Origin: Angustibacter luteus
Lineage (GTDB): Bacteria; Actinomycetota; Actinomycetes; Actinomycetales; Angustibacteraceae
DNA length: 64,000 bases
Direction: 5' to 3'
Assembly: GCF_039541115.1 (NCBI RefSeq)
Contig: NZ_BAABFP010000002.1
Span: forward strand, 248,001-312,000
In this document: positions 1 to 64,000 of the stretch, in pieces
How the letters are laid out: each line of letters starts with the position of its first letter
How positions within the stretch are numbered: the stretch's first letter is position 1
Made by a program: the position numbers and the translations under genes
Notes under the pieces: model-generated
The model's database searches: none
Told to the model about the DNA's origin: nothing
The model's input: the letters and a program-made list of their open reading frames with translations, nothing else

Positions 1-889
1 CGTCCAGCTGCTGCAGGAGACCAACGCGACGCTGTACAAGCGGGCGCCGGGGATCGTGACGATCGCCGAGGAGTCCACCGCCTGGCCGGGCGTGACCCGG
101 CCGACGCACCTGGGTGGCCTGGGCTTCGGCCTGAAGTGGAACATGGGCTGGATGCACGACTCGCTGGAGTACGTGCAGCACGAGTCGATCCACCGCCAGT
201 GGCACCACCACCAGATGACGTTCTCGCTGATGTACGCGTGGAGCGAGAACTTCGTGCTGCCGATCAGCCACGACGAGGTGGTGCACGGCAAGGGGTCGCT
301 GCTGCGCAAGATGCCCGGCGACCGGTGGCAGCAACTGGCGAACGTGCGGGCCTACCTCGCCACCATGTGGGCGCACCCGGGCAAGCAGCTGCTGTTCATG
401 GGCAGCGAGTTCGCCCAGGAGGCCGAGTGGGCGGACGCGCACGGCCTGGACTGGTGGCTGCTGGACCAGCCCGCGCACCGCGGCGTCCACTCGCTGGTCC
501 GGGACATGAACGCCGTGTACCGGGACGTCCCGGCGCTGTGGTCGCAGGACCTGTCCCCCGAGGGGTTCCGCTGGATCGACGCCAACGACGCCGCCGGGAA
601 CGTCTTCTCCTTCCTGCGCTTCGGCGCCTCGCCCGGCGACGACGTCCTGGCCTGCGTGATCAACTTCGCCGGGACGCCGCACCACGGGTACCGGATCGGG
701 CTGCCCTTCGCGGGGCGCTGGCGGGAGGTGCTCAACACCGACTCGGCGGAGTACGGCGGATCGGGGGTGGGCAACCTCGGCGGCGTCGACGCGGACGGCG
801 ACGGCTGGCACGGTCTGCCCGCCTCCGCCGAGGTCAGCATCCCGCCGCTCGGTGCGGTGTGGCTGCTGGGCTCGCCCGCTCAAGCCTGA
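1..889 (+). CDS. glgB: 1,4-alpha-glucan branching enzyme GlgB, C-terminal part
   Basis: This is the C-terminal part of a glycogen branching enzyme, which transfers cleaved alpha-1,4 chains to alpha-1,6 branch points. The gene begins before the window and the first complete codon is at base 2. Visible family motifs are [11 protein letters not shown], which carries the acid/base Glu, and [16 protein letters not shown] (about 259-306), which carries the transition-state Asp and histidine of GH13. The catalytic nucleophile Asp must lie upstream of the window. The C-terminal beta-sandwich follows and ends at a TGA. A GGDEF-protein gene starts 61 bp downstream and pgm follows that, so this is a glycogen/glucose-1-phosphate locus. 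Identification is firm; only the N-terminus is missing. Confidence 0.96.
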
Positions 890-950
890 GCCCGGGGAAG
901 CCGACTCGTAGGGTTGGACGACTGACCGGGCGCCGTGGAGAGGAGCAGCC

Positions 951-2564
951 GTGTCCCCCACCCCTGCTCCCGCGTACGCGGCCGAAGCGGTCCGCGCCCT
1001 GCACGAGCTCGTGCTGCAGCCCGAGGCCCGCTACGAGGAGCTGCTCGCGGTGCCGGCCGACTACGCCCTGCGAGCCCTGGGCGCGGACACCGCGTCGCTG
1101 TCCCGCTGGGAGCGTGACCGCGGGCTGCTCCGCACCCTGGTGAACGTCGGCGCGCGAATCGAGGCGGGCCGCCGCTTCCCGCGCGACGAGGTCTACGAGG
1201 TCGCCACCGACGCCGTGATGAGCCGCGTGCTCACCGGCGTGCCGTGCCGCTACAGCACCGCGTCGCTCGACCTGCACGACCACGCCCGGGCCCTGCTGGC
1301 CGTCAGCGGCAACCAGTCGGCGTTCAGCGTGCCGATCACCGTCGGGGACCGGCTGTGGGGTGAGCTGTGGGTCGGCCGCCGCGACCAGCAGCTCGTTGAG
1401 GACCAGCTGGACGCCGCCGTGAGCGTGGCCGGCGAGGTCGCCACCATGGTGGCGATCGCCGAGCGGATCCAGCGGATGACCCGGATGGCCTTCGAGGACG
1501 CGCTCACCGGCGTCGGCAACCGGCGGGTGCTGGACGAGGCGTTGGCCGAGCTGCTCGCGGACGGCGGCCCCGGAGCCACCGTCGTGCTGTGCGACATCGA
1601 CAACCTGAAGGACCTGAACGACTCCTTGGGTCACCTGGCCGGCGACAGCGCGATCGTGGCGACGGCCGACGCGCTCGCCGCCGGGGCGAGCCAGGTGCCC
1701 GGCTCGGTCACCGCCCGGGTGGGCGGTGACGAGTTCGTGGTGCTGCTCGAGGGCGAGCAGCGGGCCACCGCGATCACCCTGGTCGAGGCCGCGGCCCACG
1801 CGATCAGCACCTCGGAGCACCCGGTCGAGATCAGCTGCGGCATCGCGGTCGCGACCGCCGGGATCGGCGCCCAGACGGCGCTCGAGACCGCCGACGCCGC
1901 CCAGTACGCCGCCAAGACGCGCGGGGCGCTGCTGGTCGTCGCCTCCGACCTGTCGGACGCGGGCAGCGCTGCGGCCGAGCGCCGCCGCGGCCGACGCCGC
2001 ACGCACGACCGCCGGCACCCCGCGCAGGAGCTGACCGCTGGAGTCACCGCGGTCGTCAACGACCTCGCCGAGCTGCTCCTGGACACCCCCGAGAGCGTCG
2101 GCGGCAAGCTGCGCTGGCTCGGCGAGCGGATGCTCGCGCCGCTGGACCTGCAGGAGTGGTCGCTGAGCAAGGTCGACCTGGCCGGGCCGCGACTGCTGAC
2201 CACCGACTCCATGGGCCTGCGCCGGCTGCCGATGAGCTCCACGCAGAGCTACGACCTGCAGGTGGACGCGCAGTTCCGGCTGGACACCTACCCGGCCACC
2301 GCGCACGCCGTCGAGCACGACACCTGGTTCACGATCAGCGCCGAGGACCCGCGGGCCGACCCCGCCGAGCGGGCCGTGCTGCGCGAGATGGCCATGCACC
2401 ACGTGGTCGCGCTGGGCTGCCGGGACGGCGACGACGGCTGGCTGCTCGAGCTGTACTCCAAGTCCGCCGCACTGGACGTGGTCACGGTCGGCAGCCTGCT
2501 GGCACTGGCCGCGTCCGCGCTGCTGCACCGGACCTTCACCCCGCTGGGCGACCTCCCGACCTGA
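951..2564 (+). CDS. GAF-GGDEF-GAF-like diguanylate cyclase
   Basis: Predicted cytosolic diguanylate cyclase of 537 aa, making c-di-GMP from two GTP. Residues 1-155 resemble a GAF sensor domain. The cyclase domain follows with [24 protein letters not shown] and an intact VGGDEF A-site (GGDEF at residues 258-262). No RxxD inhibitory I-site is visible five residues before the A-site. A basic linker ([12 protein letters not shown]) leads to a second GAF-like region at about 420-535; both GAF calls are inferred from pattern only. The GTG start is preceded by GAGAGGAG at proper spacing. There is no transmembrane segment. The gene sits between glgB and pgm in the same orientation, which may link second-messenger signalling to glycogen metabolism. 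Confidence 0.85.
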
Positions 2565-2595
2565 CGCGCGCGTCGCCATCTGGGGCCGCGTCGGC

Positions 2596-2601
2596 CAGGA
2601 T
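2596..2601 (+). promoter_or_regulatory. candidate leaderless -10 element of pgm
   Basis: CAGGAT ends six nucleotides before the pgm ATG and no Shine-Dalgarno is present. The position matches actinobacterial leaderless promoters, although the first base departs from TANNNT. Confidence 0.35.
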
Positions 2602-2607
2602 GGGTCC

Positions 2608-4257
<1,650 letters not shown>

Positions 4258-4270
4258 CCCCCAATCCCCT

Positions 4271-4319
4271 GGTGATCATGCACGTTCGCCCCCATCCGGG
4301 GCGAACGTGCATGATCACC
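4271..4319. terminator. perfect 22-bp stem hairpin made of two convergent 3'-end repeats
   Basis: Arms 4271-4292 and 4298-4319 are perfect reverse complements around a 5-nt loop. The hairpin lies between the convergent stops of pgm (4257) and the ybbN-like gene (4348). Each arm is one copy of the repeat whose core is TGATCATGCACGTTCGCC, and each is in sense orientation for its own upstream gene. A bidirectional termination or 3'-end protection role is inferred. There is no U-tract. Confidence 0.75.
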
Positions 4320-4347
4320 GCGGGGGGGGCAGGAGAAGAGGAGGGGG

Positions 4348-5337
4348 TCAGTAGAGGGCGGACGAGAGGGCCCGGCGGGCGGCGACGACGCGCGGGTCAC
4401 CCGACCCGACGACCTCGAACAGCTCGACCAGGTGCAGGCGCAAGGCGTTGCGCTCGTCCCCGCTCGTCACCCGGACGGCGTCCACCAGGCGGGCGAAGGC
4501 GTCCTCCACGTGGCCGCCGAGCAGGTCCAGGTCGGCGACCAGGATCTGCGCCTGCGGGTCCTGCGGGGCAGCGGCCGCGGCGGCGCGGGCGGCCGGCAGG
4601 TCGGCACCCTCGGTGCGGCGCAGCAGGTTCACCTGGGACAGACCGGCCTTCGCCTCGTCGTCCGCCGGTGAGGCCAGCAGGGCCTTCTCGTAGGCGGCGG
4701 CCGCCGCGTCCAGGTCGCCGCGCTCGATCGCGTCGTAGGCCTCCTGGTGCAGCGGCGGCAGCGGCTCCAGCTCGTCGGCGGCGGACGGCGCGGCCTGCGC
4801 GTCGTCCTCCGACCCGGGGTCGGCGGCGCCGGTCGGGACGGTGCCGGTCACCCCGTTGGCCTCCGCCACCTTGAGCAGCTCGTCGAGGTACGCCTTGACC
4901 TGCGCCTCGGGCAGCACGCCCTGGAACAGCGGCACCGGCTGACCCTTGATCACGGCGACGACGCTGGGCACGGCCTGCGCCTGGAAGACCTGGGCCAGGC
5001 GGGGGTTCGTGTCGATCTCGACGGTGGCCACGAGGAACCGGCCACCCGACTCGACGGCCAGCCGTTCCAGGACGGGCGTCACCTGCTGGCTCTGCTCGGA
5101 GTAGCTGGCCCACAGGACCACCACGACCGGCACTGACAACGACAGCTCGACCAGCGTCTGGAAGGTCTCCTCCGTCGCCTCGACGAGCACGCCGGACGAC
5201 GAACCGGGGCCCGGGCCACCCGACGCCGCGTTGGCCGCAGCCTGCTCCCGACGCTTGGCCTGGGCCGCCACGGCGGCGAGGTCGACGGCGCCGCGCAGCG
5301 GGATGGACGAGGCCGGGGGGACGGGGGGCTGGCTCAT
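4348..5337 (-). CDS. YbbN/CnoX-like thioredoxin-fold TPR co-chaperone without CXXC
   Basis: A 329-aa cytosolic protein. A low-complexity N-terminus (1-50) is followed by a thioredoxin fold (about 50-155) and TPR-like helices (about 190-320; EAYDAIERGDLDAAAAAYEKALL). The place of the WCGPC redox centre reads WASYSEQ, so both cysteines are gone and disulfide chemistry is not expected. E. coli YbbN (CnoX) likewise combines a thioredoxin fold and TPRs and acts as a holdase delivering clients to chaperones; a similar role here is inference. The ATG is preceded by CAGAAT eight nucleotides away, consistent with a leaderless mRNA. Its stop faces the pgm stop across the 4271-4319 hairpin. Confidence 0.88.
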   Translation of the reverse strand: MSQPPVPPASSIPLRGAVDLAAVAAQAKRREQAAANAASGGPGPGSSSGVLVEATEETFQTLVELSLSVPVVVVLWASYSEQSQQVTPVLERLAVESGGRFLVATVEIDTNPRLAQVFQAQAVPSVVAVIKGQPVPLFQGVLPEAQVKAYLDELLKVAEANGVTGTVPTGAADPGSEDDAQAAPSAADELEPLPPLHQEAYDAIERGDLDAAAAAYEKALLASPADDEAKAGLSQVNLLRRTEGADLPAARAAAAAAPQDPQAQILVADLDLLGGHVEDAFARLVDAVRVTSGDERNALRLHLVELFEVVGSGDPRVVAARRALSSALY

Positions 5338-5345
5338 GGTGACCG

Positions 5346-5351
5346 ATTCTG
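5346..5351 (-). promoter_or_regulatory. candidate leaderless -10 element of the ybbN-like gene
   Basis: On the minus strand CAGAAT ends eight nucleotides before the ATG, and no Shine-Dalgarno is visible. Confidence 0.35.
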
Positions 5352-5359
5352 TCAGACGG

Positions 5360-6376
5360 CTACCGGCCGACGACGGCCACCGGATCCTCAGTGAACCCGA
5401 GCAGCTGGACTTCGCCCTTGCCCTGGGCGGGGACGTGCAGCACGACCATCTGCACGGTCTTCACCGTGGCGGCCCTGGTGATCTTCTTCATGCCGCCGCC
5501 GAGCGCACGGTAGGCGGGCGGCGGGTTGATCACACCGGCCCCCTTACGCACGGTGAACCGGTCGTACCGGTCGATCGCCGCGATCACGATGGCGCCGCCG
5601 TCGGCGGTGCGGAAGACGCGCATGCCGTCCTTCTCGGGGACGTGCCGCTGCTGGAACACGGCCACTGCCTTGACGCTCTTGGCCTGCGCCGCCGCCTTCG
5701 TCCGGACGGCGGTCACCACGGAGCTGGTGGCGATCGGGGTCTTCTGCGCCTTGCCGGTCTCGAGCAGCTTCGCCAGATCGGCGACCACCGCGGTCGGGGT
5801 GCCGGCCAGCCCGGCGACGTCGGGGGCCAGCACCGATGCGCCCCGGGTGTTCGGCGCGGTCTTCGGCAGCCCGATCCCGGGGAGCAGGTCGACCCGGGAC
5901 GAGACCTGGAACGGCGAGCGGACGTCGGGACTGTCCAGGACGGCGATCTGCTGGACCGTCGCGCCAGCGGGCTTCCACACCGCGACGACGGTGCGCGGGA
6001 AGGCCCGACCAGCCGTCACCACGATGCGGGACGGGTCGATCGTCGGTTGCAAGGCTCCGCCCGAGCTCGCCGTGCCGGGCTGGAGCACCTTCTCGACGAC
6101 GTAGCGCGGCGGCGCGGTCTTCAGCGCGAGGCCGGTGAACGCCGTCCGCGCCGCGTCCTCCGTGCGCAGCGCGTCGGCGCGCTGCGCCTGGCCGAGCGCG
6201 CGCTCGGCGACCGCGGTGGCTTGTTCGGTGGTGATCGCCGGGCGACCGCTGATCACCGCCGTGTTCGCCTGCAGGCCCAGCACCGTCTGCGCGGGGGCGC
6301 AGGCACTGAGCAACGCGGCGGCACCGACGAGGCCCGCGAGGGCCGGACCGGTGCGTCGTGCGGAGAGCAGGTTCAT
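5360..6376 (-). CDS. predicted lipoprotein of unknown function
   Basis: A 338-aa predicted secreted lipoprotein. The start chosen is the ATG that overlaps the upstream stop in ATGA fashion (6373-6376); the reading frame runs further upstream but that part is low complexity and overlaps the neighbour. The N-terminus MNLLSARRTGPALAGLVG is a signal peptide ending in the lipobox LLSAC, so the mature protein should begin at that Cys. The rest is hydrophilic with no catalytic motif I recognise. It is translationally coupled to the membrane protein encoded just upstream, which suggests the two act together at the membrane surface. Function unknown. Confidence 0.8.
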   Translation of the reverse strand: MNLLSARRTGPALAGLVGAAALLSACAPAQTVLGLQANTAVISGRPAITTEQATAVAERALGQAQRADALRTEDAARTAFTGLALKTAPPRYVVEKVLQPGTASSGGALQPTIDPSRIVVTAGRAFPRTVVAVWKPAGATVQQIAVLDSPDVRSPFQVSSRVDLLPGIGLPKTAPNTRGASVLAPDVAGLAGTPTAVVADLAKLLETGKAQKTPIATSSVVTAVRTKAAAQAKSVKAVAVFQQRHVPEKDGMRVFRTADGGAIVIAAIDRYDRFTVRKGAGVINPPPAYRALGGGMKKITRAATVKTVQMVVLHVPAQGKGEVQLLGFTEDPVAVVGR

Positions 6377-7104
6377 CGTCGACTTCCGTTGGCGGGGGTG
6401 GCGCGTCGGCGGCCGACGTGCTGGTTGGTGCTGGAGCGGCCGCGTCGGCCGGCTGAGGGGGGCGACTGCGGCCTCGTGGCCACGGCCACCGGGATGCGTC
6501 GAGGTCGGGTCGGCGCCCGGAGCCGGCGCCCGAGCAGCAGCAGCCCCAGGCCGGCGAGCAGCAGCGCCACCGGGATCCAGAACCACACGGCGCGGGTCCA
6601 CCCGAGGTGCAGCGTCATAGCGGGCAGGGGCTTACCGTCAGCGCGGGCGATCACCACGGTCTCGGCGCCTGGGCGGGCCCGGTAGGCGATCTCGACGGCA
6701 CCCGTCCCGGTCGCCTGGGACTGCCACACGTCCACGGTGTCGGGCACCGGGAAGGGGTCGTTGCCGTTCCGGTGGACCGTGCTGAGCTGTCGCGCGCCGT
6801 CCAGACCTGAGACGAGCAGCCGGTCCGACGACTCGACCAGGGCGCTCGCGTCGTCCGGGCGAGCTCGGCCGATGAACAGCGGCACCTGCTGGTCGCTCGC
6901 AGCGTCCGCCTCGGCGCGCACGGTGATCCTGGGACCCAGGACGCTGGCCAGGGCCGGCTGCACGACCACCGCCGTCCGCCCCGCGGGCACCTTCAGCTCG
7001 CTGTGCCAGGTGCCGTTCGACCCGAGCAGGATGACGCCCATCACCGAGAGGATGACCAGCACGAGCCCGACGAGGGTGATGGCCCCCGTGATGGCTCGCT
7101 TCAT
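6373..7104 (-). CDS. membrane protein with a large external domain, unknown function
   Basis: A 243-aa protein with one N-terminal transmembrane helix (ITLVGLVLVILSVMGVILLG), an extracytoplasmic domain of about 140 residues, a second helix near 190-212 (FWIPVALLLAGLGLLLLG) and a basic cytoplasmic tail rich in Arg/Pro. The ATG is preceded by GAGGAG at about 9 nt. It is coupled by an ATGA overlap to the lipoprotein gene. A possible -10 (TACCCT, minus strand, 7176-7181) lies 72 bp upstream. No enzymatic motif seen. The pair resembles actinobacterial membrane/lipoprotein duos of unassigned function. Confidence 0.8.
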   Translation of the reverse strand: MKRAITGAITLVGLVLVILSVMGVILLGSNGTWHSELKVPAGRTAVVVQPALASVLGPRITVRAEADAASDQQVPLFIGRARPDDASALVESSDRLLVSGLDGARQLSTVHRNGNDPFPVPDTVDVWQSQATGTGAVEIAYRARPGAETVVIARADGKPLPAMTLHLGWTRAVWFWIPVALLLAGLGLLLLGRRLRAPTRPRRIPVAVATRPQSPPSAGRRGRSSTNQHVGRRRATPANGSRR

Positions 7105-7175
7105 CGACTCGCTGCTCCTCGTGCTCGTTTCAGGGCGGTGTCTACCCGCTGGCGGGCTGCCCGGGCAAGATTCCC

Positions 7176-7181
7176 AGGGTA
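7176..7181 (-). promoter_or_regulatory. candidate -10 element for the membrane-protein/lipoprotein pair
   Basis: TACCCT on the minus strand lies 72 bp before the ATG of the membrane protein, in the 143-bp gap after the icmA stop. No convincing -35 is visible, so this is tentative. Confidence 0.25.
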
Positions 7182-7247
7182 ACCCGCCCCCGACGGCTGA
7201 TCCGAATCCTGACGGGAATCCTCACAGGTCCTCCCGAACTGGACGGG

Positions 7248-8945
7248 TCAGAACCGGGCGGGCTCGCGGTAGTCGCCCCACAGCTCCTTGAGCACGCCGC
7301 AGATCTCGCCCAGCGTGGCCTCGGCCCGGACGGCGTCCAGCATGGCGGGCAGCATGTTCTCGGTGCCCTTCGCGGCCTCGACCATGGCGGTCAGCCGTGC
7401 GGTGACCAGGGCGTCGTCCCGGTTGGCCTTGCGCTCGGCCAGCACGCGCACCTGCTCCCGCTCGACCTCGTGGCTGACCCGCAGGATCTCCAGCTCGTGG
7501 GTGAGCGAGTCGGTGTGCACGTTGACGCCGACCACCTTCTTGTCGCCCTTCTCCAGCGACACCTGGTACTGGAAGGCGGCCTCGGCGATCTCGGCCATGA
7601 ACCAGCCGTCCTCGATACCGCGCAGGATGCCGCTGGTGATGGTGCCGTCCGACCCCATGTCGCGGACCCGGGCGAAGATCGCCTCGGCCTCCGCCTCGAT
7701 GCTGTCGGTCAGTGCCTCGACGTACCAGCTGCCGCCGAGCGGGTCGGCCACGTTCGTGACGCCGGTCTCGTCCATCAGCACCTGCTGGGTGCGCAGCGCG
7801 ATCTCGGCGGACTCGTCGGTCGGCAGCGCGAGCGTCTCGTCGAGCGCGTTGGTGTGCAGCGAGTTGGTGCCGCCGAGCACCGCCGCGAGCGCCTCGACGG
7901 CGGTGCGCACGACGTTGTTGTAGGGCTGCTGGGCGGTCAGCGAGACCCCCGCGGTCTGGGTGTGGAACCGCAGCCACTGCGCGCGGTCGGTCTTCGCGCC
8001 GTAGGTGTCGCGCAGCCAGCGCGCCCAGATCCGGCGGGCGGCGCGGAACTTGGCGATCTCCTCGAAGAAGTCCACGTGCGCGTCGAAGAAGAAGCTCAGG
8101 CCGGGGGCGAAGCTGTCCACGTCCAGGCCGCGGGAGAGCCCGAGCTCGACGTAGGCGAAGCCGTCGGCGAGCGTGTACGCGAGCTCCTGCGCGGCCGTGG
8201 AGCCGGCCTCGCGGATGTGGTACCCGCTGACGCTGAGTGGCTTGTACGCCGGGATGTTGGCGTCGCAGTACTCCATCAGGTCGCCGATCAGGCGCAGGTG
8301 CGGCTGCGGCTCGAAGAGCCACTCCTTCTGCGCGATGTACTCCTTGAAGATGTCGGTCTGCAGCGTGCCGTCCAGGACACCGAGGTCGACGCCCTGCCGC
8401 TCGGCGGCGACCAGGTACATGCAGAACACCGGGACGGCGGGACCGCTGATGGTCATGGACGTCGTCACGTCGCCGAGCGGGATGCCCGCGAACAGTCGCT
8501 CCATGTCGACGGCGCTGTCGATGGCCACGCCGCAGTGGCCGACCTCGCCCAGGCTCATCGGGTCGTCGGAGTCGCGTCCCATCAGGGTGGGCATGTCGAA
8601 CGCCACGGACAGCCCGCCGCCGCCGCGGCCGAGGATCATCCGGTAGCGCTCGTTGGTCTGCTCGGCGTTGCCGAAGCCGGCGAACTGGCGGATCGTCCAG
8701 GTGCGGCCGCGGTACCCGGTCGGGTAGAGGCCGCGGGTGAACGGGAACTCCCCCGGCCAGCCGATCCGCTCCATCCGCGGGTCGACGGCGCCGTCCGGCG
8801 GGCCGTAGACCGGCGCCACCTCGCTACCGGACAGGGTGCTGAAGTCGGCGTCGCGCACCTTCCCGCTCGCGGTGGCCGCGTCGTACCGCTGCTGCCAGCG
8901 GCGTCGTCCGGCCTCGATCGGGTCGCTGTCCTGGTGGGCGCTCAT
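7248..8945 (-). CDS. icmA: isobutyryl-CoA mutase large subunit (IcmA-type)
   Basis: A 565-aa acyl-CoA mutase substrate-binding subunit; the adenosylcobalamin-binding domain is absent and must come from a separate small subunit not in this window. The motif [18 protein letters not shown] places Phe88 where methylmalonyl-CoA mutase has Tyr89, and [10 protein letters not shown] places Gln206 where that enzyme has Arg207. Known IcmA proteins carry this Phe/Gln pair, so isobutyryl-CoA/n-butyryl-CoA interconversion is more likely than methylmalonyl-CoA isomerisation. Length (565) also matches IcmA. The ATG is preceded by a near-palindrome (8954-8975). The MarR gene lies just upstream on the same strand. 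Confidence 0.88.
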
Positions 8946-8953
8946 GGGACCAA

Positions 8954-8975
8954 TTTACTTGGACGTCCTACTAAA
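8954..8975. promoter_or_regulatory. candidate operator at the icmA start
   Basis: A 22-bp near-palindrome centred on GGACGTCC has 9 of 11 base pairs symmetric (TTTA.T.GGAC and its complement). It ends only nine bases before the icmA ATG, so a bound protein would block transcription or initiation. The regulator is unknown; the adjacent MarR-family gene is a candidate. The region is unusually AT-rich for this genome. Confidence 0.55.
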
Positions 8976-8991
8976 AGCCACCGGCGGCGTG

Positions 8992-9010
8992 GGCGAACGT
9001 GCATGATCAC
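8992..9010 (-). repeat. 3'-end repeat copy downstream of the MarR gene
   Basis: Core GGCGAACGTGCATGATCAC on the plus strand, i.e. GTGATCATGCACGTTCGCC reading in the sense direction 13-31 nt after the MarR stop codon at 9023-9025. It matches the arms at 4271-4319. Confidence 0.8.
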
Positions 9011-9022
9011 GGCGGGAGGGGG

Positions 9023-9529
9023 TTAGTCGGTGAAGTCGGACGCGGCGACACGGACCTTGCGCAGCAGGGTGAACAGCTGCCCGCGCTCGGCGCCGTCCAG
9101 TGCCTCCAGGCCGAAGTCGAGCCCGACCAGGTCGCCGGTCGCGAGCTGGACGACGCGCCGACCCTCGGCAGTGATCCCGGCCAGGGTGCCTCGGCCGTCC
9201 CGCGGGTTCGGCGTCCGCTCGACCAGCCCTGCCTGCTCGAGCCGCTGCACGATGTTCGTCACCGACGTCGGGTGCACCATCAGTCGCTCGCCGATCTTGG
9301 ACAGTGGCAGCTGACCGGTGCGGCTGAACGTCAGCAGCACCAGCGCCTCGTAGCGCGCGAAGGTCAGGCCGTGCGCGCGCAGGGCCTCGTCGTAGCGGGC
9401 GATCAGCAGCTGCTGGACCCGCATGATGGACGTCGCCGCCGCCATCGAGTCGTCCGCGCCCCACCGCTCGCGCCACAGCTGCTGGGCGCGGGCGACGGGG
9501 TCGAAGCGCAGACGCAGCGGCTTGGGCAC
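9023..9529 (-). CDS. MarR family transcriptional regulator
   Basis: A 168-aa winged-helix regulator. The helix-turn-helix and wing are recognisable in LPLSKIGERLMVHPTSVTNI, VQRLEQAGLVERTPNPRDGR and the following beta hairpin, with dimerisation helices at both ends. I chose the GTG (MPKPLRLRFDPV) because the frame upstream enters the promoter of the divergent gene. It faces a small gene only 45 bp away, so both promoters overlap and joint control is likely. Its 3' end carries a copy of the TGATCATGCACGTTCGCC repeat, and icmA lies downstream on the same strand. Regulation of icmA through the 8954-8975 palindrome is a reasonable guess but not shown. Ligand unknown. Confidence 0.88.
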   Translation of the reverse strand: MPKPLRLRFDPVARAQQLWRERWGADDSMAAATSIMRVQQLLIARYDEALRAHGLTFARYEALVLLTFSRTGQLPLSKIGERLMVHPTSVTNIVQRLEQAGLVERTPNPRDGRGTLAGITAEGRRVVQLATGDLVGLDFGLEALDGAERGQLFTLLRKVRVAASDFTD

Positions 9530-9560
9530 GAACGGAACCGTATCGCCCGACCGGCAGCGG

Positions 9561-9566
9561 TAGCCT
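9561..9566 (+). promoter_or_regulatory. leaderless -10 element of the 9575 gene
   Basis: TAGCCT ends eight nucleotides before the GTG at 9575, with no Shine-Dalgarno between. It lies in the 45-bp gap shared with the divergent MarR gene. Confidence 0.5.
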
Positions 9567-9574
9567 TCGACACC

Positions 9575-9985
9575 GTGAACAAGGGGACGCTGCGCCGCTA
9601 CAAGCTCACCGGCAGCAGCACCCGTCTGCTGCGCGGGCCGGACCAGGACGAGATCCTCGGTCGACTGCTGTCCCTGCCGCGCGGCGACGGCTACCTCGTC
9701 CTGGAGAACCTGGACCACCCGCAGCACTACATCCAGGTGCTGCACGAGTCCAGCGGCCTGTTTCGGTTGGAGGTCCGGGACGGCGGTCCGGAGCGCCACG
9801 TCATGGCGCGAACCCTGTCGGCGGAACGCGTCGCAGACGGCTTCGTCGCCTGGATGTCCGAGCTGGCCCAGGCAACAGGTTCGAGCACCGAGGGCAGTCC
9901 GCGGTGGCGCGAGGACTTCACCTGGCAGGACATCAGCGCCGAGTTCACCGCCGAGCCGACCGACGGTACTGAGCCCGAGGCCTGA
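9575..9985 (+). CDS. conserved hypothetical protein, 136 aa
   Basis: A small soluble acidic protein with no signal peptide or membrane helix. The start is the GTG of MNKGTLRRYKLTGSS, placed eight bases after a TAGCCT -10 hexamer. The middle part (DGYLVLENLDHPQHYIQVLH, ESSGLFRLEVRDGGPERHV) looks like a mixed alpha/beta domain of the kind seen in small immunity-like proteins, but I do not recognise the family with confidence. The acidic C-terminal tail (SAEFTAEPTDGTEPEA) looks disordered. It is divergent from the MarR regulator and convergent with the ABC operon end at 10005. Function unknown. Confidence 0.75.
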   Translation: MNKGTLRRYKLTGSSTRLLRGPDQDEILGRLLSLPRGDGYLVLENLDHPQHYIQVLHESSGLFRLEVRDGGPERHVMARTLSAERVADGFVAWMSELAQATGSSTEGSPRWREDFTWQDISAEFTAEPTDGTEPEA

Positions 9986-10004
9986 GCGGGGCTGGCGGCC
10001 GACG

Positions 10005-10736
10005 TCAGGCCAGGGCCGCGCCGTCGTCGAGCACCGGCAGCGGCCGGACCCAGTGCGGCACACCGGCGTCCAGGTGCAGCTCACCGTCGCAGGCCGCGGC
10101 CGCCTCCGGGTCGTGGGTGGCCATGACGACGGTCGCACCGGCGATCGCGGCGTCGCGCAGCAGCTGCACGATGCGGGCCCGGTTGACCGCGTCCAGCTCG
10201 CTGGTCGGCTCGTCGGCCAGCAGCACCCGCGGCCCGCTGAGCGCCCCCAGCTGGGCCAGCCCGCGAGCCACCGCGACCCGCTGCTGCTGCCCGCCGGACA
10301 GCTCCTCGATCAGCTGGTGCCCTGAGTGGCCGAGCCCCACCGACTCCAAGGCGGCGGCCGCCGCGACCCGGGCCTGCTCGGACGTGACGCCGGCGGCCAG
10401 CAACGGCACCACGACGTTCTCGCTGGCCGTCAGCACCGTGGCCAGCGCGTTCCCCTGCGGTACCACGACGATCCCGAGCCGCACGGCGCCGTCCCGCTCC
10501 TGCACCGGCTCACCGCCGAACGTGACGGTGCCGGAGTCGGCGGCCCGCAGGCCAGCCAGCGCCCAGAGCAACGTGGTCTTGCCCGCCCCCGACGGTCCGG
10601 TCACGGCCAGCAGCTGCCCCGACCGCACGGCCAGCCCGGCGCCGTCCAGCACCGTCCGCCCGTCGAAGCCGACCGCGAGATCCTCGGCGACCAACGGACC
10701 GCCGACCCCCGGCTCCATCGCCTGTTCGGTGCTCAC
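10005..10736 (-). CDS. ABC transporter ATPase of the FtsX-type export system (second ATPase)
   Basis: A 243-aa nucleotide-binding subunit with Walker A GPSGAGKT (47-54), signature LSGGQQQRVAVARGLAQ, Walker B VLLADEPTSELDA and the switch His in MATHDPEA. It is the MacB/LolD-type ATPase expected to partner FtsX-like permeases. The GTG start overlaps the stop of the preceding ATPase gene (GTGA), so it is the last gene of the four-gene minus-strand operon beginning at 17860. Two ATPases and two permeases suggest a heteromeric pump or two paired systems. Confidence 0.92.
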   Translation of the reverse strand: MSTEQAMEPGVGGPLVAEDLAVGFDGRTVLDGAGLAVRSGQLLAVTGPSGAGKTTLLWALAGLRAADSGTVTFGGEPVQERDGAVRLGIVVVPQGNALATVLTASENVVVPLLAAGVTSEQARVAAAAALESVGLGHSGHQLIEELSGGQQQRVAVARGLAQLGALSGPRVLLADEPTSELDAVNRARIVQLLRDAAIAGATVVMATHDPEAAAACDGELHLDAGVPHWVRPLPVLDDGAALA

Positions 10737-11581
10737 GACTCCCCCTCCGCGCCGTCGTCCAGGATCAACCGCACCGATCCGTCCTCCTCCAGGTGCACCC
10801 GCAGCAGCGAGCCGGGCGGCACGGCCTCCAGGATGTCGGGTGGCAGGGCGATCGAGCCGTCTCGGCCCACGACGGCGAAGTCCTCGCCGCGCCTGCCCTC
10901 GGCCCCGACCCGGCCGTCCCGGATGGTGACCGTCCGGCGCAGCCGCTGCGCCACCTCGGGGTCGTGCGTCACGGCGACCACCGTGGTGCCGATGATCCGG
11001 TTGACGTCCTCGACGGCCGCCAGCACCTCGTCGCGTCCCTCGTGGTCGAGCTGGCTGGTGGGCTCGTCGAGCAGCAGCAGGCCGGGACGCGCCGCCAGCC
11101 CGACGGCGACCGCGAGCCGCTGCCGCTGGCCCGGTGAGAGCTGGTCCAGCGAGGTGCGGGCGTGGTCGGCCAGTCCGACGAGGTCGAGCACCTCGTGCGG
11201 GTCGGGGAGGTCCTGCCGCTTCGCCGCGCGGGCCCCGCGCTGGGCGAACCGGATGTTGTCGACCGGCGAGGCGTAGGGCAGCAGGTTGCGCATCGCGCCC
11301 TGGACGACGATGCCGACGTCCAGGGCCCGCATCCGGGCCAGCCCCTTCTCGTCGAGGCGGGTGAGGTCGTGGTCCCCGACCCGCAGTCGGCCCGCGCTCG
11401 GTTGCAGCAGGCCGGCCAGCAGGTTCAGCAGGGTGGACTTGCCCGAGCCGGACGGTCCGAGCAGACCGACGACCTCGCCCGAGGCGATGTCCAGGTCCAC
11501 CCCGGACAGGGCGACGACGTCGTTGCCCTCCAGCCGGTAGATGTGCACGAGCCCGTGCGCCGACACGTCTAGTCCGGTCAT
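10733..11581 (-). CDS. ABC transporter ATPase with AbrB-like C-terminal tail
   Basis: A 282-aa ATPase with Walker A GPSGSGKST (42-50), a degenerate signature LSPGQRQRLAVAVGLAA, Walker B LLLLDEPTSQLD and switch His VTHDPEVA. The last 50 residues (VGRDGSIALPPDILEAVPPG, SLLRVHLEEDGSVRL) are not part of a standard ATPase and resemble a SpoVT/AbrB swapped-hairpin half-domain. Similar tails may occur in other FtsX-associated ATPases of actinobacteria; this could be a dimerisation or DNA-binding module. The gene starts 22 bp after the second permease and overlaps the next ATPase by four bases. Confidence 0.9.
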   Translation of the reverse strand: MTGLDVSAHGLVHIYRLEGNDVVALSGVDLDIASGEVVGLLGPSGSGKSTLLNLLAGLLQPSAGRLRVGDHDLTRLDEKGLARMRALDVGIVVQGAMRNLLPYASPVDNIRFAQRGARAAKRQDLPDPHEVLDLVGLADHARTSLDQLSPGQRQRLAVAVGLAARPGLLLLDEPTSQLDHEGRDEVLAAVEDVNRIIGTTVVAVTHDPEVAQRLRRTVTIRDGRVGAEGRRGEDFAVVGRDGSIALPPDILEAVPPGSLLRVHLEEDGSVRLILDDGAEGES

Positions 11582-11603
11582 CGACCCGCTCCTGTCGTGG
11601 AAG

Positions 11604-14600
11604 TCATCGTCCGCCCTCCCGGATCCGTTCCGCCGTCCCGCTGCGCAGCTGCCGGACCGCGAGCAGCACGGCCAGCACGGTCAGCCACACGAGCACCACC
11701 ACCAGCGACCAGACCAGGGCGGCCGGGTCCGGCGAGGTGTCCGGGGTGAGCACCGTCGAGCCCTCGTCGGCCATGGGCAGCACCGGCAGGACGACGTAGG
11801 CGGCCACGAGAGCCGCAACGGCGGCGGCGAGCAGAGCGACCAGCACGCCGGCCAGGTTCTCCAGCAGCAGCGCCCGGCGCAGCCGCCCGCGTTGCACGCC
11901 CATGGCCCGCAGCGAGGCGAGCTCGGCCGCTCGTTGCCGGGAGCCGACGAAGGCGGCGACGAGCTGGGCGCCGGTAGCGACCAGCAGAGCCACCGCACCG
12001 CAGGCCAGGAACAGCAGCAGCGCCAGGACCGCGCCTTCCTTCTGCAGCACGGCTTCGGCGTCCGCGGCCGAGGTCCGGCCGGTGACCACGACGCCGTCGG
12101 TCGCGAGCGCCTGGCGGAGCTGCTTCTCGGCCGCGGGATCGTCCCGGGACAGCCAGACCTGCAGGCCGGTCGGCTGCGGGGAGGCGACGCTGCGCAGCAT
12201 CACGTCGAGGTCGACCATCGCGACGGTTCCCGTGGCCCCTGGGACGAAGGCGGTGCGCCGGGCCCCGCTCACCTTGGTGGCGACGCCGTCGGTGCCCGTG
12301 ATCGCGACCGAGCCGTCACCGACCGGGAACTCCTCGTCGACCAGCGCCGGGGCCGGGTAGGGCGCGTCGCCGCGCATCACCCGGGCCGGGAACCCCACCG
12401 GCGTCCGAGCCTGGATCCGTAGGGCGGGCCCAGGGGTCACCTCGGCCGTCGCACCCCCGAGGTCCTCCACCGGTGCTCGCCAGGCGCGACGGTTGGCGAA
12501 ACCGACGTCGAGCGGGGTGAGGGACGAGGCGTCCGGGCCGGCCGAGAGTCGGCTCACGGTCAGGTCGGCGCTGCCGGTCTCGATGTCCAGGCCGGGGTGG
12601 CTGACCGTGATCGCGGCGAGGCGGCAGCCCACCGTGCAGGCCGCCGGCACGGTCCCGGTCAGCGTGTGCCGGCCGGGCGACAGGTCGCCGAGCCGCACCT
12701 CCGTCCAGCCCTTGGCGGTCTCCACGGTCGCCGACAGCTGCAGCGGCGACGGGCTGTCCACCGAGCGGACGTCGACGTCCGCCCGGATGGGGCCCGGGTG
12801 GACCGTCAGGGAGGGTGGCAGGCGCGGGTCGATGATGGCGCCGACGTCGTCCGGTCCCCGGCCCGCGAAGCCCGCGACCGCGTCGGCTCGGCTGCCGTCC
12901 ACGGCGACCGCCCGGGTGGTCTTCTCGTCCGGGGGAAGCTGCATGGCGGCCATCGCGTAGGTGCCACCGGGATCCGCCTTCGCCACGGCTGGTTGCAGTC
13001 CCCGCGCAGTCGCGGTCTGCACGTCCAGGACGACGGCCGCACCGGTCTCGACCAGGGCCCGGGCCGACCGCTCGCGGGCGGCGACGGTCCAGGCCTGGAC
13101 GCCCACCAGCAGCAGGCAGATCGCCGCCGCCAGGACGCCTGTGGTGCGCGCCGTCCCGGCCCGGCGTGCGACACCGGCCCACCCGTACAACGCGGACGGC
13201 CGACCGCGGTCCAGCGCGCGGGCCGTCCGGCGGCGGCTGACGAACCGCAGCAGCCTGGCCGCGACCAGCGCACTGGCCAACGCGATCACGCCGGGGGCGG
13301 CCGAGGCGACGGGCCCCGGCGTGGAGCCCGGGGACACGGACAGCTGCACGATGCCGGCGACGACGAGGGCCAGCACGGCGCCCTCCACGGCGCCGGCTCC
13401 CCGGCTGCGGCCGGCTCCGGGGACCCGGCGCAGCAGGTCGGCGACGTGACCGCGAGCGACGCCGCGGGCCGCGACGGCCGCGGCCGCGATGCCACCCAGC
13501 ACGCCGATCAGCACGGACGCCACCACCCAGCCGGTGAGCGCGAGCGTCGTGCCCGGCTCCAGCAGGTGCACCACGACCTCGTGCACGAGCCACCAACCCA
13601 GCGCGGTCCCGATCGGGGCCGCGACCAGCAGGAGCACGACGACCTCGGCCAGCCCGAAGCGGATCGTGCGCCCCGGCGTCAGCCCGCGGAGCTTGGCGAG
13701 CCCGAGCTCGGGCGCACGCTCCTGCGTCGCCGAGCTGACGACATGGGCCAGGATCACCCAGGCCAGCAGCACCAGCTGGAACGCGGCCAGGGGGGCCGCG
13801 ACGCGCACGACGTCGCTGCGCCGCTGCGAGTCCTCGATCAGCGACGGCAGCTGGCTCGTCACCGTGACGAGCCGCTGCCCGAGCGCGTCGCGCGCCGCGA
13901 TCACCTGGTCCGAGACGTGCTGCGCCGACGCCAGGTCGATCTCGCCTGGCGCCACCGGCACGTCCACCGAGTAGGACACGACGTTCAGCTTCTTCGCCGC
14001 CCCGGGGGCCAGGAAGGCGTAGTCCGTGACCGCGGGATCCTCGCCCAGACCGTGCGGCCGCTCGATCGGGTAGTAGGGGAAGATGCTCAGCCCGACCCAG
14101 TAGTCGTCGGCCACGTCGAACGGCGCCATGGTGCCGACCAGCTTCAGGTGCGCCGTCTCCTGCGATCCATCGGCGTTCTGGACGTCGGTGAGCCCGGTGT
14201 CGAAGGTGTCGCCGATCTTCAGCCCGAGCAGCTCGGCGCTGCGGCTGGTCATCGCGACCTCGTCCAGCGCGGTCGGGCAGCGTCCGCTGGCGATGGGCAG
14301 GTGGTCGCACAGGCCGGTGCGGTCCATCAGCGGTACGACGACCGATCCGCCGGCCTGGGTGCCCTTGGTGGGCCGGGTCAGCGAGGGCGTCACCTGGGAC
14401 GTGACGGGCGTGCCGAACACCGGTGGCGGCAGCATCGCCTGCAGCTGGCTCACCGTGTCGTCCATCGACTGGGCCCGCCGGTTGTCGTCCGGATCGAGCA
14501 CGCTCGGTCCCGACACGCGCGGCCCGGCCGCCTGCGCCGACACGTCCGCGTGCACGCTGCGCGCGTAGACGTCGGCGTGGGTCAGCGCGCCACGGGCGAT

Positions 14601-14765
14601 CGACTCCTCGGCGGCCCGGGCGTACAGCGGGGCCACCACCGCGGCAGTCGCCGCCACCACGGCCAGGGCGAGCACGATCGCCGCCGTGGCCCGCCGGTAG
14701 CCGATCCCCCGGACGGCCAACCGCAAACCGGTCAGGCGACCCTGCGGGCGGCCCTTCGTACTCAT
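11604..14765 (-). CDS. large FtsX-type ABC permease, second of two
   Basis: A 1053-aa membrane protein with one N-terminal helix (ATAAIVLALAVVAATAAVVAPL), a large extracytoplasmic domain (about 45-285), a cluster of helices (about 290-500; LAAFQLVLLAWVILAHVVSS), a second external domain and three C-terminal helices near 790-1040. The two FtsX half-modules are the usual plan of giant actinobacterial FtsX permeases (mechanotransmission exporters). I use the ATG at 14765 (MSTKGRPQGRLTGLRLAVRG), which overlaps the upstream stop in ATGA form; the open frame further upstream is a shadow of the first permease. Substrate unknown. Confidence 0.9.
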   Translation of the reverse strand: MSTKGRPQGRLTGLRLAVRGIGYRRATAAIVLALAVVAATAAVVAPLYARAAEESIARGALTHADVYARSVHADVSAQAAGPRVSGPSVLDPDDNRRAQSMDDTVSQLQAMLPPPVFGTPVTSQVTPSLTRPTKGTQAGGSVVVPLMDRTGLCDHLPIASGRCPTALDEVAMTSRSAELLGLKIGDTFDTGLTDVQNADGSQETAHLKLVGTMAPFDVADDYWVGLSIFPYYPIERPHGLGEDPAVTDYAFLAPGAAKKLNVVSYSVDVPVAPGEIDLASAQHVSDQVIAARDALGQRLVTVTSQLPSLIEDSQRRSDVVRVAAPLAAFQLVLLAWVILAHVVSSATQERAPELGLAKLRGLTPGRTIRFGLAEVVVLLLVAAPIGTALGWWLVHEVVVHLLEPGTTLALTGWVVASVLIGVLGGIAAAAVAARGVARGHVADLLRRVPGAGRSRGAGAVEGAVLALVVAGIVQLSVSPGSTPGPVASAAPGVIALASALVAARLLRFVSRRRTARALDRGRPSALYGWAGVARRAGTARTTGVLAAAICLLLVGVQAWTVAARERSARALVETGAAVVLDVQTATARGLQPAVAKADPGGTYAMAAMQLPPDEKTTRAVAVDGSRADAVAGFAGRGPDDVGAIIDPRLPPSLTVHPGPIRADVDVRSVDSPSPLQLSATVETAKGWTEVRLGDLSPGRHTLTGTVPAACTVGCRLAAITVSHPGLDIETGSADLTVSRLSAGPDASSLTPLDVGFANRRAWRAPVEDLGGATAEVTPGPALRIQARTPVGFPARVMRGDAPYPAPALVDEEFPVGDGSVAITGTDGVATKVSGARRTAFVPGATGTVAMVDLDVMLRSVASPQPTGLQVWLSRDDPAAEKQLRQALATDGVVVTGRTSAADAEAVLQKEGAVLALLLFLACGAVALLVATGAQLVAAFVGSRQRAAELASLRAMGVQRGRLRRALLLENLAGVLVALLAAAVAALVAAYVVLPVLPMADEGSTVLTPDTSPDPAALVWSLVVVLVWLTVLAVLLAVRQLRSGTAERIREGGR

Positions 14766-17700
14766 CGCCCCTCCCGCAGCAGGTCGGTGGTGGCCTGGCT
14801 GGCCAGCCGGGCGCCGAGCAGGAAGCAGACGGCGACGAGGACGGCGGCGCTGACCAGCGCCGTGGCCAGGACGGCCGACCAGCCGGTCGACAGGTCGGGT
14901 TCCGGCAGGCCGGCCTGCCCCGGGAGGCGGGAAAGCGTCAGTGCGGCCCCGATGGCCCCCAGCGCGACGCCGGCCACGACGCCGATCAGGGCGACCAGCA
15001 GCTGCTCGCCGACGGCGGCCCGGCGGGTCGGCCCGGACCGGACACCGACCACGCGCAGGGCGGCCAGGTCGTAGGCCCGCACCCGCCCGGACGTCGCCAC
15101 CGCGACCGCGAGCACCGCAGCGGCGAGCAGCAGGGCCACCACGCCGACCATCTCGGTCAGGTGCAGGGCCAGCCCGGTCCCCTGCCGGGCCAGGCCCCGC
15201 TCGAGGTCGGCGAGCGTGGTGACGCCCACGACCTGCACGCCGTGGTCGCCGAGGCTGCGGACCAGCGCCGCCTGCCGGTCGTCGTCCTGCTCGGCGAGCC
15301 AGACCTGGCTGCGCACCGTGTCGGTGAGCTCGCCGGACCGCTCGACCACGTAGGCCGAGTCCAGCAGGAGCGCGGGCGAGGCGATGCCGGGCAGCCGCTC
15401 GAGGCGGGTGACCGCGTTGTAGCTCTGGTCGCCGCCGGTGACTGCCGGCCCGCTGACCAGCTGGTCGGAGGGCACCAGGGTGTCGAGGAAGTTCGCCGAG
15501 CCGTACGGCGATGAGGAGATCCCCGTGGTCGCCGCCACGGGAAGGGTCACCGGGCGGTCCAGCCGGTACAGGTAGAGCGAGCTGCCGAGGCTGTGCTGCT
15601 CGACGTGCAGTCCCTGACCGGCCGGCTTGAGCGAGGCGTCGTCGAAGCTGACGACGTCCCAGCCCGAGTCGGCGGCCCGCAGGTCGACGGCCCGGCCGTT
15701 GGCGGTCAGGCCCTTGATGGTCAGCGAGAGGTTGGCCGTGCCGACGTCGGAGTCGTCGCGCTCGGCCGCGAGGGACCTGATCCGGCAGCCCTTGGTGCAC
15801 GGCACGGCGGCGGTGAGGCGCTGCTCGCCGCTGTCGAGCTGCCCCAGCTCGACGTGCTGCACGACTCCGGACTCGGGCACCAGGTCGGCGGTCAGGGTCA
15901 TCGGCCGGGTCAGCCCGACCGGCGGGGTGCTGAAGCCGCCGGCCTCCTGGGCGCTGGCCTCGAATCCCTCCGCGGTGAAGTCGACGTCCGCGGTGAGCCG
16001 GTCACCGGTGAACGTCACCGGCGCCGCGGCCTGCGGCGTCAGTGCCTTGAGGTCGGGGGCGCCGTGGCCGGCCTGCCCCGAGTCGTCCCAGAAGGCCACC
16101 CGCTTCAGCCGGGCCAGGTCGGCCACCAGGGTCGTGGTCCCGGTCTCGGACCCGCTCGGCGCCACGAGCACACCGGTGGCGTAGGCGCCGGACGGGTCGG
16201 CCGCGGCCACGGCGTCGGCGAGGGCCTGCGGCGGGACCTCCTTGGTGTCGAGCACGACCTGCGCGCCGAGCGTGCGCCGGGCCGCATCGGCGCGCTGGTC
16301 CGCGCCGACCGCGGTCGCGGCACCGGCGAAGACGAGCAGCGCCACCGCGACCGTCTCGATGGCGACGAGCCGGCGCAACGCCGGTCGACGCGACACGGCC
16401 AGGCAGGCCAGCGCCACCGTGAGCCGCCCGGCTCGCAGGGACGAACGTCCGAGCCAGGCGGTGACCGGCACCATCGCCTGGGACAGCAGCAGACCGCCGG
16501 CCAGCGCGAGCAGCCCGGGCGCGATGAGAGCCGTCGGCGACTGCGCGTCGTCACCGAGCAACGTGACCAGGCCGGCGACGCACAGGGCGATCACCACGCC
16601 GTCGGCGATACCGGCCCGCAGGGCCGAGCTGCGCGGCGGCACGGAGCGCAGCAGGGTGACCAGCGGTTCGCGCACGGTCGGCACCGCGGTCAGCACCACG
16701 GCCAGCACCGCGACCACGATCGAGGCGAGCACGGCGACCGCCTCCGGCCAGCCCGGGACGACGCGCACCCCCGGGGCCAGCCAGTGGCCGGTCGCCACCT
16801 GGGCGAGCTGCCAGCCGGCGACGCCGCCGAGGACGCAGCCGACCGCGACGACCACCCCCAGGTCGCGCACCAGCAGGCCGGCCGCCCGGCTGGGCAGCTG
16901 GCCGCGGAGCCGGGCCAGGGCGACCTCGGGTCGGCGCTGCTCGGTGGTAGCCGCCGCCACGTAGGCCAGGACCACGAGGGCCAGCAGCACCGCCTGCAGC
17001 GCCAGCAGCGGCAGGGGCGCGCGGGCGTCGGCCCGGGCCTGGTCGGCGGCCGTCAACAGCTGCGGCAGCTGGGTCTGGGTGCTGGCCGACGCCGCACTGG
17101 CCTTCGCCTGCAGCGCAGCCAGGTCGCGCTTGACGCGGCTCTCGTCGTCCAGCCCGATCCCGGCCACGTCCAGCGGGACGTCGACGGTGGTCTCCAAGGA
17201 GCGCCACACCCCGGACCGCAGCGTCGGCCAGCTGACGAAGACCGCGTCGCCGACCGCCACGTCGGTCGCCGGGCTGGTCGCGGTCAGCGGCCGCCCGAAG
17301 AAGAAGGACGCCGGGTCCTGCGCCTGCGCGTAGATGCCGACCACGCGGGGCCGCAGCACCACCGCGGAGGCCTTGTCCTGCCCGGCCGAGGAGTCCGCCA
17401 GCGGGAGGACGCTGCCCACCTTGAGTCCCAACCGGGACGCCAGGGCGCGGGACACCACCGCCTGGCCGTCCTCCTGGCTGCACGTGCCATCGGCCATCAG
17501 CAGGTGGGCGCAGACGTCCGCACGGTTCATCACCGGCACCAGGACGGGGGTCTCCCCGATGACCATCCCGGGCGCGGTGGCCCCGGTGATCGGCGCCCGC
17601 CAGGAGTCGGCCGACACCTGCGGCTCCAGCGCGGTGAGCAGCTCGTCCGGTGCCGGGGGCTTGTCGGACATCGCGGTGACGGCCACCCCGCGATCGCTCG

Positions 17701-17860
17701 GCGCGGCGGACAGCAGCGTGGTCCGCTGGACGGACTCCTCGACCGCGCGCGCGTAGGCCACCCCCAGCACCGCCGTCATCGCCAGGACGCCGGACAGCGC
17801 GCCGACCAGCACGGCTTGACCGGGCTGGGAGCGCAGTCGAGCCACGACCAGTCCCGTCAC
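14762..17860 (-). CDS. large FtsX-type ABC permease, first gene of the operon
   Basis: A 1032-aa permease of the same plan as its neighbour: N-terminal helix (AVLVGALSGVLAMTAVLGVA), external domain to about 260, helices at roughly 265-520, a second external domain, and three C-terminal helices ending WSAVLATALVSAAVLVAVC. The two permeases look like an ancient duplication. The GTG start is preceded by GGGAAGG at about 9 nt. Translation is coupled to the second permease (ATGA), then two ATPases. Upstream (17911-17943) are three 11-bp direct repeats typical of a response-regulator site. Lipoprotein, lipid or antimicrobial-peptide export are all possible. Confidence 0.9.
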   Translation of the reverse strand: MTGLVVARLRSQPGQAVLVGALSGVLAMTAVLGVAYARAVEESVQRTTLLSAAPSDRGVAVTAMSDKPPAPDELLTALEPQVSADSWRAPITGATAPGMVIGETPVLVPVMNRADVCAHLLMADGTCSQEDGQAVVSRALASRLGLKVGSVLPLADSSAGQDKASAVVLRPRVVGIYAQAQDPASFFFGRPLTATSPATDVAVGDAVFVSWPTLRSGVWRSLETTVDVPLDVAGIGLDDESRVKRDLAALQAKASAASASTQTQLPQLLTAADQARADARAPLPLLALQAVLLALVVLAYVAAATTEQRRPEVALARLRGQLPSRAAGLLVRDLGVVVAVGCVLGGVAGWQLAQVATGHWLAPGVRVVPGWPEAVAVLASIVVAVLAVVLTAVPTVREPLVTLLRSVPPRSSALRAGIADGVVIALCVAGLVTLLGDDAQSPTALIAPGLLALAGGLLLSQAMVPVTAWLGRSSLRAGRLTVALACLAVSRRPALRRLVAIETVAVALLVFAGAATAVGADQRADAARRTLGAQVVLDTKEVPPQALADAVAAADPSGAYATGVLVAPSGSETGTTTLVADLARLKRVAFWDDSGQAGHGAPDLKALTPQAAAPVTFTGDRLTADVDFTAEGFEASAQEAGGFSTPPVGLTRPMTLTADLVPESGVVQHVELGQLDSGEQRLTAAVPCTKGCRIRSLAAERDDSDVGTANLSLTIKGLTANGRAVDLRAADSGWDVVSFDDASLKPAGQGLHVEQHSLGSSLYLYRLDRPVTLPVAATTGISSSPYGSANFLDTLVPSDQLVSGPAVTGGDQSYNAVTRLERLPGIASPALLLDSAYVVERSGELTDTVRSQVWLAEQDDDRQAALVRSLGDHGVQVVGVTTLADLERGLARQGTGLALHLTEMVGVVALLLAAAVLAVAVATSGRVRAYDLAALRVVGVRSGPTRRAAVGEQLLVALIGVVAGVALGAIGAALTLSRLPGQAGLPEPDLSTGWSAVLATALVSAAVLVAVCFLLGARLASQATTDLLREGR

Positions 17861-17910
17861 GTCAGACAGCCTTCCCGACGGATGCGACAGATCCCAGCGA
17901 CGCGCGCCCT

Positions 17911-17943
17911 TCGTGACGGCATCGTGACCGCATCGTGAGGCTA
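17911..17943. promoter_or_regulatory. three tandem 11-bp repeats upstream of the FtsX operon
   Basis: The unit TCGTGACGGCA occurs at 17911, as TCGTGACCGCA at 17922 and as TCGTGAGGCTA at 17933, in exact 11-bp phase. It lies 51-83 bp upstream of the first permease GTG. Same-face direct repeats of one helical turn are the usual layout of OmpR/PhoB-family response-regulator sites. No two-component genes are in the window. Confidence 0.6.
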
Positions 17944-17956
17944 TGCACCCCGACCC

Positions 17957-18463
17957 TCACGACCGGACCCAACGCTCCTCCAGGACCCCGGTCGCCGGGT
18001 GCGCCTTCGTCACCTCGGTCGGCGCGAAGCCGAGCCGCCGGTAGAACGCCGCGGCGCGCTCGTTCCCGCGCAGCACCCACAGGCTCACCGGGGTCGTCCC
18101 GTCGATACCGACCGCCCCGAACGTGGCCTCCAGCAGCCGCGTCGCCAGCCCGCTGCCGTGGTGCTCGGCCAGCACGTTGAGCACCCACAGCTCGTGCGCG
18201 GGGTCCGCCGGGTCGTCCCGGGTCGGACCGGCGGTGCAGAAGCCCACCACCGCGCCGTCCGCGGTCCCGACGTACGTCGCCCGGCCCGGCCGTGTCGTGG
18301 CCAGGGACGCATGCCAGCGCTCGATCGAACCCGGGACCGACAGGCCGGCGAGGTACTCGGCGGGCATCAGCCCGGCGTACGCCTGCTGCCAGATCAGGAT
18401 GTGGATCGCGCCGAGCACCTCGGCGTCCGCCGGCTCGGCCGGCCGGACGTCGTACCGGGTCAC
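17957..18463 (-). CDS. GNAT family N-acetyltransferase
   Basis: A 168-aa acetyltransferase. The acetyl-CoA fold is seen in LWVLNVLAEHHGSGLATRLL (strand 4 and the pyrophosphate loop, HHGSGLA) and in VSLWVLRGNERAAAFYRRLG (strand 5/helix 4). This RimI-like pattern could acetylate a small molecule or a protein N-terminus; the substrate cannot be told. The GTG start overlaps the stop of the thiamine-binding-protein gene (GTGA), so the two are co-translated. Confidence 0.9.
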   Translation of the reverse strand: MTRYDVRPAEPADAEVLGAIHILIWQQAYAGLMPAEYLAGLSVPGSIERWHASLATTRPGRATYVGTADGAVVGFCTAGPTRDDPADPAHELWVLNVLAEHHGSGLATRLLEATFGAVGIDGTTPVSLWVLRGNERAAAFYRRLGFAPTEVTKAHPATGVLEERWVRS

Positions 18464-18765
18464 GGCTGCTGGTCAGCCTCGATGGCCGCTTCGAGCCGCT
18501 CCAGCTTCGCGGTCATCTCGCCGGTCCGGCCGGGGCGGATGTCCGCCTTCAGGACCAGCGAGACGCGCTCGCCGTGCTGGCCGACGGCCTCGCAGGCCCG
18601 CTTCACGACGTCCAGGCACTCGTCCCACTCCCCCTCGATGGTGGTGAACATCGAGTCGGTGCGGTGCGGCAGACCGGAGTCACGGACGACGCGGACGGCG
18701 GCGGCGACCGCCGCGGAGACCGAGTCGCCGGTGCCGGACGGGGCGACGGAGAAGGCAACGAGCAT
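18460..18765 (-). CDS. MTH1187-family thiamine-binding protein
   Basis: A 101-aa protein of the MTH1187/YkoF-like (DUF77) family, ferredoxin-like folds that bind thiamine. The family pattern is MLVAFSVAPSGTGDSVSAAV at the N-terminus, then GLPHRTDSMFTTIEGEWDEC and RVSLVLKADIRPGRTGEM. Its precise cellular role is unclear in all species. It is first in a two-gene unit with the GNAT gene. A TAGGGT hexamer seven bases before the ATG suggests a leaderless transcript starting inside the 3' end of the ABC-2 permease gene. No TPP riboswitch is present. Confidence 0.85.
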   Translation of the reverse strand: MLVAFSVAPSGTGDSVSAAVAAAVRVVRDSGLPHRTDSMFTTIEGEWDECLDVVKRACEAVGQHGERVSLVLKADIRPGRTGEMTAKLERLEAAIEADQQP

Positions 18766-18772
18766 GGCGGCA

Positions 18773-18778
18773 ACCCTA
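18773..18778 (-). promoter_or_regulatory. leaderless -10 element of the thiamine-binding-protein gene
   Basis: TAGGGT (minus strand) ends seven bases before the ATG at 18765; its TAG is at the same time the stop codon of the upstream ABC-2 permease. Confidence 0.45.
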
Positions 18779-19903
18779 CGCGTCGTCCCAGCGGAAGAAC
18801 CGGGTGGCCAGCGCGGTCAGGGCAGTCGCGAACGCGAGCAGGATCAGGCAGGGCGTGATGATCTGCGTCCAGCCCAGCCCGCGGGCCAGCACGTCCAGCA
18901 TCGCGTCGTTCATGTGCCGCAACGGGAAGGCCTGGCTGACCGCCTGCAGCCAACCCGGTGCCGCGGAGATGTCGAAGAACGTGCCGGACAGGAACGCCAT
19001 CGGCAGCACGATGAAGTTGGCCATGGCACTGGCCGCCTCGTCGGTCTTCGCGATCGAGCCGACCAGCAGGCCGATGGACAGGAACGCCAGCGTGCCGCAG
19101 ACCAGGATCGGCACTGCCAGCCACCAGCTGTCCGCGAGCTTCAGCCCGAACGGCGGGGTCAGCGCGACCCCGACGTAGACGATTGCCTGCACGAACGCGA
19201 CGACCAGGCTGACGCCGACCCGGGCGGCCACCACCGTCCACACCGGGGCGGGCGAGAGCCGGACCCGACGCAGCAGCTGCTTCTTGCGCCAGCTGACGAT
19301 CGTCAGGGCGGCGCCGAACGTCGCGGACGTCGCGATGCCCCAGCAGAGGATGCCGCCGGTCGTGAACTGGATGGGTCGCAGCGACTCGTCCTCGACCCGT
19401 TGGGCATCCATCGTGAGCCTCGGCGCCTGACCGGTCGCGGCCAGGTTCGACCGGTCCACGACGGCGTTCAGGATGCCCTGCACCGTCGCGGCCTTGACCT
19501 GGTCGCTCGCCGCGTACCGCACCACGAGCGTGTCGCCCTGCTGCGTGACCACCGCCGGTAGGTCGCCCTTGCGAACCGCCTCGATCCCCGCCTCCAGGGT
19601 CGGGAAGGTCTGCAGCTCCAGCACGCTCTGCGGCAGCTGCTGCACCAGGGGACCGTTGCCGACCACCCCGATCGTGGCGCGGCTGCTGCCGGTGTCGTTG
19701 AAGATCAGGCCGAAGACGACGAGGAACATCAGCGGGAAGAAGAACGTGAAGAACAGCGCCATCCGGTCCCGGAAGAAGCTGAGCAGCATCGCCCGGCCGA
19801 GGGTGCGCAGCGACACCCAGGACGACGTCGTGTGCGTCGGCCGCGGGGCGCCGGCCGGGTCGCCGTGCTGGCGCTCGGCGGTGGTCGTCGAGGATGAGCT
19901 CAT
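18776..19903 (-). CDS. ABC-2 type transporter permease
   Basis: A 375-aa permease with the classic ABC-2 layout: a cytosolic N-terminus, a first helix (MALFFTFFFPLMFLVVFGLI), an external domain (about 70-190) and five further helices in the C-terminal half. The ATG used here (MSSSSTTTAERQHGD) overlaps the stop of the ATPase gene in ATGA form; the open frame further upstream lies within the ATPase gene. With its ATPase it forms a DrrAB-like exporter, plausibly for a hydrophobic compound or drug. Confidence 0.9.
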   Translation of the reverse strand: MSSSSTTTAERQHGDPAGAPRPTHTTSSWVSLRTLGRAMLLSFFRDRMALFFTFFFPLMFLVVFGLIFNDTGSSRATIGVVGNGPLVQQLPQSVLELQTFPTLEAGIEAVRKGDLPAVVTQQGDTLVVRYAASDQVKAATVQGILNAVVDRSNLAATGQAPRLTMDAQRVEDESLRPIQFTTGGILCWGIATSATFGAALTIVSWRKKQLLRRVRLSPAPVWTVVAARVGVSLVVAFVQAIVYVGVALTPPFGLKLADSWWLAVPILVCGTLAFLSIGLLVGSIAKTDEAASAMANFIVLPMAFLSGTFFDISAAPGWLQAVSQAFPLRHMNDAMLDVLARGLGWTQIITPCLILLAFATALTALATRFFRWDDA

Positions 19904-20850
19904 GCCCGGTACTCCCGTCCGGTCAGGTGCAGGAAGACGTCCTCCAGGGTGGCGGTACGCACGCTCACCCCGTCGAGCCGGTCGCGCTCGGCGAGCGCCT
20001 GCAGCAGGGTCGCCGGGTGCTTGGTCGTCATCACCAGCTCGAGGTCGCCGGCCTGCACCCGTTCTGCCCCAGGCAGATCCTGGGCCTCGGCCTCGCTCAG
20101 CACGCCGTTCGGCAGGGCTACCCGGGTGTCCGCCTCGAGCCCGCGGACCAGCGCGGCTGGCGTGTCCATCGCAAGGATGCGCCCGTCGTCCATGATCGCC
20201 ACCCGGTCGCAGAGGATCTCGGCCTCGTCCAGGTAGTGGGTCGTGTAGACCACCGTGGTGCCGCGCGACTGGATCTCGCGCAGGACGTCCCACAGGTTGC
20301 GGCGGGCCTGCGGGTCCAGCGCGGCGGTGGGCTCGTCGAAGAACACCAGCTCGGGGTCGTGGATCAGCGCGCAGGCGATGGACAACCGCTGGCGCTGCCC
20401 GCCGGACAGCTTGTCCTCGCGGGTGGCCGCCTTGTCGGTGAGCCCGACGAGCTCGAGCATCTCGTCCACCCGGGCGCCGCCGACGCCGTAGAGCGAGCCG
20501 AACGTCTGCAGCTGCTCGCGTGCCGAGAGCTTCTCGAAGAACGCGGAGGCCTGGAGCTGGACTCCCATGCGCGGCAACAGCTTCGGGTTGCGCGGCCAGG
20601 GCGACTCACCCAGCAGGCGGATCGTGCCGGCGTCCGGCTCGCGCAGCCCCTCGACCATCTCGAGCGTCGTCGTCTTGCCGGCGCCGTTCGGCCCGAGGAT
20701 GCCGAAGAACTCACCGCGGCCGACCGTGAACGACACACCGTCGACGGCGGTCAGCTCGCCGTACCGCTTCACCAGCCCGTCGACCACGATCGCTGTGCTC
20801 GCCTCGCCCGGCTGCCCCGTCCGCCCCTGTCCCACCCCGAGAACCGTCAT
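19900..20850 (-). CDS. ABC-2 exporter ATPase (DrrA-like)
   Basis: A 316-aa ATPase with Walker A GPNGAGKTTT, signature LSGGQRQRLSIACALI, Walker B LVFFDEPTAALDP and switch His YTTHYLDEAE, followed by the regulatory C-terminal domain common in drug and daunorubicin-type exporters. The ATG is preceded by TAGCGT seven bases away with no Shine-Dalgarno, suggesting a leaderless mRNA. It is translationally coupled to the permease. An 86-bp inverted-repeat element (20877-20962) lies immediately upstream. Confidence 0.92.
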   Translation of the reverse strand: MTVLGVGQGRTGQPGEASTAIVVDGLVKRYGELTAVDGVSFTVGRGEFFGILGPNGAGKTTTLEMVEGLREPDAGTIRLLGESPWPRNPKLLPRMGVQLQASAFFEKLSAREQLQTFGSLYGVGGARVDEMLELVGLTDKAATREDKLSGGQRQRLSIACALIHDPELVFFDEPTAALDPQARRNLWDVLREIQSRGTTVVYTTHYLDEAEILCDRVAIMDDGRILAMDTPAALVRGLEADTRVALPNGVLSEAEAQDLPGAERVQAGDLELVMTTKHPATLLQALAERDRLDGVSVRTATLEDVFLHLTGREYRA

Positions 20851-20857
20851 GCACGCG

Positions 20858-20863
20858 ACGCTA
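20858..20863 (-). promoter_or_regulatory. leaderless -10 element of the DrrA-like ATPase gene
   Basis: TAGCGT (minus strand) ends seven bases before the ATG at 20850. The inverted-repeat element begins 14 bp further upstream. Confidence 0.5.
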
Positions 20864-20876
20864 CCCGAGCCCCGCC

Positions 20877-20962
20877 GTTGATCACGTTAAGTGGGTCTGC
20901 ACCCGCTTCTCGAGGCGAACGACCCTCGACAAGCAGGTCTACGCCTACTGAACGTGATCAAC
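20877..20962. repeat. 86-bp element with terminal inverted repeats, overlapping the meaB 3' end
   Basis: Ends GTTGATCACGTTAAGT (20877-20892) and ACTGAACGTGATCAAC (20947-20962) are inverted copies with one mismatch. An internal 10-bp near-perfect hairpin, CTTCTCGAGG/CCTCGACAAG, surrounds the loop. A related copy lies at 27710. The right end supplies the last codons and stop of meaB. It looks like a small non-coding mobile or REP-type element. Confidence 0.7.
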
Positions 20963-21925
20963 ATCGGAGGTGACGGCGGCGACGAGCGAATCGGCTGCGG
21001 CGTAGGGGTCCTGGTGCCCGTCGACGACCTGCGCGGCGAGCTCGTCCAGCCCGCGGCCGTGGCGCAGGTCGCCCATCCGCTCCCGCAGCTGCACCAGCGC
21101 GATCGACTCGATCTCGTCCGCCGCCCGACGCAGCCGGCGCTCCCTCAGGTGGCCGGTCTCGCCCAGCCACGCCTGGTGCTTGTCGAGCGAAGCCATCAGC
21201 TCGTCCATGCCCTCCTCGCGCGAGGCCACCGTCTTGACCACGGGCGGACGCCAGTCCCCGGGCGAGCGCGACTCACCGAGCGAGATCATGTGGCGGATGT
21301 CGCGCACCGTTGCGTCCGCGCCGTCCCGGTCCGCCTTGTTCACCACGAACACGTCGCCGACCTCGAGGATGCCGGCCTTGGCCGCCTGGATGCCGTCCCC
21401 CATGCCGGGGGCCAGCAGCACCAGCGTGGTGTCCGCCATGGCGGCGATCTCGACCTCGCTCTGCCCGACCCCGACGGTCTCGACCAGGACGACGTCGCAG
21501 CCCGCCGCATCGAGCACCCGCAGCGCCTGCGGGGTCGCCCAGGACAGCCCACCGAGGTGGCCACGGCTCGCCATCGAACGGATGTAGACCCCCGGGTCGA
21601 GCGCGTGGTCCTGCATCCGCACCCGGTCGCCGAGCAACGCCCCGCCGGAGAACGGCGACGAGGGGTCCACGGCGAGCACGCCGATCCGCAGGTCCCTGGC
21701 GCGCAACGCCTTCACCAGCGCGGACGTCGACGTCGACTTCCCCACGCCCGGTGACCCGGTGATGCCGATGACGTGCGCGTTCCCGGTGTGCGGCGCGAGC
21801 GCCGCCATCACCTCGCGCAGCGCCGGGTGGGCGTCCTCGACCAGCGAGATCAGCCGCGCGACGGCACGCGGACGCCCCGCCCGGGCCTGCTCGACCAGGG
21901 CGGGGACGTCGACGGCGCGCGCCAC
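20945..21925 (-). CDS. meaB: MeaB/ArgK-type G3E GTPase, mutase chaperone
   Basis: A 326-aa P-loop GTPase that protects and reloads adenosylcobalamin-dependent acyl-CoA mutases. Walker A is GSPGVGKS (57-64), followed by VLAVDPSSPFSGGALLGDRV, VETVGVGQSE and VNKADRDGA. I chose the GTG at 21925, 20 bp after the thiolase stop, giving the usual family length; the frame upstream lies inside the thiolase gene. Its clients are probably IcmA (7248) or ethylmalonyl-CoA mutase (44903). The final residues DVDHVQ and the TAG are encoded by the inverted-repeat element at 20877-20962. Confidence 0.92.
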   Translation of the reverse strand: MARAVDVPALVEQARAGRPRAVARLISLVEDAHPALREVMAALAPHTGNAHVIGITGSPGVGKSTSTSALVKALRARDLRIGVLAVDPSSPFSGGALLGDRVRMQDHALDPGVYIRSMASRGHLGGLSWATPQALRVLDAAGCDVVLVETVGVGQSEVEIAAMADTTLVLLAPGMGDGIQAAKAGILEVGDVFVVNKADRDGADATVRDIRHMISLGESRSPGDWRPPVVKTVASREEGMDELMASLDKHQAWLGETGHLRERRLRRAADEIESIALVQLRERMGDLRHGRGLDELAAQVVDGHQDPYAAADSLVAAVTSDVDHVQ

Positions 21926-21945
21926 GTGGGTGGTCTTCGACCCGG

Positions 21946-23157
21946 TCAGGACTTCGGCACGCGCACGATGAGCGCGTCGCCCTGGCCGCCGCCGCCGCAC
22001 AGGGCCGCCGCACCGACGCCACCACCGCGACGCCCGAGCTCCAGCGCCAGGTGCAGGGCGATGCGCGCGCCGGACATGCCGATCGGGTGGCCGAGCGCGA
22101 TGGCGCCACCGTTGACGTTCACGATGTCGGCGTCGATCCCGAGCTCACGGGTCGAGGCCAGCCCGACCGCCGCGAAGGCCTCGTTGATCTCGACCAGGTC
22201 GAGGTCGGACGGCGCGATGCCCTCCTTCTCGCAGGCCCGCGCGATCGCTCGGGCCGGCTGGCTCTGCAGGGTCGAGTCCGGGCCGGCCACCACGCCGTGC
22301 GCGCCGATCTCGGCGATCCAGCTCAGCCCCAGCTCCTCGGCCTTGGCGCGGCTCATCACGACCACCGCGGCCGCGCCGTCCGAGATCTGCGACGCGGACC
22401 CGGCCGTGATCGTGCCGTCCTTGCTGAACGCAGGGCGCAGCCGGGACAGCGACTCGGTGGTCGTGTCGGCGCGGATGCCCTCGTCGCTGTTGAAGACGAC
22501 CGGGTCGCCCTTGCGCTGCGGGATCTCGACCGGCACCACCTCGTCGTCGAACAGGCCGTTCTTCCAGGCCTGCGCGGCGAGCTGGTGGCTGCGTGCGCTG
22601 AACGCGTCCTGCTCCTCGCGGGTGAACGCGTTGTCGGCCGTGTTCGCGGACTCGGTGAGGTTGCCCATCGCCTGGTCGGTGAATGCGTCCCACAGACCGT
22701 CGTAGGCCATGTGGTCGCGCATCGTCACGTCGCCGTACTTGAAACCGGTGCGCGACTTCTCCAGCAGGTGCGGCGCCTGGCTCATCGACTCCTGCCCACC
22801 GGCGACCACGACCTCGAACTCGCCGGCCCGGATCAGCTGGTCGGCCAGCGCGATGGCGTCGACGCCGGACAGGCACACCTTGTTGATCGTCAGGGCCGGC
22901 ACGTTCATCGAGATGCCGGCCTTCTGCGCGGCCTGCCGGGCCGGGATCTGACCCGCGCCCGCGGTGAGCACCTGGCCCATGATCACGTACTCGACCTGGT
23001 CGGCGGCGACACCCGACTTGTCCAGCGCACCCTTGATGGCGAACCCGCCGAGCTCGGCCCCGCTGAAGCCGGACAGCGAACCCAGCAGGCGGCCCATCGG
23101 GGTGCGAGCCCCACCGACGATGACGGACGTGCGCGGGGACGCGGGCTGTGCGGACAC
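21946..23157 (-). CDS. acetyl-CoA C-acetyltransferase (thiolase)
   Basis: A 403-aa thiolase condensing two acetyl-CoA, or cleaving acetoacetyl-CoA. The nucleophilic Cys95 lies in [13 protein letters not shown], the His in [16 protein letters not shown], and the second Cys in the C-terminal [14 protein letters not shown]. The GTG start is preceded by GGAGG. The meaB gene follows 20 bp after the stop, making a two-gene unit, and the divergent gene is methylmalonyl-CoA epimerase. This and Ccr support an acetoacetyl-CoA to ethylmalonyl-CoA route. Confidence 0.93.
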
Positions 23158-23208
23158 GAGGAACCTCCGGGTAGGTGCGGCGCCGACGGCGCTGTCAGGC
23201 CGTCGTCC

Positions 23209-23214
23209 AGCCTA
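23209..23214 (-). promoter_or_regulatory. candidate -10 element of the thiolase-meaB unit
   Basis: TAGGCT on the minus strand lies about 52 bp before the thiolase GTG, leaving a short leader that carries the GGAGG ribosome-binding site. No clear -35 is seen. Confidence 0.3.
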
Positions 23215-23292
23215 ACCGGGGCAGCGGCCGCCGACACCGTGGCGCTCGCCACACCTGGGCGTCCCCCGCTGCGCCGGAGGTCATCGTCCGCC

Positions 23293-23298
23293 TAGCCT
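23293..23298 (+). promoter_or_regulatory. leaderless -10 element of the epimerase gene
   Basis: TAGCCT ends six bases before the ATG at 23305 and no ribosome-binding site is present. Confidence 0.5.
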
Positions 23299-23304
23299 GC
23301 GGGC

Positions 23305-23745
23305 ATGAGCGCCGCGAGCCTGCCCAGCCAGCTGTTCACCGCGATCGACCACGTCGGGGTGGCCGTCCCGGACCTCGACGAGGCGATCGCGCTCTACCGC
23401 GACTCCTTCGGGATGACCTTGCAGCACGAGGAGGTCAACGAGGAGCAGGGCGTGCGCGAGGCGATGATGGCGGTCGGCGACTCCGGCGCGTGCGTGCAGC
23501 TGCTGGCGCCGCTGTCCCCCGAGTCGACGATCGCGAAGTTCCTCGACCGCGCCGGCCCCGGTCTGCAGCAGGTCGCGTACCGGGTGGTGGACGTCGAGGC
23601 GGTGAGCGCGGTGCTGCGCGAGCGCGGCCTGCGGCTGCTCTACGACGCCGCCAAGCGCGGCACCGCCGGCAGCAAGGTCAACTTCGTGCACCCCAAGGAC
23701 GCCGGGGGCGTGCTGGTCGAGCTGGTGCAGCCCGCCGCCCACTAG
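23305..23745 (+). CDS. mce: methylmalonyl-CoA/ethylmalonyl-CoA epimerase
   Basis: A 146-aa vicinal-oxygen-chelate protein that interconverts the 2R and 2S forms of methylmalonyl-CoA (and ethylmalonyl-CoA in the EMC pathway). Visible are the metal-binding His of IDHVGVAVPDLDEAI, the repeated beta-alpha-beta pattern, GLQQVAYRVVDVEAV and the C-terminal VNFVHPKDAGGVLVELVQP with the second His and Glu. It precedes ccr by 108 bp on the same strand. The ATG follows TAGCCT by six bases, so it is probably leaderless. Confidence 0.92.
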   Translation: MSAASLPSQLFTAIDHVGVAVPDLDEAIALYRDSFGMTLQHEEVNEEQGVREAMMAVGDSGACVQLLAPLSPESTIAKFLDRAGPGLQQVAYRVVDVEAVSAVLRERGLRLLYDAAKRGTAGSKVNFVHPKDAGGVLVELVQPAAH

Positions 23746-23853
23746 CCCGGCTCGCTGCGGGGTGGCGTCCCTCACATCGGGAGTCCAGACCTGCCGCTCG
23801 AGGTGACTCGTCAGTAACGTCGGCGCCAGCCCCGCCACTCCCAGGAGGACGAC

Positions 23854-25191
23854 GTGCAGCAGATCCTTGACGCCATCACCGCCGGTGACACGACCGCCGA
23901 GGAGTTCGCCGCCCTGCCGGTACCGGACCACTACCGCGCGGTCACCGTCCACAAGGACGAGGCCACGATGTTCGAGGGCCTGGCCAGCCGCGACAAGGAC
24001 CCGCGCAAGAGCCTGCACGTCGAGGACGTGCCGCTGCCCGAGGTCGGCCCGGGCGAGGCCCTGGTCGCGGTGATGGCCAGCGCCATCAACTACAACACCG
24101 TGTGGACGTCGATCTTCGAGCCGGTGTCGACGTTCGGCTTCCTGGAGCGCTACGGCCGGACGTCGCCGCTGGCCGCCAAGCACGACCAGCCGTACCACGT
24201 GGTCGGCTCGGACCTGGCCGGCGTCGTCCTGCGCACCGGCGCGGGCGTGCACACGTGGAAGCCGGGCACCGAGGTCGTCGCGCACTGCCTGTCCGTCGAG
24301 CTCGAGGCACCGGACGGCCACAACGACACGATGCTCGACCCGGAGCAGCGGATCTGGGGCTTCGAGACGAACTTCGGCGGCCTCGCGCACCTGGCCCTGG
24401 TGAAGGCCAACCAGCTGATGCCCAAGCCCGCGCACCTGACGTGGGAGGAGGCCGCCAGCCCGGGGCTGGTGAACTCCACCGCCTACCGGCAGCTGATCTC
24501 CAAGAACGGCGCCGGCCTCAAGCTCGGCGACACGGTGCTGATCTGGGGGGCCTCCGGTGGCCTCGGCTCCTACGCCACCCAGATGGCGCTCGCCGCCGGC
24601 GCCACCCCGGTCTGCGTGGTGTCCAGCCCGGAGAAGGCCGAGATCTGCCATGCCATGGGCGCCGAGCTGGTCATCGACCGCCGGGCCGAGGACTACACGT
24701 TCTGGAAGGACGAGACCACCCAGGACCCCAAGGAGTGGCGTCGCTTCGGGGCGCGCATCCGCGAGCTCACGGGTGGCCGGGACGTCGACATCGTCTTCGA
24801 GCACCCGGGCCGGGAGACGTTCGGCGCCAGCGTGTTCGCCGCCCGCAAGGGCGGCACGATCGTGACCTGCGCGTCGACGTCCGGCTACATGCACGAGTAC
24901 GACAACCGGTACCTGTGGATGAACCTCAAGCGCATCGTGGGCTCCCACTTCGCGAACTACCGCGAGGCGTGGGAGGCCAACGACCTGATCAACCGCGGCC
25001 TGATCCAACCGACCCTGTCCAAGGTCTACGGGTTGGACGACGTCGGCCAGGCCGCCAACGACGTGCACCTGAACCTGCACCAGGGCAAGGTCGGCGTGCT
25101 GTGCCTGGCCCCCGAGGAGGGCATGGGCGTTCGCGACGCGGCGCGGCGCGAGGCGCTGCTGCCGTTGATCAACCGGTTCCGGGACGTCTGA
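23854..25191 (+). CDS. ccr: crotonyl-CoA carboxylase/reductase
   Basis: A 445-aa NADPH-dependent enzyme that reductively carboxylates crotonyl-CoA to ethylmalonyl-CoA. The four CO2-binding residues described for Kitasatospora Ccr are present at the same numbers: Asn81 (INYNTVW), Phe170 and Glu171 (GFETNFGG) and His365 (GSHFANY). The nucleotide-binding loop is WGASGGLGSYATQMAL. GTG start with AGGAGG five bases upstream. It lies beside the epimerase and opposite the thiolase-meaB unit. The product feeds ethylmalonyl-CoA mutase (44903) or serves as a polyketide extender unit. Confidence 0.95.
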   Translation: MQQILDAITAGDTTAEEFAALPVPDHYRAVTVHKDEATMFEGLASRDKDPRKSLHVEDVPLPEVGPGEALVAVMASAINYNTVWTSIFEPVSTFGFLERYGRTSPLAAKHDQPYHVVGSDLAGVVLRTGAGVHTWKPGTEVVAHCLSVELEAPDGHNDTMLDPEQRIWGFETNFGGLAHLALVKANQLMPKPAHLTWEEAASPGLVNSTAYRQLISKNGAGLKLGDTVLIWGASGGLGSYATQMALAAGATPVCVVSSPEKAEICHAMGAELVIDRRAEDYTFWKDETTQDPKEWRRFGARIRELTGGRDVDIVFEHPGRETFGASVFAARKGGTIVTCASTSGYMHEYDNRYLWMNLKRIVGSHFANYREAWEANDLINRGLIQPTLSKVYGLDDVGQAANDVHLNLHQGKVGVLCLAPEEGMGVRDAARREALLPLINRFRDV

Positions 25192-25222
25192 CCCCCTAGG
25201 CTCCTTCGACGGGAGGAGCCCA

Positions 25223-26452
25223 ATGATCCGCAGGAAGAACGCCCAAGGGGACGACCAGCCCGCGGCCGCCGTGAGCGATCGCGAGGTCACGGCCCGCGCG
25301 GACGCCGCCGAGTCGGCGTCCGCGGCCGTGCAGACCGCGAGCGACGCGGTCGGTGAGGCCGCCGTCGTGGCCGCCGGCGGGAAGGGCGCGGACGACGACA
25401 GCTCGTTCGGCCTGCCCGGCGCCCCGCTCAACCGGCACTCGCCGTTCTACCTGGGCTTCTTCGGGGCGATCGGCGCGCTGATCGGCTGGGGGCTCCTCAG
25501 CCTGGTGTCGCAGCTGTCGTCGGTGCTCACGCTACTGGCGATCTCCCTCTTCCTCGCCCTCGGGCTCGACCCGGTGGTGCAGGCCGTCCAGGCCAAGGGG
25601 ATCAAGCGCGGACCGTCCGTGGCACTGGTGTTCGTCACGGTGATCCTGCTGTTCGTCGGGATCATCGCGCTGCTCGTTCCGCCCGTGGTCAAGGAGGCCG
25701 TCGAGCTCGCGAACAACGCGCCCGACCTGGTCGCCAAGCTGCAGCGCAACGACCAGCTGAACAAGCTCGACGACCAGTACCACTTCCTCGACCAGATCCA
25801 GAAGCAGCTGCACGAGAAGGACTTCTGGACCTCGCTGTTCGGCGGCGTGCTCGGTGCCGGCAAGGCCGTGGTGTCCGGCCTGTTCAGCGCGTTCACCGTG
25901 CTCGTGCTGACCCTCTACCTGACGGCGTCGCTGCCGGCCGCGAAGGCCTCGGTCTACCGGATGGTGCCGCGCACCCGCCGCCAGCGGGTCACCTTCCTGT
26001 CGGAGGAGATCAGCAAGCGCGTCGGCGGCTACTTCCTCGGCCAGGTCGGCGTCGCCACCCTGAACGCGGTGTGCAGCTACATCATGATGAAGATCGTCGG
26101 CGTCCCGTACAGCGCGGTGCTCGCGGTGACCGTCGGGCTGTTCGGGCTGATCCCCATGGTCGGCGCGACGATCGGCGCGGTCATCGTGGTGATCGTCGCC
26201 TTCTTCGACTCGACCCGGTCCGCGGTCATCGTCGCGATCTACTACGTCGTCTACCAGCAGGTCGAGAACTACGTCATCGCGCCGCGGATCATGAGCCGCA
26301 CGGTGGCCGTGCCTGGCGCGATCACGGTCGTTGCGGCCCTGGCCGGCGGGACCCTGCTCGGGGTGCTCGGGGCCCTGATGGCGATCCCGGTGGCCGCCGG
26401 GCTGCTGCTGATCTACCGCGAGGTGCTGCTCCCCCGCCAGCAAGCCCACTAG
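25223..26452 (+). CDS. AI-2E family (UPF0118) permease
   Basis: A 409-aa membrane protein with a long charged N-terminus (1-75) and about eight helices: two near 78-130, one near 133-155, then a soluble segment (PDLVAKLQRNDQLNKLDDQY), then five C-terminal helices including AVLAVTVGLFGLIPMVGATI, the family hallmark. Family members are proposed to export autoinducer-2 or act as Na+/H+ antiporters; substrate here unknown. GGGAGGAG precedes the ATG and TAGGCT lies 19 bp before it. The 3' end carries a sense copy of the TGATCATGCACGTTCGCC repeat. Confidence 0.88.
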   Translation: MIRRKNAQGDDQPAAAVSDREVTARADAAESASAAVQTASDAVGEAAVVAAGGKGADDDSSFGLPGAPLNRHSPFYLGFFGAIGALIGWGLLSLVSQLSSVLTLLAISLFLALGLDPVVQAVQAKGIKRGPSVALVFVTVILLFVGIIALLVPPVVKEAVELANNAPDLVAKLQRNDQLNKLDDQYHFLDQIQKQLHEKDFWTSLFGGVLGAGKAVVSGLFSAFTVLVLTLYLTASLPAAKASVYRMVPRTRRQRVTFLSEEISKRVGGYFLGQVGVATLNAVCSYIMMKIVGVPYSAVLAVTVGLFGLIPMVGATIGAVIVVIVAFFDSTRSAVIVAIYYVVYQQVENYVIAPRIMSRTVAVPGAITVVAALAGGTLLGVLGALMAIPVAAGLLLIYREVLLPRQQAH

Positions 26453-26469
26453 CTCCCCCACAACCCCGC

Positions 26470-26487
26470 TGATCATGCACGTTCGCC
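26470..26487 (+). repeat. 3'-end repeat copy downstream of the AI-2E permease gene
   Basis: TGATCATGCACGTTCGCC starts 17 bp after the permease stop, in sense orientation. The convergent hydrolase gene ends at 26516, and no inverted partner is present. Confidence 0.8.
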
Positions 26488-26515
26488 CGCCGCGGCCCGG
26501 GGATCCGCCGGCAGG

Positions 26516-27289
26516 TCAGTCGGCGTGCAGGGCCTCGCCGAGCGGGCCGTCCCACGTGGTCGGCAGCGGGGCGCGGTCGGGCGCGACCCGCGCGACGATC
26601 TCGTCCAGCACCCGACGGACGGCCGGCTCCCCCACCCACAGGTGCTTCGCGCCGTCCACCCCGACGACCTCGGCCTGCGGGATGGCCGCGAACCGCTCGC
26701 GGGCCTCATCCGGGCGCAGGTAGTCGTCGAGCTCGGGGACCAGCGCGAGCACCCGTTTGCCGGACGCCGCCCACTGGGCCAGGTCGTCCGGCGCGGAGTA
26801 CCGAAGGGGCGGGCTGAGCAGGATCGCACCGACGATCGACGGGTCGCAGCCGTGCATGAGCGCGAGGTCCGTGCCAAAGCTCCAGCCGACGAGCCACGGC
26901 TGCGGCAGCTCACGGAACTCGGCGAACTCGATGGCTGCCGCGACGTCGTACCGCTCGGCGTCTCCGCTGTCGAAGGCGCCCTGGCTGGTGCCGCGCGGGC
27001 TGCTGACGCCGCGCAGGTTGAAGCGCAGCACGGCGATGTCGGCCAGCGCCGGCAGCCGGTACGAGGCCTTGCGGTAGACGTGCGAGTCCATGAACCCGCC
27101 GTGGGTCGGCAGCGGGTGCAGCGTGACGAGGGTGGCGACGGGGTCGCGCTCGGGCGGCAGGGCCAGCTCACCGACCAGGGTCAGGCCGTCGGCGGTGTGC
27201 AGGACGACGTCCTCGCGACGGGCCGGCAGCACCGTCCCGGAGCGAATCATGTTCTGCCGGAAGGTGTGCGGATCTGGCTGCTCGCTCAT
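26516..27289 (-). CDS. alpha/beta hydrolase
   Basis: A 257-aa alpha/beta hydrolase of the small dienelactone-hydrolase-like class. The nucleophile elbow is GWSFG, the acid is likely in VPELDDYLRPDEA and the His in DGAKHLWVGEPAV; the oxyanion region is LHPLPTHGGFMDS. Substrate unknown. I chose the ATG of MSEQPDPHTFRQN because a TACGCT hexamer lies eight bases before it (leaderless), and the longer frame would run into the promoter of the divergent DUF952 gene. Probably soluble. Confidence 0.88.
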   Translation of the reverse strand: MSEQPDPHTFRQNMIRSGTVLPARREDVVLHTADGLTLVGELALPPERDPVATLVTLHPLPTHGGFMDSHVYRKASYRLPALADIAVLRFNLRGVSSPRGTSQGAFDSGDAERYDVAAAIEFAEFRELPQPWLVGWSFGTDLALMHGCDPSIVGAILLSPPLRYSAPDDLAQWAASGKRVLALVPELDDYLRPDEARERFAAIPQAEVVGVDGAKHLWVGEPAVRRVLDEIVARVAPDRAPLPTTWDGPLGEALHAD

Positions 27290-27297
27290 CGCGGCCC

Positions 27298-27303
27298 AGC
27301 GTA
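27298..27303 (-). promoter_or_regulatory. leaderless -10 element of the hydrolase gene
   Basis: TACGCT (minus strand) ends eight bases before the ATG at 27289. It lies only 12 bp from the divergent TAAGGT element. Confidence 0.45.
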
Positions 27304-27315
27304 TCGGGGACGGCG

Positions 27316-27321
27316 TAAGGT
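27316..27321 (+). promoter_or_regulatory. leaderless -10 element of the DUF952 gene
   Basis: TAAGGT ends six bases before the ATG at 27328, with no Shine-Dalgarno. Confidence 0.5.
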
Positions 27322-27327
27322 CCGAGC

Positions 27328-27708
27328 ATGCGCATCCTGCACGTGGCACTCCCGGCGGACTGGGCCCGCGGACACGACGACGGCAGCTACGACGTCTCGA
27401 CCCGGGGCGTCTCGCTGGTCGACGAGGGCTTCATCCACGCCTCGACCCTGGCCCAGGTCGGCCCGGTGCTCGACCGCTACTTCGCGGACGTCGCCGAGGT
27501 CGACCTGCTCGTCATCGACCTGGACAAGCTCGACCACGAGGGGGCTCAGGTGATCTGGGAGCACGTCGCGGGCTCCGACGCGCCCTTCCCGCACGTCTAC
27601 GGGGTCATCCCGGCGCAGACCGTCGTGGACGTCGTCCGCCTGGAGCACGCCCCCGGCGGCCCGTGGGAGGTCCCGCAGATCGCTGACGTCGCCACCGGCC
27701 CCGCCTGA
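27328..27708 (+). CDS. DUF952 family protein
   Basis: A 126-aa protein of the DUF952 family, related in fold to glutathione-S-transferase-like or ADP-ribosyl-type small domains of unknown function. The family pattern is seen in ILHVALPADW at the start, SLVDEGFIHASTLAQVGPVL in the middle and PFPHVYGVIPAQTVVDVV near the end. Soluble and single-domain. It is divergent from the hydrolase. A short inverted-repeat element follows its stop at once (27710). Confidence 0.85.
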   Translation: MRILHVALPADWARGHDDGSYDVSTRGVSLVDEGFIHASTLAQVGPVLDRYFADVAEVDLLVIDLDKLDHEGAQVIWEHVAGSDAPFPHVYGVIPAQTVVDVVRLEHAPGGPWEVPQIADVATGPA

Positions 27709-27709
27709 C

Positions 27710-27766
27710 GTTGATCACGTTCAGTGGGTGAGCACCCGCTTCTCGAGGCGAACGTCCCTCGAGAAG
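27710..27766. repeat. second, apparently truncated copy of the inverted-repeat element
   Basis: GTTGATCACGTTCAGT (27710-27725) matches the end of the 20877 element. The perfect 10-bp inner hairpin CTTCTCGAGG/CCTCGAGAAG (27739-27748, 27757-27766) has an 8-nt loop. Similarity continues weakly to about 27790, but the right terminal repeat is missing. It starts two bases after the DUF952 stop codon. Confidence 0.65.
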
Positions 27767-27804
27767 TGGACGTAAACCTGCAGTAGCTGGCGTCGCTGCT
27801 GCCG

Positions 27805-28107
27805 TCAGCGGCCGGGACGGCGGTGGCTGCGCCGCGACCAGCACGGCGTGTGCCAGTGCCGTCGGTCGCCGAGGGAGTCCGCGTCGCTGCGCGCGCCGTC
27901 CGCGGGCCAGGCGACGACGTGCGGCTGGCCGGCGGGCACCTCCTGGGAGCAGCCGGGGCACCGGTAGGCCTTCGTGGACGACGGCCCCGCCACCGAGCGG
28001 ACGAACCACTCGCCGTCCGGGTGCGACTCGCGCCGCGCCGCGCCGCCCAGCGCCCGCGCGACGTCCAGGTCGGACTCGTCGCGGCGACGGCGGTTGGCGC
28101 GGGGCAC
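27805..28107 (-). CDS. small zinc-ribbon-like protein
   Basis: A 100-aa basic protein, conserved in many actinobacteria as an uncharacterised family. It has one likely zinc site: YRCPGCSQEV supplies CxxC and the later RRHWHTPCW supplies His and Cys. The N-terminus (MPRANRRRRDESDLDVARAL) is very basic. The GTG start has GAGAAT six bases upstream as a possible leaderless -10. It lies downstream of the dehydrogenase gene on the same strand, separated by a copy of the TGATCATGCACGTTCGCC repeat. Function unknown; nucleic-acid binding is possible. Confidence 0.75.
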   Translation of the reverse strand: MPRANRRRRDESDLDVARALGGAARRESHPDGEWFVRSVAGPSSTKAYRCPGCSQEVPAGQPHVVAWPADGARSDADSLGDRRHWHTPCWSRRSHRRPGR

Positions 28108-28133
28108 GCCGTGATTCTCTCAGGCGTCGGCGG

Positions 28134-28153
28134 GGCGAACGTGCATGATCACC
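28134..28153 (-). repeat. 3'-end repeat copy downstream of the 3-hydroxyacyl-CoA dehydrogenase gene
   Basis: GGCGAACGTGCATGATCACC on the plus strand. In the sense direction of the minus-strand gene it begins six nucleotides after the stop codon at 28160-28162. Confidence 0.8.
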
Positions 28154-28159
28154 GCGGGG

Positions 28160-29938
28160 TCAGGCGTACGTGCGGAAGCCGCGGCCCACCTTGCGGCCGA
28201 GGTAGCCCGCGGTGACGAGCTGCTCGAGCAGCGGCGCCGGCGAGAACCCGCGCTCGCGGAACTCGAGGTACAGCTCGCGCTGGATGGTGTGCGAGACGTC
28301 CAGCCCGACGACGTCCAGCAGCTCGAACGGACCCATCGGGTACCCGCAGCCGGTCTTCATGGCGGTGTCGATGTCGTCCGCGGACGCGTAGTGCGCCTCG
28401 AGCATCTTGACCGCGTCGTTCAGGTACGGGAAGAGCAACGCGTTGACGATGAACCCGGCGCGGTCACCGCAGCTCACGGGGTGCTTGCCGATCTGCCGGC
28501 ACAGCTCCGTCACGGTGGCGACCACGTCGTCCGCGGTGGACACCGTGTGCACGACCTCGACCAGCTTCATGACCGGCGCGGGGTTGAAGAAGTGCATGCC
28601 GACGACGTCGCCCGGACGGGACGTCGCGGCCGCGCACTCCACCACGGGCAGCGACGAGGTGGTGGTGGCCAGGATCGCGCCGGGCTTGCAGATCTCGTCG
28701 AGGTTCTCGAACAGCGCCTGCTTGACGCCGAGGTCCTCCACGACCGCCTCGACGACGAGGTCGACCGCCGCCAGGTCCTCCAGCCGCGAGGTGCCGCGCA
28801 CCCGGGCGAGCGCGGCGTCCCGCTCGGCCTCGTCGAGCTTGCCGCGCTGGACTGCCTTCTCCAGGCTCTTGGTCAGCGCGGTGCGCACCGCGTCGACCTT
28901 GGCGGCGCTGCGCGCGACGTAGACGACGTCCAGGCCGCCCTTGGCGAGCACCTCGACGATGCCGGTCGCCATGGTGCCCGAGCCCACGACCCCGACCAAG
29001 GCGATCGAGCGCACGGCGACGTGCTCGCCCGGCTCGTCCGCGGGGGTCAGGGTGTCCGCGACGACGGCGCTCGAGCCGGCCTCGGCGTACTTGTAGAAGC
29101 CCTGACCGCTCTTGCGGCCCTTCAGGCCCGCGGTGACCATCTGCTTCAGGATCGGGCTCGGGGCGTGCAGCCGGTCGCGGCCCTGCTTGTACATCGTGTC
29201 GAGGATCTCGTAGGCGGTGTCCAGGCCGATCAGGTCCATCAGGGCCAGCGGGCCCATCGGCAGGCCGCAGCCGAGCTGCATGGCGGCGTCGATGTCCTCG
29301 CGGGTGGCGTAGCGCGACTCGAACATCGACACGGCGTGGTTCAGGTAGCCGAACAGCAGCGCGTTCGCGATGAAGCCGGCCTTGTCACCGACCACGACGG
29401 GCATCTTGCCGAGCCGCGCGGCGAGCGCCTTCACGTCGTCCACGACGTCGTCCTCGGTGACCACGGTGCGGATCACCTCGACGAACTTCAGCACCGGGGC
29501 CGGGTTGAAGAAGTGCAGGCCCACGACGCGGCGGGGGTTGTGCGTGGCCACGGAGATCTCGGTGACCGACAGGCTCGAGGTGTTCGTGGCCAGGATGGCG
29601 TCGGCCCGCACGATCGAGTCGAGCTTGCCGAAGATCTCGCGCTTGAGGTTGAGCTGCTCGGGGACGGCCTCGACGACCAGGTCGCAGTCGGCGAGGTCCT
29701 CCAGGCTGGAGGCGAACCGGACGCGGCCGATGAGCTCGGCCTGCTCGGCCTCGCTGAGCTTGCCGCGGGCGACCGCGCGTCCGGTGGAGTGCTCCAGGTG
29801 GCCCTTGCCCCGCTCCAGCCCGGCCGGGTCGGCCTCCACGGCGACGACGTCCAGCCCGTTGCGGGCGAACACCTCCACGATCCCGGCGCCCATCGTGCCC
29901 AGGCCCACCACACCGATCGTGCTCAGCTCACGCGCCAT
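28160..29938 (-). CDS. 3-hydroxyacyl-CoA dehydrogenase with two tandem modules
   Basis: A 592-aa protein made of two complete NAD-dependent 3-hydroxyacyl-CoA dehydrogenase units. Module 1 (1-290) has VGLGTMGAGIVEV, the catalytic-His motif GLHFFNPAPV and the C-terminal GLPMGPLALMDLIGLD. Module 2 (about 305-592) repeats these as VGSGTMATGIVEV, GMHFFNPAPV and GYPMGPFELLDVVGLD. Both Rossmann loops and both catalytic motifs look intact. It probably oxidises 3-hydroxybutyryl-CoA or longer acyl-CoAs. The ATG (MARELSTIGVVG) is preceded by GGAGG; the open frame upstream has no coding character. A divergent nucS lies 154 bp away. Confidence 0.92.
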   Translation of the reverse strand: MARELSTIGVVGLGTMGAGIVEVFARNGLDVVAVEADPAGLERGKGHLEHSTGRAVARGKLSEAEQAELIGRVRFASSLEDLADCDLVVEAVPEQLNLKREIFGKLDSIVRADAILATNTSSLSVTEISVATHNPRRVVGLHFFNPAPVLKFVEVIRTVVTEDDVVDDVKALAARLGKMPVVVGDKAGFIANALLFGYLNHAVSMFESRYATREDIDAAMQLGCGLPMGPLALMDLIGLDTAYEILDTMYKQGRDRLHAPSPILKQMVTAGLKGRKSGQGFYKYAEAGSSAVVADTLTPADEPGEHVAVRSIALVGVVGSGTMATGIVEVLAKGGLDVVYVARSAAKVDAVRTALTKSLEKAVQRGKLDEAERDAALARVRGTSRLEDLAAVDLVVEAVVEDLGVKQALFENLDEICKPGAILATTTSSLPVVECAAATSRPGDVVGMHFFNPAPVMKLVEVVHTVSTADDVVATVTELCRQIGKHPVSCGDRAGFIVNALLFPYLNDAVKMLEAHYASADDIDTAMKTGCGYPMGPFELLDVVGLDVSHTIQRELYLEFRERGFSPAPLLEQLVTAGYLGRKVGRGFRTYA

Positions 29939-30080
29939 CGCGTCCGTTCCTCCGTCTGCTCGGGCGGCTCCACCGTCGAAACCGCCGACAGGCATCCTCC
30001 CAGAGCCGGGGCACCGATCCCCAGTCCCGTGACGAACGCCACGCTGGACGACGCCTCCGCGGGACGCCGGGGGCGCCGGG

Positions 30081-30086
30081 TACGCT
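30081..30086 (+). promoter_or_regulatory. leaderless -10 element of nucS
   Basis: TACGCT ends six bases before the GTG at 30093; no ribosome-binding site is present. Confidence 0.5.
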
Positions 30087-30092
30087 GCGCCG

Positions 30093-30788
30093 GTGCGTCT
30101 GGTCATTGCCCGCTGCTCCGTCGACTACGACGGGCGGCTCACCGCCCACCTCCCCCTCGCCACCCGGCTGCTGCTGGTCAAGGCGGACGGCAGCGTGCTC
30201 GTGCACTCCGACGGCGGCTCGTACAAGCCGCTGAACTGGATGAGCCCGCCGTGCACGCTCGAGGTGGGCGAGCCCGCCGAGGCGGACGTCGTCGCCGGGG
30301 TCACGCAGCTCTGGACCGTCCGGCACGCCAAGACCGAGGACCGCCTGGTGGTCCGGATCCACGAGGTGCTGCACGACTCCGCGCACGAGCTCGGCGTGGA
30401 CCCGGGACTGGTCAAGGACGGCGTCGAGGCGCACCTGCAGCAGCTGCTGGCCGAGCAGATCACCACGCTCGGCGACGGGTACAGCCTGGTGCGCCGCGAG
30501 TACATGACGGCCATCGGCCCCGTCGACATCCTCTGCCGGGACGGCGCGGGCGCCAGCATCGCGGTGGAGATCAAGCGACGCGGCGAGATCGACGGCGTCG
30601 AGCAGCTCACCCGCTACCTCGAGCTGATGAACCGGGACCCGCACCTGGCCCCGGTCACCGGGATCTTCGCGGCGCAGGAGATCAAGCCGCAGGCCCGCAC
30701 GCTGGCCCAGGACCGCGGCATCCGCTGCGTGACGCTCGACTACGCCGCGCTGCGCGGGCACGACGACGTGGAGTCCCGGCTCTTCTGA
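30093..30788 (+). CDS. nucS: mismatch-specific endonuclease NucS/EndoMS
   Basis: A 231-aa nuclease that cuts both strands at mismatches, the non-canonical mismatch repair of actinobacteria lacking MutS/MutL. The N-terminal DNA-binding domain (1-110) is followed by the nuclease core with Asp145 ([10 protein letters not shown]), Glu159 and Lys161 (AVEIKRRG). The last residues ESRLF are the expected beta-clamp-binding peptide. Full family length. GTG start after a TACGCT hexamer. It is convergent with the exporter genes that end at 30817. Confidence 0.96.
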
Positions 30789-30816
30789 GAGCCGTTGCCG
30801 CGCAGTCGATCGCGAC

Positions 30817-32652
30817 TCAGACGAGCGAGTCCGCCCACTGGCGGTGCAGGGTCGCGTACCGGCCGCCACCACCGACCAGCTCGGACGGCGTCCCGTCCTC
30901 GACGACCCGGCCGGCCTCCAGCACCAGCACCCGGTCGGCGATCTCCACCGTCGACAGCCGGTGGGCGATGATGATCGCCGTCCGGTCAGCCAGGATGGTG
31001 CGCAGCGCCTGCTGGACGAGCCGCTCGCTCGGGATGTCCAGCGAGGACGTCGCCTCGTCCAGCACCAGCACCGCGGGGTCGGCCAGGAAGGCCCGGGCGA
31101 ACGACACCAGCTGCCGCTGCCCGGCCGACAACCGCCCGCCACGTTTGGCCACGTCGGTGTCGTAGCCCTGCGGCAGCCGCGAGATGAAGTCGTGCGCGCC
31201 GATCTCGCGAGCGGCCGCCTCGACCTGCTCGCGGGTCGCGCCGGGCCGGCCGAAGGCGATGTTGTCCGCCACCGTGCCGGTGAACAGGAAGCTCTCCTGG
31301 GTGACGGTGACCACGGCGCGGTGCAGGTCGGCGTCCCCCAGGTCGTGCAGGTCGATCCCGTCCAGCGCGACGCTGCCCTGCACCGGGTCCCAGACCCGGC
31401 CGACGAGCCGGGCGATGGTGGTCTTGCCCGCTCCGGTACGCCCGACCAGGGCCACGGTCTGGCCGGCCGGCACGTGCAGGTCGAGGTGCGGCAGCACCAC
31501 GCGGTCGCGGTAACCGAACTGCACGCCTGACAACCGCAGGTCGCCGCGGGCCTTCGGCAGCGGCCGAGCCGACTCGGGCTCCTGGACCGACAGCGGCTCG
31601 TCGAGCACCCCGGCCAGCTTCTCGAGCGCGGCGGTCGCGGACTGGAACGAGTTGAAGAACTGCGACAGGTCCTGCAGCGGGTCGAAGAACCGGCGCAGGT
31701 AGAGCAGGAACGCGGTCAGCACGCCGATCTGCAGGTCCCCGTCCATCACCCGGTACCCGCCGAACAGCAGCACCACGCCGATCGTCAGGTTGCCGACCAG
31801 CTTGATGCCCGGCATGTAGACGGCGATCAGGTCGAACGAGCGCTTCGTGGTGAGCCGGTACTCCTCGTTCAGGCCGAGGAAGATCTCCTCGTTGCGCGGC
31901 TCCCGCCGGAACGCCTGCACGGCGCGCAGGCCGCCGAACGTCTCGACGAACTGCACGATGACCCGGGCGACGGCCTCCCGCGAGGACCGGTACGCCTTGC
32001 CCGACTCCCGGCGGAACCACACCGTGAGCGCCACCAGCGGGATGAACGAGGTCAGGCCGACCAGCGCGAGCGGCACGTCGAGCAGCAGCATCGTGATGCC
32101 GATCGTGACGATCGACAGCCCGGCCACCACGACCGCCTGGACGCCGTCGGCCAGGAACTCCGAGATCGCGTCCATGTCCGAGGTCTGCCGGGAGATGACC
32201 CGCCCCGAGGTGTACTCCTCGTGGAACGCCTGGGACAGCCGCTGGAAGTGGTCGAACACCCGTCGCCGCAGGTCGAGGACGACGTCCTGGCCGATCCGCG
32301 CGGTGAGCACCAGGAAGCTGCGCTGGGACACCATCTGGATCGCGGTGGCCAGCAGCAGCGCGACGATCACCGTGACGATGGGTCCGGCGTCCTGGTCGTC
32401 GATGAGCGGCGGGAGCCCCTTGTCGATGCCGAGCCCGACCAGCAGCGGACCGGCGAGCGCCGCGAGGTTCTGGACGACGATCAGCGCGACGAGCAGCCAG
32501 ATCCCGCGCTTGTGCGGGCGCAGCACGCTCTTGAGCAGCCGCGACGTCCGGGCCTGCAGCAGCGCCGAGACGCTCGCGGAGACCTCGTCGTGCTTCTCGG
32601 CGGCGACACCGCGCCAGCCCTGGTCCGTGGGGGTGGGGGTGCGGGTGCTCAC
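30817..32652 (-). CDS. ABC exporter half-transporter, second subunit
   Basis: A 611-aa fused transmembrane-ATPase protein. Six helices lie at about 50-330 (IWLLVALIVVQNLAALAGPL onward), and the ATPase has Walker A GRTGAGKTT, signature RLSAGQRQLVSFARAFL, Walker B VLVLDEATSSLD and switch His IAHRLST. The first subunit has a canonical LSGGQ signature while this one reads LSAGQ. The GTG (MSTRTPTPTDQGW) overlaps the first subunit's stop (GTGA), so they form a heterodimer of the multidrug or lipid exporter type; the frame upstream is a shadow. Confidence 0.92.
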   Translation of the reverse strand: MSTRTPTPTDQGWRGVAAEKHDEVSASVSALLQARTSRLLKSVLRPHKRGIWLLVALIVVQNLAALAGPLLVGLGIDKGLPPLIDDQDAGPIVTVIVALLLATAIQMVSQRSFLVLTARIGQDVVLDLRRRVFDHFQRLSQAFHEEYTSGRVISRQTSDMDAISEFLADGVQAVVVAGLSIVTIGITMLLLDVPLALVGLTSFIPLVALTVWFRRESGKAYRSSREAVARVIVQFVETFGGLRAVQAFRREPRNEEIFLGLNEEYRLTTKRSFDLIAVYMPGIKLVGNLTIGVVLLFGGYRVMDGDLQIGVLTAFLLYLRRFFDPLQDLSQFFNSFQSATAALEKLAGVLDEPLSVQEPESARPLPKARGDLRLSGVQFGYRDRVVLPHLDLHVPAGQTVALVGRTGAGKTTIARLVGRVWDPVQGSVALDGIDLHDLGDADLHRAVVTVTQESFLFTGTVADNIAFGRPGATREQVEAAAREIGAHDFISRLPQGYDTDVAKRGGRLSAGQRQLVSFARAFLADPAVLVLDEATSSLDIPSERLVQQALRTILADRTAIIIAHRLSTVEIADRVLVLEAGRVVEDGTPSELVGGGGRYATLHRQWADSLV

Positions 32653-34439
32653 GAGGCGCGCACCTCCTCCTCCTGGCCGAGGACGTCGGCGTACTCCGGC
32701 ACGGTGGCCATCAGGTCCGAGTGCGTGCCGACCGCCTGGACCCGACCGTCCCGCAGCAGCGCGACCCGGTCGGCGAGCGCGACGGTGCTGGGCCGGTGGA
32801 CGACGACGATCGCGGTGGTGGTCGACAGCACCCGAGCGAGGGCCCGCTCCACGAGGTGCTCGGTCTCGACGTCCAGCGCGGACAGCGGGTCGTCCAGCAC
32901 CAGGACGGCGGGGCGGCCGATGACTGCCCGGGCCAGGGCGAGTCGCTGGCGCTGGCCACCGGACAGCGACATGCCCTGCTCGCCCACCCGGGTCTGCAGC
33001 CCCCACGGCAGGTCGTGCACGAAGTCGGCCTGGGCCAGCGCGAGCGCCTGCTCGACCTCGGCGTCGGTGGCATCCGGGTGCCCGAGGGTCACGTTCTCGC
33101 GGACGCTGGCAGAGAACAGGATCGGCTCCTCGAAGGCGGTCGCGACCGCGCTGCGCAGGGACTGCAGGGTGAGCTCACGGACGTCGTGGCCGTCGATCGT
33201 GACGCGCCCCTGCGTGACGTCCGCCAGCCGCGGGACGAGCATCGCGAGGGTGCTCTTGCCGGACCCGCTGCTGCCCACGATCGCGAGCGTCTCGCCGGGC
33301 CGGACGTCCAGGTCGACGCCGGCCAGCACCGGCTCGTCGCTGCCCTCGAACGCGAAGGTCACCCCCTCGAACCGGACGTGCCCGCGGGCTCGCTCGAGCG
33401 GCTGTGCCTGCGGGTCGTCGCGGATGGCCGGGACGGTGTCGTAGACCTCGTAGACCCGTTGTGCCGCAGTGGCTGCCTCCTGCGCGGAGGCCAGGATGAA
33501 GCCGAGGGCCTCGACCGGCCAGACCAGCTGGAGCACCAGGGTGATGAAGGCGACGAGCCCGCCCAGGGTGAGCCGCCCCGAGCTCACGGCGAACGCGCCG
33601 AGCAGCATCACCAGGGCCAGCGCCACGTTCGGGATCAGGTCGAGGAACGACACGAAGCCGGCCCGGAGCCGGGCCTGCTCGAGCTGGGTGCCGCGCAGGG
33701 TGCGCGCGCTCTCGTCGAAGCGCCCAGCGACCAGCTCGCGCCGCCCGAAGGCCTTGATCACCCGCAGACCGGTCGCGGCCTCCTCGACCTGGGTGGCGAC
33801 GTCCCCCTGCTGGTCCTGGACCCGGCGTGAGATCCGCCGGTAGCGCCGCTCGAAGCGCGCGCACAGCGGGATGACGGGCAGCAGCGTGACCGCGACCAGG
33901 GTGCCCAGCAGGGCGTCCTTGTGCACGAGCAGCCCGATGATCGTGGCGAACGTGGCCACGTTCACGATGAGGAAGACCACGCCGAAGCCGGTGAACCGTC
34001 GGATGGCCGAGAGGTCGGAGGTGGCCCGGGACAGCAGCTGCCCGGACTGCCACTGGTCGTGGAAGGACGGCGGCAGCGCCTGCAGGTGGATGTAGAGGTC
34101 GTCGCGCATGCGGCGCTCGATGCCCAAGGTCGCGGTGTTCTGCACCCAGCGGCGGATGAAGATGAGCACGGCCTCCGCGACGCCGAGGCCGATGGCCAGC
34201 AGCGCGAGCGGCAGCAGGCCGGCCTTGTCGTGGTGGGCGATCGGGCCGTCCACCACCTTGGCCGTGACCAGCGGGACGACGATGCTGGCCGCGACCCCGC
34301 CCAGGGCCGCCAGCACCATGACCACCATGCGCCAGGCGTAGGGCCGAACGTAGGGCCGCATGCGCCACAGGGATGCGATGGCACCCGAGCTCGGGCGCTC
34401 GGGCGCGGCCGTCTCGGGTGGGAGCGTGGAGGGAGTCAC
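32649..34439 (-). CDS. ABC exporter half-transporter, first subunit
   Basis: A 596-aa half-transporter with six helices in residues 30-310 and an ATPase domain: Walker A GSSGSGKST, signature SLSGGQRQRLALARAVI, and Walker B VLVLDDPLSALD. The acid after Walker B is Asp (DDPLSALD) instead of the catalytic Glu, and the switch position reads VVHRPSTV. In heterodimeric exporters one degenerate site of this kind is usual, with the partner (30817; DEATSS) carrying the Glu. GTG start after a strong TATAGT hexamer. Divergent from ohr. Confidence 0.92.
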   Translation of the reverse strand: MTPSTLPPETAAPERPSSGAIASLWRMRPYVRPYAWRMVVMVLAALGGVAASIVVPLVTAKVVDGPIAHHDKAGLLPLALLAIGLGVAEAVLIFIRRWVQNTATLGIERRMRDDLYIHLQALPPSFHDQWQSGQLLSRATSDLSAIRRFTGFGVVFLIVNVATFATIIGLLVHKDALLGTLVAVTLLPVIPLCARFERRYRRISRRVQDQQGDVATQVEEAATGLRVIKAFGRRELVAGRFDESARTLRGTQLEQARLRAGFVSFLDLIPNVALALVMLLGAFAVSSGRLTLGGLVAFITLVLQLVWPVEALGFILASAQEAATAAQRVYEVYDTVPAIRDDPQAQPLERARGHVRFEGVTFAFEGSDEPVLAGVDLDVRPGETLAIVGSSGSGKSTLAMLVPRLADVTQGRVTIDGHDVRELTLQSLRSAVATAFEEPILFSASVRENVTLGHPDATDAEVEQALALAQADFVHDLPWGLQTRVGEQGMSLSGGQRQRLALARAVIGRPAVLVLDDPLSALDVETEHLVERALARVLSTTTAIVVVHRPSTVALADRVALLRDGRVQAVGTHSDLMATVPEYADVLGQEEEVRAS

Positions 34440-34447
34440 TTAGGGTA

Positions 34448-34453
34448 ACTATA
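34448..34453 (-). promoter_or_regulatory. leaderless -10 element of the exporter operon
   Basis: TATAGT (minus strand), the closest to consensus in the window, ends eight bases before the GTG at 34439. Confidence 0.55.
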
Positions 34454-34553
34454 CGCTTCCCCGCCGACAGTGCTCACCGGATTTTCGACCGTGTCGCTGA
34501 TCACGTCGGCGAATCCCGGGAAGAAATCGGACAGCGGCGCTGCTGCCGCCTGC

Positions 34554-34985
34554 ATGACCAACACCCCCACGAAGATCGTGTACACGGCCCGCGCCAGCGC
34601 CACGGGCGGCCGCAGCGGCCACGCCACCAGCGAGGACGGGATCCTGGACCTCGACCTCACGGCCCCCAAGGAGATGGGCGGCCCAGGCACCGGAACCAAC
34701 CCCGAGCAGCTGTTCGCCGCGGGGTTCTCCGCGTGCTTCCAGGGCGCCCTCGGCCTGGTCGCCAAGCAGCAGGGCATCGACACGTCCCGCTCCCTGGTCA
34801 CCGCAGCCGTCGGCTTCGGTCCCGAGGGCGACAGCTACGCCATCACGGTCGACCTGGAGATCGCCATCCCGGACGTCGACCTGGAGACGGCGCAGCAGCT
34901 GGCCGACGCCGCGCACCAGGTGTGCCCGTACTCGAAGGCCACCCGCGGCAACGTCCCGGTGACCGTCAAGGCCGTCGCGGCCTGA
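34554..34985 (+). CDS. ohr: organic hydroperoxide resistance protein Ohr
   Basis: A 143-aa thiol peroxidase of the Ohr/OsmC family that detoxifies organic hydroperoxides using lipoylated partners. The two redox cysteines are in GFSACFQGAL (peroxidatic) and HQVCPYSKATRGN (resolving); the Arg/Glu active-site partners lie in GRSGHATSEDG and TNPEQLFAAG. The ATG of MTNTPTKIVYTARA gives the usual length; an in-frame GTG at 34470 would add 28 poorly conserved residues. The usual neighbour OhrR is not present. It shares a 114-bp divergent promoter region with the ABC exporter. Confidence 0.93.
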   Translation: MTNTPTKIVYTARASATGGRSGHATSEDGILDLDLTAPKEMGGPGTGTNPEQLFAAGFSACFQGALGLVAKQQGIDTSRSLVTAAVGFGPEGDSYAITVDLEIAIPDVDLETAQQLADAAHQVCPYSKATRGNVPVTVKAVAA

Positions 34986-35000
34986 GCCACCGCACACGGG

Positions 35001-35006
35001 TAGCGT
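35001..35006 (+). promoter_or_regulatory. leaderless -10 element of the lactonase gene
   Basis: TAGCGT ends seven bases before the GTG at 35014. Confidence 0.45.
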
Positions 35007-35013
35007 TCGCCGG

Positions 35014-36045
35014 GTGAGCCCCGACCATGACGTGCACGAGCTGCTCATCGGCAGCTACACGACGGGGACGGGCTCGCCCGGTGTCGTGCGGGCCGAGCTC
35101 GACCCGACGACGGGGGCGTTGCGCGCCACCGGATCCGTGGCGCTCACCGATCCGTCGTGGATCGCGACGTCGAACGACGGCGTCACCCTGTACGCGGCCG
35201 CCGAGCACACCGGTGGCACGGTCGCGTCCGTGTCACTGACGGACCCTGAGGACACCATCGTGCGCGCGGGTGCCGGCGACGACCCGTGCCACCTGGTGGT
35301 GCACCGCGGTCACGTGGTCGTGGCGGGGTACACCTCGGGCACCATCGCGGCCTTCGCGCTGGACGATGACGGCGGGGTCGGACGCCGCACCGGCCTGGTG
35401 CAGCACAACGGCTCCGGGCCGCACGAACGGCAGAGCGCCGCGCACGTCCACCAGGTGCGCGAGTCCCCCGACGGCCGGCACCTGCTGGTGAGCGACCTCG
35501 GCGCCGACTCGGTCACCACCTACCGGCTGGACGACGACGGCCGGCTCATCGAGATCTCGCGCACCGCCGCACCGGCCGGCAGCGGACCCCGCCACCTCAC
35601 CTTCCACCCGTCGGGCCGGGCGGCCCTGCTCGTCCTGGAGCTGGCCGGGGCGGTCGCGCTCTGCCGCTACGACCCGGACGCCGGGCGGCTCAGCGTCGGC
35701 ACCGTCGTCCCGCTCGACGTGCCCGGGCTGCCGTCGGAGGTGCTCGTCACCGCCGACGGTCACCACGCGTACGTCGGCGTGCGAGACACCGACGGCGCCG
35801 GTCGGGACGCCATCGTCCACCTCGGTCTAGCGGTCGCCGGGTCGGCCGCCCGACGCCTCGGGGTGCACCATCCCGGTGGGGCGTTCCCCCGCCACCTCGC
35901 GCTGGAACCGGACGAGCGGTGGCTGCTGTCCGCCAACCAGTGGTCCGGCACCGTCACCTCGCTCCCGCTCGGCCCGGATGGCGCCCCTGGGCCACCAGCC
36001 GGAACGGTCGACGTCCCCGGCGCCGCCTGCATCCTGGTGCGCTGA
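35014..36045 (+). CDS. lactonase family beta-propeller (6-phosphogluconolactonase-like)
   Basis: A 343-aa seven-bladed propeller of the lactonase family that includes YbhE-type 6-phosphogluconolactonase. Repeated blade motifs are SYTTGTGSPGVVRAELDPTT, SPDGRHLLVSDLGADSVTTY, GSGPRHLTFHPSGRAALLVL and PRHLALEPDERWLLSANQWS. No signal peptide, so likely cytosolic. It may hydrolyse 6-phosphogluconolactone in the pentose-phosphate route or another sugar lactone. The GTG follows TAGCGT by seven bases and the stop of ohr by 28 bp. It is convergent with the secreted-protein pair. Confidence 0.88.
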   Translation: MSPDHDVHELLIGSYTTGTGSPGVVRAELDPTTGALRATGSVALTDPSWIATSNDGVTLYAAAEHTGGTVASVSLTDPEDTIVRAGAGDDPCHLVVHRGHVVVAGYTSGTIAAFALDDDGGVGRRTGLVQHNGSGPHERQSAAHVHQVRESPDGRHLLVSDLGADSVTTYRLDDDGRLIEISRTAAPAGSGPRHLTFHPSGRAALLVLELAGAVALCRYDPDAGRLSVGTVVPLDVPGLPSEVLVTADGHHAYVGVRDTDGAGRDAIVHLGLAVAGSAARRLGVHHPGGAFPRHLALEPDERWLLSANQWSGTVTSLPLGPDGAPGPPAGTVDVPGAACILVR

Positions 36046-36074
36046 GCCGCCCCAGGGTGGGCCGGGCCGGTGTC

Positions 36075-36533
36075 TCAGCCGGTTGAGCCCCACACCCAGC
36101 CGGACACCCACGTGTAGTCGTCGACCTCATGGCAGGTCACGCTGCCGTGCGCGTCGCAGGTACCCAGTCGAAGGCCGAGACGCTTGCCCTCCGGCAGGTT
36201 CTTGTTCGCGTAACCCCACCCGCCGTTCAGCACCACCTGCGCCGAGCCGTCCTTGTTGCGGACCAGGCCGCGACGTGAGTCGTCTCCCAGCTTCCAGTAC
36301 ACCGCAACACTGCGGCCGTCCGCGATGCTGTCACCGACCCAGAACACGTCGCCGTACGTCTGGAAGCAGCCGACCCCGGCCGAGGCGGCGGCGTTCACCA
36401 GGATCTGGCACGTCGGACTCTCCCGCTTGGGCGTGGTCTCGTTGTACTCCAGCGCGGCTGCCGCGGCACTCGACGCAGAGAGCAGAACGGTCAAGCCCGC
36501 GGCGCCAAGGCCCACGAGCAGCCGGCCGATCAT
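36075..36533 (-). CDS. secreted protein, second tandem paralogue
   Basis: A 152-aa secreted protein. Signal peptide MIGRLLVGLGAAGLTVLLSA is probably cleaved after SSAAAA. The mature part has four cysteines in two groups (SPTCQILVNAAASAGVGCF and LGTCDAHGSVTCHEV), suited to two disulfides, and Trp/Gly-rich segments (VAVYWKLGDDSRRG, YTWVSGWVWGSTG). It is clearly homologous to the preceding gene over its whole mature length and its ATG overlaps that stop (ATGA), a recent tandem duplication. The open frame further upstream lies in the paralogue. Function unknown. Confidence 0.8.
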   Translation of the reverse strand: MIGRLLVGLGAAGLTVLLSASSAAAAALEYNETTPKRESPTCQILVNAAASAGVGCFQTYGDVFWVGDSIADGRSVAVYWKLGDDSRRGLVRNKDGSAQVVLNGGWGYANKNLPEGKRLGLRLGTCDAHGSVTCHEVDDYTWVSGWVWGSTG

Positions 36534-36982
36534 GAGACGGCCGCCCACTGCCAGCCGGAGATCCAGTCGTAGTCGCCGGGATCGTGGCAGTCCCGCGTCG
36601 ACGACACGCTGCACAGCCCGACGCGCATCGCGACCTGATCGCCCTCCGGGAAGTCCTTGTTGACGACGCCCCGATTGTTGCTCAGGAGCCCTGCGCCGTC
36701 CTTGTTGCGGATCAGGCCGTGCCGTGAGCTGTTGGCCAGCTTCCACTGCACCGCAACGCTGTTGCCGTCGCGACGACTGTCGGTGACATACACGTAGTCG
36801 CCGTTCGCGTGGAAGCAGCCGAAGCCACCGTAGGACGGTGCCCCGACCAGGATCTGGCAGGACACGTTGCCGGTGTTGTCCGGGGTGGTTTCTTGATAGC
36901 CATCGGCGGCCTGGGCCGACTGGGCACCGAGGGAGAGGACGACGATCGTCGCCGTCAGAACCATCAGGAGGCGTCGCAGCAT
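36530..36982 (-). CDS. secreted protein, first tandem paralogue
   Basis: A 150-aa secreted protein with signal peptide MLRRLLMVLTATIVVLSLGA cleaved near AQSAQA. Mature motifs shared with the downstream paralogue are CQILV, GxGCF, D.R.DG.SVAV.WKL, GL.RNKDGA, NK.FPEG and a C-terminal Trp-rich DYDWISGWQW. Four cysteines align between the two. Domain family not recognised; a small extracellular binding protein or inhibitor are possibilities. It lies back to back with the DUF6328 gene. Confidence 0.8.
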   Translation of the reverse strand: MLRRLLMVLTATIVVLSLGAQSAQAADGYQETTPDNTGNVSCQILVGAPSYGGFGCFHANGDYVYVTDSRRDGNSVAVQWKLANSSRHGLIRNKDGAGLLSNNRGVVNKDFPEGDQVAMRVGLCSVSSTRDCHDPGDYDWISGWQWAAVS

Positions 36983-37057
36983 GCGCTCGTCCTACCTTCA
37001 CGATCTTCGTGCTGTCAAGCAGTGGTCGCAGCATCGACTCCTGCCGAGAGTCCCCGC

Positions 37058-37063
37058 TACCGT
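37058..37063 (+). promoter_or_regulatory. leaderless -10 element of the DUF6328 gene
   Basis: TACCGT ends six bases before the ATG at 37070. Confidence 0.5.
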
Positions 37064-37069
37064 CGGGCG

Positions 37070-37570
37070 ATGGTCTCGCACAACTCCGACGGCGGGCGGC
37101 AGGACGACCGCCACGAGTCGCGCGACCAGCGCCTGGACCGCAACTGGACCGAGCTGCTCCAGGAGCTTCGGGTCACCCAGACCGGGGTGCAGATCCTCGC
37201 CGGTTTCCTGCTCACGCTGCCGTTCCAGGCCCGGTTCGCCGGGCTGCCGCCGTTCGAGCGCGGGATCTACCTGGTCACGGTCCTCCTGTCCTGCGTCGCG
37301 ACGATCCTGCTGGTGGCGCCCGTGGCAGTGCACCGGGCGCTGTTCCGTCGGCACGAGAAGGACCGGCTGGTCGACGCCGCCGACCGCCTCGCCCGAGCGG
37401 GGCTGGGCGCGCTCGGGCTGTCGCTGACCGGTGTCGTGACGCTGGTCTTCTCCGTCGTCCTGGGCCGGTGGGAGGGCATCGTCGCGGGTAGCGCGCTGCT
37501 GGTCGCGATCGTCGCCTTCTGGGTCGTCATCCCTCTGCGGCTGCGCCGGGTCCTGCCGCCGGCGCCCTAA
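37070..37570 (+). CDS. DUF6328 family membrane protein
   Basis: A 166-aa membrane protein. The charged N-terminus (DRNWTELLQELRVTQTGVQI) is the conserved part of the family, followed by four helices: LAGFLLTLPF, IYLVTVLLSCVATILLVAPV, LGALGLSLTGVVTLVFSVVL and GSALLVAIVAFWVVIPL. The start is set by the leaderless TACCGT element six bases before the ATG; the longer frame lies antisense to the secreted-protein gene. Role unknown. It overlaps the convergent stop of the Lys/Ala-rich gene by four bases. Confidence 0.85.
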   Translation: MVSHNSDGGRQDDRHESRDQRLDRNWTELLQELRVTQTGVQILAGFLLTLPFQARFAGLPPFERGIYLVTVLLSCVATILLVAPVAVHRALFRRHEKDRLVDAADRLARAGLGALGLSLTGVVTLVFSVVLGRWEGIVAGSALLVAIVAFWVVIPLRLRRVLPPAP

Positions 37571-38103
37571 CGACTGTCGCGCTTGGCCTGGCGTCGCGCC
37601 CCTGCGGACTGCGTGCTGGCGCGGGCCTTCTGCTTCGCCGGCGACCGCAGCGCCCGGTCGCCCACCGGCGCCTTCGACGCCCTGGCCGCCGGGCTGGCGG
37701 CCTTCTTCGCGGGCTTCTTGGTCGCCTTCTTCGCCGTCGCCCTGGTCGCCGTGGGGGTCGCGGGACGGGCCGCCGCGATGCGCTCGTCGCGCAGCTGCTT
37801 CGCCGACTGCGCCGCGAGCACGCTCACCCGCCGGCTCACCCGGGACAGCGCCTCCTCGAACGCCTCCGCCTTCAACGCAGCGCGCTGGTTCGCGGGTCGC
37901 GCCGCTCCGCGCGCAGCCTTGGCTGGCACCCGCGCACTCGCGCCGCGGCGGTACTGACCGACGAACTTGTTGCGCGCCTGTCGGATCCGCCCGTGCAGCT
38001 CGACCGCGGCGTCCTCGTCGAGGGCCGCGAGGGCGTCGCGCTCGGTGTCGGCGACGAGTAACCGCTCGGAGTCGGTGAGGGCTGCCAGCAGGGTCTTGTT
38101 CAT
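37567..38103 (-). CDS. Lys/Ala-rich basic protein with histone-like tail
   Basis: A 178-aa protein. The first 110 residues are helical and partly acidic (LTDSERLLVADTERDALAAL, DEDAAVELHGRIRQARNKFV), while residues 115-178 are a Lys/Ala/Pro-rich tail (ATAKKATKKPAKKAASPAAR) like histone H1 or the tail of mycobacterial HupB. The N-terminal half matches a common actinobacterial family whose function I do not know. DNA or RNA binding through the tail is inferred. The ATG is chosen from the start of the conserved region; GAGGA precedes it. Overlaps the DUF6328 stop by four bases. Confidence 0.78.
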   Translation of the reverse strand: MNKTLLAALTDSERLLVADTERDALAALDEDAAVELHGRIRQARNKFVGQYRRGASARVPAKAARGAARPANQRAALKAEAFEEALSRVSRRVSVLAAQSAKQLRDERIAAARPATPTATRATAKKATKKPAKKAASPAARASKAPVGDRALRSPAKQKARASTQSAGARRQAKRDSR

Positions 38104-38199
38104 GGGACACCGTCCTCGGCGCGGGGATCCCAGTCTCCACCCGGACGTGCGCGGGAACCACCCTGCGCGGTGAGCCTTGTCCGACCAGCGGGCCGGCCC

Positions 38200-38205
38200 T
38201 ACGGT
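38200..38205 (+). promoter_or_regulatory. leaderless -10 element of the HtrA-like gene
   Basis: TACGGT ends six bases before the ATG at 38212. Confidence 0.5.
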
Positions 38206-38211
38206 TCGAGG

Positions 38212-39267
38212 ATGAGCAGGCTGTTCCGCTCGACCTGGTTCCCCCTCGTGGCCGCGCTGGTCCTCGTGTCCGTCGTCGCGCTCGTGGCAGGCATCGGCTG
38301 GTCCCGGGCGAGGGACAGCGCACTGTGCAACCCGCGCGACGTCGCCCGTTCGACCATGCCCTCCGTGGTCACGATCCTCGTCAGCGCGGGGGCGTCGTCC
38401 GGCAACGGCTCCGGTGAGTTCCTGGACACCGACGGGCACATCCTGACCAACAACCACGTCATCTCACCGGGCGTCGGCGGCGGCACGATCACGGTGCAGC
38501 GCCCCAACGGCGAGCAGCTGCCGGCCACGATCGTCGGGCGCGACAACGACACCGACCTGGCGGTCCTCAAGGTCGACCCGAAGTCCTCGGTCACCCCGAT
38601 CCGGTTCGGCTCACCGCCGACGGTGGGGGACCAGGTCTTCGCCATCGGGGCACCCCTCGGGCTGGCGGACACGTTCACGGCCGGCGTCGTCAGCAGCCTC
38701 GGGCGCTCGATCCGCGTTCCGGCGGACGGCGACACCACCGCGCTGGTCACCTCGGCGGTCCAGACCGACGCGTCCATCAACCCGGGCAACAGCGGCGGCA
38801 CCCTGGCGAACTGCAACGGCGAGCTGGTCGGGGTCCCTACCGCGGGAGCCACGGCCAGCGACTCGCTGGGCGTCCCGGTCGGCGGCAGCATCGGACTGGG
38901 CTTCGCGATCCCGGCGGCGTTCGCCCAGCGCATCGCGCAGGAGCTGATCAGCAACGGCAAGGTGACGCACGGCGACTTCGGGATGTCCGTGGTGCCGGTC
39001 GTGCGCGCGGACGAGGGGATCGCCCCGGACGCGCTCTTCGTGTCCGCCGTGACGCCCGGGGGTGCCGCTGCGCTCGCGGGTCTGCGCCAGGGCGACCTCA
39101 TCACCAGCCTGGACGGACAGCGGATCCACAGCGCCGACCAGCTGCAGGCCATCTCGATCACGAAGAAGCCCGGCGACACCGTGGCCATCGGCTACCAGCG
39201 CGACGGCACGGACGCCACGACCTCTCTGACCCTGGGTACCAGCACCTTCGCGGCGCCGGCCGGCTGA
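38212..39267 (+). CDS. HtrA/DegP-like serine protease with PDZ domain
   Basis: A 351-aa membrane-anchored S1C protease. One N-terminal helix (LVAALVLVSVVALVAGIGW) places the protease outside the cell. The triad is His82 (LTNNHV), Asp115 (NDTDLAVL) and Ser194 (NPGNSGGTL). A PDZ domain covers about 255-345, with the carboxylate-binding loop region VTPGGAAALAGLRQGDLI. The ATG follows a TACGGT hexamer. It probably degrades misfolded envelope proteins or cleaves an anti-sigma factor. A patatin-like gene starts 11 bp after its stop, so the two are likely co-transcribed. Confidence 0.92.
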   Translation: MSRLFRSTWFPLVAALVLVSVVALVAGIGWSRARDSALCNPRDVARSTMPSVVTILVSAGASSGNGSGEFLDTDGHILTNNHVISPGVGGGTITVQRPNGEQLPATIVGRDNDTDLAVLKVDPKSSVTPIRFGSPPTVGDQVFAIGAPLGLADTFTAGVVSSLGRSIRVPADGDTTALVTSAVQTDASINPGNSGGTLANCNGELVGVPTAGATASDSLGVPVGGSIGLGFAIPAAFAQRIAQELISNGKVTHGDFGMSVVPVVRADEGIAPDALFVSAVTPGGAAALAGLRQGDLITSLDGQRIHSADQLQAISITKKPGDTVAIGYQRDGTDATTSLTLGTSTFAAPAG

Positions 39268-39278
39268 CGGCGCACCGC

Positions 39279-40181
39279 GTGGACACCACACCCCAGTCAC
39301 GCCAGCGCGCCCTGGTGCTCGCCGGCGCCGGCGCGGCCGGCAATGCGTGGGAGCTCGGCCTCATCGCTGGACTGGCTGAGGCTGGGGTCGACGTCACCGA
39401 GGCCGATCTGATCATCGGGACGTCGGCCGGATCGACGGTGGCGGCCCAGGTCACCAGCGGCACCCGGCCGGCCGACCTGTACGCCGCCATCCTGGCCGAG
39501 GTGCCTCCCGCGCGTCGGACCGGCAATGCCGCACCGAGCCGCAGAGCTGGTTCGGGGGTCTCGGGACCGGACTACCTGGAGTGGTCGAACGCGATCATCG
39601 CTGCTGCCGAGGATGCGTCCGACATGCGCCGCCGGCTGGGCGCCGCAGCCCTCGAGCTGCAGCCTTCGGGGGGCACCAGCCCAACGCGCTGGCGCGACGT
39701 CGTCGCCGCCCGGCTGCCCAGCCACCACTGGCCACAGCAGCCGGTGCTCATCCCGGCGGTCGACGCCCGCACCGGTGAACCGGTCCTGTTCGACCGGGGC
39801 AGCGGAGTCGACCTGGTGGACGCCGTCGCCGCCAGCACCTCAGCGATGACGCCCTACCGCATCGGCGAGAACCAGTACCTCAACGGCGGCTACCGGCGTA
39901 GCGAGAACGCCGACCTGGCCGCGGGATACGAGCGGGTGCTGGTGCTCTCACCGTTCAGCGGCCGGTCACGGATGCCGGCGGCGTGGGGCATGGACCTCGG
40001 CAGCCAGGTGGACGAGCTGCGGGCCGCCGGCAGCGAGGTCGAGACCGTCTTCCCCGATGCCGGCGCGGGGGACGTGTTCAACGCCAACGCCTTGGATCCG
40101 TCCACCCGCCTGCCGGCCGCCCGAGGCGGCCACGACCAGGCTCGCCTACTCGCCGAGCGGCTCTCGGACTTCTGGCACTGA
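39279..40181 (+). CDS. patatin-like phospholipase with Asn in place of the catalytic Asp
   Basis: A 300-aa protein of the bacterial patatin/RssA-like family. The nucleophile motif GTSAG is intact (Ser49) and the glycine-rich oxyanion loop LAGAGAAGNAWELG is recognisable. The second half of the dyad, normally D-G-G/A, reads LNGGYRRSENADLA, so the catalytic Asp is Asn202 (codon AAC). The usual downstream Asn-Ala-Asp-Leu-Ala context is retained, so the alignment is clear. Activity should be lost or strongly reduced. It starts 11 bp after the HtrA-like gene. Whether it acts as a pseudoenzyme, binding lipid or partner, is unknown. Confidence 0.88.
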   Translation: MDTTPQSRQRALVLAGAGAAGNAWELGLIAGLAEAGVDVTEADLIIGTSAGSTVAAQVTSGTRPADLYAAILAEVPPARRTGNAAPSRRAGSGVSGPDYLEWSNAIIAAAEDASDMRRRLGAAALELQPSGGTSPTRWRDVVAARLPSHHWPQQPVLIPAVDARTGEPVLFDRGSGVDLVDAVAASTSAMTPYRIGENQYLNGGYRRSENADLAAGYERVLVLSPFSGRSRMPAAWGMDLGSQVDELRAAGSEVETVFPDAGAGDVFNANALDPSTRLPAARGGHDQARLLAERLSDFWH

Positions 40182-40280
40182 GCGCTGGAGGACGCAGCTG
40201 GAGAGCAGGGAGCGCTCACCGCATCGCGCCCGGCCTCGCCGCCGTCGCCGCCTGGCTCGCCACGACCCGGTGACGGCGCG

Positions 40281-40739
40281 TCAGGTCGGGGGCGACGCGC
40301 TGGCTGGCGGGGTGCGGACGAACACCGACATCCGCCCGGCGGGCCGGAAGCCGTGCCTCGCGTAGAAGGCTGCCGCTGGGCTGTCCCTGGCCGTCAGGAG
40401 GTACCAGTGCGAGACGCCCGGCAGCCTCTCCTCGAGCGCGCCCAGCAGGGCTGAGCCGTACCCCGCCCGCTGGCTCGCCGGGCGGACGCACATCTCCTGC
40501 AGGCAGAAGTGGTCGGCGGCCTGGTTCCGCTCCAGGTGCCCGATCGCGAAACCCTGGAGGCGGTCGTCGTCGTCCAGCACCGCGGCGCCGTGGGCCCGGG
40601 GGGTCCGCCGGAAGTCGACCAGCCGCTGCCGGGCATCCTCGGGCCGCCAGGACTCGTTCCAGGGCGGCGCGGCGAAGGTGTCGACGTACAGGAGCGCGCA
40701 CTCGTCCAGGAGCTCGGCCGGGAGGTCGGTGACCCTCAC
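40281..40739 (-). CDS. GNAT family N-acetyltransferase
   Basis: A 152-aa GNAT protein with FCLQEMCVRPASQRAGYGSA (strand 4 and the acetyl-CoA loop QRAGYG) and WYLLTARDSPAAAFYARHGF (strand 5/helix 4). The GTG start overlaps the stop of the phosphatase-GNAT fusion gene (GTGA), so both are co-translated. The adjacent fusion also ends in a GNAT domain, which makes two acetyltransferase domains from one mRNA. Substrate unknown. Confidence 0.88.
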   Translation of the reverse strand: MRVTDLPAELLDECALLYVDTFAAPPWNESWRPEDARQRLVDFRRTPRAHGAAVLDDDDRLQGFAIGHLERNQAADHFCLQEMCVRPASQRAGYGSALLGALEERLPGVSHWYLLTARDSPAAAFYARHGFRPAGRMSVFVRTPPASASPPT

Positions 40740-42145
40740 GACTGCGTCGCTGCCGGCCCGAGGTGCACGTGGGTGGTCACCCGGCGGTAGCCGAGCCGCG
40801 CGTACAGGCCGGCCACCGTGTCCTCGCAGTGCAACCAGGCGATCGGCGACCGCTGCAGCGCGGACCGGGTGGCCAGGGCCGAAAGGGCGAGCCCCCACCC
40901 GCGACCGCGGAACTCGCGCAGCACCGTGATCCCGCCGACGTACGTCGTCCCGGCGAGGTCGCGCAGCCGCGCGCAGCCGACGACGCGTCCGTCGTGCCGC
41001 AGCACCGGGAAGGCCCGGTCGGGCAGGTCGAGCTGGCCCTCGACGATCGGCGCCAGGTCCGCACCGAACACGGACACGAACTCGGCCACGTCTGCCGCCG
41101 GCTCCAGCGTGAGCCCCTCGGCGCGGACGTCGGCGAGGACGTCGGGCTCCCCCGCGACCTCCTCGCAGACCCAGACCCCGTGCCGCATCACCTCGACCAG
41201 CCCGTGCCGGGCGGCCACCTCGGGCGCCCAGTGCTCGCCGACGACCAGGTGCCAGGCACTGGGCGAGTGGTCGTCCAGCCAGGCGGTGACCTCGTCGACC
41301 GCACCGGGGGACGGCGTGAAGCCGAGGCCCGTCACCGACGCCTGCGTCGCCCAGGCCTGCGCGATCGGCAGGCTCGCGCACGCGATGCCCCGCACCGTCG
41401 CGTAGGCCGAGCCGGGCAGCGGCGGCCGGTCCGGTGGCAGGGGCGGCGGCTCGTTGCGTTCGCTGTCGGCACGGTCCACGAGCTCGGCCAGGTCACCGGG
41501 GTGCGGGTCGCTGCCCAGCGCCGGGCTCCGGGTGGGCCACGCGACCAGGCTCCAGCCGTCGGCGTCGCCCTGCATCTCGACCAGCCCGCAGTTCGGCACC
41601 CCCGACCCCCGGGCCCGGTCGTCGCGGACGTCGCCCGCGATCAGTGGCAGAGCCATCGACATCACCCCGCCGTGACTCACCACGACCACCGTCTCGCCCC
41701 GGTGCTGGTCGGCGACCGCCTCCAGGCCCGACCTGATCCGGGCCAGCACGTCCAGCCCGGACTCGCCGCCCGGCAGGGCGTGCTCGAGGTGTCCGTTCAA
41801 CCAGGAGTCGAACAGGCCGTCCACCCGAGCCCAGTCCTCGTCGGTGTCGCTGCCCTCGCACTCCCCCAAGGAGAACTCGCGGACGTCGTCCAGCAGCTGC
41901 ACGGGCCCGGCGCCCACCGTCTCGGCCACGATCTGCGCCGTCTGCTGGGCCCGCACCAGCGGGCTGGCGTAGACCCGCGCGATGTTGCGGTCGACCAAGG
42001 TGGCCGCGGCGTCGGCGGCCTGCTGTCGGCCGTGCTCGGTCAGCTCGCCGCCGGGGGCGGCCGACGACAGCCGGCGCGAGACGTTGCCGGCGGACTGGCC
42101 GTGCCGGAGGACGAGGACGGTTGCCGGGCACTGCAGATCGCTCAC
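40736..42145 (-). CDS. histidine phosphatase-GNAT acetyltransferase fusion
   Basis: A 469-aa two-domain enzyme. Residues 1-200 are a phosphoglycerate-mutase-like histidine phosphatase with RHGQSAGN (catalytic His15), YASPLVRAQQTA and VVVSHGGVM (second His). After a Pro-rich linker (EPPPLPPDRPPLPGS) the C-terminal half carries an acetyltransferase, seen in VGGITVLREFRGRGWGLALS and CEDTVAGLYARLGYRRV. Both active parts look complete. Which metabolite is handled is not clear. The GTG follows TACCGT by six bases (leaderless). Divergent from the PatB-like gene. Confidence 0.88.
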   Translation of the reverse strand: MSDLQCPATVLVLRHGQSAGNVSRRLSSAAPGGELTEHGRQQAADAAATLVDRNIARVYASPLVRAQQTAQIVAETVGAGPVQLLDDVREFSLGECEGSDTDEDWARVDGLFDSWLNGHLEHALPGGESGLDVLARIRSGLEAVADQHRGETVVVVSHGGVMSMALPLIAGDVRDDRARGSGVPNCGLVEMQGDADGWSLVAWPTRSPALGSDPHPGDLAELVDRADSERNEPPPLPPDRPPLPGSAYATVRGIACASLPIAQAWATQASVTGLGFTPSPGAVDEVTAWLDDHSPSAWHLVVGEHWAPEVAARHGLVEVMRHGVWVCEEVAGEPDVLADVRAEGLTLEPAADVAEFVSVFGADLAPIVEGQLDLPDRAFPVLRHDGRVVGCARLRDLAGTTYVGGITVLREFRGRGWGLALSALATRSALQRSPIAWLHCEDTVAGLYARLGYRRVTTHVHLGPAATQS

Positions 42146-42151
42146 CGGGCA

Positions 42152-42157
42152 ACGGTA
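42152..42157 (-). promoter_or_regulatory. leaderless -10 element of the phosphatase-GNAT gene
   Basis: TACCGT (minus strand) ends six bases before the GTG at 42145. Confidence 0.45.
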
Positions 42158-42177
42158 TCGACTCGCCGACCGACTGG

Positions 42178-42183
42178 CAGGAT
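42178..42183 (+). promoter_or_regulatory. candidate leaderless -10 element of the PatB-like gene
   Basis: CAGGAT ends six bases before the ATG at 42190, the same hexamer and spacing as at pgm. Confidence 0.35.
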
Positions 42184-42189
42184 CGCGCT

Positions 42190-43341
42190 ATGGCCGCACC
42201 CCCCATCGTGGACCTGACCGACGACGAGCTGCGAGCCCGCGGCGGGCTCAAGTGGACCTACCCGCCCACCGACGTGCTCCCCGCCTGGGTCGCGGAGACG
42301 GACGTCGCGCCCGACCCCGTCGTGCGCGACGCCGTGGCCGCAGCCGTGGCGGCCGGCGGTTTCGGCTACCCGCCGTTCGACGCGTCGTCCGCGCTCCCGG
42401 AGGTCTTCGCCGCCTACGCCCGGCGGCAGTGGGGCTGGCAGGTGCCGGCGTCGTCCGTGGTCAGCACCGTGGACGTCATGCACGGCATCCTGCTCGCGCT
42501 GACCACGCTGTGCGCGGACGCGCCGGTCATCGTGCCGACCCCGACGTACCCGCCGTTCCTGCAGGTGGTGCCGCAGTCCCGGCGCGAGCTGGTGACGATC
42601 CCGCTCGACCCCGACGCCGAGCGCGCCACGCTCGACCTGGGGCGCATCGACGCGGCGATGGCCGCCGGGGCCCGCACCGTGCTGCTCGCCAACCCGCACA
42701 ACCCCTGGGGACGGGCGTTCACCCGCGACGAGCTGGTCGCCCTCCTGGAGGTCGTGCACCGGTACGGGGGACGCGTGGTCAGCGACGAGATCCACGCCGG
42801 GCTGGTCCTGCCCGGCGCCGTGCACGTCCCGCTCGCGACCCTTCCCGGCGGCGCCGAGGTCACCACCACGCTGATGTCGGCGACGAAGGCCTGGAACATG
42901 CCGGCCCTCAAGTGCGCGCAGATCGTCGCAGGTGACACCGCGGACCTGAAGGCACTGCGGGCGTTGCCGATGGTCGACAACCACAGCACCTCGACGCTGG
43001 GAATCGTTGCGGCACAGGCGGCCTACGCCGGCGGCCAGCCGTGGCTGGATGCCTGGGTGCAGCGGCTCGCCACGAATCGGGCCGTGTACGAGGAGGCCGT
43101 CGCCGAGCACCTGCCCGACGCCCGGCACCGCCCGCTGGAGGCGACGTACCTGGCCTGGCTCGACGTCCGGGCGTACGGCCATACCGACCCCGCACGCGTT
43201 GCGCTGCAACGAGGTCGGGTGATGGTCAACGACGGACGATCGTTCGGGCCCGGCGGCGAGGGGCACGTCCGGGTCAACCTCGGGACCTCACCCGAGCGCA
43301 TCGAGCGGATCGTGCGGGCCGTCGCCGCCGGACTGACCTGA
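42190..43341 (+). CDS. PLP-dependent aminotransferase, PatB/MalY C-S lyase type
   Basis: A 383-aa fold-type I PLP enzyme of the MalY/PatB branch (cystathionine beta-lyase or related C-S lyase). Branch markers are the N-terminal LPAWVAETDVAPDP, LANPHNPWGRAFT, VSDEIHAGL and the PLP Lys233 in MSATKAWNMP. The ATG at 42190 is preferred because CAGGAT lies six bases upstream; an in-frame earlier ATG would overlap the divergent promoter. Likely role in methionine/cysteine metabolism. Confidence 0.88.
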   Translation: MAAPPIVDLTDDELRARGGLKWTYPPTDVLPAWVAETDVAPDPVVRDAVAAAVAAGGFGYPPFDASSALPEVFAAYARRQWGWQVPASSVVSTVDVMHGILLALTTLCADAPVIVPTPTYPPFLQVVPQSRRELVTIPLDPDAERATLDLGRIDAAMAAGARTVLLANPHNPWGRAFTRDELVALLEVVHRYGGRVVSDEIHAGLVLPGAVHVPLATLPGGAEVTTTLMSATKAWNMPALKCAQIVAGDTADLKALRALPMVDNHSTSTLGIVAAQAAYAGGQPWLDAWVQRLATNRAVYEEAVAEHLPDARHRPLEATYLAWLDVRAYGHTDPARVALQRGRVMVNDGRSFGPGGEGHVRVNLGTSPERIERIVRAVAAGLT

Positions 43342-43357
43342 ACGACCAGGACGGCGC

Positions 43358-44887
43358 TCAGATGTCGCGGAACGTCTCGATCTGCGCCCCGAGGGCGTTG
43401 AGCCGCTCGGCGAGGTCCTCGTAGCCGCGGTTGATCACGTACACGCTGCGCAGCACCGAGGTCCCGCGGGCCGCGAGCATCGCGATCAGGATGACCACCG
43501 CCGGTCGTAGCGCGGGCGGGCAGACGATCTCCGCTGCGCGCCAACGGGTTGGGCCCTCGATGAGCACCCGGTGCGGGTCCAGCAGCGTGACCTGGCCGCC
43601 GAGCTTGGTGAGCTCGGTCAGGTAGATCGCCCGGTTCTCGTAGACCCAGTCGTGCAGGAGCGTGGTGCCGGTGGCCTGGGCCGCGATGACCGCGAAGAAG
43701 GGCAGGTTGTCGATGTTCAGACCCGGGAACGGCATCGGGTGGATCTTGTCCAGCGGCGCACGCAGGGTCGACGGGTGGGTGGTGATGTCGACCAACCGGG
43801 TGTGGCCGTTGAGCGCCAGGTACTCCTCGGTGCGCTCGTACCGGAAACCCATCTCCTCCAGCAGCGAGAGCTCGATCTCCATGAACTCGATCGGCACCCG
43901 CCGCACGGTGATGGTGGAGCCGGTCACGATGGCCGCGGTGATCAGGCTCATCGCCTCGATCGGGTCCTCGCTCGGCGCGTAGGTGACGTCGCGGTCGATC
44001 TGGGCGACACCGGTGACCTCGAGCGTCGTCGTCCCGATTCCCTTGATCTGCACACCCAGCTCGGTCAGGAAGAAGCACAGGTCCTGGACCATGTAGTTCG
44101 GGCTGGCGTTGCGGATGATCGTCGTCCCGGCGTGGCCGGCAGCGGCCAGCAGCGCGTTCTCGGTCACCGTGTCGCCGCGCTCGGTCAACACGATGGGACG
44201 TCGCGGCTGGGTGCCCGCGTCGACGTGCGCGTGGTACGTGCCCTCGGTGGCCTTGACCTCCAGGCCGAACGGGCGCAGCGCGGTCATGTGCGGCTCGACC
44301 GTGCGGGTGCCGAGGTCGCAGCCTCCGGCGTAGGGGATCTCGAACGTCTCGAGCCGGTGCATCAGCGGCCCCAGGAACATGATGATCGAACGGGTGCGGC
44401 GGGCCGCCTCGGCGTCGATACCGGCCAGGTCGAGGACGGCGGGCGGCACGATCTCGAGGTCGTTGTCCGCGTTCAGCCAGCGGGTCTGGACGCCGATCGA
44501 CTCCAGCACCTCGATGAGCCGGTTGACCTCCTCGATCCGGGCCACCTTGCGCAGCGTGGTCGTGCCGCGGTTGAGCAGCGACGCGCACAGCAGCGCGACG
44601 CCGGCGTTCTTGCTGGTCTTGACGTCGATCTCGCCGGACAGCTCGGTCCCGCCGGCCACCCGCAGGTGGCTCGGGCCCGACGTCCCGAGGGTGACGATCT
44701 CGGAGTCCAGGGCCTCGCCGATCCGGGCCAGCATCTCCAGGCTGAGGTTCTGCCCGCCCTTCTCGATACGATTGACCGCGCTCTGGCTGGTGCCGAGCTC
44801 CGTGGCGAGCTGGGTCTGCGTCCAGCCCCGGTGCTTGCGGGCGTCGCGGATCAGGCCGCCGATGCGGACCAGGTAGTCATCTGCCAT
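43358..44887 (-). CDS. XRE-type HTH fused to UDP-GlcNAc 1-carboxyvinyltransferase (MurA paralogue)
   Basis: A 509-aa fusion. Residues 8-62 are an XRE helix-turn-helix (GLIRDARKHRGWTQTQLATE, LGTSQSAVNRIEKGGQNLSL). From about 74 a full MurA-type domain follows, with substrate-binding TSKNAG (Lys93-Asn94) and the active-site loop PYAGGCDLGTRTV carrying Cys190 at the place of E. coli Cys115. The housekeeping MurA at 51239 has Asp instead. The ATG follows TACGGT by seven bases, overlapped by an 18-bp perfect palindrome, which suggests autoregulation. Sensing of UDP-GlcNAc or PEP-linked state by the enzyme domain is a hypothesis. Confidence 0.9.
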   Translation of the reverse strand: MADDYLVRIGGLIRDARKHRGWTQTQLATELGTSQSAVNRIEKGGQNLSLEMLARIGEALDSEIVTLGTSGPSHLRVAGGTELSGEIDVKTSKNAGVALLCASLLNRGTTTLRKVARIEEVNRLIEVLESIGVQTRWLNADNDLEIVPPAVLDLAGIDAEAARRTRSIIMFLGPLMHRLETFEIPYAGGCDLGTRTVEPHMTALRPFGLEVKATEGTYHAHVDAGTQPRRPIVLTERGDTVTENALLAAAGHAGTTIIRNASPNYMVQDLCFFLTELGVQIKGIGTTTLEVTGVAQIDRDVTYAPSEDPIEAMSLITAAIVTGSTITVRRVPIEFMEIELSLLEEMGFRYERTEEYLALNGHTRLVDITTHPSTLRAPLDKIHPMPFPGLNIDNLPFFAVIAAQATGTTLLHDWVYENRAIYLTELTKLGGQVTLLDPHRVLIEGPTRWRAAEIVCPPALRPAVVILIAMLAARGTSVLRSVYVINRGYEDLAERLNALGAQIETFRDI

Positions 44888-44894
44888 ACCGCCG

Positions 44895-44900
44895 ACCGTA
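44895..44900 (-). promoter_or_regulatory. leaderless -10 element of XRE-murA
   Basis: TACGGT (minus strand) ends seven bases before the ATG at 44887 and touches the 44899-44916 palindrome. Confidence 0.5.
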
Positions 44901-44916
44901 TCTCACATGTGAGATA
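44899..44916. promoter_or_regulatory. perfect 18-bp palindrome, candidate XRE operator
   Basis: TATCTCACATGTGAGATA is fully self-complementary. It overlaps the first bases of the XRE-murA -10 hexamer and the stop codon of the ethylmalonyl-CoA mutase gene. It is much more AT-rich than its surroundings. Binding by the XRE domain of the downstream gene is the simplest reading. Confidence 0.65.
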
Positions 44917-46939
44917 TAGGCGAGTCGACCCGCCGCGCGGCCCGGATGACCTCGACGATCTGCCCCATCATCGCGGTCAGCCCGAAGTCCTTGGGGGTGA
45001 ACACGGCGGCCACGCCGAGCTCACGCAGGGCCCGCTCGTCGGACTCGGGGATGATCCCGCCGACGATGACCGGGACGTCGCCCGCGCCGGCCTCGCGCAG
45101 GCCGTCCAGCACCGCCGGCACCAGCGCCATGTGCGAGCCGGACAGCACCGACAGGCCGACGCAGTGCACGTCCTCGGCCACCGCGGCCGCCACGATCTCG
45201 GCGGGGGTGAGCCGGATCCCCTGGTAGACCACCTCGAAGCCGGCGTCCCGCGCCCGCACCGCCACCTGCTCGGCGCCGTTGCTGTGCCCGTCCAGGCCGG
45301 GCTTGCCGACGAGCAGCCGCAGCCGCTCCCCCAGCTCCGCGCTGGCCGCCCGCACCGCCTCCCGGACCACCGCGAGCTCGTCGTTGATCTCGCCCACTCC
45401 GACCGAACCGCTCACGCCGGTGGGGGCCCGGTACTCCCCGAACTGCTGGCGCAGGACGCCCGCCCACTCCCCCGTGGTGATCCCGGCCCGGGCGCACTCC
45501 AGGCTCGCCTCGAACAGGTTGGCGTCACTGGCCGCCTCGGCGCGAAGCCGTTGCAGCGCCTGGTCTGCGGCCTCGCGGCGGGCCGGGTCGGCGTCCCGCT
45601 CGTCCCGCCACTCGCGCACCGCCGCCGCGGCGCGGGACTCGACGTCGGCGTCCACGGACTGGATGGCCGTGTCGAGGTCGGCGGTCAGCGGGTTCGGCTC
45701 GGTGGACTCGAACCGGTTGACCCCGACCACGACGTCCTCGCCGGACTCGATCCGGGCCCGCCGGGCCGAGTGCGAGGCGACCAGCGCCGACTTCATGTAG
45801 CCGGACTCGACCGCCGCCACCGCCCCACCCAGGTCGGACACCCGGGCCATCTCGGCGCGGGCACCCTCGACGATCTCGGCCACCTTCGCCTCGACGACCT
45901 TGCTGCCCTCGAACAGGTCGTCGTGCTCGAGCAGGTCCGACTCGAAGGCCAGCACCTGCTGGATCCGCAGGGACCACTGCTGGTCCCACGGGCGCGGCAG
46001 CCCGAGCGCCTCGTTCCAGGCCGGCAGCTGGACTGCCCGGGCCCGTGCGTCCTTGCTCAACGTGACCGCGAGCATCTCCAGCACGATCCGCTGGACGTTG
46101 TTCTCCGGCTGCGCCTCGGTCAGTCCCAGGCTGTTGACCTGGACGCCGTACCGGAACCGGCGCGCCTTCTCGTCGGTGACGCCGTACCGCTCGCGGGTCA
46201 GCTCGTCCCACAGCCGCACGAAGGCGCGCATCTTGCACATCTCCTCGACGAACCGCACGCCAGCGTTGACGAAGAACGAGATGCGCGCGACGACGTCCGG
46301 GAACCGGTCCGGCGGCACCTGACCGCTGTCTCGCACCGCATCCAGGACGGCGACCGCGGTGGACAGCGCGTAGGCGACCTCTTGCACCGGCGTGGCACCG
46401 GCCTCCTGCAGGTGGTAGCTGCAGATGTTGATCGGGTTCCACTTCGGCATGCTCGACACCGTGTAGGCGATCATGTCGGTGATCAGCCGCAGGCTCGGCG
46501 CTGGCGGGAACGCGTACGTCCCGCGGGACAGGTACTCCTTGATGATGTCGTTCTGCGTCGTGCCGGACAGCGCCCGGACCGCCTCGGCCGGGTCGGTCCC
46601 GTCCGCGAGCGCCTGCTCCTCGGCCGCGACCTGGTAGAGCGCCAGCAGCCACATCGCGGTGGCGTTGATCGTCATCGAGGTGTTCATCGTGGCCAGCGGG
46701 ATGCCGTCGAAGAGCTGCCGGACGTCGCCGATGTGGCTGATCGGCACCCCCACCTTGCCGACCTCGCCGCGGGCGAGCTCGTGGTCGGGGTCGTAGCCGG
46801 TCTGGGTGGGCAGGTCGAAGGCGACGGACAGCCCGGTCTGGCCCTTGTCCAGGTTGCGCCGGTACAGCGCGTTCGACGCGCTCGCGCTGGAGTGCCCGGC
46901 GTACGTGCGCATCACCCAGGGACGGTCACGGTCAGGCAC
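44903..46939 (-). CDS. ecm: ethylmalonyl-CoA mutase (MeaA/Ecm type)
   Basis: A 678-aa adenosylcobalamin-dependent mutase with fused domains. The TIM barrel opens with DRPWVMRTYAGHSSASASNA, then YRRNLDKGQTGLSVAFDLPT and the typical TTQNDIIKEYLSRGTYAFPP. The B12-binding domain (about 540-678) carries KPGLDGHSNGAEQ (DxHxxG). These features follow MeaA/Ecm, which converts ethylmalonyl-CoA to methylsuccinyl-CoA, more than methylmalonyl-CoA mutase. GTG start with GAGGAGG five bases upstream. Together with ccr, mce and meaB it supports an ethylmalonyl-CoA pathway. Confidence 0.9.
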   Translation of the reverse strand: MPDRDRPWVMRTYAGHSSASASNALYRRNLDKGQTGLSVAFDLPTQTGYDPDHELARGEVGKVGVPISHIGDVRQLFDGIPLATMNTSMTINATAMWLLALYQVAAEEQALADGTDPAEAVRALSGTTQNDIIKEYLSRGTYAFPPAPSLRLITDMIAYTVSSMPKWNPINICSYHLQEAGATPVQEVAYALSTAVAVLDAVRDSGQVPPDRFPDVVARISFFVNAGVRFVEEMCKMRAFVRLWDELTRERYGVTDEKARRFRYGVQVNSLGLTEAQPENNVQRIVLEMLAVTLSKDARARAVQLPAWNEALGLPRPWDQQWSLRIQQVLAFESDLLEHDDLFEGSKVVEAKVAEIVEGARAEMARVSDLGGAVAAVESGYMKSALVASHSARRARIESGEDVVVGVNRFESTEPNPLTADLDTAIQSVDADVESRAAAAVREWRDERDADPARREAADQALQRLRAEAASDANLFEASLECARAGITTGEWAGVLRQQFGEYRAPTGVSGSVGVGEINDELAVVREAVRAASAELGERLRLLVGKPGLDGHSNGAEQVAVRARDAGFEVVYQGIRLTPAEIVAAAVAEDVHCVGLSVLSGSHMALVPAVLDGLREAGAGDVPVIVGGIIPESDERALRELGVAAVFTPKDFGLTAMMGQIVEVIRAARRVDSPISHM

Positions 46940-46966
46940 GGCTCCTCCTCGAGTGGCTCGCCTAGG

Positions 46967-46972
46967 ACCGTA
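46967..46972 (-). promoter_or_regulatory. candidate -10 element of ecm
   Basis: TACGGT (minus strand) lies 27 bp before the ecm GTG, leaving a short leader with the GAGGAGG site. A small hairpin CCCGCG/CGCGGG (46973-46990) sits just upstream. Confidence 0.35.
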
Positions 46973-47045
46973 CCCGCGAGTAACCGCGGGCGGAACGCTT
47001 GCGCCCGGTGAGCGTCGTCACGTCCGCCCGCCGGCTCCTCCCGGG

Positions 47046-47180
47046 GTCGCGGCGCAACGCAGCTCCACTAGGCATGGAGTAACGGCACGCAGTCCCAACC
47101 CCGCCTCGCACCGGGGACGTCGTGTTGTTGGAGCGGCGGCACACAGTTCCACTAGGTGCGTAGCTGCGTTGCGCCGCGAC
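47046..47180. repeat. 135-bp intergenic element with 19-bp perfect terminal inverted repeats
   Basis: GTCGCGGCGCAACGCAGCT (47046-47064) and AGCTGCGTTGCGCCGCGAC (47162-47180) are exact reverse complements. Inside are two direct copies of a GGAG..CGGCAC.CAGT.CCA motif (near 47076 and 47133). It fills most of the 295-bp gap between ecm and the GNAT gene. No coding frame of interest. It looks like a MITE or REP-type element. Confidence 0.65.
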
Positions 47181-47234
47181 ACCTCAGGGAGAGCGGCCGG
47201 GCGGGCGGGCGGGGTGGGGCGGGCGGGCGGGGCC

Positions 47235-48053
47235 TCAGGGCTCGGCGATGCCGGACGTGCCCGTGCGGCGGAAGCCGGCCCGCTCGTAGACCCGCGCCAC
47301 GTCCTCGTCCTGCGCGCTGAGGAACACGGTGTGCTCGCCGCGGGCAAAGGCCTCCCGAGCCAGCACCCCGGCGAGGGCCGCACCGATCCCCCGCCGCCGG
47401 CTGATGGGAAGCGTGCCGATCCCGACGACCTCGGCGACCCCGGCCGCGTGCTGGTACCCACCCGAGGCCACCGGACCGACGTCCGTCCGGGCCACTGCAC
47501 GCACCTGCTCGCCGCTGCGGATGCCCGCGCGCAGCCGCTCGACCCGCGCCGGATCCAGCTCGGCCGCCGACGCGTCCCGCTCGGCCACGCCTCCCTCACC
47601 CACGGCCGTGCCGATCCCCGCGCCGAAGGCCACGTGCGCGCAGGCGTCCGCCAGCGCGAGGTCCGGGTCGTCCGCGTCCATCACCGAGACGCTGACGCCG
47701 GGCGCGTCCAGCACGACGAGGTCCGCCGGCTCCAGCACCATGAGCGGGCAGAGCTGCAGGGTCAGGCCCGCGTCCTGCACGGCCTGGGCCAGCGACGGGG
47801 TCAGGTCGTTCACCCACTCGAGCTGGTGCGGGACCCCCAGCTCGTCCATCCGCCCCAGGACGTCGCGGACGTCGTCCCCGCTGACCTGGACGTCGGGCCG
47901 CACCGGACGCGCGTAGTACGGCCACCCCGCACCCTCACGGACGAACAGCACGAGCGGTCCGATGAGCTCGGCCCGCGCGCCTTGGCGGGGCACGGCGTCG
48001 TAGAACGACTCCAGTCGCAGCAGCAGATCGCTTCGCACCTCGGGCTCGGTCAC
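47235..48053 (-). CDS. GNAT family N-acetyltransferase, 272 aa
   Basis: A 272-aa protein with a divergent N-terminal half and a C-terminal GNAT domain: VAEVVGIGTLPISRRRGIGA carries strand 4 and the acetyl-CoA loop RRRGIGAAL, and VFLSAQDEDVARVYERAGFR is strand 5/helix 4. The N-terminal half may be a degenerate GNAT domain, common in actinobacterial double-GNAT proteins. The GTG start is seven bases after the antiporter stop, so it is probably co-transcribed with the antiporter gene. Substrate unknown. Confidence 0.85.
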   Translation of the reverse strand: MTEPEVRSDLLLRLESFYDAVPRQGARAELIGPLVLFVREGAGWPYYARPVRPDVQVSGDDVRDVLGRMDELGVPHQLEWVNDLTPSLAQAVQDAGLTLQLCPLMVLEPADLVVLDAPGVSVSVMDADDPDLALADACAHVAFGAGIGTAVGEGGVAERDASAAELDPARVERLRAGIRSGEQVRAVARTDVGPVASGGYQHAAGVAEVVGIGTLPISRRRGIGAALAGVLAREAFARGEHTVFLSAQDEDVARVYERAGFRRTGTSGIAEP

Positions 48054-48060
48054 CGCGCGA

Positions 48061-49929
48061 TCATCCCAGCAGGTCGTCGACGTAGCACCAGCGCCAGTGC
48101 TCGTGCGGCTCGAAGCTGCGCATCACCGGGTGCGAGGTCTCGTCGTAGTGCCGGTCCGCGTGCCGGTGCGGCGAGCTGTCGCAGCAGCCCACGTGCCCGC
48201 AGGTCAGGCAGAGCCGCAGGTGCACCCACGTCGTGCCGTCCCGCAGGCACTCCTCGCAGCCGTCCGGGGTGCCCGGCTTGACCAGCGTGGGTGCGGACAT
48301 CAGGTGCTCGCACCCGGCGGCCGCCCGGGCGGGCGCGAGTCGCTCGGCGACCCGCTCGTTGCTCAGCTCGGCCCGGTCCAGCAGGGACTCCTCGACGTCC
48401 AGCACCGCGGTGCCCGCGCGCAGCACCTCGTCGTCGTAGCGTCCCTCGTCCCGGGCCTTGATCAGCGCGGCGCGCTCGGAGTCCAGCATGGCCAGCCGCA
48501 GCCGCAGGTACGTCGCGGTCGGCGGCTCGTACTCCTCGTGCGGGCGGCCCAGCCGTTCCCAGGCGCTCGCGACCCGCTGCTCGGACTTGCCGCGCAGCGA
48601 CTCCACGACGTCGTCGGGGTCGTCGGCGGTGCGCTCGCTGTCCAGGCGCTCGATGCCGGCCTTGCTCACCTCGCTGAGCAGCGCGGCCTGGGCGAGCGCG
48701 TCCTCGGCCGGGTCCGGCCCGGGCAGCCGCAGCCAGCGCGCGAGCGCGGGCAGCGTCAGCCCCTGCAGGGACAGCGTGCCGACCACCACCACGAACGCGA
48801 CCAGCAGCAGCGTCCCGCGGTGCGGCGTCTGCGCCGGCAGCGCGAGCACGGCGGCCAGGGTGACCACCCCGCGCATGCCGGCCCACGAGACCAGCATGGA
48901 CGAGCGCCAGGTCCAGCCGTCCTGGTCGACCGGACGACGCAGGAGAAGACGCACCGAGTACGCCCCGAACACCCAGACGAACCGGGACAGCAGGACGGCG
49001 AGCAGGACGGCGCCGCAGACCACCAGCAACGTGGTGTCGCTGAGCTCCGCGCGGGCCTCGCGCACCACGAACGGCGCCTGGAGCCCGATCAGCAGGAACA
49101 CGGCGTTCTCCAGCAGGAACTGGATCGTGCGCCAGTTGCTGGCCTCGGCGAGGCGCGAGGCGCCGGACTGCAGCAGGTGCGAGCGGTGCCCGAGCAGCAG
49201 CCCGGTGACGACGACGGAGAGCACCCCGGAGGCATGCAGCTCCTCGCCCACGAGGTAGGCCACGAACGGTGCCAGCAGCGAGAGCACCGTGTCGATCACC
49301 GGGTCGTCCACCCGGCGACGGACGAACGAGAACACCTGGGCGACCACCACGCCGGCCAGCACCCCGCCGAGCGACGCCCACACGAAGTCCAACCCGACCT
49401 GCCAGATGGCGATGGTCGAGATGATCGCCGCGCGCGCCGTGTTCAGCGCGACGAGGGCGGTGGCGTCGTTGACGAGGCTCTCGCCCTCGAGGATCGAGAC
49501 CACCCGGCGCGGCAGGCCGATCCGGCGGGCGATGGACGTCGCGGCGACCGCGTCCGGCGGCGCGACGACCGCGCCGAGCGCGAAGGCCGCCGCCAGCGAG
49601 AAGGGAGCCGGGATGACCCAGAAGGCGACGAACGCCACGCAGGCGGTGGTGAACAGCGTCGCACCGATGGACAGCAGCAGGATCGAGGACCGGTTCGCCC
49701 GGAAGTCCACCAGCGAGGTGCGGATCGCCGCCGCGTAGAGCAGCGGCGGCAGCACACCGACCAGGGCCACGTCGGAGTCCAGCCGGACGTCGGGGATGAA
49801 CGGCAGGTAGGCGCACAGCACCCCGACGCCGACCAGCACGAGCGGCGGCGACGCGCCGACCCGACGCGCCAGCCCGGCCACGGTCACCACGACGATCGCG
49901 ATCGCGACCAGGGACAGAGCGGTGTGCAT
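48061..49929 (-). CDS. CPA1 Na+/H+ antiporter with C-terminal UBP-type zinc finger
   Basis: A 622-aa protein. Residues 1-400 are a CPA1 antiporter with about 12 helices and the ion-site motif APPDAVAATSIA and GESLVNDATALVAL. A cytosolic helical region (about 420-535) follows. The last 85 residues form a UBP-type zinc finger: GCEHL, DGCEECL, LCLTCGHVGCCDSSPHRHAD and HYDETSHPVM supply the Cys/His ligands. In eukaryotes this finger binds the free C-terminus of ubiquitin; bacteria have none, so its ligand here is unknown. Start ATG; 30 bp from the 3-hydroxybutyryl-CoA dehydrogenase stop. Confidence 0.9.
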   Translation of the reverse strand: MHTALSLVAIAIVVVTVAGLARRVGASPPLVLVGVGVLCAYLPFIPDVRLDSDVALVGVLPPLLYAAAIRTSLVDFRANRSSILLLSIGATLFTTACVAFVAFWVIPAPFSLAAAFALGAVVAPPDAVAATSIARRIGLPRRVVSILEGESLVNDATALVALNTARAAIISTIAIWQVGLDFVWASLGGVLAGVVVAQVFSFVRRRVDDPVIDTVLSLLAPFVAYLVGEELHASGVLSVVVTGLLLGHRSHLLQSGASRLAEASNWRTIQFLLENAVFLLIGLQAPFVVREARAELSDTTLLVVCGAVLLAVLLSRFVWVFGAYSVRLLLRRPVDQDGWTWRSSMLVSWAGMRGVVTLAAVLALPAQTPHRGTLLLVAFVVVVGTLSLQGLTLPALARWLRLPGPDPAEDALAQAALLSEVSKAGIERLDSERTADDPDDVVESLRGKSEQRVASAWERLGRPHEEYEPPTATYLRLRLAMLDSERAALIKARDEGRYDDEVLRAGTAVLDVEESLLDRAELSNERVAERLAPARAAAGCEHLMSAPTLVKPGTPDGCEECLRDGTTWVHLRLCLTCGHVGCCDSSPHRHADRHYDETSHPVMRSFEPHEHWRWCYVDDLLG

Positions 49930-49959
49930 CAGGTCGCCACTGCGTTCGCCGGCACCGGT

Positions 49960-50820
49960 CTAGCCGTCGTAGGAGTAGAACCCGCGGCCGGACTTGCGGC
50001 CGATGTCGCCCGCGGTGACCATCCGGTTCAGCGTCTCCGGGGGGTTGAACTTCTCGTCCTGGGTCTCGATGTAGATGTTGCGGGAGGCGTTGCGCAGGAT
50101 GTCGACGCCAGTCAGGTCGGCCGTGGCCAACGGACCCATCGCGTGCCCGAAGCCGAGCTTGCAGGCGATGTCGACGTCCTCCGCGCTGGCCACGCCGTTC
50201 TCGACCAGCTTGACCGCCTCGACCACCAGCGCGGCGATCAGCCGCGTCGTGACGAAGCCCGCGACGTCCCGGTTCACCACGATGCACGTCTTGCCGACCG
50301 ACTCGGCGAACTCGCGGGCCCTGGCCAGCGTCTCGTCGCTGGTCTTGAAGCCGCGGACGAGCTCGCACAGCTGCATCATCGGCACCGGCGAGAAGAAGTG
50401 CGTGCCCACGACCGCCTCCGGCCGTGAGGTCGCCGCGGCGATCTGGGTGATCGGGATGGCCGAGGTGTTCGTGGCCAGCACCGCGCCGTCCCGGCAGATG
50501 CGGTCCAGGTCGGTGAAGAGGGCCGTCTTGACGTCCAGGCTCTCGAAGACCGCCTCGACGACGAGGTCGCTGTCCGCTGCGGCGTCCAGCTCGGTCGTGG
50601 TGGTGATCCGGGCGAGCGCCGCCGTCGCATCGTCCGCGGTCATCCGGTCCTTGGCGACGAACCGCGCGTACGACGCCTCGATGGCCGAGCGTGCCCGGCC
50701 GAGCGCCTCGTCGGTGACGTCGCGGAGCACGACCTGGTGGCCGGCCTGCGCGCTGACCTGGGCGATGCCGGAGCCCATCAGGCCGGCACCGATGACGGTG
50801 ATCTTCTGCTGTGCGGACAT
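49960..50820 (-). CDS. 3-hydroxybutyryl-CoA dehydrogenase
   Basis: A 286-aa single-module enzyme with VIGAGLMGSGIAQV (Rossmann loop), the catalytic-His motif GTHFFSPVPMMQL and the C-terminal FGHAMGPLATADLTGVD. Length and motifs fit NADP(H)-type 3-hydroxybutyryl-CoA dehydrogenases reducing acetoacetyl-CoA. With the thiolase (21946) and Ccr (23854) it completes acetyl-CoA to ethylmalonyl-CoA except for a crotonase. The ATG (MSAQQKITVIGAG) follows TACAGT by seven bases; the frame upstream is non-coding. Confidence 0.92.
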   Translation of the reverse strand: MSAQQKITVIGAGLMGSGIAQVSAQAGHQVVLRDVTDEALGRARSAIEASYARFVAKDRMTADDATAALARITTTTELDAAADSDLVVEAVFESLDVKTALFTDLDRICRDGAVLATNTSAIPITQIAAATSRPEAVVGTHFFSPVPMMQLCELVRGFKTSDETLARAREFAESVGKTCIVVNRDVAGFVTTRLIAALVVEAVKLVENGVASAEDVDIACKLGFGHAMGPLATADLTGVDILRNASRNIYIETQDEKFNPPETLNRMVTAGDIGRKSGRGFYSYDG

Positions 50821-50827
50821 GACGAGG

Positions 50828-50833
50828 ACTGTA
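50828..50833 (-). promoter_or_regulatory. leaderless -10 element of the 3-hydroxybutyryl-CoA dehydrogenase gene
   Basis: TACAGT (minus strand) ends seven bases before the ATG at 50820. Confidence 0.5.
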
Positions 50834-50899
50834 GCCAGCGCCGCCGACGACCGCTTCGCTGCCCTGGCGCGACGTAGGCGGCTGGCCGACACTGGGCGG

Positions 50900-51226
50900 G
50901 TGGCCTCCTGGGGCAGCTACTCGTTCGTGTACGGCCCGGTCGTCGCGTTCGCGGCGGTCGGACTGCTGGTCGTGCTGCTGCGCTGGACGTTCCGCCGCGG
51001 CAGCTCGCTGGTGGCCGCACCACCGCGGTCCGGCAGCCCGGACGACTACGGGCTGCTGGTGGCCGTCGCCGAGCCACCGTCCTTCGCCGAGGCCGAGCTG
51101 ATCCGGGCGCGGCTGGCCGCTCAAGGGGTCCGCGCCACCCTCGCCCCGACCACCGAGGGGCCGCGGGTCATGGTGTTCCGGGACGAGGCCCGGGTCGCCC
51201 GCGCCCTGCTGCGCGGGCCGCGCTAG
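50900..51226 (+). CDS. membrane-anchored DUF2007-like protein
   Basis: A 108-aa protein with one N-terminal helix (YGPVVAFAAVGLLVVLLRW) and a cytosolic domain resembling DUF2007 putative signal-transducing proteins: EPPSFAEAELIRARLAAQGV followed by VMVFRDEARVARALL. I chose the GTG of MASWGSYSFVYGP; the long open frame before it is the antisense of the dehydrogenase gene. GACACT six bases upstream could be a weak leaderless -10. It is convergent with murA, with 12 bp between stops. Function unknown. Confidence 0.75.
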   Translation: MASWGSYSFVYGPVVAFAAVGLLVVLLRWTFRRGSSLVAAPPRSGSPDDYGLLVAVAEPPSFAEAELIRARLAAQGVRATLAPTTEGPRVMVFRDEARVARALLRGPR

Positions 51227-51238
51227 CGGCCCAGTGAG

Positions 51239-52516
51239 CTAGAACGCGCCGTCGGCGACGCTCTCGCGCCGGACGTCGGCACCGAGCCCGCGCAGGTCGG
51301 CGTCGAAGCTCGGGTAGCCGCGGTCGACGTGCTTGACCCCCTCGACGGTGGTGACGCCGTCCGCCGCGAGCCCGGCCAGCACCAGCGCGGCGGCCGCCCG
51401 GATGTCGCTGCCCACCACCGGTGCGGCGGACAGCCGCTCCCGCCCGCGCAGCAGCGCGTGGTGCCCGTCGACGCGGACGTCGGCGCCGAGCCGGGCGAGC
51501 TCGGACGCCGTGTGGAACCGGGCCTCGAACAGGTTCTCGGTGACCATCGCAGACCCCTCGGCCAGCGCGTCGAAGACCAGCGCGAAGGGCTGCAGGTCCG
51601 TCGGGAAGCCGGGGTAGGGCAACGTCATGACGTCGACGGCGCGCGGACGGCGCGGGCAGGTCACCCGCACCCCGTCGTCCTGCCGGTCGATCACCACCCC
51701 GGCGTCGACCAGCTTGTCCAGGACGAAGCCGAGGTGGCGCGGGTCGAACCCGCGCACGGTGACGTCACCACGGGTCAGCGCGGCGGCGAAGATCCACGTG
51801 CCGGCGGCGATCCGGTCTCCGACCACCTCGTGCTCGACCGGGGCCAGCGCCGTGACGCCGGTGATCACCATCGTCGAGCTGCCGATGCCCTCGATCTCGG
51901 CGCCCATCCGGACCAGCATGGTGGCCAGGTCGACGATCTCCGGCTCGCGGGCAGCGTTCTCGATCACGGTCGTGCCGCGCGCCAGCACGGCAGCCATGAG
52001 CACGTTCTCGGTCGCGCCCACGGACGGGAAGTCCAGCGAGATCGGCGCGCCCACCAGCCCGTTCGGGGCTTGGGCAACCAGGTAGCCGTGGTCGACGTGG
52101 ACGTTGGCGCCCAACCGGGTGAGCCCGTCGGCGTGCAGGTCCAGACCACGCGAGCCGATCGCGTCGCCACCGGGGATGGCGACGTCCGCGATGCCGCAGC
52201 GGACGGTCAGCGGTCCGAGCACGCTGATCGAGGCGCGCATCGCCCGGACCAGCTCGTAGTCGGCGCGGTGGCCGAGTTCGGAGGGCACGTCGATGGTCAC
52301 CGTTCCGGTCGCCGGGTCGTGCTCCACCCCGCACCCGAGCCGGCGCAGCAGCTCGGCCATCACCGCGACGTCCACGATGTCGGGCACCTTGGTCAGCGTG
52401 GTGCGTCCCACTGCCAGCAGGGCAGCCGCCATCAGCTTCAGCGCGCTGTTCTTCGCACCGACCACGGCGACCTCGCCGGCCAGCGGTCCCCCGCCGGACA
52501 CTCGGAACCTGTCCAC
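51239..52516 (-). CDS. murA: UDP-GlcNAc 1-carboxyvinyltransferase MurA, Asp-type
   Basis: A 425-aa enzyme of the first committed peptidoglycan step, adding enolpyruvyl from PEP to UDP-GlcNAc. Substrate residues GAKNSA (Lys22-Asn23) are standard. In the catalytic loop [11 protein letters not shown], Asp118 replaces the Cys attacked by fosfomycin, as in Mycobacterium MurA, so intrinsic fosfomycin insensitivity is expected. The GTG is preferred ([12 protein letters not shown]) because TAGCCT lies seven bases upstream; the longer frame is the shadow of the divergent gene. It overlaps promoters with the adenosyltransferase gene. Confidence 0.93.
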
Positions 52517-52523
52517 GGGCAAG

Positions 52524-52533
52524 AGGCTAGTGT
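52524..52533. promoter_or_regulatory. overlapping divergent -10 elements (murA and adenosyltransferase gene)
   Basis: TAGCCT for murA (minus strand, 52524-52529) and TAGTGT for the adenosyltransferase (plus strand, 52528-52533) share the TA pair at 52528-52529. Each ends seven bases before its start codon. Only one polymerase could engage at a time, so the two genes should be mutually coupled. Confidence 0.55.
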
Positions 52534-52540
52534 GCGGGTC

Positions 52541-53143
52541 ATGGTCGTGCTCTCCCGCATCTACACCCGTACCGGCGACGACGGAACCACGGCGCTCGGC
52601 GACTTCAGCCGCACCGCCAAGACGGATCCGCGCCTCGTCGCCTACGCCGACTGCGACGAGACGGGCGCGGCGATCGGCGTGGCCATCGCCGCCGGCGACC
52701 TGCCGGCTGACATGGCCACACTGCTGCAACGCATCCAGAACGACCTGTTCGACGTCGGCGCCGACCTCTGCACCCCCCTGGCCGCCTCGTACGAGCACCC
52801 GCCGCTCCGGGTGCAGGAGCCCTGGGTGGACGAGCTCGAGCAGGCGTGCGACTCCTTCGGTGAGCCCCTGGCGACCCTGCGCTCGTTCGTGCTGGCCGGC
52901 GGGACGGTGGGGGCCGCGTACCTGCACGTGGCCCGCACGGTCGCCCGGCGCGCCGAGCGCTCCACCTGGGCGGCCATCGAGGCCTACGGCACCGACGAGG
53001 ACGGCGGGGTCAACCCGCTCACCGCCCGCTACCTGAACCGGTTGTCGGACCTGCTGTTCATCCTGTCCCGGGCCGCGAACCACGGCCACGGGGGCGACGT
53101 CCTGTGGCAGCCGGGCGGCGGCCGGCAGACGCCGCCTGCCTGA
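52541..53143 (+). CDS. cob(I)alamin adenosyltransferase, PduO type
   Basis: A 200-aa enzyme that makes adenosylcobalamin from cob(I)alamin and ATP. The family signature is the N-terminal [20 protein letters not shown] (ATP site), with [12 protein letters not shown] in the middle and the C-terminal [17 protein letters not shown]. It supplies the cofactor needed by IcmA and ethylmalonyl-CoA mutase in this window. The ATG follows TAGTGT by seven bases. Its promoter overlaps that of murA. Confidence 0.93.
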
Positions 53144-53160
53144 GGCCAGGAGTCGCTGGC

Positions 53161-53604
53161 TCAGGCCACCGAGACGTTCTGGCCGGGCGGTGCCGCCTCG
53201 AGCCAGGACGAGAACCCGGTGTAGGACTGCTCGCTCATCGCGAGCTCGACGTACCCACCCTTGCGCCGACATCGCACGATCACGAACCCGGACATCACCG
53301 AGAACGCCTCGACTCCCGCCGGGGTCCGCCGCTCCTGGACCATCAGGTCGCCCCGGCGCAGCACCTGCTGGGGGCGAAGGGCGAACCGGAAGACGGGGTA
53401 CCACTCGATCCGGTCAGCCTCGTACCGGGCGATGCCGAGGCGCCAGCCCTTGCCGTGCGCGCCCGTCGTGGTGCGCAGCGAGCAGTCGAACGTCCCGACC
53501 TTGCGGCTGAGCCAGCGGCGGCGCAGGACCACGGCGAGCGCCGCGGCCACGACCAGGAGCAGCAGCAGTCCGACGACCTCGAGCGGGATGATCAGGCCGT
53601 CCAC
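53161..53604 (-). CDS. DUF2550 family membrane protein
   Basis: A 147-aa protein with one N-terminal helix ([22 protein letters not shown]) and a cytosolic domain: [33 protein letters not shown] and RVGWRR-like [19 protein letters not shown]2550 genes stand next to atpC across actinobacteria, as here: the GTG start is 12 bp after the atpC stop. The C-terminal half resembles a PH-like fold. Function unknown; the conserved linkage suggests it works with the ATP synthase or membrane energy state. Confidence 0.88.
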
Positions 53605-53616
53605 CGCTGCGCCGTA

Positions 53617-53886
53617 TCAGTTGCCGCGGTCGGCGCCGACGGTGGCGCTGTCGGCGATGATCGTCACGCGGTCGTGGTCGACGGACAGGAAGCCGTTGTC
53701 CACCTCGGCCGTCACCTGCTCGCCCTCGCCGGAGATCCGGACCTCGCCGGCGACGAGTACGCCGAGCAGAGGCGCGTGACCGGGCAGGATGCCGATCTCG
53801 CCGTCCGTCGTCCGAGCGACGACGTTCGTCGCCTCGCCGCTCCAGACCTTGCGGTCAGCGGCAACCAGCTCCACGGTGAGCGCCAC
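53617..53886 (-). CDS. atpC: ATP synthase epsilon subunit
   Basis: An 89-aa subunit: the N-terminal beta-sandwich is complete ([36 protein letters not shown]), but the C-terminal helical hairpin that regulates hydrolysis in other bacteria is missing; the protein ends after the sandwich. Short epsilon subunits of this kind occur in actinobacteria. GTG start with AAGGA upstream. It is separated from atpD by 884 bp holding a hairpin and a HIT-like gene, so it may need its own promoter. DUF2550 follows after 12 bp. Confidence 0.92.
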
Positions 53887-53970
53887 GGGGGTCCTTCCGT
53901 CCAGGGATGACCCAACGATACCGGGTGCTTGCCGAGGGAAGGTCACAGGGTGGACCCGATGAGGTCGCCG

Positions 53971-54588
53971 TCACAGCACGGTTCCGCCGTACGAGGCTGC
54001 CAACGCCGCCGCGACGGCCGCGGCGTCCGCGGTGACCTCGTCCGGCGGGGACGGCGGCAGCAGGTCGTCCCACACGACGAGGAACGAACCGCGCAGCTGA
54101 CCGAAGCCCTCGGGCCGGGCGAAGAAGAAGATGTGCAGGTGCGCGCCGCCGTCCCCGATCCGGTAGACGTGGCAGCGGGCGATCCCGGGCAGCGCCTCGA
54201 CCGCCCGGCCGATGTGCACCATCAGGCGGCCCATCTCGGCGGCCAGGTCGTCCGGCAGGTCGGTCAGGTCGTGGTGCGCCAGGGGCTGCAGCATCATCAC
54301 CAGCGGCGCACCGCTGGGCTCGAAGGCGATGAGCCGCCAGCGCTCGTCCCGCCACACCTCACTGACGTCCGTGCCCGGCTCCGCCTTCTCGCAGGCCCCG
54401 CACGGTCGGCCACCCTCACCGGTCCGCGGCGCCTCGGGGAACTCGGCCGGCTGCAACGGCGCGACCCGCAGCCCGTCGACCTCGAACGGAAAGGTCCCCC
54501 ACGACGTCATCCGCGCCACGGCGGCCTGCTTCTCCGCGTCGAAGCCCGCCGTCACCCGCTCGTAGAAAGCCCGCGCATCCTCAGCCAT
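53971..54588 (-). CDS. HIT-like domain protein inserted between atpD and atpC
   Basis: A 205-aa protein with a HIT-superfamily pattern: a Zn-like GGRPCGACEKAEP near 62-72, LVMMLQPLAHHDLTDLPDDL in the middle and the histidine motif GDGGAHLHIFFFARP in the last third. The His-x-His signature suggests nucleotide or nucleotide-sugar hydrolysis/transfer, but the third His of the triad reads Phe, so activity is uncertain. The ATG follows TAGGGT by six bases. Its place between atpD and atpC is unusual. Confidence 0.75.
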   Translation of the reverse strand: MAEDARAFYERVTAGFDAEKQAAVARMTSWGTFPFEVDGLRVAPLQPAEFPEAPRTGEGGRPCGACEKAEPGTDVSEVWRDERWRLIAFEPSGAPLVMMLQPLAHHDLTDLPDDLAAEMGRLMVHIGRAVEALPGIARCHVYRIGDGGAHLHIFFFARPEGFGQLRGSFLVVWDDLLPPSPPDEVTADAAAVAAALAASYGGTVL

Positions 54589-54594
54589 CCGGTG

Positions 54595-54600
54595 ACCCTA
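54595..54600 (-). promoter_or_regulatory. leaderless -10 element of the HIT-like gene
   Basis: TAGGGT (minus strand) ends six bases before the ATG at 54588 and lies right after a 3'-end repeat copy. Confidence 0.45.
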
Positions 54601-54604
54601 CCGG

Positions 54605-54624
54605 GGCGAACCTGCATGATCACC
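54605..54624 (-). repeat. 3'-end repeat copy downstream of atpD
   Basis: GGCGAACCTGCATGATCACC on the plus strand differs from the consensus at one base (AACGTG to AACCTG). In the minus-strand sense it lies 147 bp after the atpD stop, behind the large hairpin. Confidence 0.7.
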
Positions 54625-54680
54625 GCGGGAGGGGTGGCGGCCGGACACGATCAGTCAACCGGGCAGGACCGGCTGGCAAA

Positions 54681-54758
54681 CCGGCGGAGGCCGGGGGACC
54701 GAAGGTCGGCGTCAACGAGCTTGCGAGAGCCGACCGCAGGTCCCCCGGCCTCCGCCGG
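54681..54758. terminator. 78-bp hairpin with 20-bp perfect stem after atpD
   Basis: CCGGCGGAGGCCGGGGGACC (54681-54700) and GGTCCCCCGGCCTCCGCCGG (54739-54758) are exact reverse complements. A nested stem GGTCGGC/GCCGACC (54704-54710, 54729-54735) extends the structure. It begins 12 nt after the atpD stop. It should block or strongly reduce read-through from atpD to atpC, or it is a repeat element inserted there. No U-tract. Confidence 0.75.
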
Positions 54759-54770
54759 GACCACGAACAA

Positions 54771-57148
<2,378 letters not shown>

Positions 57149-57151
57149 AGG

Positions 57152-58789
57152 TCAGCCGCGCTTCTGACGGACGATCTTCTCCTGCTCGACGCTCTCGTCC
57201 TCGAGCGCCTGGGCCTCCTCGTGACCGGCCTCCACGTGCTGGCGGTCATCGGTCTGGAAGCTCTTCTTGAAGGCGTCCGTCTCGGACTTGAGCTTGTCCG
57301 CCGTGTCGTCCTCGAACTTGCCGGTCTCCCGGATCGTGGTGAGGACGTCGCTGGAGCGGCGCAGGTGGTCGAGCAGCTCGCGCTCGAACTTGCGGACGTC
57401 GTCCACGGCGATGTCGTCGAGCTGGCCGGTGGTGCCGAGCCAGACGGAGACGACCTGCTCCTCGACCGGGAACGGCGAGTACTGGCCCTGCTTGAGCAGC
57501 TCCATCAGGCGCTGGCCCCGCGACAGCTGCTGGCGCGACGCGGCGTCCAGGTCGGAGGCGAAGAGCGCGAACGCCTCCAGGGCCCGGAACTGCGCGAGGT
57601 CGATCTTCAGGCGGCCCGAGACCGACTTCATCGCCTTGGTCTGGGCGGCGCCGCCAACGCGGGAGACCGAGACACCGACGTTGACCGCCGGGCGCTGGTT
57701 CGCGTTGAAGAGGTCCGACTCGAGGAAGATCTGGCCGTCGGTGATCGAGATGACGTTCGTCGGGATGTAGGCCGACACGTCGTTCGCCTTCGTCTCGATG
57801 ATCGGCAGGCCGGTCATCGAGCCCGCGCCGAGCTCGTCGGAGAGCTTGGCGCAGCGCTCGAGCAGCCGCGAGTGCAGGTAGAAGACGTCGCCCGGGTAGG
57901 CCTCGCGGCCCGGCGGGCGGCGCAGCAGCAGCGACACGGCGCGGTAGGCCTCGGCCTGCTTGGACAGGTCGTCGAAGATGATCAGGACGTGCTTGCCCTC
58001 GTACATCCAGTGCTGGCCGATGGCCGAGCCGGTGTAGGGGGCGAGGTACTTGAAGCCCGCCGGGTCGGACGCGGGGGCGGCCACGATGGTGGTGTACTCC
58101 ATCGCGCCGGCCTCCTCGAGCGCGCCGCGCACGGAGGCGATCGTCGAGCCCTTCTGGCCGATGGCGACGTAGATGCAGCGGACCTGCTTGGTCGGGTCGC
58201 CGGACTCCCAGAACTCCTTCTGGTTGATGATCGTGTCGATCGCCACCGCGGTCTTGCCGGTCTGGCGGTCACCGATGATCAGCTGGCGCTGGCCGCGGCC
58301 GATCGGGGTCATCGCGTCGATGGCCTTGATGCCGGTCTGCAGCGGCTCGTGCACCGACTTGCGCTCGACGACCGAGGCCGCCTGGAGCTCGAGGGCGCGC
58401 GACTCGGTCGACTCGATGTCGCCCAGGCCGTCGATCGGGGTGCCCAGCGGGTCCACCACGCGGCCGAGGAAGTTGTCGCCCACCGGGACGGACAGGATCT
58501 CGCCGGTGCGCTGGACCTCCTGGCCCTCCTCGATGCCGGAGAACTCACCGAGGACGACGACGCCGATCTCCCGGACGTCGAGGTTCAGGGCGAGGCCCAG
58601 CGTGCCGTCCTCGAAGCGCAGCAGCTCGTTGGCCATGCACGAGGGCAGGCCCTCGACGCGGGCGATGCCGTCGCCGGCCTCGCTGACGCGGCCGACCTCT
58701 TCGCGAGCGGCCGTTCCGGGCTCGTAGGACTGCACGAAGGTGTCCAGGGCGGCCCGGATCTCCTCCGGGCGGATCGTGAGCTCCGTCAT
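57152..58789 (-). CDS. atpA: ATP synthase alpha subunit
   Basis: A 545-aa alpha subunit with Walker A GDRQTGKT and the visual [15 protein letters not shown]-like signature [20 protein letters not shown]. The C-terminus beyond residue 510 ([36 protein letters not shown]) is an extension found in actinobacteria; in mycobacteria it suppresses ATP hydrolysis. With the short epsilon subunit this suggests an enzyme built to avoid hydrolysis. ATG start; upstream gap of 76 bp to atpH. Confidence 0.97.
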
Positions 58790-58865
58790 CGTGGTTCCTG
58801 CCTTCTGTTCTCTGTCGTGGTGCGGGCTTCGGGAGGTTCTGGGGTGGTGCGCGAGCGGTGGTGCG

Positions 58866-59681
58866 TCAGCGCGACAGCTGCCGGCGGACGTCGTCGAGCC
58901 GGCGGGACACGGTGCCGTCGAGCACCTCGTCGCCGATCTCGACCCGGATGCCGCCGAGGACGCTGGGGTCCACGTCGACGTTGAGGTGCACGCGCTTGCC
59001 GTAGAGGGTGGTCAGCGCGGCGGCGAGCCGGGCGCGCTGGTCGTCCTCGAGCGGCAGCGCCACGCGCACGTGGGCCACGAGCTTGTCGCGACGGGTCGCG
59101 GCGAGCTGCACGTTGGCGTCAAGCGCACGGTCGAGGTTCTGCCCGCGACCGTTGAGCACCGCGCGGCGGATCAGGACGACGGCCTCGGGGGCCGCCTTGG
59201 CGCTGATCAGCTCGTCGACGAGAGCCGACTTGCTCGCCTCCGGAGCGGCCCGGTCGGCCAGCGCCCGAGCGAGCTCGGGGTCGGCGTCGACGATGCGCTC
59301 GAACCGGAAGAGCTCGTCCTCGACGCGGTCGGCCCGGTCGCCCGCCTCGGCGCCGGCGATGATCGCCGACGAGCCGAGCTTCTCGATCGAGTCCGACAGG
59401 TCCCGGGCGCGCGACCAGCGCGAGCGGGCCATGCCGGACAGCAGGGTCACGACGTCGGCCGAGACCTTGCCGTCGAGCAGTCGCCCGATCAGGCCGGCCT
59501 TCGCGTCGGCCTCGTTGGACGGGTCCGTGAGGGCCCGGCGCAGCGAGACGTTCGCGTCCAGCAGGTCGACGACGGCGAACAGCGCCTGGCCGACCGCCGT
59601 GCCGTCCGTGCCCGCCGTGGCCAGGAGCGCGTCGAGCTGCTCCTCGGCCGTGGCGAGCGACTCGCGGCTGACGCCCTGCAT
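58866..59681 (-). CDS. atpH: ATP synthase delta subunit
   Basis: A 271-aa stator subunit linking the b stalk to F1. It is longer than the E. coli protein (177 aa), as usual in actinobacteria, through an N-terminal extension; the conserved C-terminal region reads [20 protein letters not shown]. Unlike mycobacteria, delta is not fused to a b-type subunit here. Its ATG overlaps the atpF stop by one base. Confidence 0.94.
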
Positions 59682-60283
59682 CAGGACTCCTGCTCGGTGG
59701 CCGCGTCGGCGCCGGTCACGGCCGACACCGGCTCGATGTCACCGGCCTCGAGCTCGGCGAGGAAGCGCTCGACGGTGCGACGCTGACGCGCCTCGTCCTC
59801 GAGCGACTCGCCCACCACGCGGGACGCGAGCTCGGTGGCCAGCGTGCCCACCTCGGCGCGCAGCGAGATGACCGCCTGCTGACGCTCGGCCGCGATCTGG
59901 GCCTTCGCGGACGTGGTGATCCGCTCAGACTCGGCCTGCGCCTGCGCCTTGAGCTCGGCCAGGATCTGCGCGCCCTCGGCACGGGCCTCCTCGCGGATGC
60001 TGCTCGCCTCGGCGCGCGACTCGGCGAGCTGCGCCTTGTACTGCTCCAGCAGCTCGGCCGCCTCGGCGTTCGCCTTGTCAGCCTCCTCGATCTGGCCCTC
60101 GATCGCGGCGGCGCGCTCGGTGTACATGGCTTCGAGGCGCGGCACGACCTTCTTGGCCACCACGAGGTACAGGATGACGAAGGCGATGATGCCGAAGATC
60201 AGCTCGCCGGGATGGGGGATGATCGGGTAGGCGTTCGCCCAGCCGCCCTCTTCCTCGGCCGCAAGGATCGTTGCGAGGTGCAC
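59681..60283 (-). CDS. atpF: ATP synthase b subunit
   Basis: A 200-aa stalk subunit with one N-terminal helix (PGELIFGIIAFVILYLVVAK) and a long charged coiled coil (about 50-170). The GTG of MHLATILAAEEE is used. The acidic C-terminus contacts delta. It lies between atpE (29 bp) and atpH. Confidence 0.95.
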   Translation of the reverse strand: MHLATILAAEEEGGWANAYPIIPHPGELIFGIIAFVILYLVVAKKVVPRLEAMYTERAAAIEGQIEEADKANAEAAELLEQYKAQLAESRAEASSIREEARAEGAQILAELKAQAQAESERITTSAKAQIAAERQQAVISLRAEVGTLATELASRVVGESLEDEARQRRTVERFLAELEAGDIEPVSAVTGADAATEQES

Positions 60284-60312
60284 GGTGTCTCCTCAGGGAG
60301 TCAGAGGTCGGG

Positions 60313-60528
60313 TCAGCCCTTGAAGACGAACGCGAGCGCGAGACCGAAGATGGCCAGCGCCTCTGCGAGCGCGAAGCCCAGGAAGGCGATCGGCTGGAGC
60401 ATGCCACGGGCCTCGGGCTGACGCGCGACGCCGTTGATGTAGGCCGCGAACACCAGACCAACACCGATACCGGGGCCGATGGCGGACAGGCCGTAGCCGA
60501 GGATCGCGATGTCGCCGGTCAGTTCCAT
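60313..60528 (-). CDS. atpE: ATP synthase c subunit
   Basis: A 71-aa proteolipid with two helices. The proton-carrying residue is Glu56 in [12 protein letters not shown]; the loop is RQPEA. No sodium-type Gln/Ser set is apparent, so proton coupling is expected. The frame open upstream is antisense-like shadow; the ATG at 60528 gives the standard length. Confidence 0.97.
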
Positions 60529-60599
60529 GTGATTCTCTTTCTCGCTGTCCCTCGGGCCGGGTGCCCGCGGGTGGGGTCGGACGTGGTTTGTGGCGGCCG

Positions 60600-61388
60600 T
60601 CAGTGCTCGTCGGCGAGGGCGCCGGCGATGTAGATGGCTGTCAGCAGGGTGAAGATGTAGGCCTGCAGGACCTGGACCAGGATCTCGAACACCGTCATCA
60701 CGAAGCCCATGCCCAGCGACCCGATGCCGGCGATCTTGATGCCGAGCGCACCGTGCTGGATCATGTACTCGCCGCCGCCGATGAAGAGCACCAGCAGCAG
60801 GTGCCCGGCGAACATGTTGCCGAACAGTCGCAGGGCGAGCGTGACGGGCCGGGTGAACAGGTCCGTGATGAGCTCGAGGATGAAGATGTAGGGGATCAGC
60901 GCGACCGGCAGGCCGGGCGGCACCAAGGACTTCCAGTAGCCGAAGAAGCCGTGCTTGCGGATGCCGATCCAGTGGTAGACGACGAAGACGAAGACGGCCA
61001 GGGCCGCCGGGAAGGCGACCCGGCTCATCGTCGGGAACTGGATGAACGGCACGACGCTGAAGACGTTGTTCACGATGATCAGGCAGAACAGCGTGAACAG
61101 CATCGGCACGAACCGCAGGAACTCCTTGCTCCCGATGATGTCGCGGCCGACGCCGTCCCGGACCAGCCCGTAGGTGACCTCGGTCGCCGCCTGCTTGCGG
61201 TTGGGCACCACTGCCATGCGCTTGGTGCCGGCCAGCAGCAGCCAGCTGATGAGTGCCACCGAGAGGATGATCACGATGGACGCGCGGGTGATGGCGAAGG
61301 CGCCCTCGCCGATCAGCGGCTGCCAGAAGTCGGGGACCCCGGGCGGCTCGTAGGTCGAGCCCTCGGTGGCCAGCGCCACGATGCTCAC
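60600..61388 (-). CDS. atpB: ATP synthase a subunit
   Basis: A 262-aa membrane subunit of the proton channel. The essential Arg lies in [20 protein letters not shown]. Six helices are visible. The GTG at 61388 begins [17 protein letters not shown]. It is the first structural gene of the operon after the two small assembly-type proteins. Confidence 0.96.
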
Positions 61389-61488
61389 GGCTTCTCCTCA
61401 ACAGCTGGGGACGTCGTCAAAGAACAAGGACCACAGTCGATTCCGTTGCACGGGCGCAGAGCAGCGCCTCGTCGCAATGCGCTCGGGG

Positions 61489-61737
61489 TCAGTGCGTACC
61501 GTACCGGAACCAGATCAGGTAGAGCGACAGCCCCATCCCGCCCACGATCCCGACCGGCAGCAGGAACTCGGTTCCGAACCAGCCGTCCAGCAGCCAGCCC
61601 AGCCCGCCGTACACCAGCGGACCGCTCAACAGGTACGCGAACGCCCGCCAGGCCTGGTGCGCCTCGAGTCCCGGCACCTCGTCGGGATCCCCGGCAGGGG
61701 TCGGAGGCGGGGGTTGCGAGGGCATCAGGGGCTCCAC
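61489..61737 (-). CDS. AtpZ/AtpI-like small membrane protein
   Basis: An 82-aa protein with two helices (AFAYLLSGPLVYGGLGWLLD and LLPVGIVGGMGLSLYLIWF), typical of AtpZ-type proteins found at the head of actinobacterial atp operons and related to Mg2+ transport or c-ring assembly. The N-terminus is Pro-rich. The GTG at 61737 gives MEPLMPSQ; the internal ATG four codons later is equally possible. 100 bp precede atpB. Confidence 0.8.
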   Translation of the reverse strand: MEPLMPSQPPPPTPAGDPDEVPGLEAHQAWRAFAYLLSGPLVYGGLGWLLDGWFGTEFLLPVGIVGGMGLSLYLIWFRYGTH

Positions 61738-61749
61738 GGTAGCAACGGG

Positions 61750-62271
61750 TCATCGGGGTTCCTCCGCGTCGGCGCCGGGCGCGACCAGGATGCGCAGGCG
61801 GGTGAACGCGCGCATCTCGAAGGCGATCCAGACGACCGTGCACGCGATGATCGCCAGCGCCAGCGCCTGACCGTCCAGCCAGCTCGCGTCGCGCAGGACG
61901 ATCATCACGACACCGAGGGCGAGGATCTTGCCGGTGTACGTCGCGAGCACCACGGACATCACCGCGACCGGCTGCAGGTGCGCGGTCTGGCGCATCACCA
62001 GCAGGCTGAGCGAGAAGAACACCACGACGAGGGCGGCGCCCAGCGCGGCCGACCAGGCGGCCTTGCTGCCGCCGAGGATCCCGGCGAGGACGACGGCCCC
62101 GACCCCCGTCACGAGGGTCGGCACGAGCGCGGTGCGAAGCATCGCGGCGAACTGGGCACGGGTCTGCGCAGCCTCCGCCTCGGAGACCTCAGGAATGCGG
62201 GCGCCCTCGTCCACGGGACGAGCATCCTCGGTTACGAGGCTCGTGGCGAGTGGACGGTCGTCCTTGGCCAT
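61750..62271 (-). CDS. AtpI-like membrane protein
   Basis: A 173-aa protein with four helices (ALVPTLVTGVGAVVLAGILG, WSAALGAALVVVFFSLSLLV, VAVMSVVLATYTGKILALGV, ALALAIIACTVVWIAFEMRA), the plan of AtpI proteins that help assemble the c ring. A GTG directly precedes the ATG used here; GGCAGG lies about 6 bp upstream. It is the first gene of the atp operon; a perfect CRP-type site lies 68 bp upstream (62340-62359). Confidence 0.85.
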   Translation of the reverse strand: MAKDDRPLATSLVTEDARPVDEGARIPEVSEAEAAQTRAQFAAMLRTALVPTLVTGVGAVVLAGILGGSKAAWSAALGAALVVVFFSLSLLVMRQTAHLQPVAVMSVVLATYTGKILALGVVMIVLRDASWLDGQALALAIIACTVVWIAFEMRAFTRLRILVAPGADAEEPR

Positions 62272-62339
62272 CACGGGGGCCTGCCTTTCGGCGGCTCGAG
62301 GGGTGGTCGTCGGGCAGAAGCTGGGGCGTTGCCGTGCTG

Positions 62340-62359
62340 CTTGTGAATGCTATCACAAG
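62340..62359. promoter_or_regulatory. perfect CRP-type site before the atp operon
   Basis: TTGTGAATGCTATCACAA contains TGTGA-N6-TCACA, the consensus of CRP/FNR-family regulators including mycobacterial Crp. The symmetric arms extend to eight bases (GCTTGTGA/TCACAAGC). On the minus strand the spacer reads TAGCAT, a possible -10, so binding could block initiation. Two direct TTCACACG copies (62364, 62375) lie 11 bp apart just upstream. Confidence 0.65.
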
Positions 62360-62383
62360 CGTCTTCACACGTTGTTCACACGG

Positions 62384-62412
62384 GGGCGGGCGCTGGGACC
62401 CCGCGCCCGCCC
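62384..62412 (-). terminator. GC-rich hairpin after the secreted-protein gene
   Basis: GGGCGGGCGC (62384-62393) and GCGCCCGCCC (62403-62412) form a 10-bp stem with a 9-nt loop, 14 nt past the stop at 62427. No U-tract, as often in actinobacteria. It insulates the atp promoter. Confidence 0.6.
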
Positions 62413-62426
62413 GCGTGCTGACGGCC

Positions 62427-62813
62427 TCAGCGGATGGTGACCCAACCACCTTCCTGGGAGGCCAGGGTGGACTTCAGCAGCTCCTCCACGCGGATCCCGG
62501 AGGTGGTGCTCGCCGTGCTGAACGTGAACGGCACGCTGGTGTTGTTCCCGTTCTTGTTGTCCACGACGAGCGCGCAGCAGTCCTTCTTGAAGTGGACGTA
62601 CAACCGCACCCACTTGTTGTCGCCCGCGGTGTCGTAGAGCCGCCCGGTCACGTACAGCCGACCGCCGCTCACGTACCAGGTGCCGCTCGCCTGCACCCCG
62701 GTCAGACCACTACTGCTCCACGACGTCGACGCCGCCTGTGCGCCGCTGGGGGCTACCAGCAACGTCGTGGCTGCCAGCCCGACCGTCGCCAACCCCATGA
62801 CTGCCTTGCGCAT
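62427..62813 (-). CDS. small secreted protein, unknown function
   Basis: A 128-aa secreted protein. Signal peptide MRKAVMGLATVGLAATTLLV is cleaved near SGAQAA. The mature part is a small all-beta-looking domain (GTWYVSGGRLYVTGRLYDTA, WVRLYVHFKKDCCALVVDNK) with an adjacent Cys pair. The ATG is fixed by GGGAGG six bases upstream; the longer frame lies in the 5' leader, which contains a small hairpin CCCGGCA/TGCCGGG (62831-62848). It resembles the exported pair at 36.1-37.0 kb in size and style but shares no clear motif with it. Confidence 0.8.
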   Translation of the reverse strand: MRKAVMGLATVGLAATTLLVAPSGAQAASTSWSSSGLTGVQASGTWYVSGGRLYVTGRLYDTAGDNKWVRLYVHFKKDCCALVVDNKNGNNTSVPFTFSTASTTSGIRVEELLKSTLASQEGGWVTIR

Positions 62814-62858
62814 GTGCACCTCCCGTTCCGCCCGGCACCGTTGCCGGGTCGGGCGCAC

Positions 62859-62864
62859 ACGCTA
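62859..62864 (-). promoter_or_regulatory. candidate -10 element of the secreted-protein gene
   Basis: TAGCGT (minus strand) lies 45 bp before the ATG at 62813. The leader between them contains the CCCGGCA/TGCCGGG hairpin and a ribosome-binding site. Confidence 0.35.
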
Positions 62865-62897
62865 GGGGAACATTGGGGACGAAAGGGACCTTTTCGA

Positions 62898-64000
62898 CTA
62901 ATTCGACGTGTCCGATTCCGCGGACTGGCGCACGGCGCTGAGGCGCCGGCTGACCGGCCCCGAGATCGTCATCGCGACCGCCACCAGGAAGAGCGCCACG
63001 ATCACCACGACCGCCCAGTGCAGCGGCAGCAGCGCCAACGCGGCCATGCCGAACGCCACCAGCGCGGCCCACAGGTAGAGCGAGAGCACCGCCCCCGCGT
63101 GCGAGTGGCCGAGGGCCAGCATCTGGTGGTGCAGGTGCTGGGCGTCCGGTTGCCACGGCAGGCGGCCGGCCCTCGTGCGTCGCACGATCGCCAGGACGAG
63201 GTCGAGCAGCGGCACCACGAGCACCGCGATGGGCATCAGCAACGGGAACAGGTAGAGCAGCTCCGGCGGCAGGTCCCCCGCGCTGAGCGCCGCCGGGTCG
63301 ATGTTGCCGGTCAGCGAGATCGTCGCGGCCGACAGCAGCAGCCCGAGCAGCATGGCCCCGGTGTCGCCCATGAAGATCTTCGCCGGGTTGAAGTTGAACG
63401 GCAGGAAGCCCAGGCAGCACCCGATCAGCACCGCGGCGATCAGCGAGGCGACCGAGAAGACGTTGGTCGCGTAGTCCTTCGAGATCGAGTACGCGTAGGC
63501 GAAGAACCCGATCGCCGCGATGCAGGTGATGCCCGCCGCCAGCCCGTCCAGGCCGTCCACGAAGTTCACCGCGTTCATCGTGGTCACCACGACCAGCACC
63601 GTGATCGCGACCAGGGCGGTCGTCGGCAGGTACGTCACCCCGAAGACGGGCAGCGACAGCATCTGCACGCCCTGAAACGCCATCACCCCGGCTGCCAGCA
63701 GCTGGCCGGCGAACTTCGTCCACGCCTCCAGACCCCAGATGTCGTCGGCGATGCCCAGCGCGACGACGAGCGTGGCGCCCAGCAGGACCGCCTGCAGGTC
63801 GCTGTTGTCCTGCGTCACGGTGTGCAGGAACGGCAGGTGGCTGGCCACCAGCAGCGCGACGACGAAGCCGGCGAAGATCGCCAGCCCACCCAGGCGCGGC
63901 ATCGGCACCGCGTGCACGTCCCGGTCCCGGACGGCGGTCACCCAGCCCCGCCGGACGGCCAGCGTCCGCACGACCGGGGTCAGCACGTACGTCACGGCGG
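62898..64000 (-). CDS. WecA/TagO-like polyprenyl-phosphate sugar-1-phosphate transferase, N-terminally cut by the window
   Basis: At least 365 aa of a MraY/WecA-family membrane enzyme that transfers GlcNAc-1-phosphate (or similar) to undecaprenyl or decaprenyl phosphate, starting wall-linked glycans. Visible are the Mg site NAVNFVDGLDGLAAG, the second conserved loop KIFMGDTGAMLLG and the histidine motif PDAQHLHHQMLALGHSH; ten or so helices. A GTG at 63995 could serve as a start, but the frame continues to the edge and the first helix is missing, so the true start lies outside. In actinobacteria this gene commonly stands upstream of the atp operon. Confidence 0.93.
   Translation of the reverse strand, partial: AVTYVLTPVVRTLAVRRGWVTAVRDRDVHAVPMPRLGGLAIFAGFVVALLVASHLPFLHTVTQDNSDLQAVLLGATLVVALGIADDIWGLEAWTKFAGQLLAAGVMAFQGVQMLSLPVFGVTYLPTTALVAITVLVVVTTMNAVNFVDGLDGLAAGITCIAAIGFFAYAYSISKDYATNVFSVASLIAAVLIGCCLGFLPFNFNPAKIFMGDTGAMLLGLLLSAATISLTGNIDPAALSAGDLPPELLYLFPLLMPIAVLVVPLLDLVLAIVRRTRAGRLPWQPDAQHLHHQMLALGHSHAGAVLSLYLWAALVAFGMAALALLPLHWAVVVIVALFLVAVAMTISGPVSRRLSAVRQSAESDTSN

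Follow-up and report, generated by a model that had tools for sequence, protein, structure and literature searches.

A short palindromic repeat that ends the meaB gene of Angustibacter luteus points to what may be a widespread, undescribed unit of the Actinobacteria, in which a gene for an AbiEi-winged-helix/PD-(D/E)XK nuclease sits inside its own fast-changing palindrome, and in which the nuclease would recognise and spread that palindrome and could flip its own gene. We hold this general reading tentatively, at somewhat under an even chance. The narrower explanation, that the gene linked to the present repeat (hereafter X) encodes a protein that binds its own palindrome, cuts or nicks it, and lets repair copying spread the copies, we judge evenly poised between right and wrong. 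The window analysed is a stretch of 64,000 nucleotides of the A. luteus genome (G000), which we compared with the genome of a sister species (G001) and with larger genome samples.

The repeat at the 3′ end of meaB

The repeat search returned an 86-bp inverted repeat with arms of 44 nt, 77% complementary, around a spacer of 8 nt (Table 1). The element contains an inner hairpin with an 8-base loop and ends in GTTGATCACGTT(A/C)AGT, and its 16-mer ends, GTTGATCACGTTAAGT on the left and GTTGATCACGTTCAGT on the right, differ by one base. Folded as the minus strand, it reaches -59 kcal/mol, whereas shuffled sequences come to -32.3 +/- 3.3, a z of -8.0, and 0 of 200 folded equally well. A scan of the window finds TTGATCACGTT without mismatch at 20878 (+), 20951 (-), and 27711 (+), and at up to two mismatches it has 27 matches against 3.7 expected.

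Table 1. Features of the window that bear on the repeat and its neighbouring genes
Feature	Position	Strand	Basis or remark
F (symmetric) copy of the palindromic repeat, 86 bp	20877..20962	.	all 19 F copies in both genomes have exactly 74 bp between 12-mer end starts
Left end motif GTTGATCACGTT	20877..20888	+	pattern search
Right end motif GTTGATCACGTT, translated V-D-H-V in MeaB	20951..20962	-	sequence and ORF list
Part of the repeat giving meaB its last five codons and stop (TAG)	20945..20962	-	sequence, sister-genome comparison
meaB, ORF as listed (codon-model start 21925)	20945..22000	-	TIGR00750
ABC transporter ATPase gene downstream of meaB; same neighbour in sister genome, no repeat there	19900..20850	-	ORF list, sister-genome comparison
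H copy, ~74 bp, with one GTTGATCACGTT end, hairpin, and tail	27710..27783	+	pattern search
Gene ending one base ahead of the H copy	27328..27708	+	ORF list, codon model

The gene is identified as meaB by TIGR00750, at 344 bits against a cut-off of 241, and its stop codon lies at 20945-20947 (minus strand). MeaB ends in A-V-T-S-D-V-D-H-V-Q, and the right arm of the element, read on the minus strand as GTT GAT CAC GTT CAG TAG, provides the final five residues and the stop. A sequence-only reading of the window had proposed that the element ends meaB, as it does, and that the repeat encodes D-V-D-H-V-Q-stop; V-D-H-V-Q and the stop indeed come from the 86-bp unit, whereas the first D codon falls just outside it. 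The same 16-mer lies outside any gene at 27710, as that reading had also noted, in a copy that starts one base past the stop of the preceding gene and has only one GTTGATCACGTT end.

The accompanying question, whether the insertion had replaced a conserved MeaB tail, was answered in the negative by comparison: the TIGR00750 match stops at residue 340 of 351, and the sister MeaB ends just ahead of the insertion point. MeaB lost no conserved tail; it gained a new stop and some five residues that are not conserved. We gathered 81 MeaB relatives (80 loci of named records and G001), 80 of them readable and one, L152, unreadable. Most have 7-9 residues after the AAD motif, and the MeaB of the window has 14. 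Unrelated MeaB proteins with the same C-terminus and no element were sought, and the DHV tail occurs in 0 of the 80 readable relatives; the 12-mer GTTGATCACGTT is present at 0 of the 81 loci.

The MeaB of G001 is 88% identical to that of the window, and the same ABC ATPase gene comes next (85% identical). The junction between the two genes is repeat-free there, with TGA straight after A-V-T-A, and thus constitutes an empty site with both neighbours kept, which places the arrival of the repeat at or beside the ancestral meaB stop. In the window, the stop TAG occupies positions 16-18 of the arm, where TGG stands in 67 of 82 arms and TAG in four; three of these four are read by a gene in that frame (meaB, L157, and L180), a pattern that we spotted post hoc and that would fit selection for a regained stop. 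Across the two genomes, nine gene 3′ ends terminate within a repeat end, six at the TGA of the GTTGA tip and three at the TAG of positions 16-18. The repeat has repeatedly provided stop codons, and the meaB case is not unusual for it; it is also a clear example of a repeat adopted as the end of a working gene, with a stop regained inside the repeat.

Forms, copies, and range of the repeat

The impression that the element is a small mobile-looking sequence was borne out by its genomic copies, which make it a dispersed non-coding palindrome with 20 copies in G000 and at least 43 in G001. The pattern TTGATCACGTTNAGT, at no more than one mismatch, matches 25 genome places against 0 for the reversed control pattern, and BLAST with the element against its own genome gives 60 partly overlapping matches at E <=10 and 38 at E <=0.001. 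These matches were reduced to the 20 copies, with one chance match (L017) excluded from the element list; in G001, 40 of 60 candidates were scored. Flanking target duplications, which the sequence-only reading had suggested looking for, were found at 0 of 19 F copies when lengths of 2-9 bp were considered; some known elements make none.

The copies take two forms. The F form (n = 19 over the two genomes together) is symmetric and measures 86 bp. The H form (n = 44) is about 74 bp long and consists of a single GTTGATCACGTT end followed by a hairpin and by a tail, AACCCTCGA, in which part of the 3′ arm of the hairpin is repeated. The GTTGATCACGTT end motif is kept in H copies despite having no pairing partner there, which argues for recognition of the sequence and not merely of the stem. 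Mean identity among F copies is 0.85 within G000, 0.82 within G001, and 0.73 between species, and the corresponding values for H copies are 0.78, 0.87, and 0.70. The one-ended H copies of G001 are no less conserved than the F copies, contrary to what a simple two-ended transposon would predict.

Copies resemble those of their own species more closely than those of the other, and because the two species have few sites in common, this pattern points to spread or homogenisation after the species split. The end motif occurs in 3 of 198 genomes of the order (one by a single one-mismatch match) and in 1 of 396 genomes of a phylum sample that included G000, without G001; in these samples the palindromic repeat is thus restricted to the genus. 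Rfam holds no family matching the element, with only sub-threshold mir-2518 matches elsewhere, and in the open-licence PMC literature no paper on a bacterial repeat was found, by title, for the 11-mer of the repeat.

Gene X between two copies of the repeat

Only three of the 20 G000 copies have more than 450 bp of flank in common with a compared G001 copy; the remaining 17 have no strong common flank, two of them showing weak matches of ~200 bp. Two of the three common copies form an inverted H pair that encloses gene X in both species, and the third lies behind a methyltransferase-like gene in both (gene named by eye). The G000 pair lies some 0.95 Mb away from the window and spans C2:1264148-1265389 (X at 1264230-1265195); the G001 pair spans C20:703461-704713 (X at 703641-704618). 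Among the compared copies, the flanks of X are the sole place common on both sides to both species. X occupies fixed sites in both, and the gene itself is accordingly inherited, not jumping. Between the species, 185 of 322 residues of X are identical, compared with 88% for MeaB, so that X evolves the faster of the two.

X combines an AbiEi-type winged helix with a putative nuclease domain of the Vsr/DUF559/MTES_1575 type. The winged helix matches AbiEi_4 at E 6e-10 and the PADLOC AbiEi models at E 6e-22. Alignment A1 holds 28 of 30 X loci, omitting L196, which contains a stop, and L205, at a contig edge; the 28 aligned members match the profiles AbiEi_4 (15), MTES_1575 REase (11), and DUF559 (6), and all of them share D241, E252, D254, G255, K258, and R279. 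Bearing on a possible PD-(D/E)XK/Vsr-type fold are these MTES_1575 and DUF559 matches (11 and 6 members) and the invariant D, E, D, and K. The profile of the X family matches the endonuclease-like protein 3hrl weakly (E 0.02), and the one structure model, of four distant relatives (L102, L113, L114, and L142), was poor, with a mean pLDDT of 51. The putative nuclease fold is based on the profile matches.

X is flanked by genes for DUF3151 and SfLAP in G000, and for DUF3151 and fructose-bisphosphate aldolase in G001. No AbiEii (DUF1814) toxin gene was matched among the four neighbours scanned, two per genome, and PADLOC gave no match for the two G000 neighbours; by the scan of these four, X is not part of an AbiE pair.

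Palindromes around relatives of X

Within the order, 141 of the 198 genomes searched contain relatives of X, at 1-9 matches apiece. At 75 X loci, we compared the 350 bases upstream of the start with the 350 downstream of the stop, counting inverted or direct repeats at a local score >=40; the loci were 29 of the first 30 (L205, at its contig edge, was dropped), 6 paralogues of G000 and G001, and 40 chosen non-randomly, down a score-ordered list. A common flank repeat was present at 61 of the 75, compared with 4 of 237 control genes of 850-1150 bp. These controls came from eight genomes, sampled as 80 pieces of 20 kb, and were called with a codon model trained on the window, so that gene ends in other genomes are rough. 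When the control was widened to 963 genes with lengths of 400-2500 bp, 21 reached a score >=40 and five >=50. Two of those five, L279 and L282, which are also among the four of 237, are themselves X relatives by sequence (by eye), so the true control background is lower.

The common segments are mostly self-complementary themselves (46 of 61 at a score >=30). The upstream copy lies at a median of 101 bp before the start and the downstream copy at a median of 10 bp past the stop. No common flank repeat was scored at 14 of the 75 loci, L296 included, where a degenerate palindrome is visible by eye. From these comparisons, a gene-specific flanking palindrome is general for the X gene family.

The palindromes are unlike one another between X genes of one genome. 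Pairs of palindromes reach a score >=40 in 4 of 12 cases when the X proteins are at least 56% identical (median 35.5), and in 1 of 1802 below 50%; palindrome likeness tracks X identity, with species relatedness as a confounder.

At one place, the orthologous X relatives L298 (G001 C1:619791-620399) and L299 (G000 C2:731748-732395) are inverted with respect to both neighbours and carry different palindromes, and this could possibly be an invertible segment. At L297 and L300, one flank is likewise inverted, and the other flank has no match.

Palindrome copies away from X were sought in 200-kb samples of eight other genomes and were found at three places in G093, three in G087, and at least two pieces of G135, with no convincing dispersed copies in the samples of G084, G044, G008, G115, and G073. 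The whole genome of G087 gives 22 matches that resolve into 14 places, two at X and 12 elsewhere, and its palindrome has 0 matches in 13 other genomes of its family. Counting G000 and G001, dispersed copies are present in 5 of the 10 genomes examined; in the remaining genomes, the palindrome may be confined to X, or copies may have been missed. The palindromes of three other X relatives of G000 had only weak matches in 125 kb of that genome.

A candidate mechanism

Dispersal by X would account for these observations through the following steps:

(i) The winged helix of X would recognise the end motif of the palindrome, much as proteins of the AbiEi type attach to inverted repeats in the promoters of their own genes. 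AbiEi and Rv2827c are described as binding such repeats and repressing themselves (PMC7319586).

(ii) The nuclease domain of X would cut or nick at the palindrome.

(iii) Copying during repair would carry the palindrome to new intergenic places.

(iv) The F form would be an X unit minus its interior, as suggested by the correspondence of the F halves to the outer ends of the X unit, and the H form would be one end of the unit.

(v) Copies would survive mostly where they are least harmful, directly past stop codons.

(vi) At meaB, a copy would have landed at the ancestral stop, the reading frame would have extended five codons inward, and the stop would have been regained through the TGG-to-TAG difference.

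The empty site at meaB, the greater likeness of copies within each species, the H pairs flanking X, the domains of X, the 61 of 75 flanked loci, the tracking of X identity by the palindromes, the dispersed copies in G093, G087, and G135, the end motif kept in H copies, and the inversion at L298/L299 are all consistent with spread linked to X. Counting against it are the 0 target duplications, the 14 of 75 X loci without flanking repeats, the five of eight sampled genomes without convincing dispersal, the weak matches for the palindromes of three other G000 relatives, the fixed sites of X, the undiminished conservation of H copies in G001, and the confounding of palindrome likeness by species relatedness. 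That X itself disperses the palindrome is what we infer from this evidence as a whole.

Genomic setting of the copies and rival explanations

The copies are intergenic, with overlaps with genes of up to 25 bp, and, by a rough gene caller, 59 of 63 have a gene 3′ end on one side or both. The gaps that hold copies are convergent in 24 cases, tandem in 35, and divergent in 4 (n = 63), compared with 6, 25, and 9 among the gaps of the window that measure 20 bp or more (Fisher p: convergent class 0.014, divergent class 0.030). Within 30 of the 35 tandem gaps, the copy is closer to the upstream stop (median 20 bp) than to the downstream start (median 84 bp).

The main rival explanation, which we think unlikely, takes the palindromes as self-repression sites of X that also act as two-way terminators insulating it, with the dispersed copies being selected terminators or regulatory sites rather than products of X. 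It draws on the placement of copies by gene 3′ ends and in convergent gaps, on the strong hairpins, on the position of the upstream palindrome of X, and on the self-repression of AbiEi and Rv2827c through inverted repeats at their own promoters (PMC7319586). It accounts well for the upstream copy but less well for the downstream and dispersed ones: a second copy just past the stop of X is needless for autoregulation, no T run follows the stem (a search of 20700-21100 returned no terminator-like site), the copy sequences are species-specific, with 17 of 20 having no strong flank in common with compared sister copies, and the sister genome has a clean empty site at meaB.

Alternatively, the repeat could be a MITE, a non-autonomous element moved by an unrelated or lost transposase, in which case the copies around X would merely be old insertions and X would have no role. 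The inverted ends and fixed length of the F copies suit a MITE, as does the species-specific dispersal, but relatives of X whose palindromes are unrelated show this kind of flanking far more often than control genes do, every intact end-motif place found in G000 is an F or H copy with no other such-ended ORF noticed, and target duplication is absent; we regard this explanation as quite improbable. A REP/REPIN family like those already described, with a RAYT (Y1 tyrosine transposase) as its mover, would share the layout of intergenic palindromes with a linked palindrome-flanked gene (PMC3116915), but is highly improbable given that the flanking gene X carries unrelated domains and that Y1_Tnp (PF01797) is absent from the whole of G000, a search that did give matches in 5 of 14 control genomes.

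Within the reach of PF01797, the lack of a match in the whole genome rules out a RAYT for G000. Two further roles were set aside, those of an uptake signal, for which the copies are too few, and of a ParB site, which the sequence does not fit.

Relation to known systems

The partnership of X and its palindrome looks like a REP-RAYT system without the Y1 transposase, and it appears to be undescribed; in the open-licence PMC literature, judged by titles and the starts of abstracts, nothing was found on a link between X and a palindrome. As in REP/REPIN-RAYT systems, the palindromes are short, dispersed, extragenic, lineage-specific, and present in many copies, and a single linked gene, itself passed on at a fixed place, has the same palindrome on either side. 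The differences are that X joins an AbiEi winged helix to a nuclease domain, in a genome without PF01797, that the stand-alone H form is no more decayed than F in G001, and that the GTAG/CGTC tag is missing from the H consensus of either genome (read by eye). A GTAG or CGTC tag at one end is named as a feature of REPs in PMC3733652.

With the AbiE type IV toxin-antitoxin systems (AbiEi; Rv2827c), X shares the AbiEi-type winged helix and the inverted repeats ahead of the gene, whereas it has no adjacent AbiEii toxin and adds a C-terminal nuclease domain, a second palindrome behind the gene, and dispersed copies. The C-terminal domain of the X family resembles the Vsr/DUF559/MTES_1575 REase-fold nucleases by profile and by the weak 3hrl match, but in X it is fused to a winged helix of the AbiEi type, and palindromes enclose its gene. 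PMC3710099 describes the MTES_1575 domain from giant proteins that also carry HEPN and helicase domains. Finally, inverted GTTGATCACGTT ends are common to the F copies and the X unit, and F resembles an X unit that has lost its interior, which is reminiscent of MITEs and insertion sequences; unlike these, the present family has no target duplication and no known transposase fold, and its one-ended H form is commoner than F.

To our knowledge, the RAYT transposase is the known enzyme partner of dispersed extragenic palindromes. If spread by X is true, a second, unrelated enzyme family would be paired gene by gene with its own palindrome, and such partnerships would have evolved more than once; a restriction-type nuclease, and not an HUH transposase, would form the functional counterpart of RAYT-REPIN, with relatives of its gene in most of the sampled genomes of the order. 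It would also account for one kind of short repeat found in high-G+C genomes, and many genes whose annotation goes no further than AbiEi antitoxin domain or DUF559 would acquire a role.

Further observations on X relatives and copies

Another conserved site is occupied by an X relative in each species, L296 (G000 C8:333650-334543) and L295 (G001 C20:93276-94154), with wholly different flanking palindromes. G000 has four further AbiEi_4 places, of which L368 (score 109) and L369 (score 79) are flanked by palindromes; L366 lacks them, and a stop interrupts L367. No X relative was found by protein in viral contigs, where two pattern matches were unrelated, or in PHROGs; plasmids hold five weak relatives.

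A DUF559-type relative of X lies directly beside meaB in L113, L102, and L114 (Terrabacter, Terracoccus, and a Dermatophilaceae bin); in L113, a short inverted repeat separates it from meaB. Pieces L259 and L264 of G135 carry the X palindrome together with neighbouring tandem boxes of ~75 bp, both at X and elsewhere. In G001, some single genes have two or three copies around them at distances of 0.6-1.3 kb (C20:702276-704713, C20:655016-656055, C20:609662-610353, and C1:462219-463598), seemingly beyond what even spacing would give.

Follow-up and report, generated by a model that had tools for sequence, protein, structure and literature searches.

A hairpin and a HIT-like gene between atpD and atpC of Angustibacter luteus: a probable separate epsilon unit in four actinobacterial families

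The canonical bacterial atp operon has the gene order atpIBEFHAGDC, and the F1 subunits are a textbook case of a conserved operon with balanced output. In the window, by which we mean the whole 64-kb stretch of Angustibacter luteus DNA that was analysed, atpC is cut off from atpD by a hairpin and a HIT-like gene, as the first-pass annotation had described. All of the elements are present, and the order along the minus strand is atpA, atpG, atpD, hairpin, GCGAACNTGCATGATCAC copy, HIT-like gene, atpC, and DUF2550, beyond which lies a convergent cobalamin adenosyltransferase gene. The features of the junction are the following.

54771-56228, minus strand: atpD, encoding the F1 beta subunit and closing the main atp operon (TIGR01039, 782.8 bits, cut-off 462.85).
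54681-54758, minus strand: hairpin 3′ of atpD, with a 20-bp outer stem, 3-nt internal loops, a 7-bp inner stem, and a conserved apical loop.
54606-54623, plus strand: one copy of the dispersed palindrome-forming repeat GCGAACNTGCATGATCAC (94 copies in the genome).
54595-54600, minus strand: leaderless -10 TAGGGT of the HIT-like gene, 6 nt before the ATG, with a similar layout in 19 of 35 homologues.
53971-54588, minus strand: HIT-superfamily-like gene, 205 aa, similar to HIT structures by Foldseek and with no Pfam match.
53915-53920, minus strand: putative -10 of atpC, TATCGT, 28 nt upstream of the GTG start.
53617-53886, minus strand: atpC, epsilon subunit, 89 aa, N-terminal domain only (PF02823, E 1.5e-26; NF009977).
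53161-53604, minus strand: DUF2550 gene (PF10739, E 1.8e-44), starting 12 nt after atpC.

The arms of the hairpin, at 54681-54700 and 54739-54758, form a perfect 20-bp stem that encloses the inner 7-bp stem and lies 12 nt past the atpD stop codon, and both the stem length and this spacing agree with the earlier description. The region folds with z = -5.45, none of 200 shuffles being equally stable. The hairpin is the second-longest close inverted repeat in the 64-kb window. A GC-rich stem shortly past a stop codon is a feature of intrinsic terminators; the run of U after the stem amounts to TTT, and the terminator scan returned 0 sites there. A simple scan found neither a terminator nor a sigma-70-type promoter, and Rfam gave nothing at the hairpin beyond weak chance matches (mir-H1, well under the gathering score). 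Judged from its sequence, the hairpin is likely to be a terminator or an mRNA 3′-end element. The neighbouring repeat GCGAACNTGCATGATCAC, counted with up to 2 mismatches, often forms inverted pairs about 30-60 nt apart; its other copies in the window are at 4272-4289, 4301-4318, 8993-9010, and 28135-28152, and the pair 4272/4301 sits between two convergent ORFs, which end at 4257 and 4348.

The epsilon protein matches the N-terminal beta-sandwich domain PF02823 at 92.6 bits (cut-off 27) and NF009977 at 117.8 bits (cut-off 80). The start of atpC is most likely the GTG at 53886 and not the listed 53946: conservation among relatives sets in close to this GTG, and the Shine-Dalgarno sequence GGAAGG precedes it. 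The protein lacks the C-terminal helical domain and has 87 residues from the domain start to the stop. This domain is not universal among F1 epsilon subunits. The same length has a median of 88 in the order and exceeds 97 in only 3 of about 145 loci, whereas epsilon has 119-144 residues in most other sampled families of the class. The short epsilon without C-terminal helices that had been remarked on is thus true of the window and ordinary for the whole order, so it was rejected as a peculiarity of the window. Since the loss of the helices is order-wide, it is not tied to the split between atpD and atpC.

For the protein encoded between the two genes, searches against Pfam (E up to 10) and NCBIfam gave no family matches, and in a profile search of PDB sequences HIT proteins scored no better than E 0.038 and 0.11. 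Its AlphaFold model, of moderate confidence (pLDDT 73), has HIT proteins as its top Foldseek matches, which include a Zn-bound HIT protein (3o0m, E 4.3e-6) and the Ap4A phosphorylase Rv2613c (3ano). H150 and H152 of the HxHxH motif are invariant; the window's protein has Phe at the third position. A CxxC is conserved almost throughout the family. The HIT nature of the 205-aa protein, as proposed in the first pass, rests on this resemblance in fold and on the motif; none of the Pfam HIT models matches it. Homologues are scattered over the class, in 65 of 297 genomes at E ≤0.001 and in fewer at strong scores, and a scan of a named collection found relatives in Acidimicrobiaceae only. The leaderless -10 that had been assigned to the gene is present as TAGGGT-N6-ATG. 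In 19 of the 35 homologues read, a TANNNT lies 6-8 nt upstream of the start, which suggests that the HIT-like gene often comes with a leaderless promoter of its own.

Across the order, excepting the window's own family, the median gap between atpD and atpC is 8 nt and the gap is ≤20 nt in 99 of 140 loci, which bears out the tight atpD-atpC end as the canonical one. Wide gaps bearing a hairpin are found in families f1, f2, f8, f15, and f17, in some members of f13 and f14, and beyond the order in f35, f38, and f47. In f17, other genes split atpC from atpD, with gaps of 1.2-12 kb. As read from the translations, these insertions comprise a nucleobase permease (genome G050), a TM2-like protein (G065), formate dehydrogenase genes with a permease (G135), a polysaccharide cluster (G035 and G079), and a permease, HIT, and asparagine synthase (G093); opposite-strand genes lie inside the gap of G093 and G431. 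The f17 junctions with diverse inserted genes are at loci L178-L183, L338, L343, L344, L349, and L353. In the AtpD tree, the tight-gap families are contained in one well-supported clade, and f1, f2, f10, f17, and f15 branch outside it; with f15 split and outside families intruding, this tree of a single gene gives no more than rough guidance. The first pass had named a common and ancient arrangement as evidence against its own reading, and the gene-order survey points to one that is largely common and ancient in the order.

The gap, the hairpin, and a promoter-like motif occur together in four families (f1, f2, f15, and f17). TANNNT was found within 75 nt before atpC in 23 of their 24 wide-gap genomes, where dinucleotide shuffles gave a mean of 4.1 and a maximum of 12, compared to 1 of 18 in f8, f10, f13, and f14, where 1.5 was expected. 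The motif is also retained in all eight f17 genomes whose gap holds a HIT gene, and TATCGT before atpC is identical in the sister species, G001; this -10 is a short motif with no -35 established. Furthermore, the 100 nt after atpD have a fold z below -2 in 22 of the 24 genomes of the four families and in 20 of 91 in tight-gap families, the latter controls showing that GC-rich 3′ regions may give low values for other reasons. Taken as sequence signals, these features have the pattern of a terminator followed by a promoter, and polymerase may respond to them in this way.

The reading that we prefer, with a probability of roughly 0.75, is that the operon ends at the hairpin and that atpC and DUF2550 form a separate unit, an organization that would be widespread in the four families. 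The main atp operon would end after atpD, with the hairpin serving as a strong or partial terminator or as a 3′-end processing element. Transcription would start afresh at the leaderless promoter of the HIT-like gene, and a second start at the -10 promoter 28 nt before atpC would give rise to the separate unit, in which atpC and DUF2550 are probably carried on one transcript. The boundary between the two units accepts other genes, such as HIT-like genes repeatedly, permeases, polysaccharide genes, formate dehydrogenase, and others. Against this reading, epsilon would still arrive by read-through from atpD. The hairpin, the -10 motifs, their conservation, and the insertions are directly observed, and it is from these that we infer termination, promoter activity, the degree of read-through, and any effect on the amount of epsilon. 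The f17 insertions of unrelated genes, with gaps of 1.2-12 kb, would come at a cost if epsilon had to be made from a single shared transcript. The earlier proposal that epsilon is expressed apart from the rest of F1 gains comparative support from the -10-like motif, the structured RNA, and the HIT family with its frequent leaderless -10, but the separation is not unique to this genome; the two-unit layout may be ancestral, or at least widespread, in the four families.

HIT-like genes recur at this junction in separate lineages. The gene lies in the atpD-atpC gap in both genomes of the genus (f1) and in 8 of the 23 HIT-bearing genomes of f17, one of which, G468, has exactly the order atpD-HIT-atpC-DUF2550-CobO-murA, with 133 nt after atpD. 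The sister species has the window's order together with a NUDIX-like gene; this gene (locus L177) follows the atpD hairpin and precedes the HIT gene, and the window lacks it. In f54, a family of another order, atpC-HIT-CobO is found in five of seven HIT genomes and HIT-CobO-murA in a sixth. The HIT-like gene of f54 stands in DUF2550's place, between atpC and the cobalamin adenosyltransferase gene (L331, L332, L334, L335, and L336). Where tested, f54 shows a tight atpD-atpC gap and no hairpin signal after atpD (z about 0); as its HIT gene follows atpC, the gene is not always inserted together with the hairpin, contrary to what had been considered. A genus-specific HIT insertion was ruled out by the junction copies of f17 and f54. 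The gap HIT gene of G471 (L328:1498-1930) seems to be split into two overlapping pieces, by either decay or an assembly error.

In the HIT tree, the window, its sister species, and G468 fall in one supported set, the other f17 gap copies form a second subfamily, and f54 a third. The gap label requires four changes on this tree, at least three of them forced by well-supported branches, so the gene was placed here more than once, or once and then displaced; with different subfamilies at the junction, the linkage is recurrent or old. By a rough chance estimate, not simulated, about one HIT gene in 200 would lie within 10 kb of atpC. One tentative explanation, compatible with a separate epsilon unit, is that ATP synthase and the HIT-like protein act together, the latter perhaps as a nucleotide hydrolase or transferase linked to the energy state, so that its gene was kept beside atpC. 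The recurrence in f1, f17, and f54 and the involvement of different subfamilies with forced label changes speak for such a tie. However, most HIT homologues of the class sit elsewhere, the gene is absent from most genomes of the order, the leaderless promoters of its own argue against co-expression, and the many unrelated genes at the f17 junction mean that an insertion-prone site could explain part of the linkage. A functional tie to ATP synthase is possible, with an insertion-tolerant boundary explaining part of the pattern. It seems doubtful that the epsilon unit of actinobacteria has, time and again, had a HIT-like nucleotide-processing protein as its functional partner, several subfamilies having become established at the atpD-atpC-CobO junction in separate lineages, next to an epsilon unit with a promoter of its own.

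Gap hairpins without a -10 motif are found in f8, in some members of f13 and f14, and, beyond the order, in f35 and f38, and they speak for one long transcript in which the hairpin is a stabilising or REP-like inter-cistron element, HIT and atpC stay in the atp operon, and epsilon is unaffected. The lack of a U-tract after the hairpin is in line with this, as is Streptomyces coelicolor, in which mRNA is comparable along the operon and it is at translation that the Atp subunits are balanced (PMC4895711). Nevertheless, a single transcript is unlikely, considering that the -10 motif is conserved right before atpC only in the wide-gap families f1, f2, f15, and f17, and that the opposite-strand genes in the gap of G093 and G431 speak against a single transcript there. 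The translational balance in S. coelicolor also means that the split does not imply a change in stoichiometry, so the altered subunit stoichiometry suggested in the first pass is unsupported.

The hairpin itself belongs to a dispersed family, whose placement and compensated pairs count in favour of the preferred reading. The first five copies share a rigid layout, with an outer stem of at least 12 bp, 3-nt internal loops, and a 7-bp inner stem, and have an apical loop resembling TGTCGCAAGCTCCTTGAC. A covariance model placed the family, with strong E-values, at 12 or more sites in this genome and at two in the sister species, and at none in 27 other genomes of the order at E <0.8, in agreement with the loop pattern; the count of 12 is a lower bound, 150 of 5274 candidates having been scored. 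A count of only three copies, based on the loop pattern with 3 mismatches, is superseded by the model. Besides 54681-54758, the copies in this genome are at C2:20904, C5:308312, C5:317713, C5:463654, C5:464558, C7:194916, C7:235224, C7:235527, C8:41596, C8:292000, and C8:292195 (contig:position). Compensatory changes occur at 16 of 19 pairs among 14 sequences, and the covariation is 0.638, compared to 0.168 when shuffled and at most 0.175 when slid (63 cells). For nine of these 12 copies, the model match starts 15-24 nt past the stop codon of a sense gene, two back-to-back pairs between convergent genes among them; three do not fit. The place after atpD is taken by a sibling hairpin in the sister species and by an unrelated one in G002, suggesting that the position is kept and the sequence is not. 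Although copies confined to this genus and a second repeat family (GCGAACNTGCATGATCAC) directly adjoining the hairpin might suggest a mobile palindromic element that landed there without a role in transcription, this is quite improbable, given stems that vary with compensation, unlike those of copy-and-paste elements, an orientation and distance to stop codons that are regular in 9 of 12 copies, and unrelated hairpins occupying the position in G002 and other families.

Taken together, the four families seem to run epsilon separately, and the boundary took in many genes with no apparent loss of the enzyme. Two questions become testable: does the making of epsilon have to be tied to that of the other F1 subunits, and can epsilon be separated more readily once it has lost its inhibitory helices? 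Both the HIT linkage and the conserved-loop hairpin family provide new leads. In the open-licence literature, no description of a split of atpC or of a HIT gene at the atp junction was found.

Several known systems can be compared with this locus. The TRIT terminators of Mycobacterium, reportedly introduced by Gardner et al. 2011 (RNIE), are said to be dispersed hairpins of conserved sequence after genes. The window's family is similar to them in its dispersed hairpins of conserved sequence 3′ of actinobacterial genes, but was found in one genus only and has a conserved apical loop and variable stems. Gardner et al. 2011 is cited for TRIT terminators in PMC3526491. In actinobacterial leaderless genes, TANNNT lies about 12 bp upstream of the start (PMC3160421), and the TAGGGT of the window, which begins 12 nt before the ATG of the HIT-like gene, agrees with this, as do many homologues, with no difference seen. 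With the HIT superfamily (3o0m and 3ano), the window's protein shares the predicted fold and the first two histidines of the motif, but it differs in having no Pfam HIT match, Phe in place of the third histidine, an extra N-terminal region, and the CxxC. Compared to the canonical atp operon, the window has the same genes and order up to atpD and a conserved N-terminal domain of epsilon, whereas its atpC is set apart by a hairpin and a gene and has a -10-like motif of its own. An extra gene between those of beta and epsilon, as in the window, was reportedly described by Tybulewicz et al. in 1984 for the atp operon of Rhodopseudomonas blastica; that organism is an Alphaproteobacterium, the gene is another one, and the whole is said to form a single operon.
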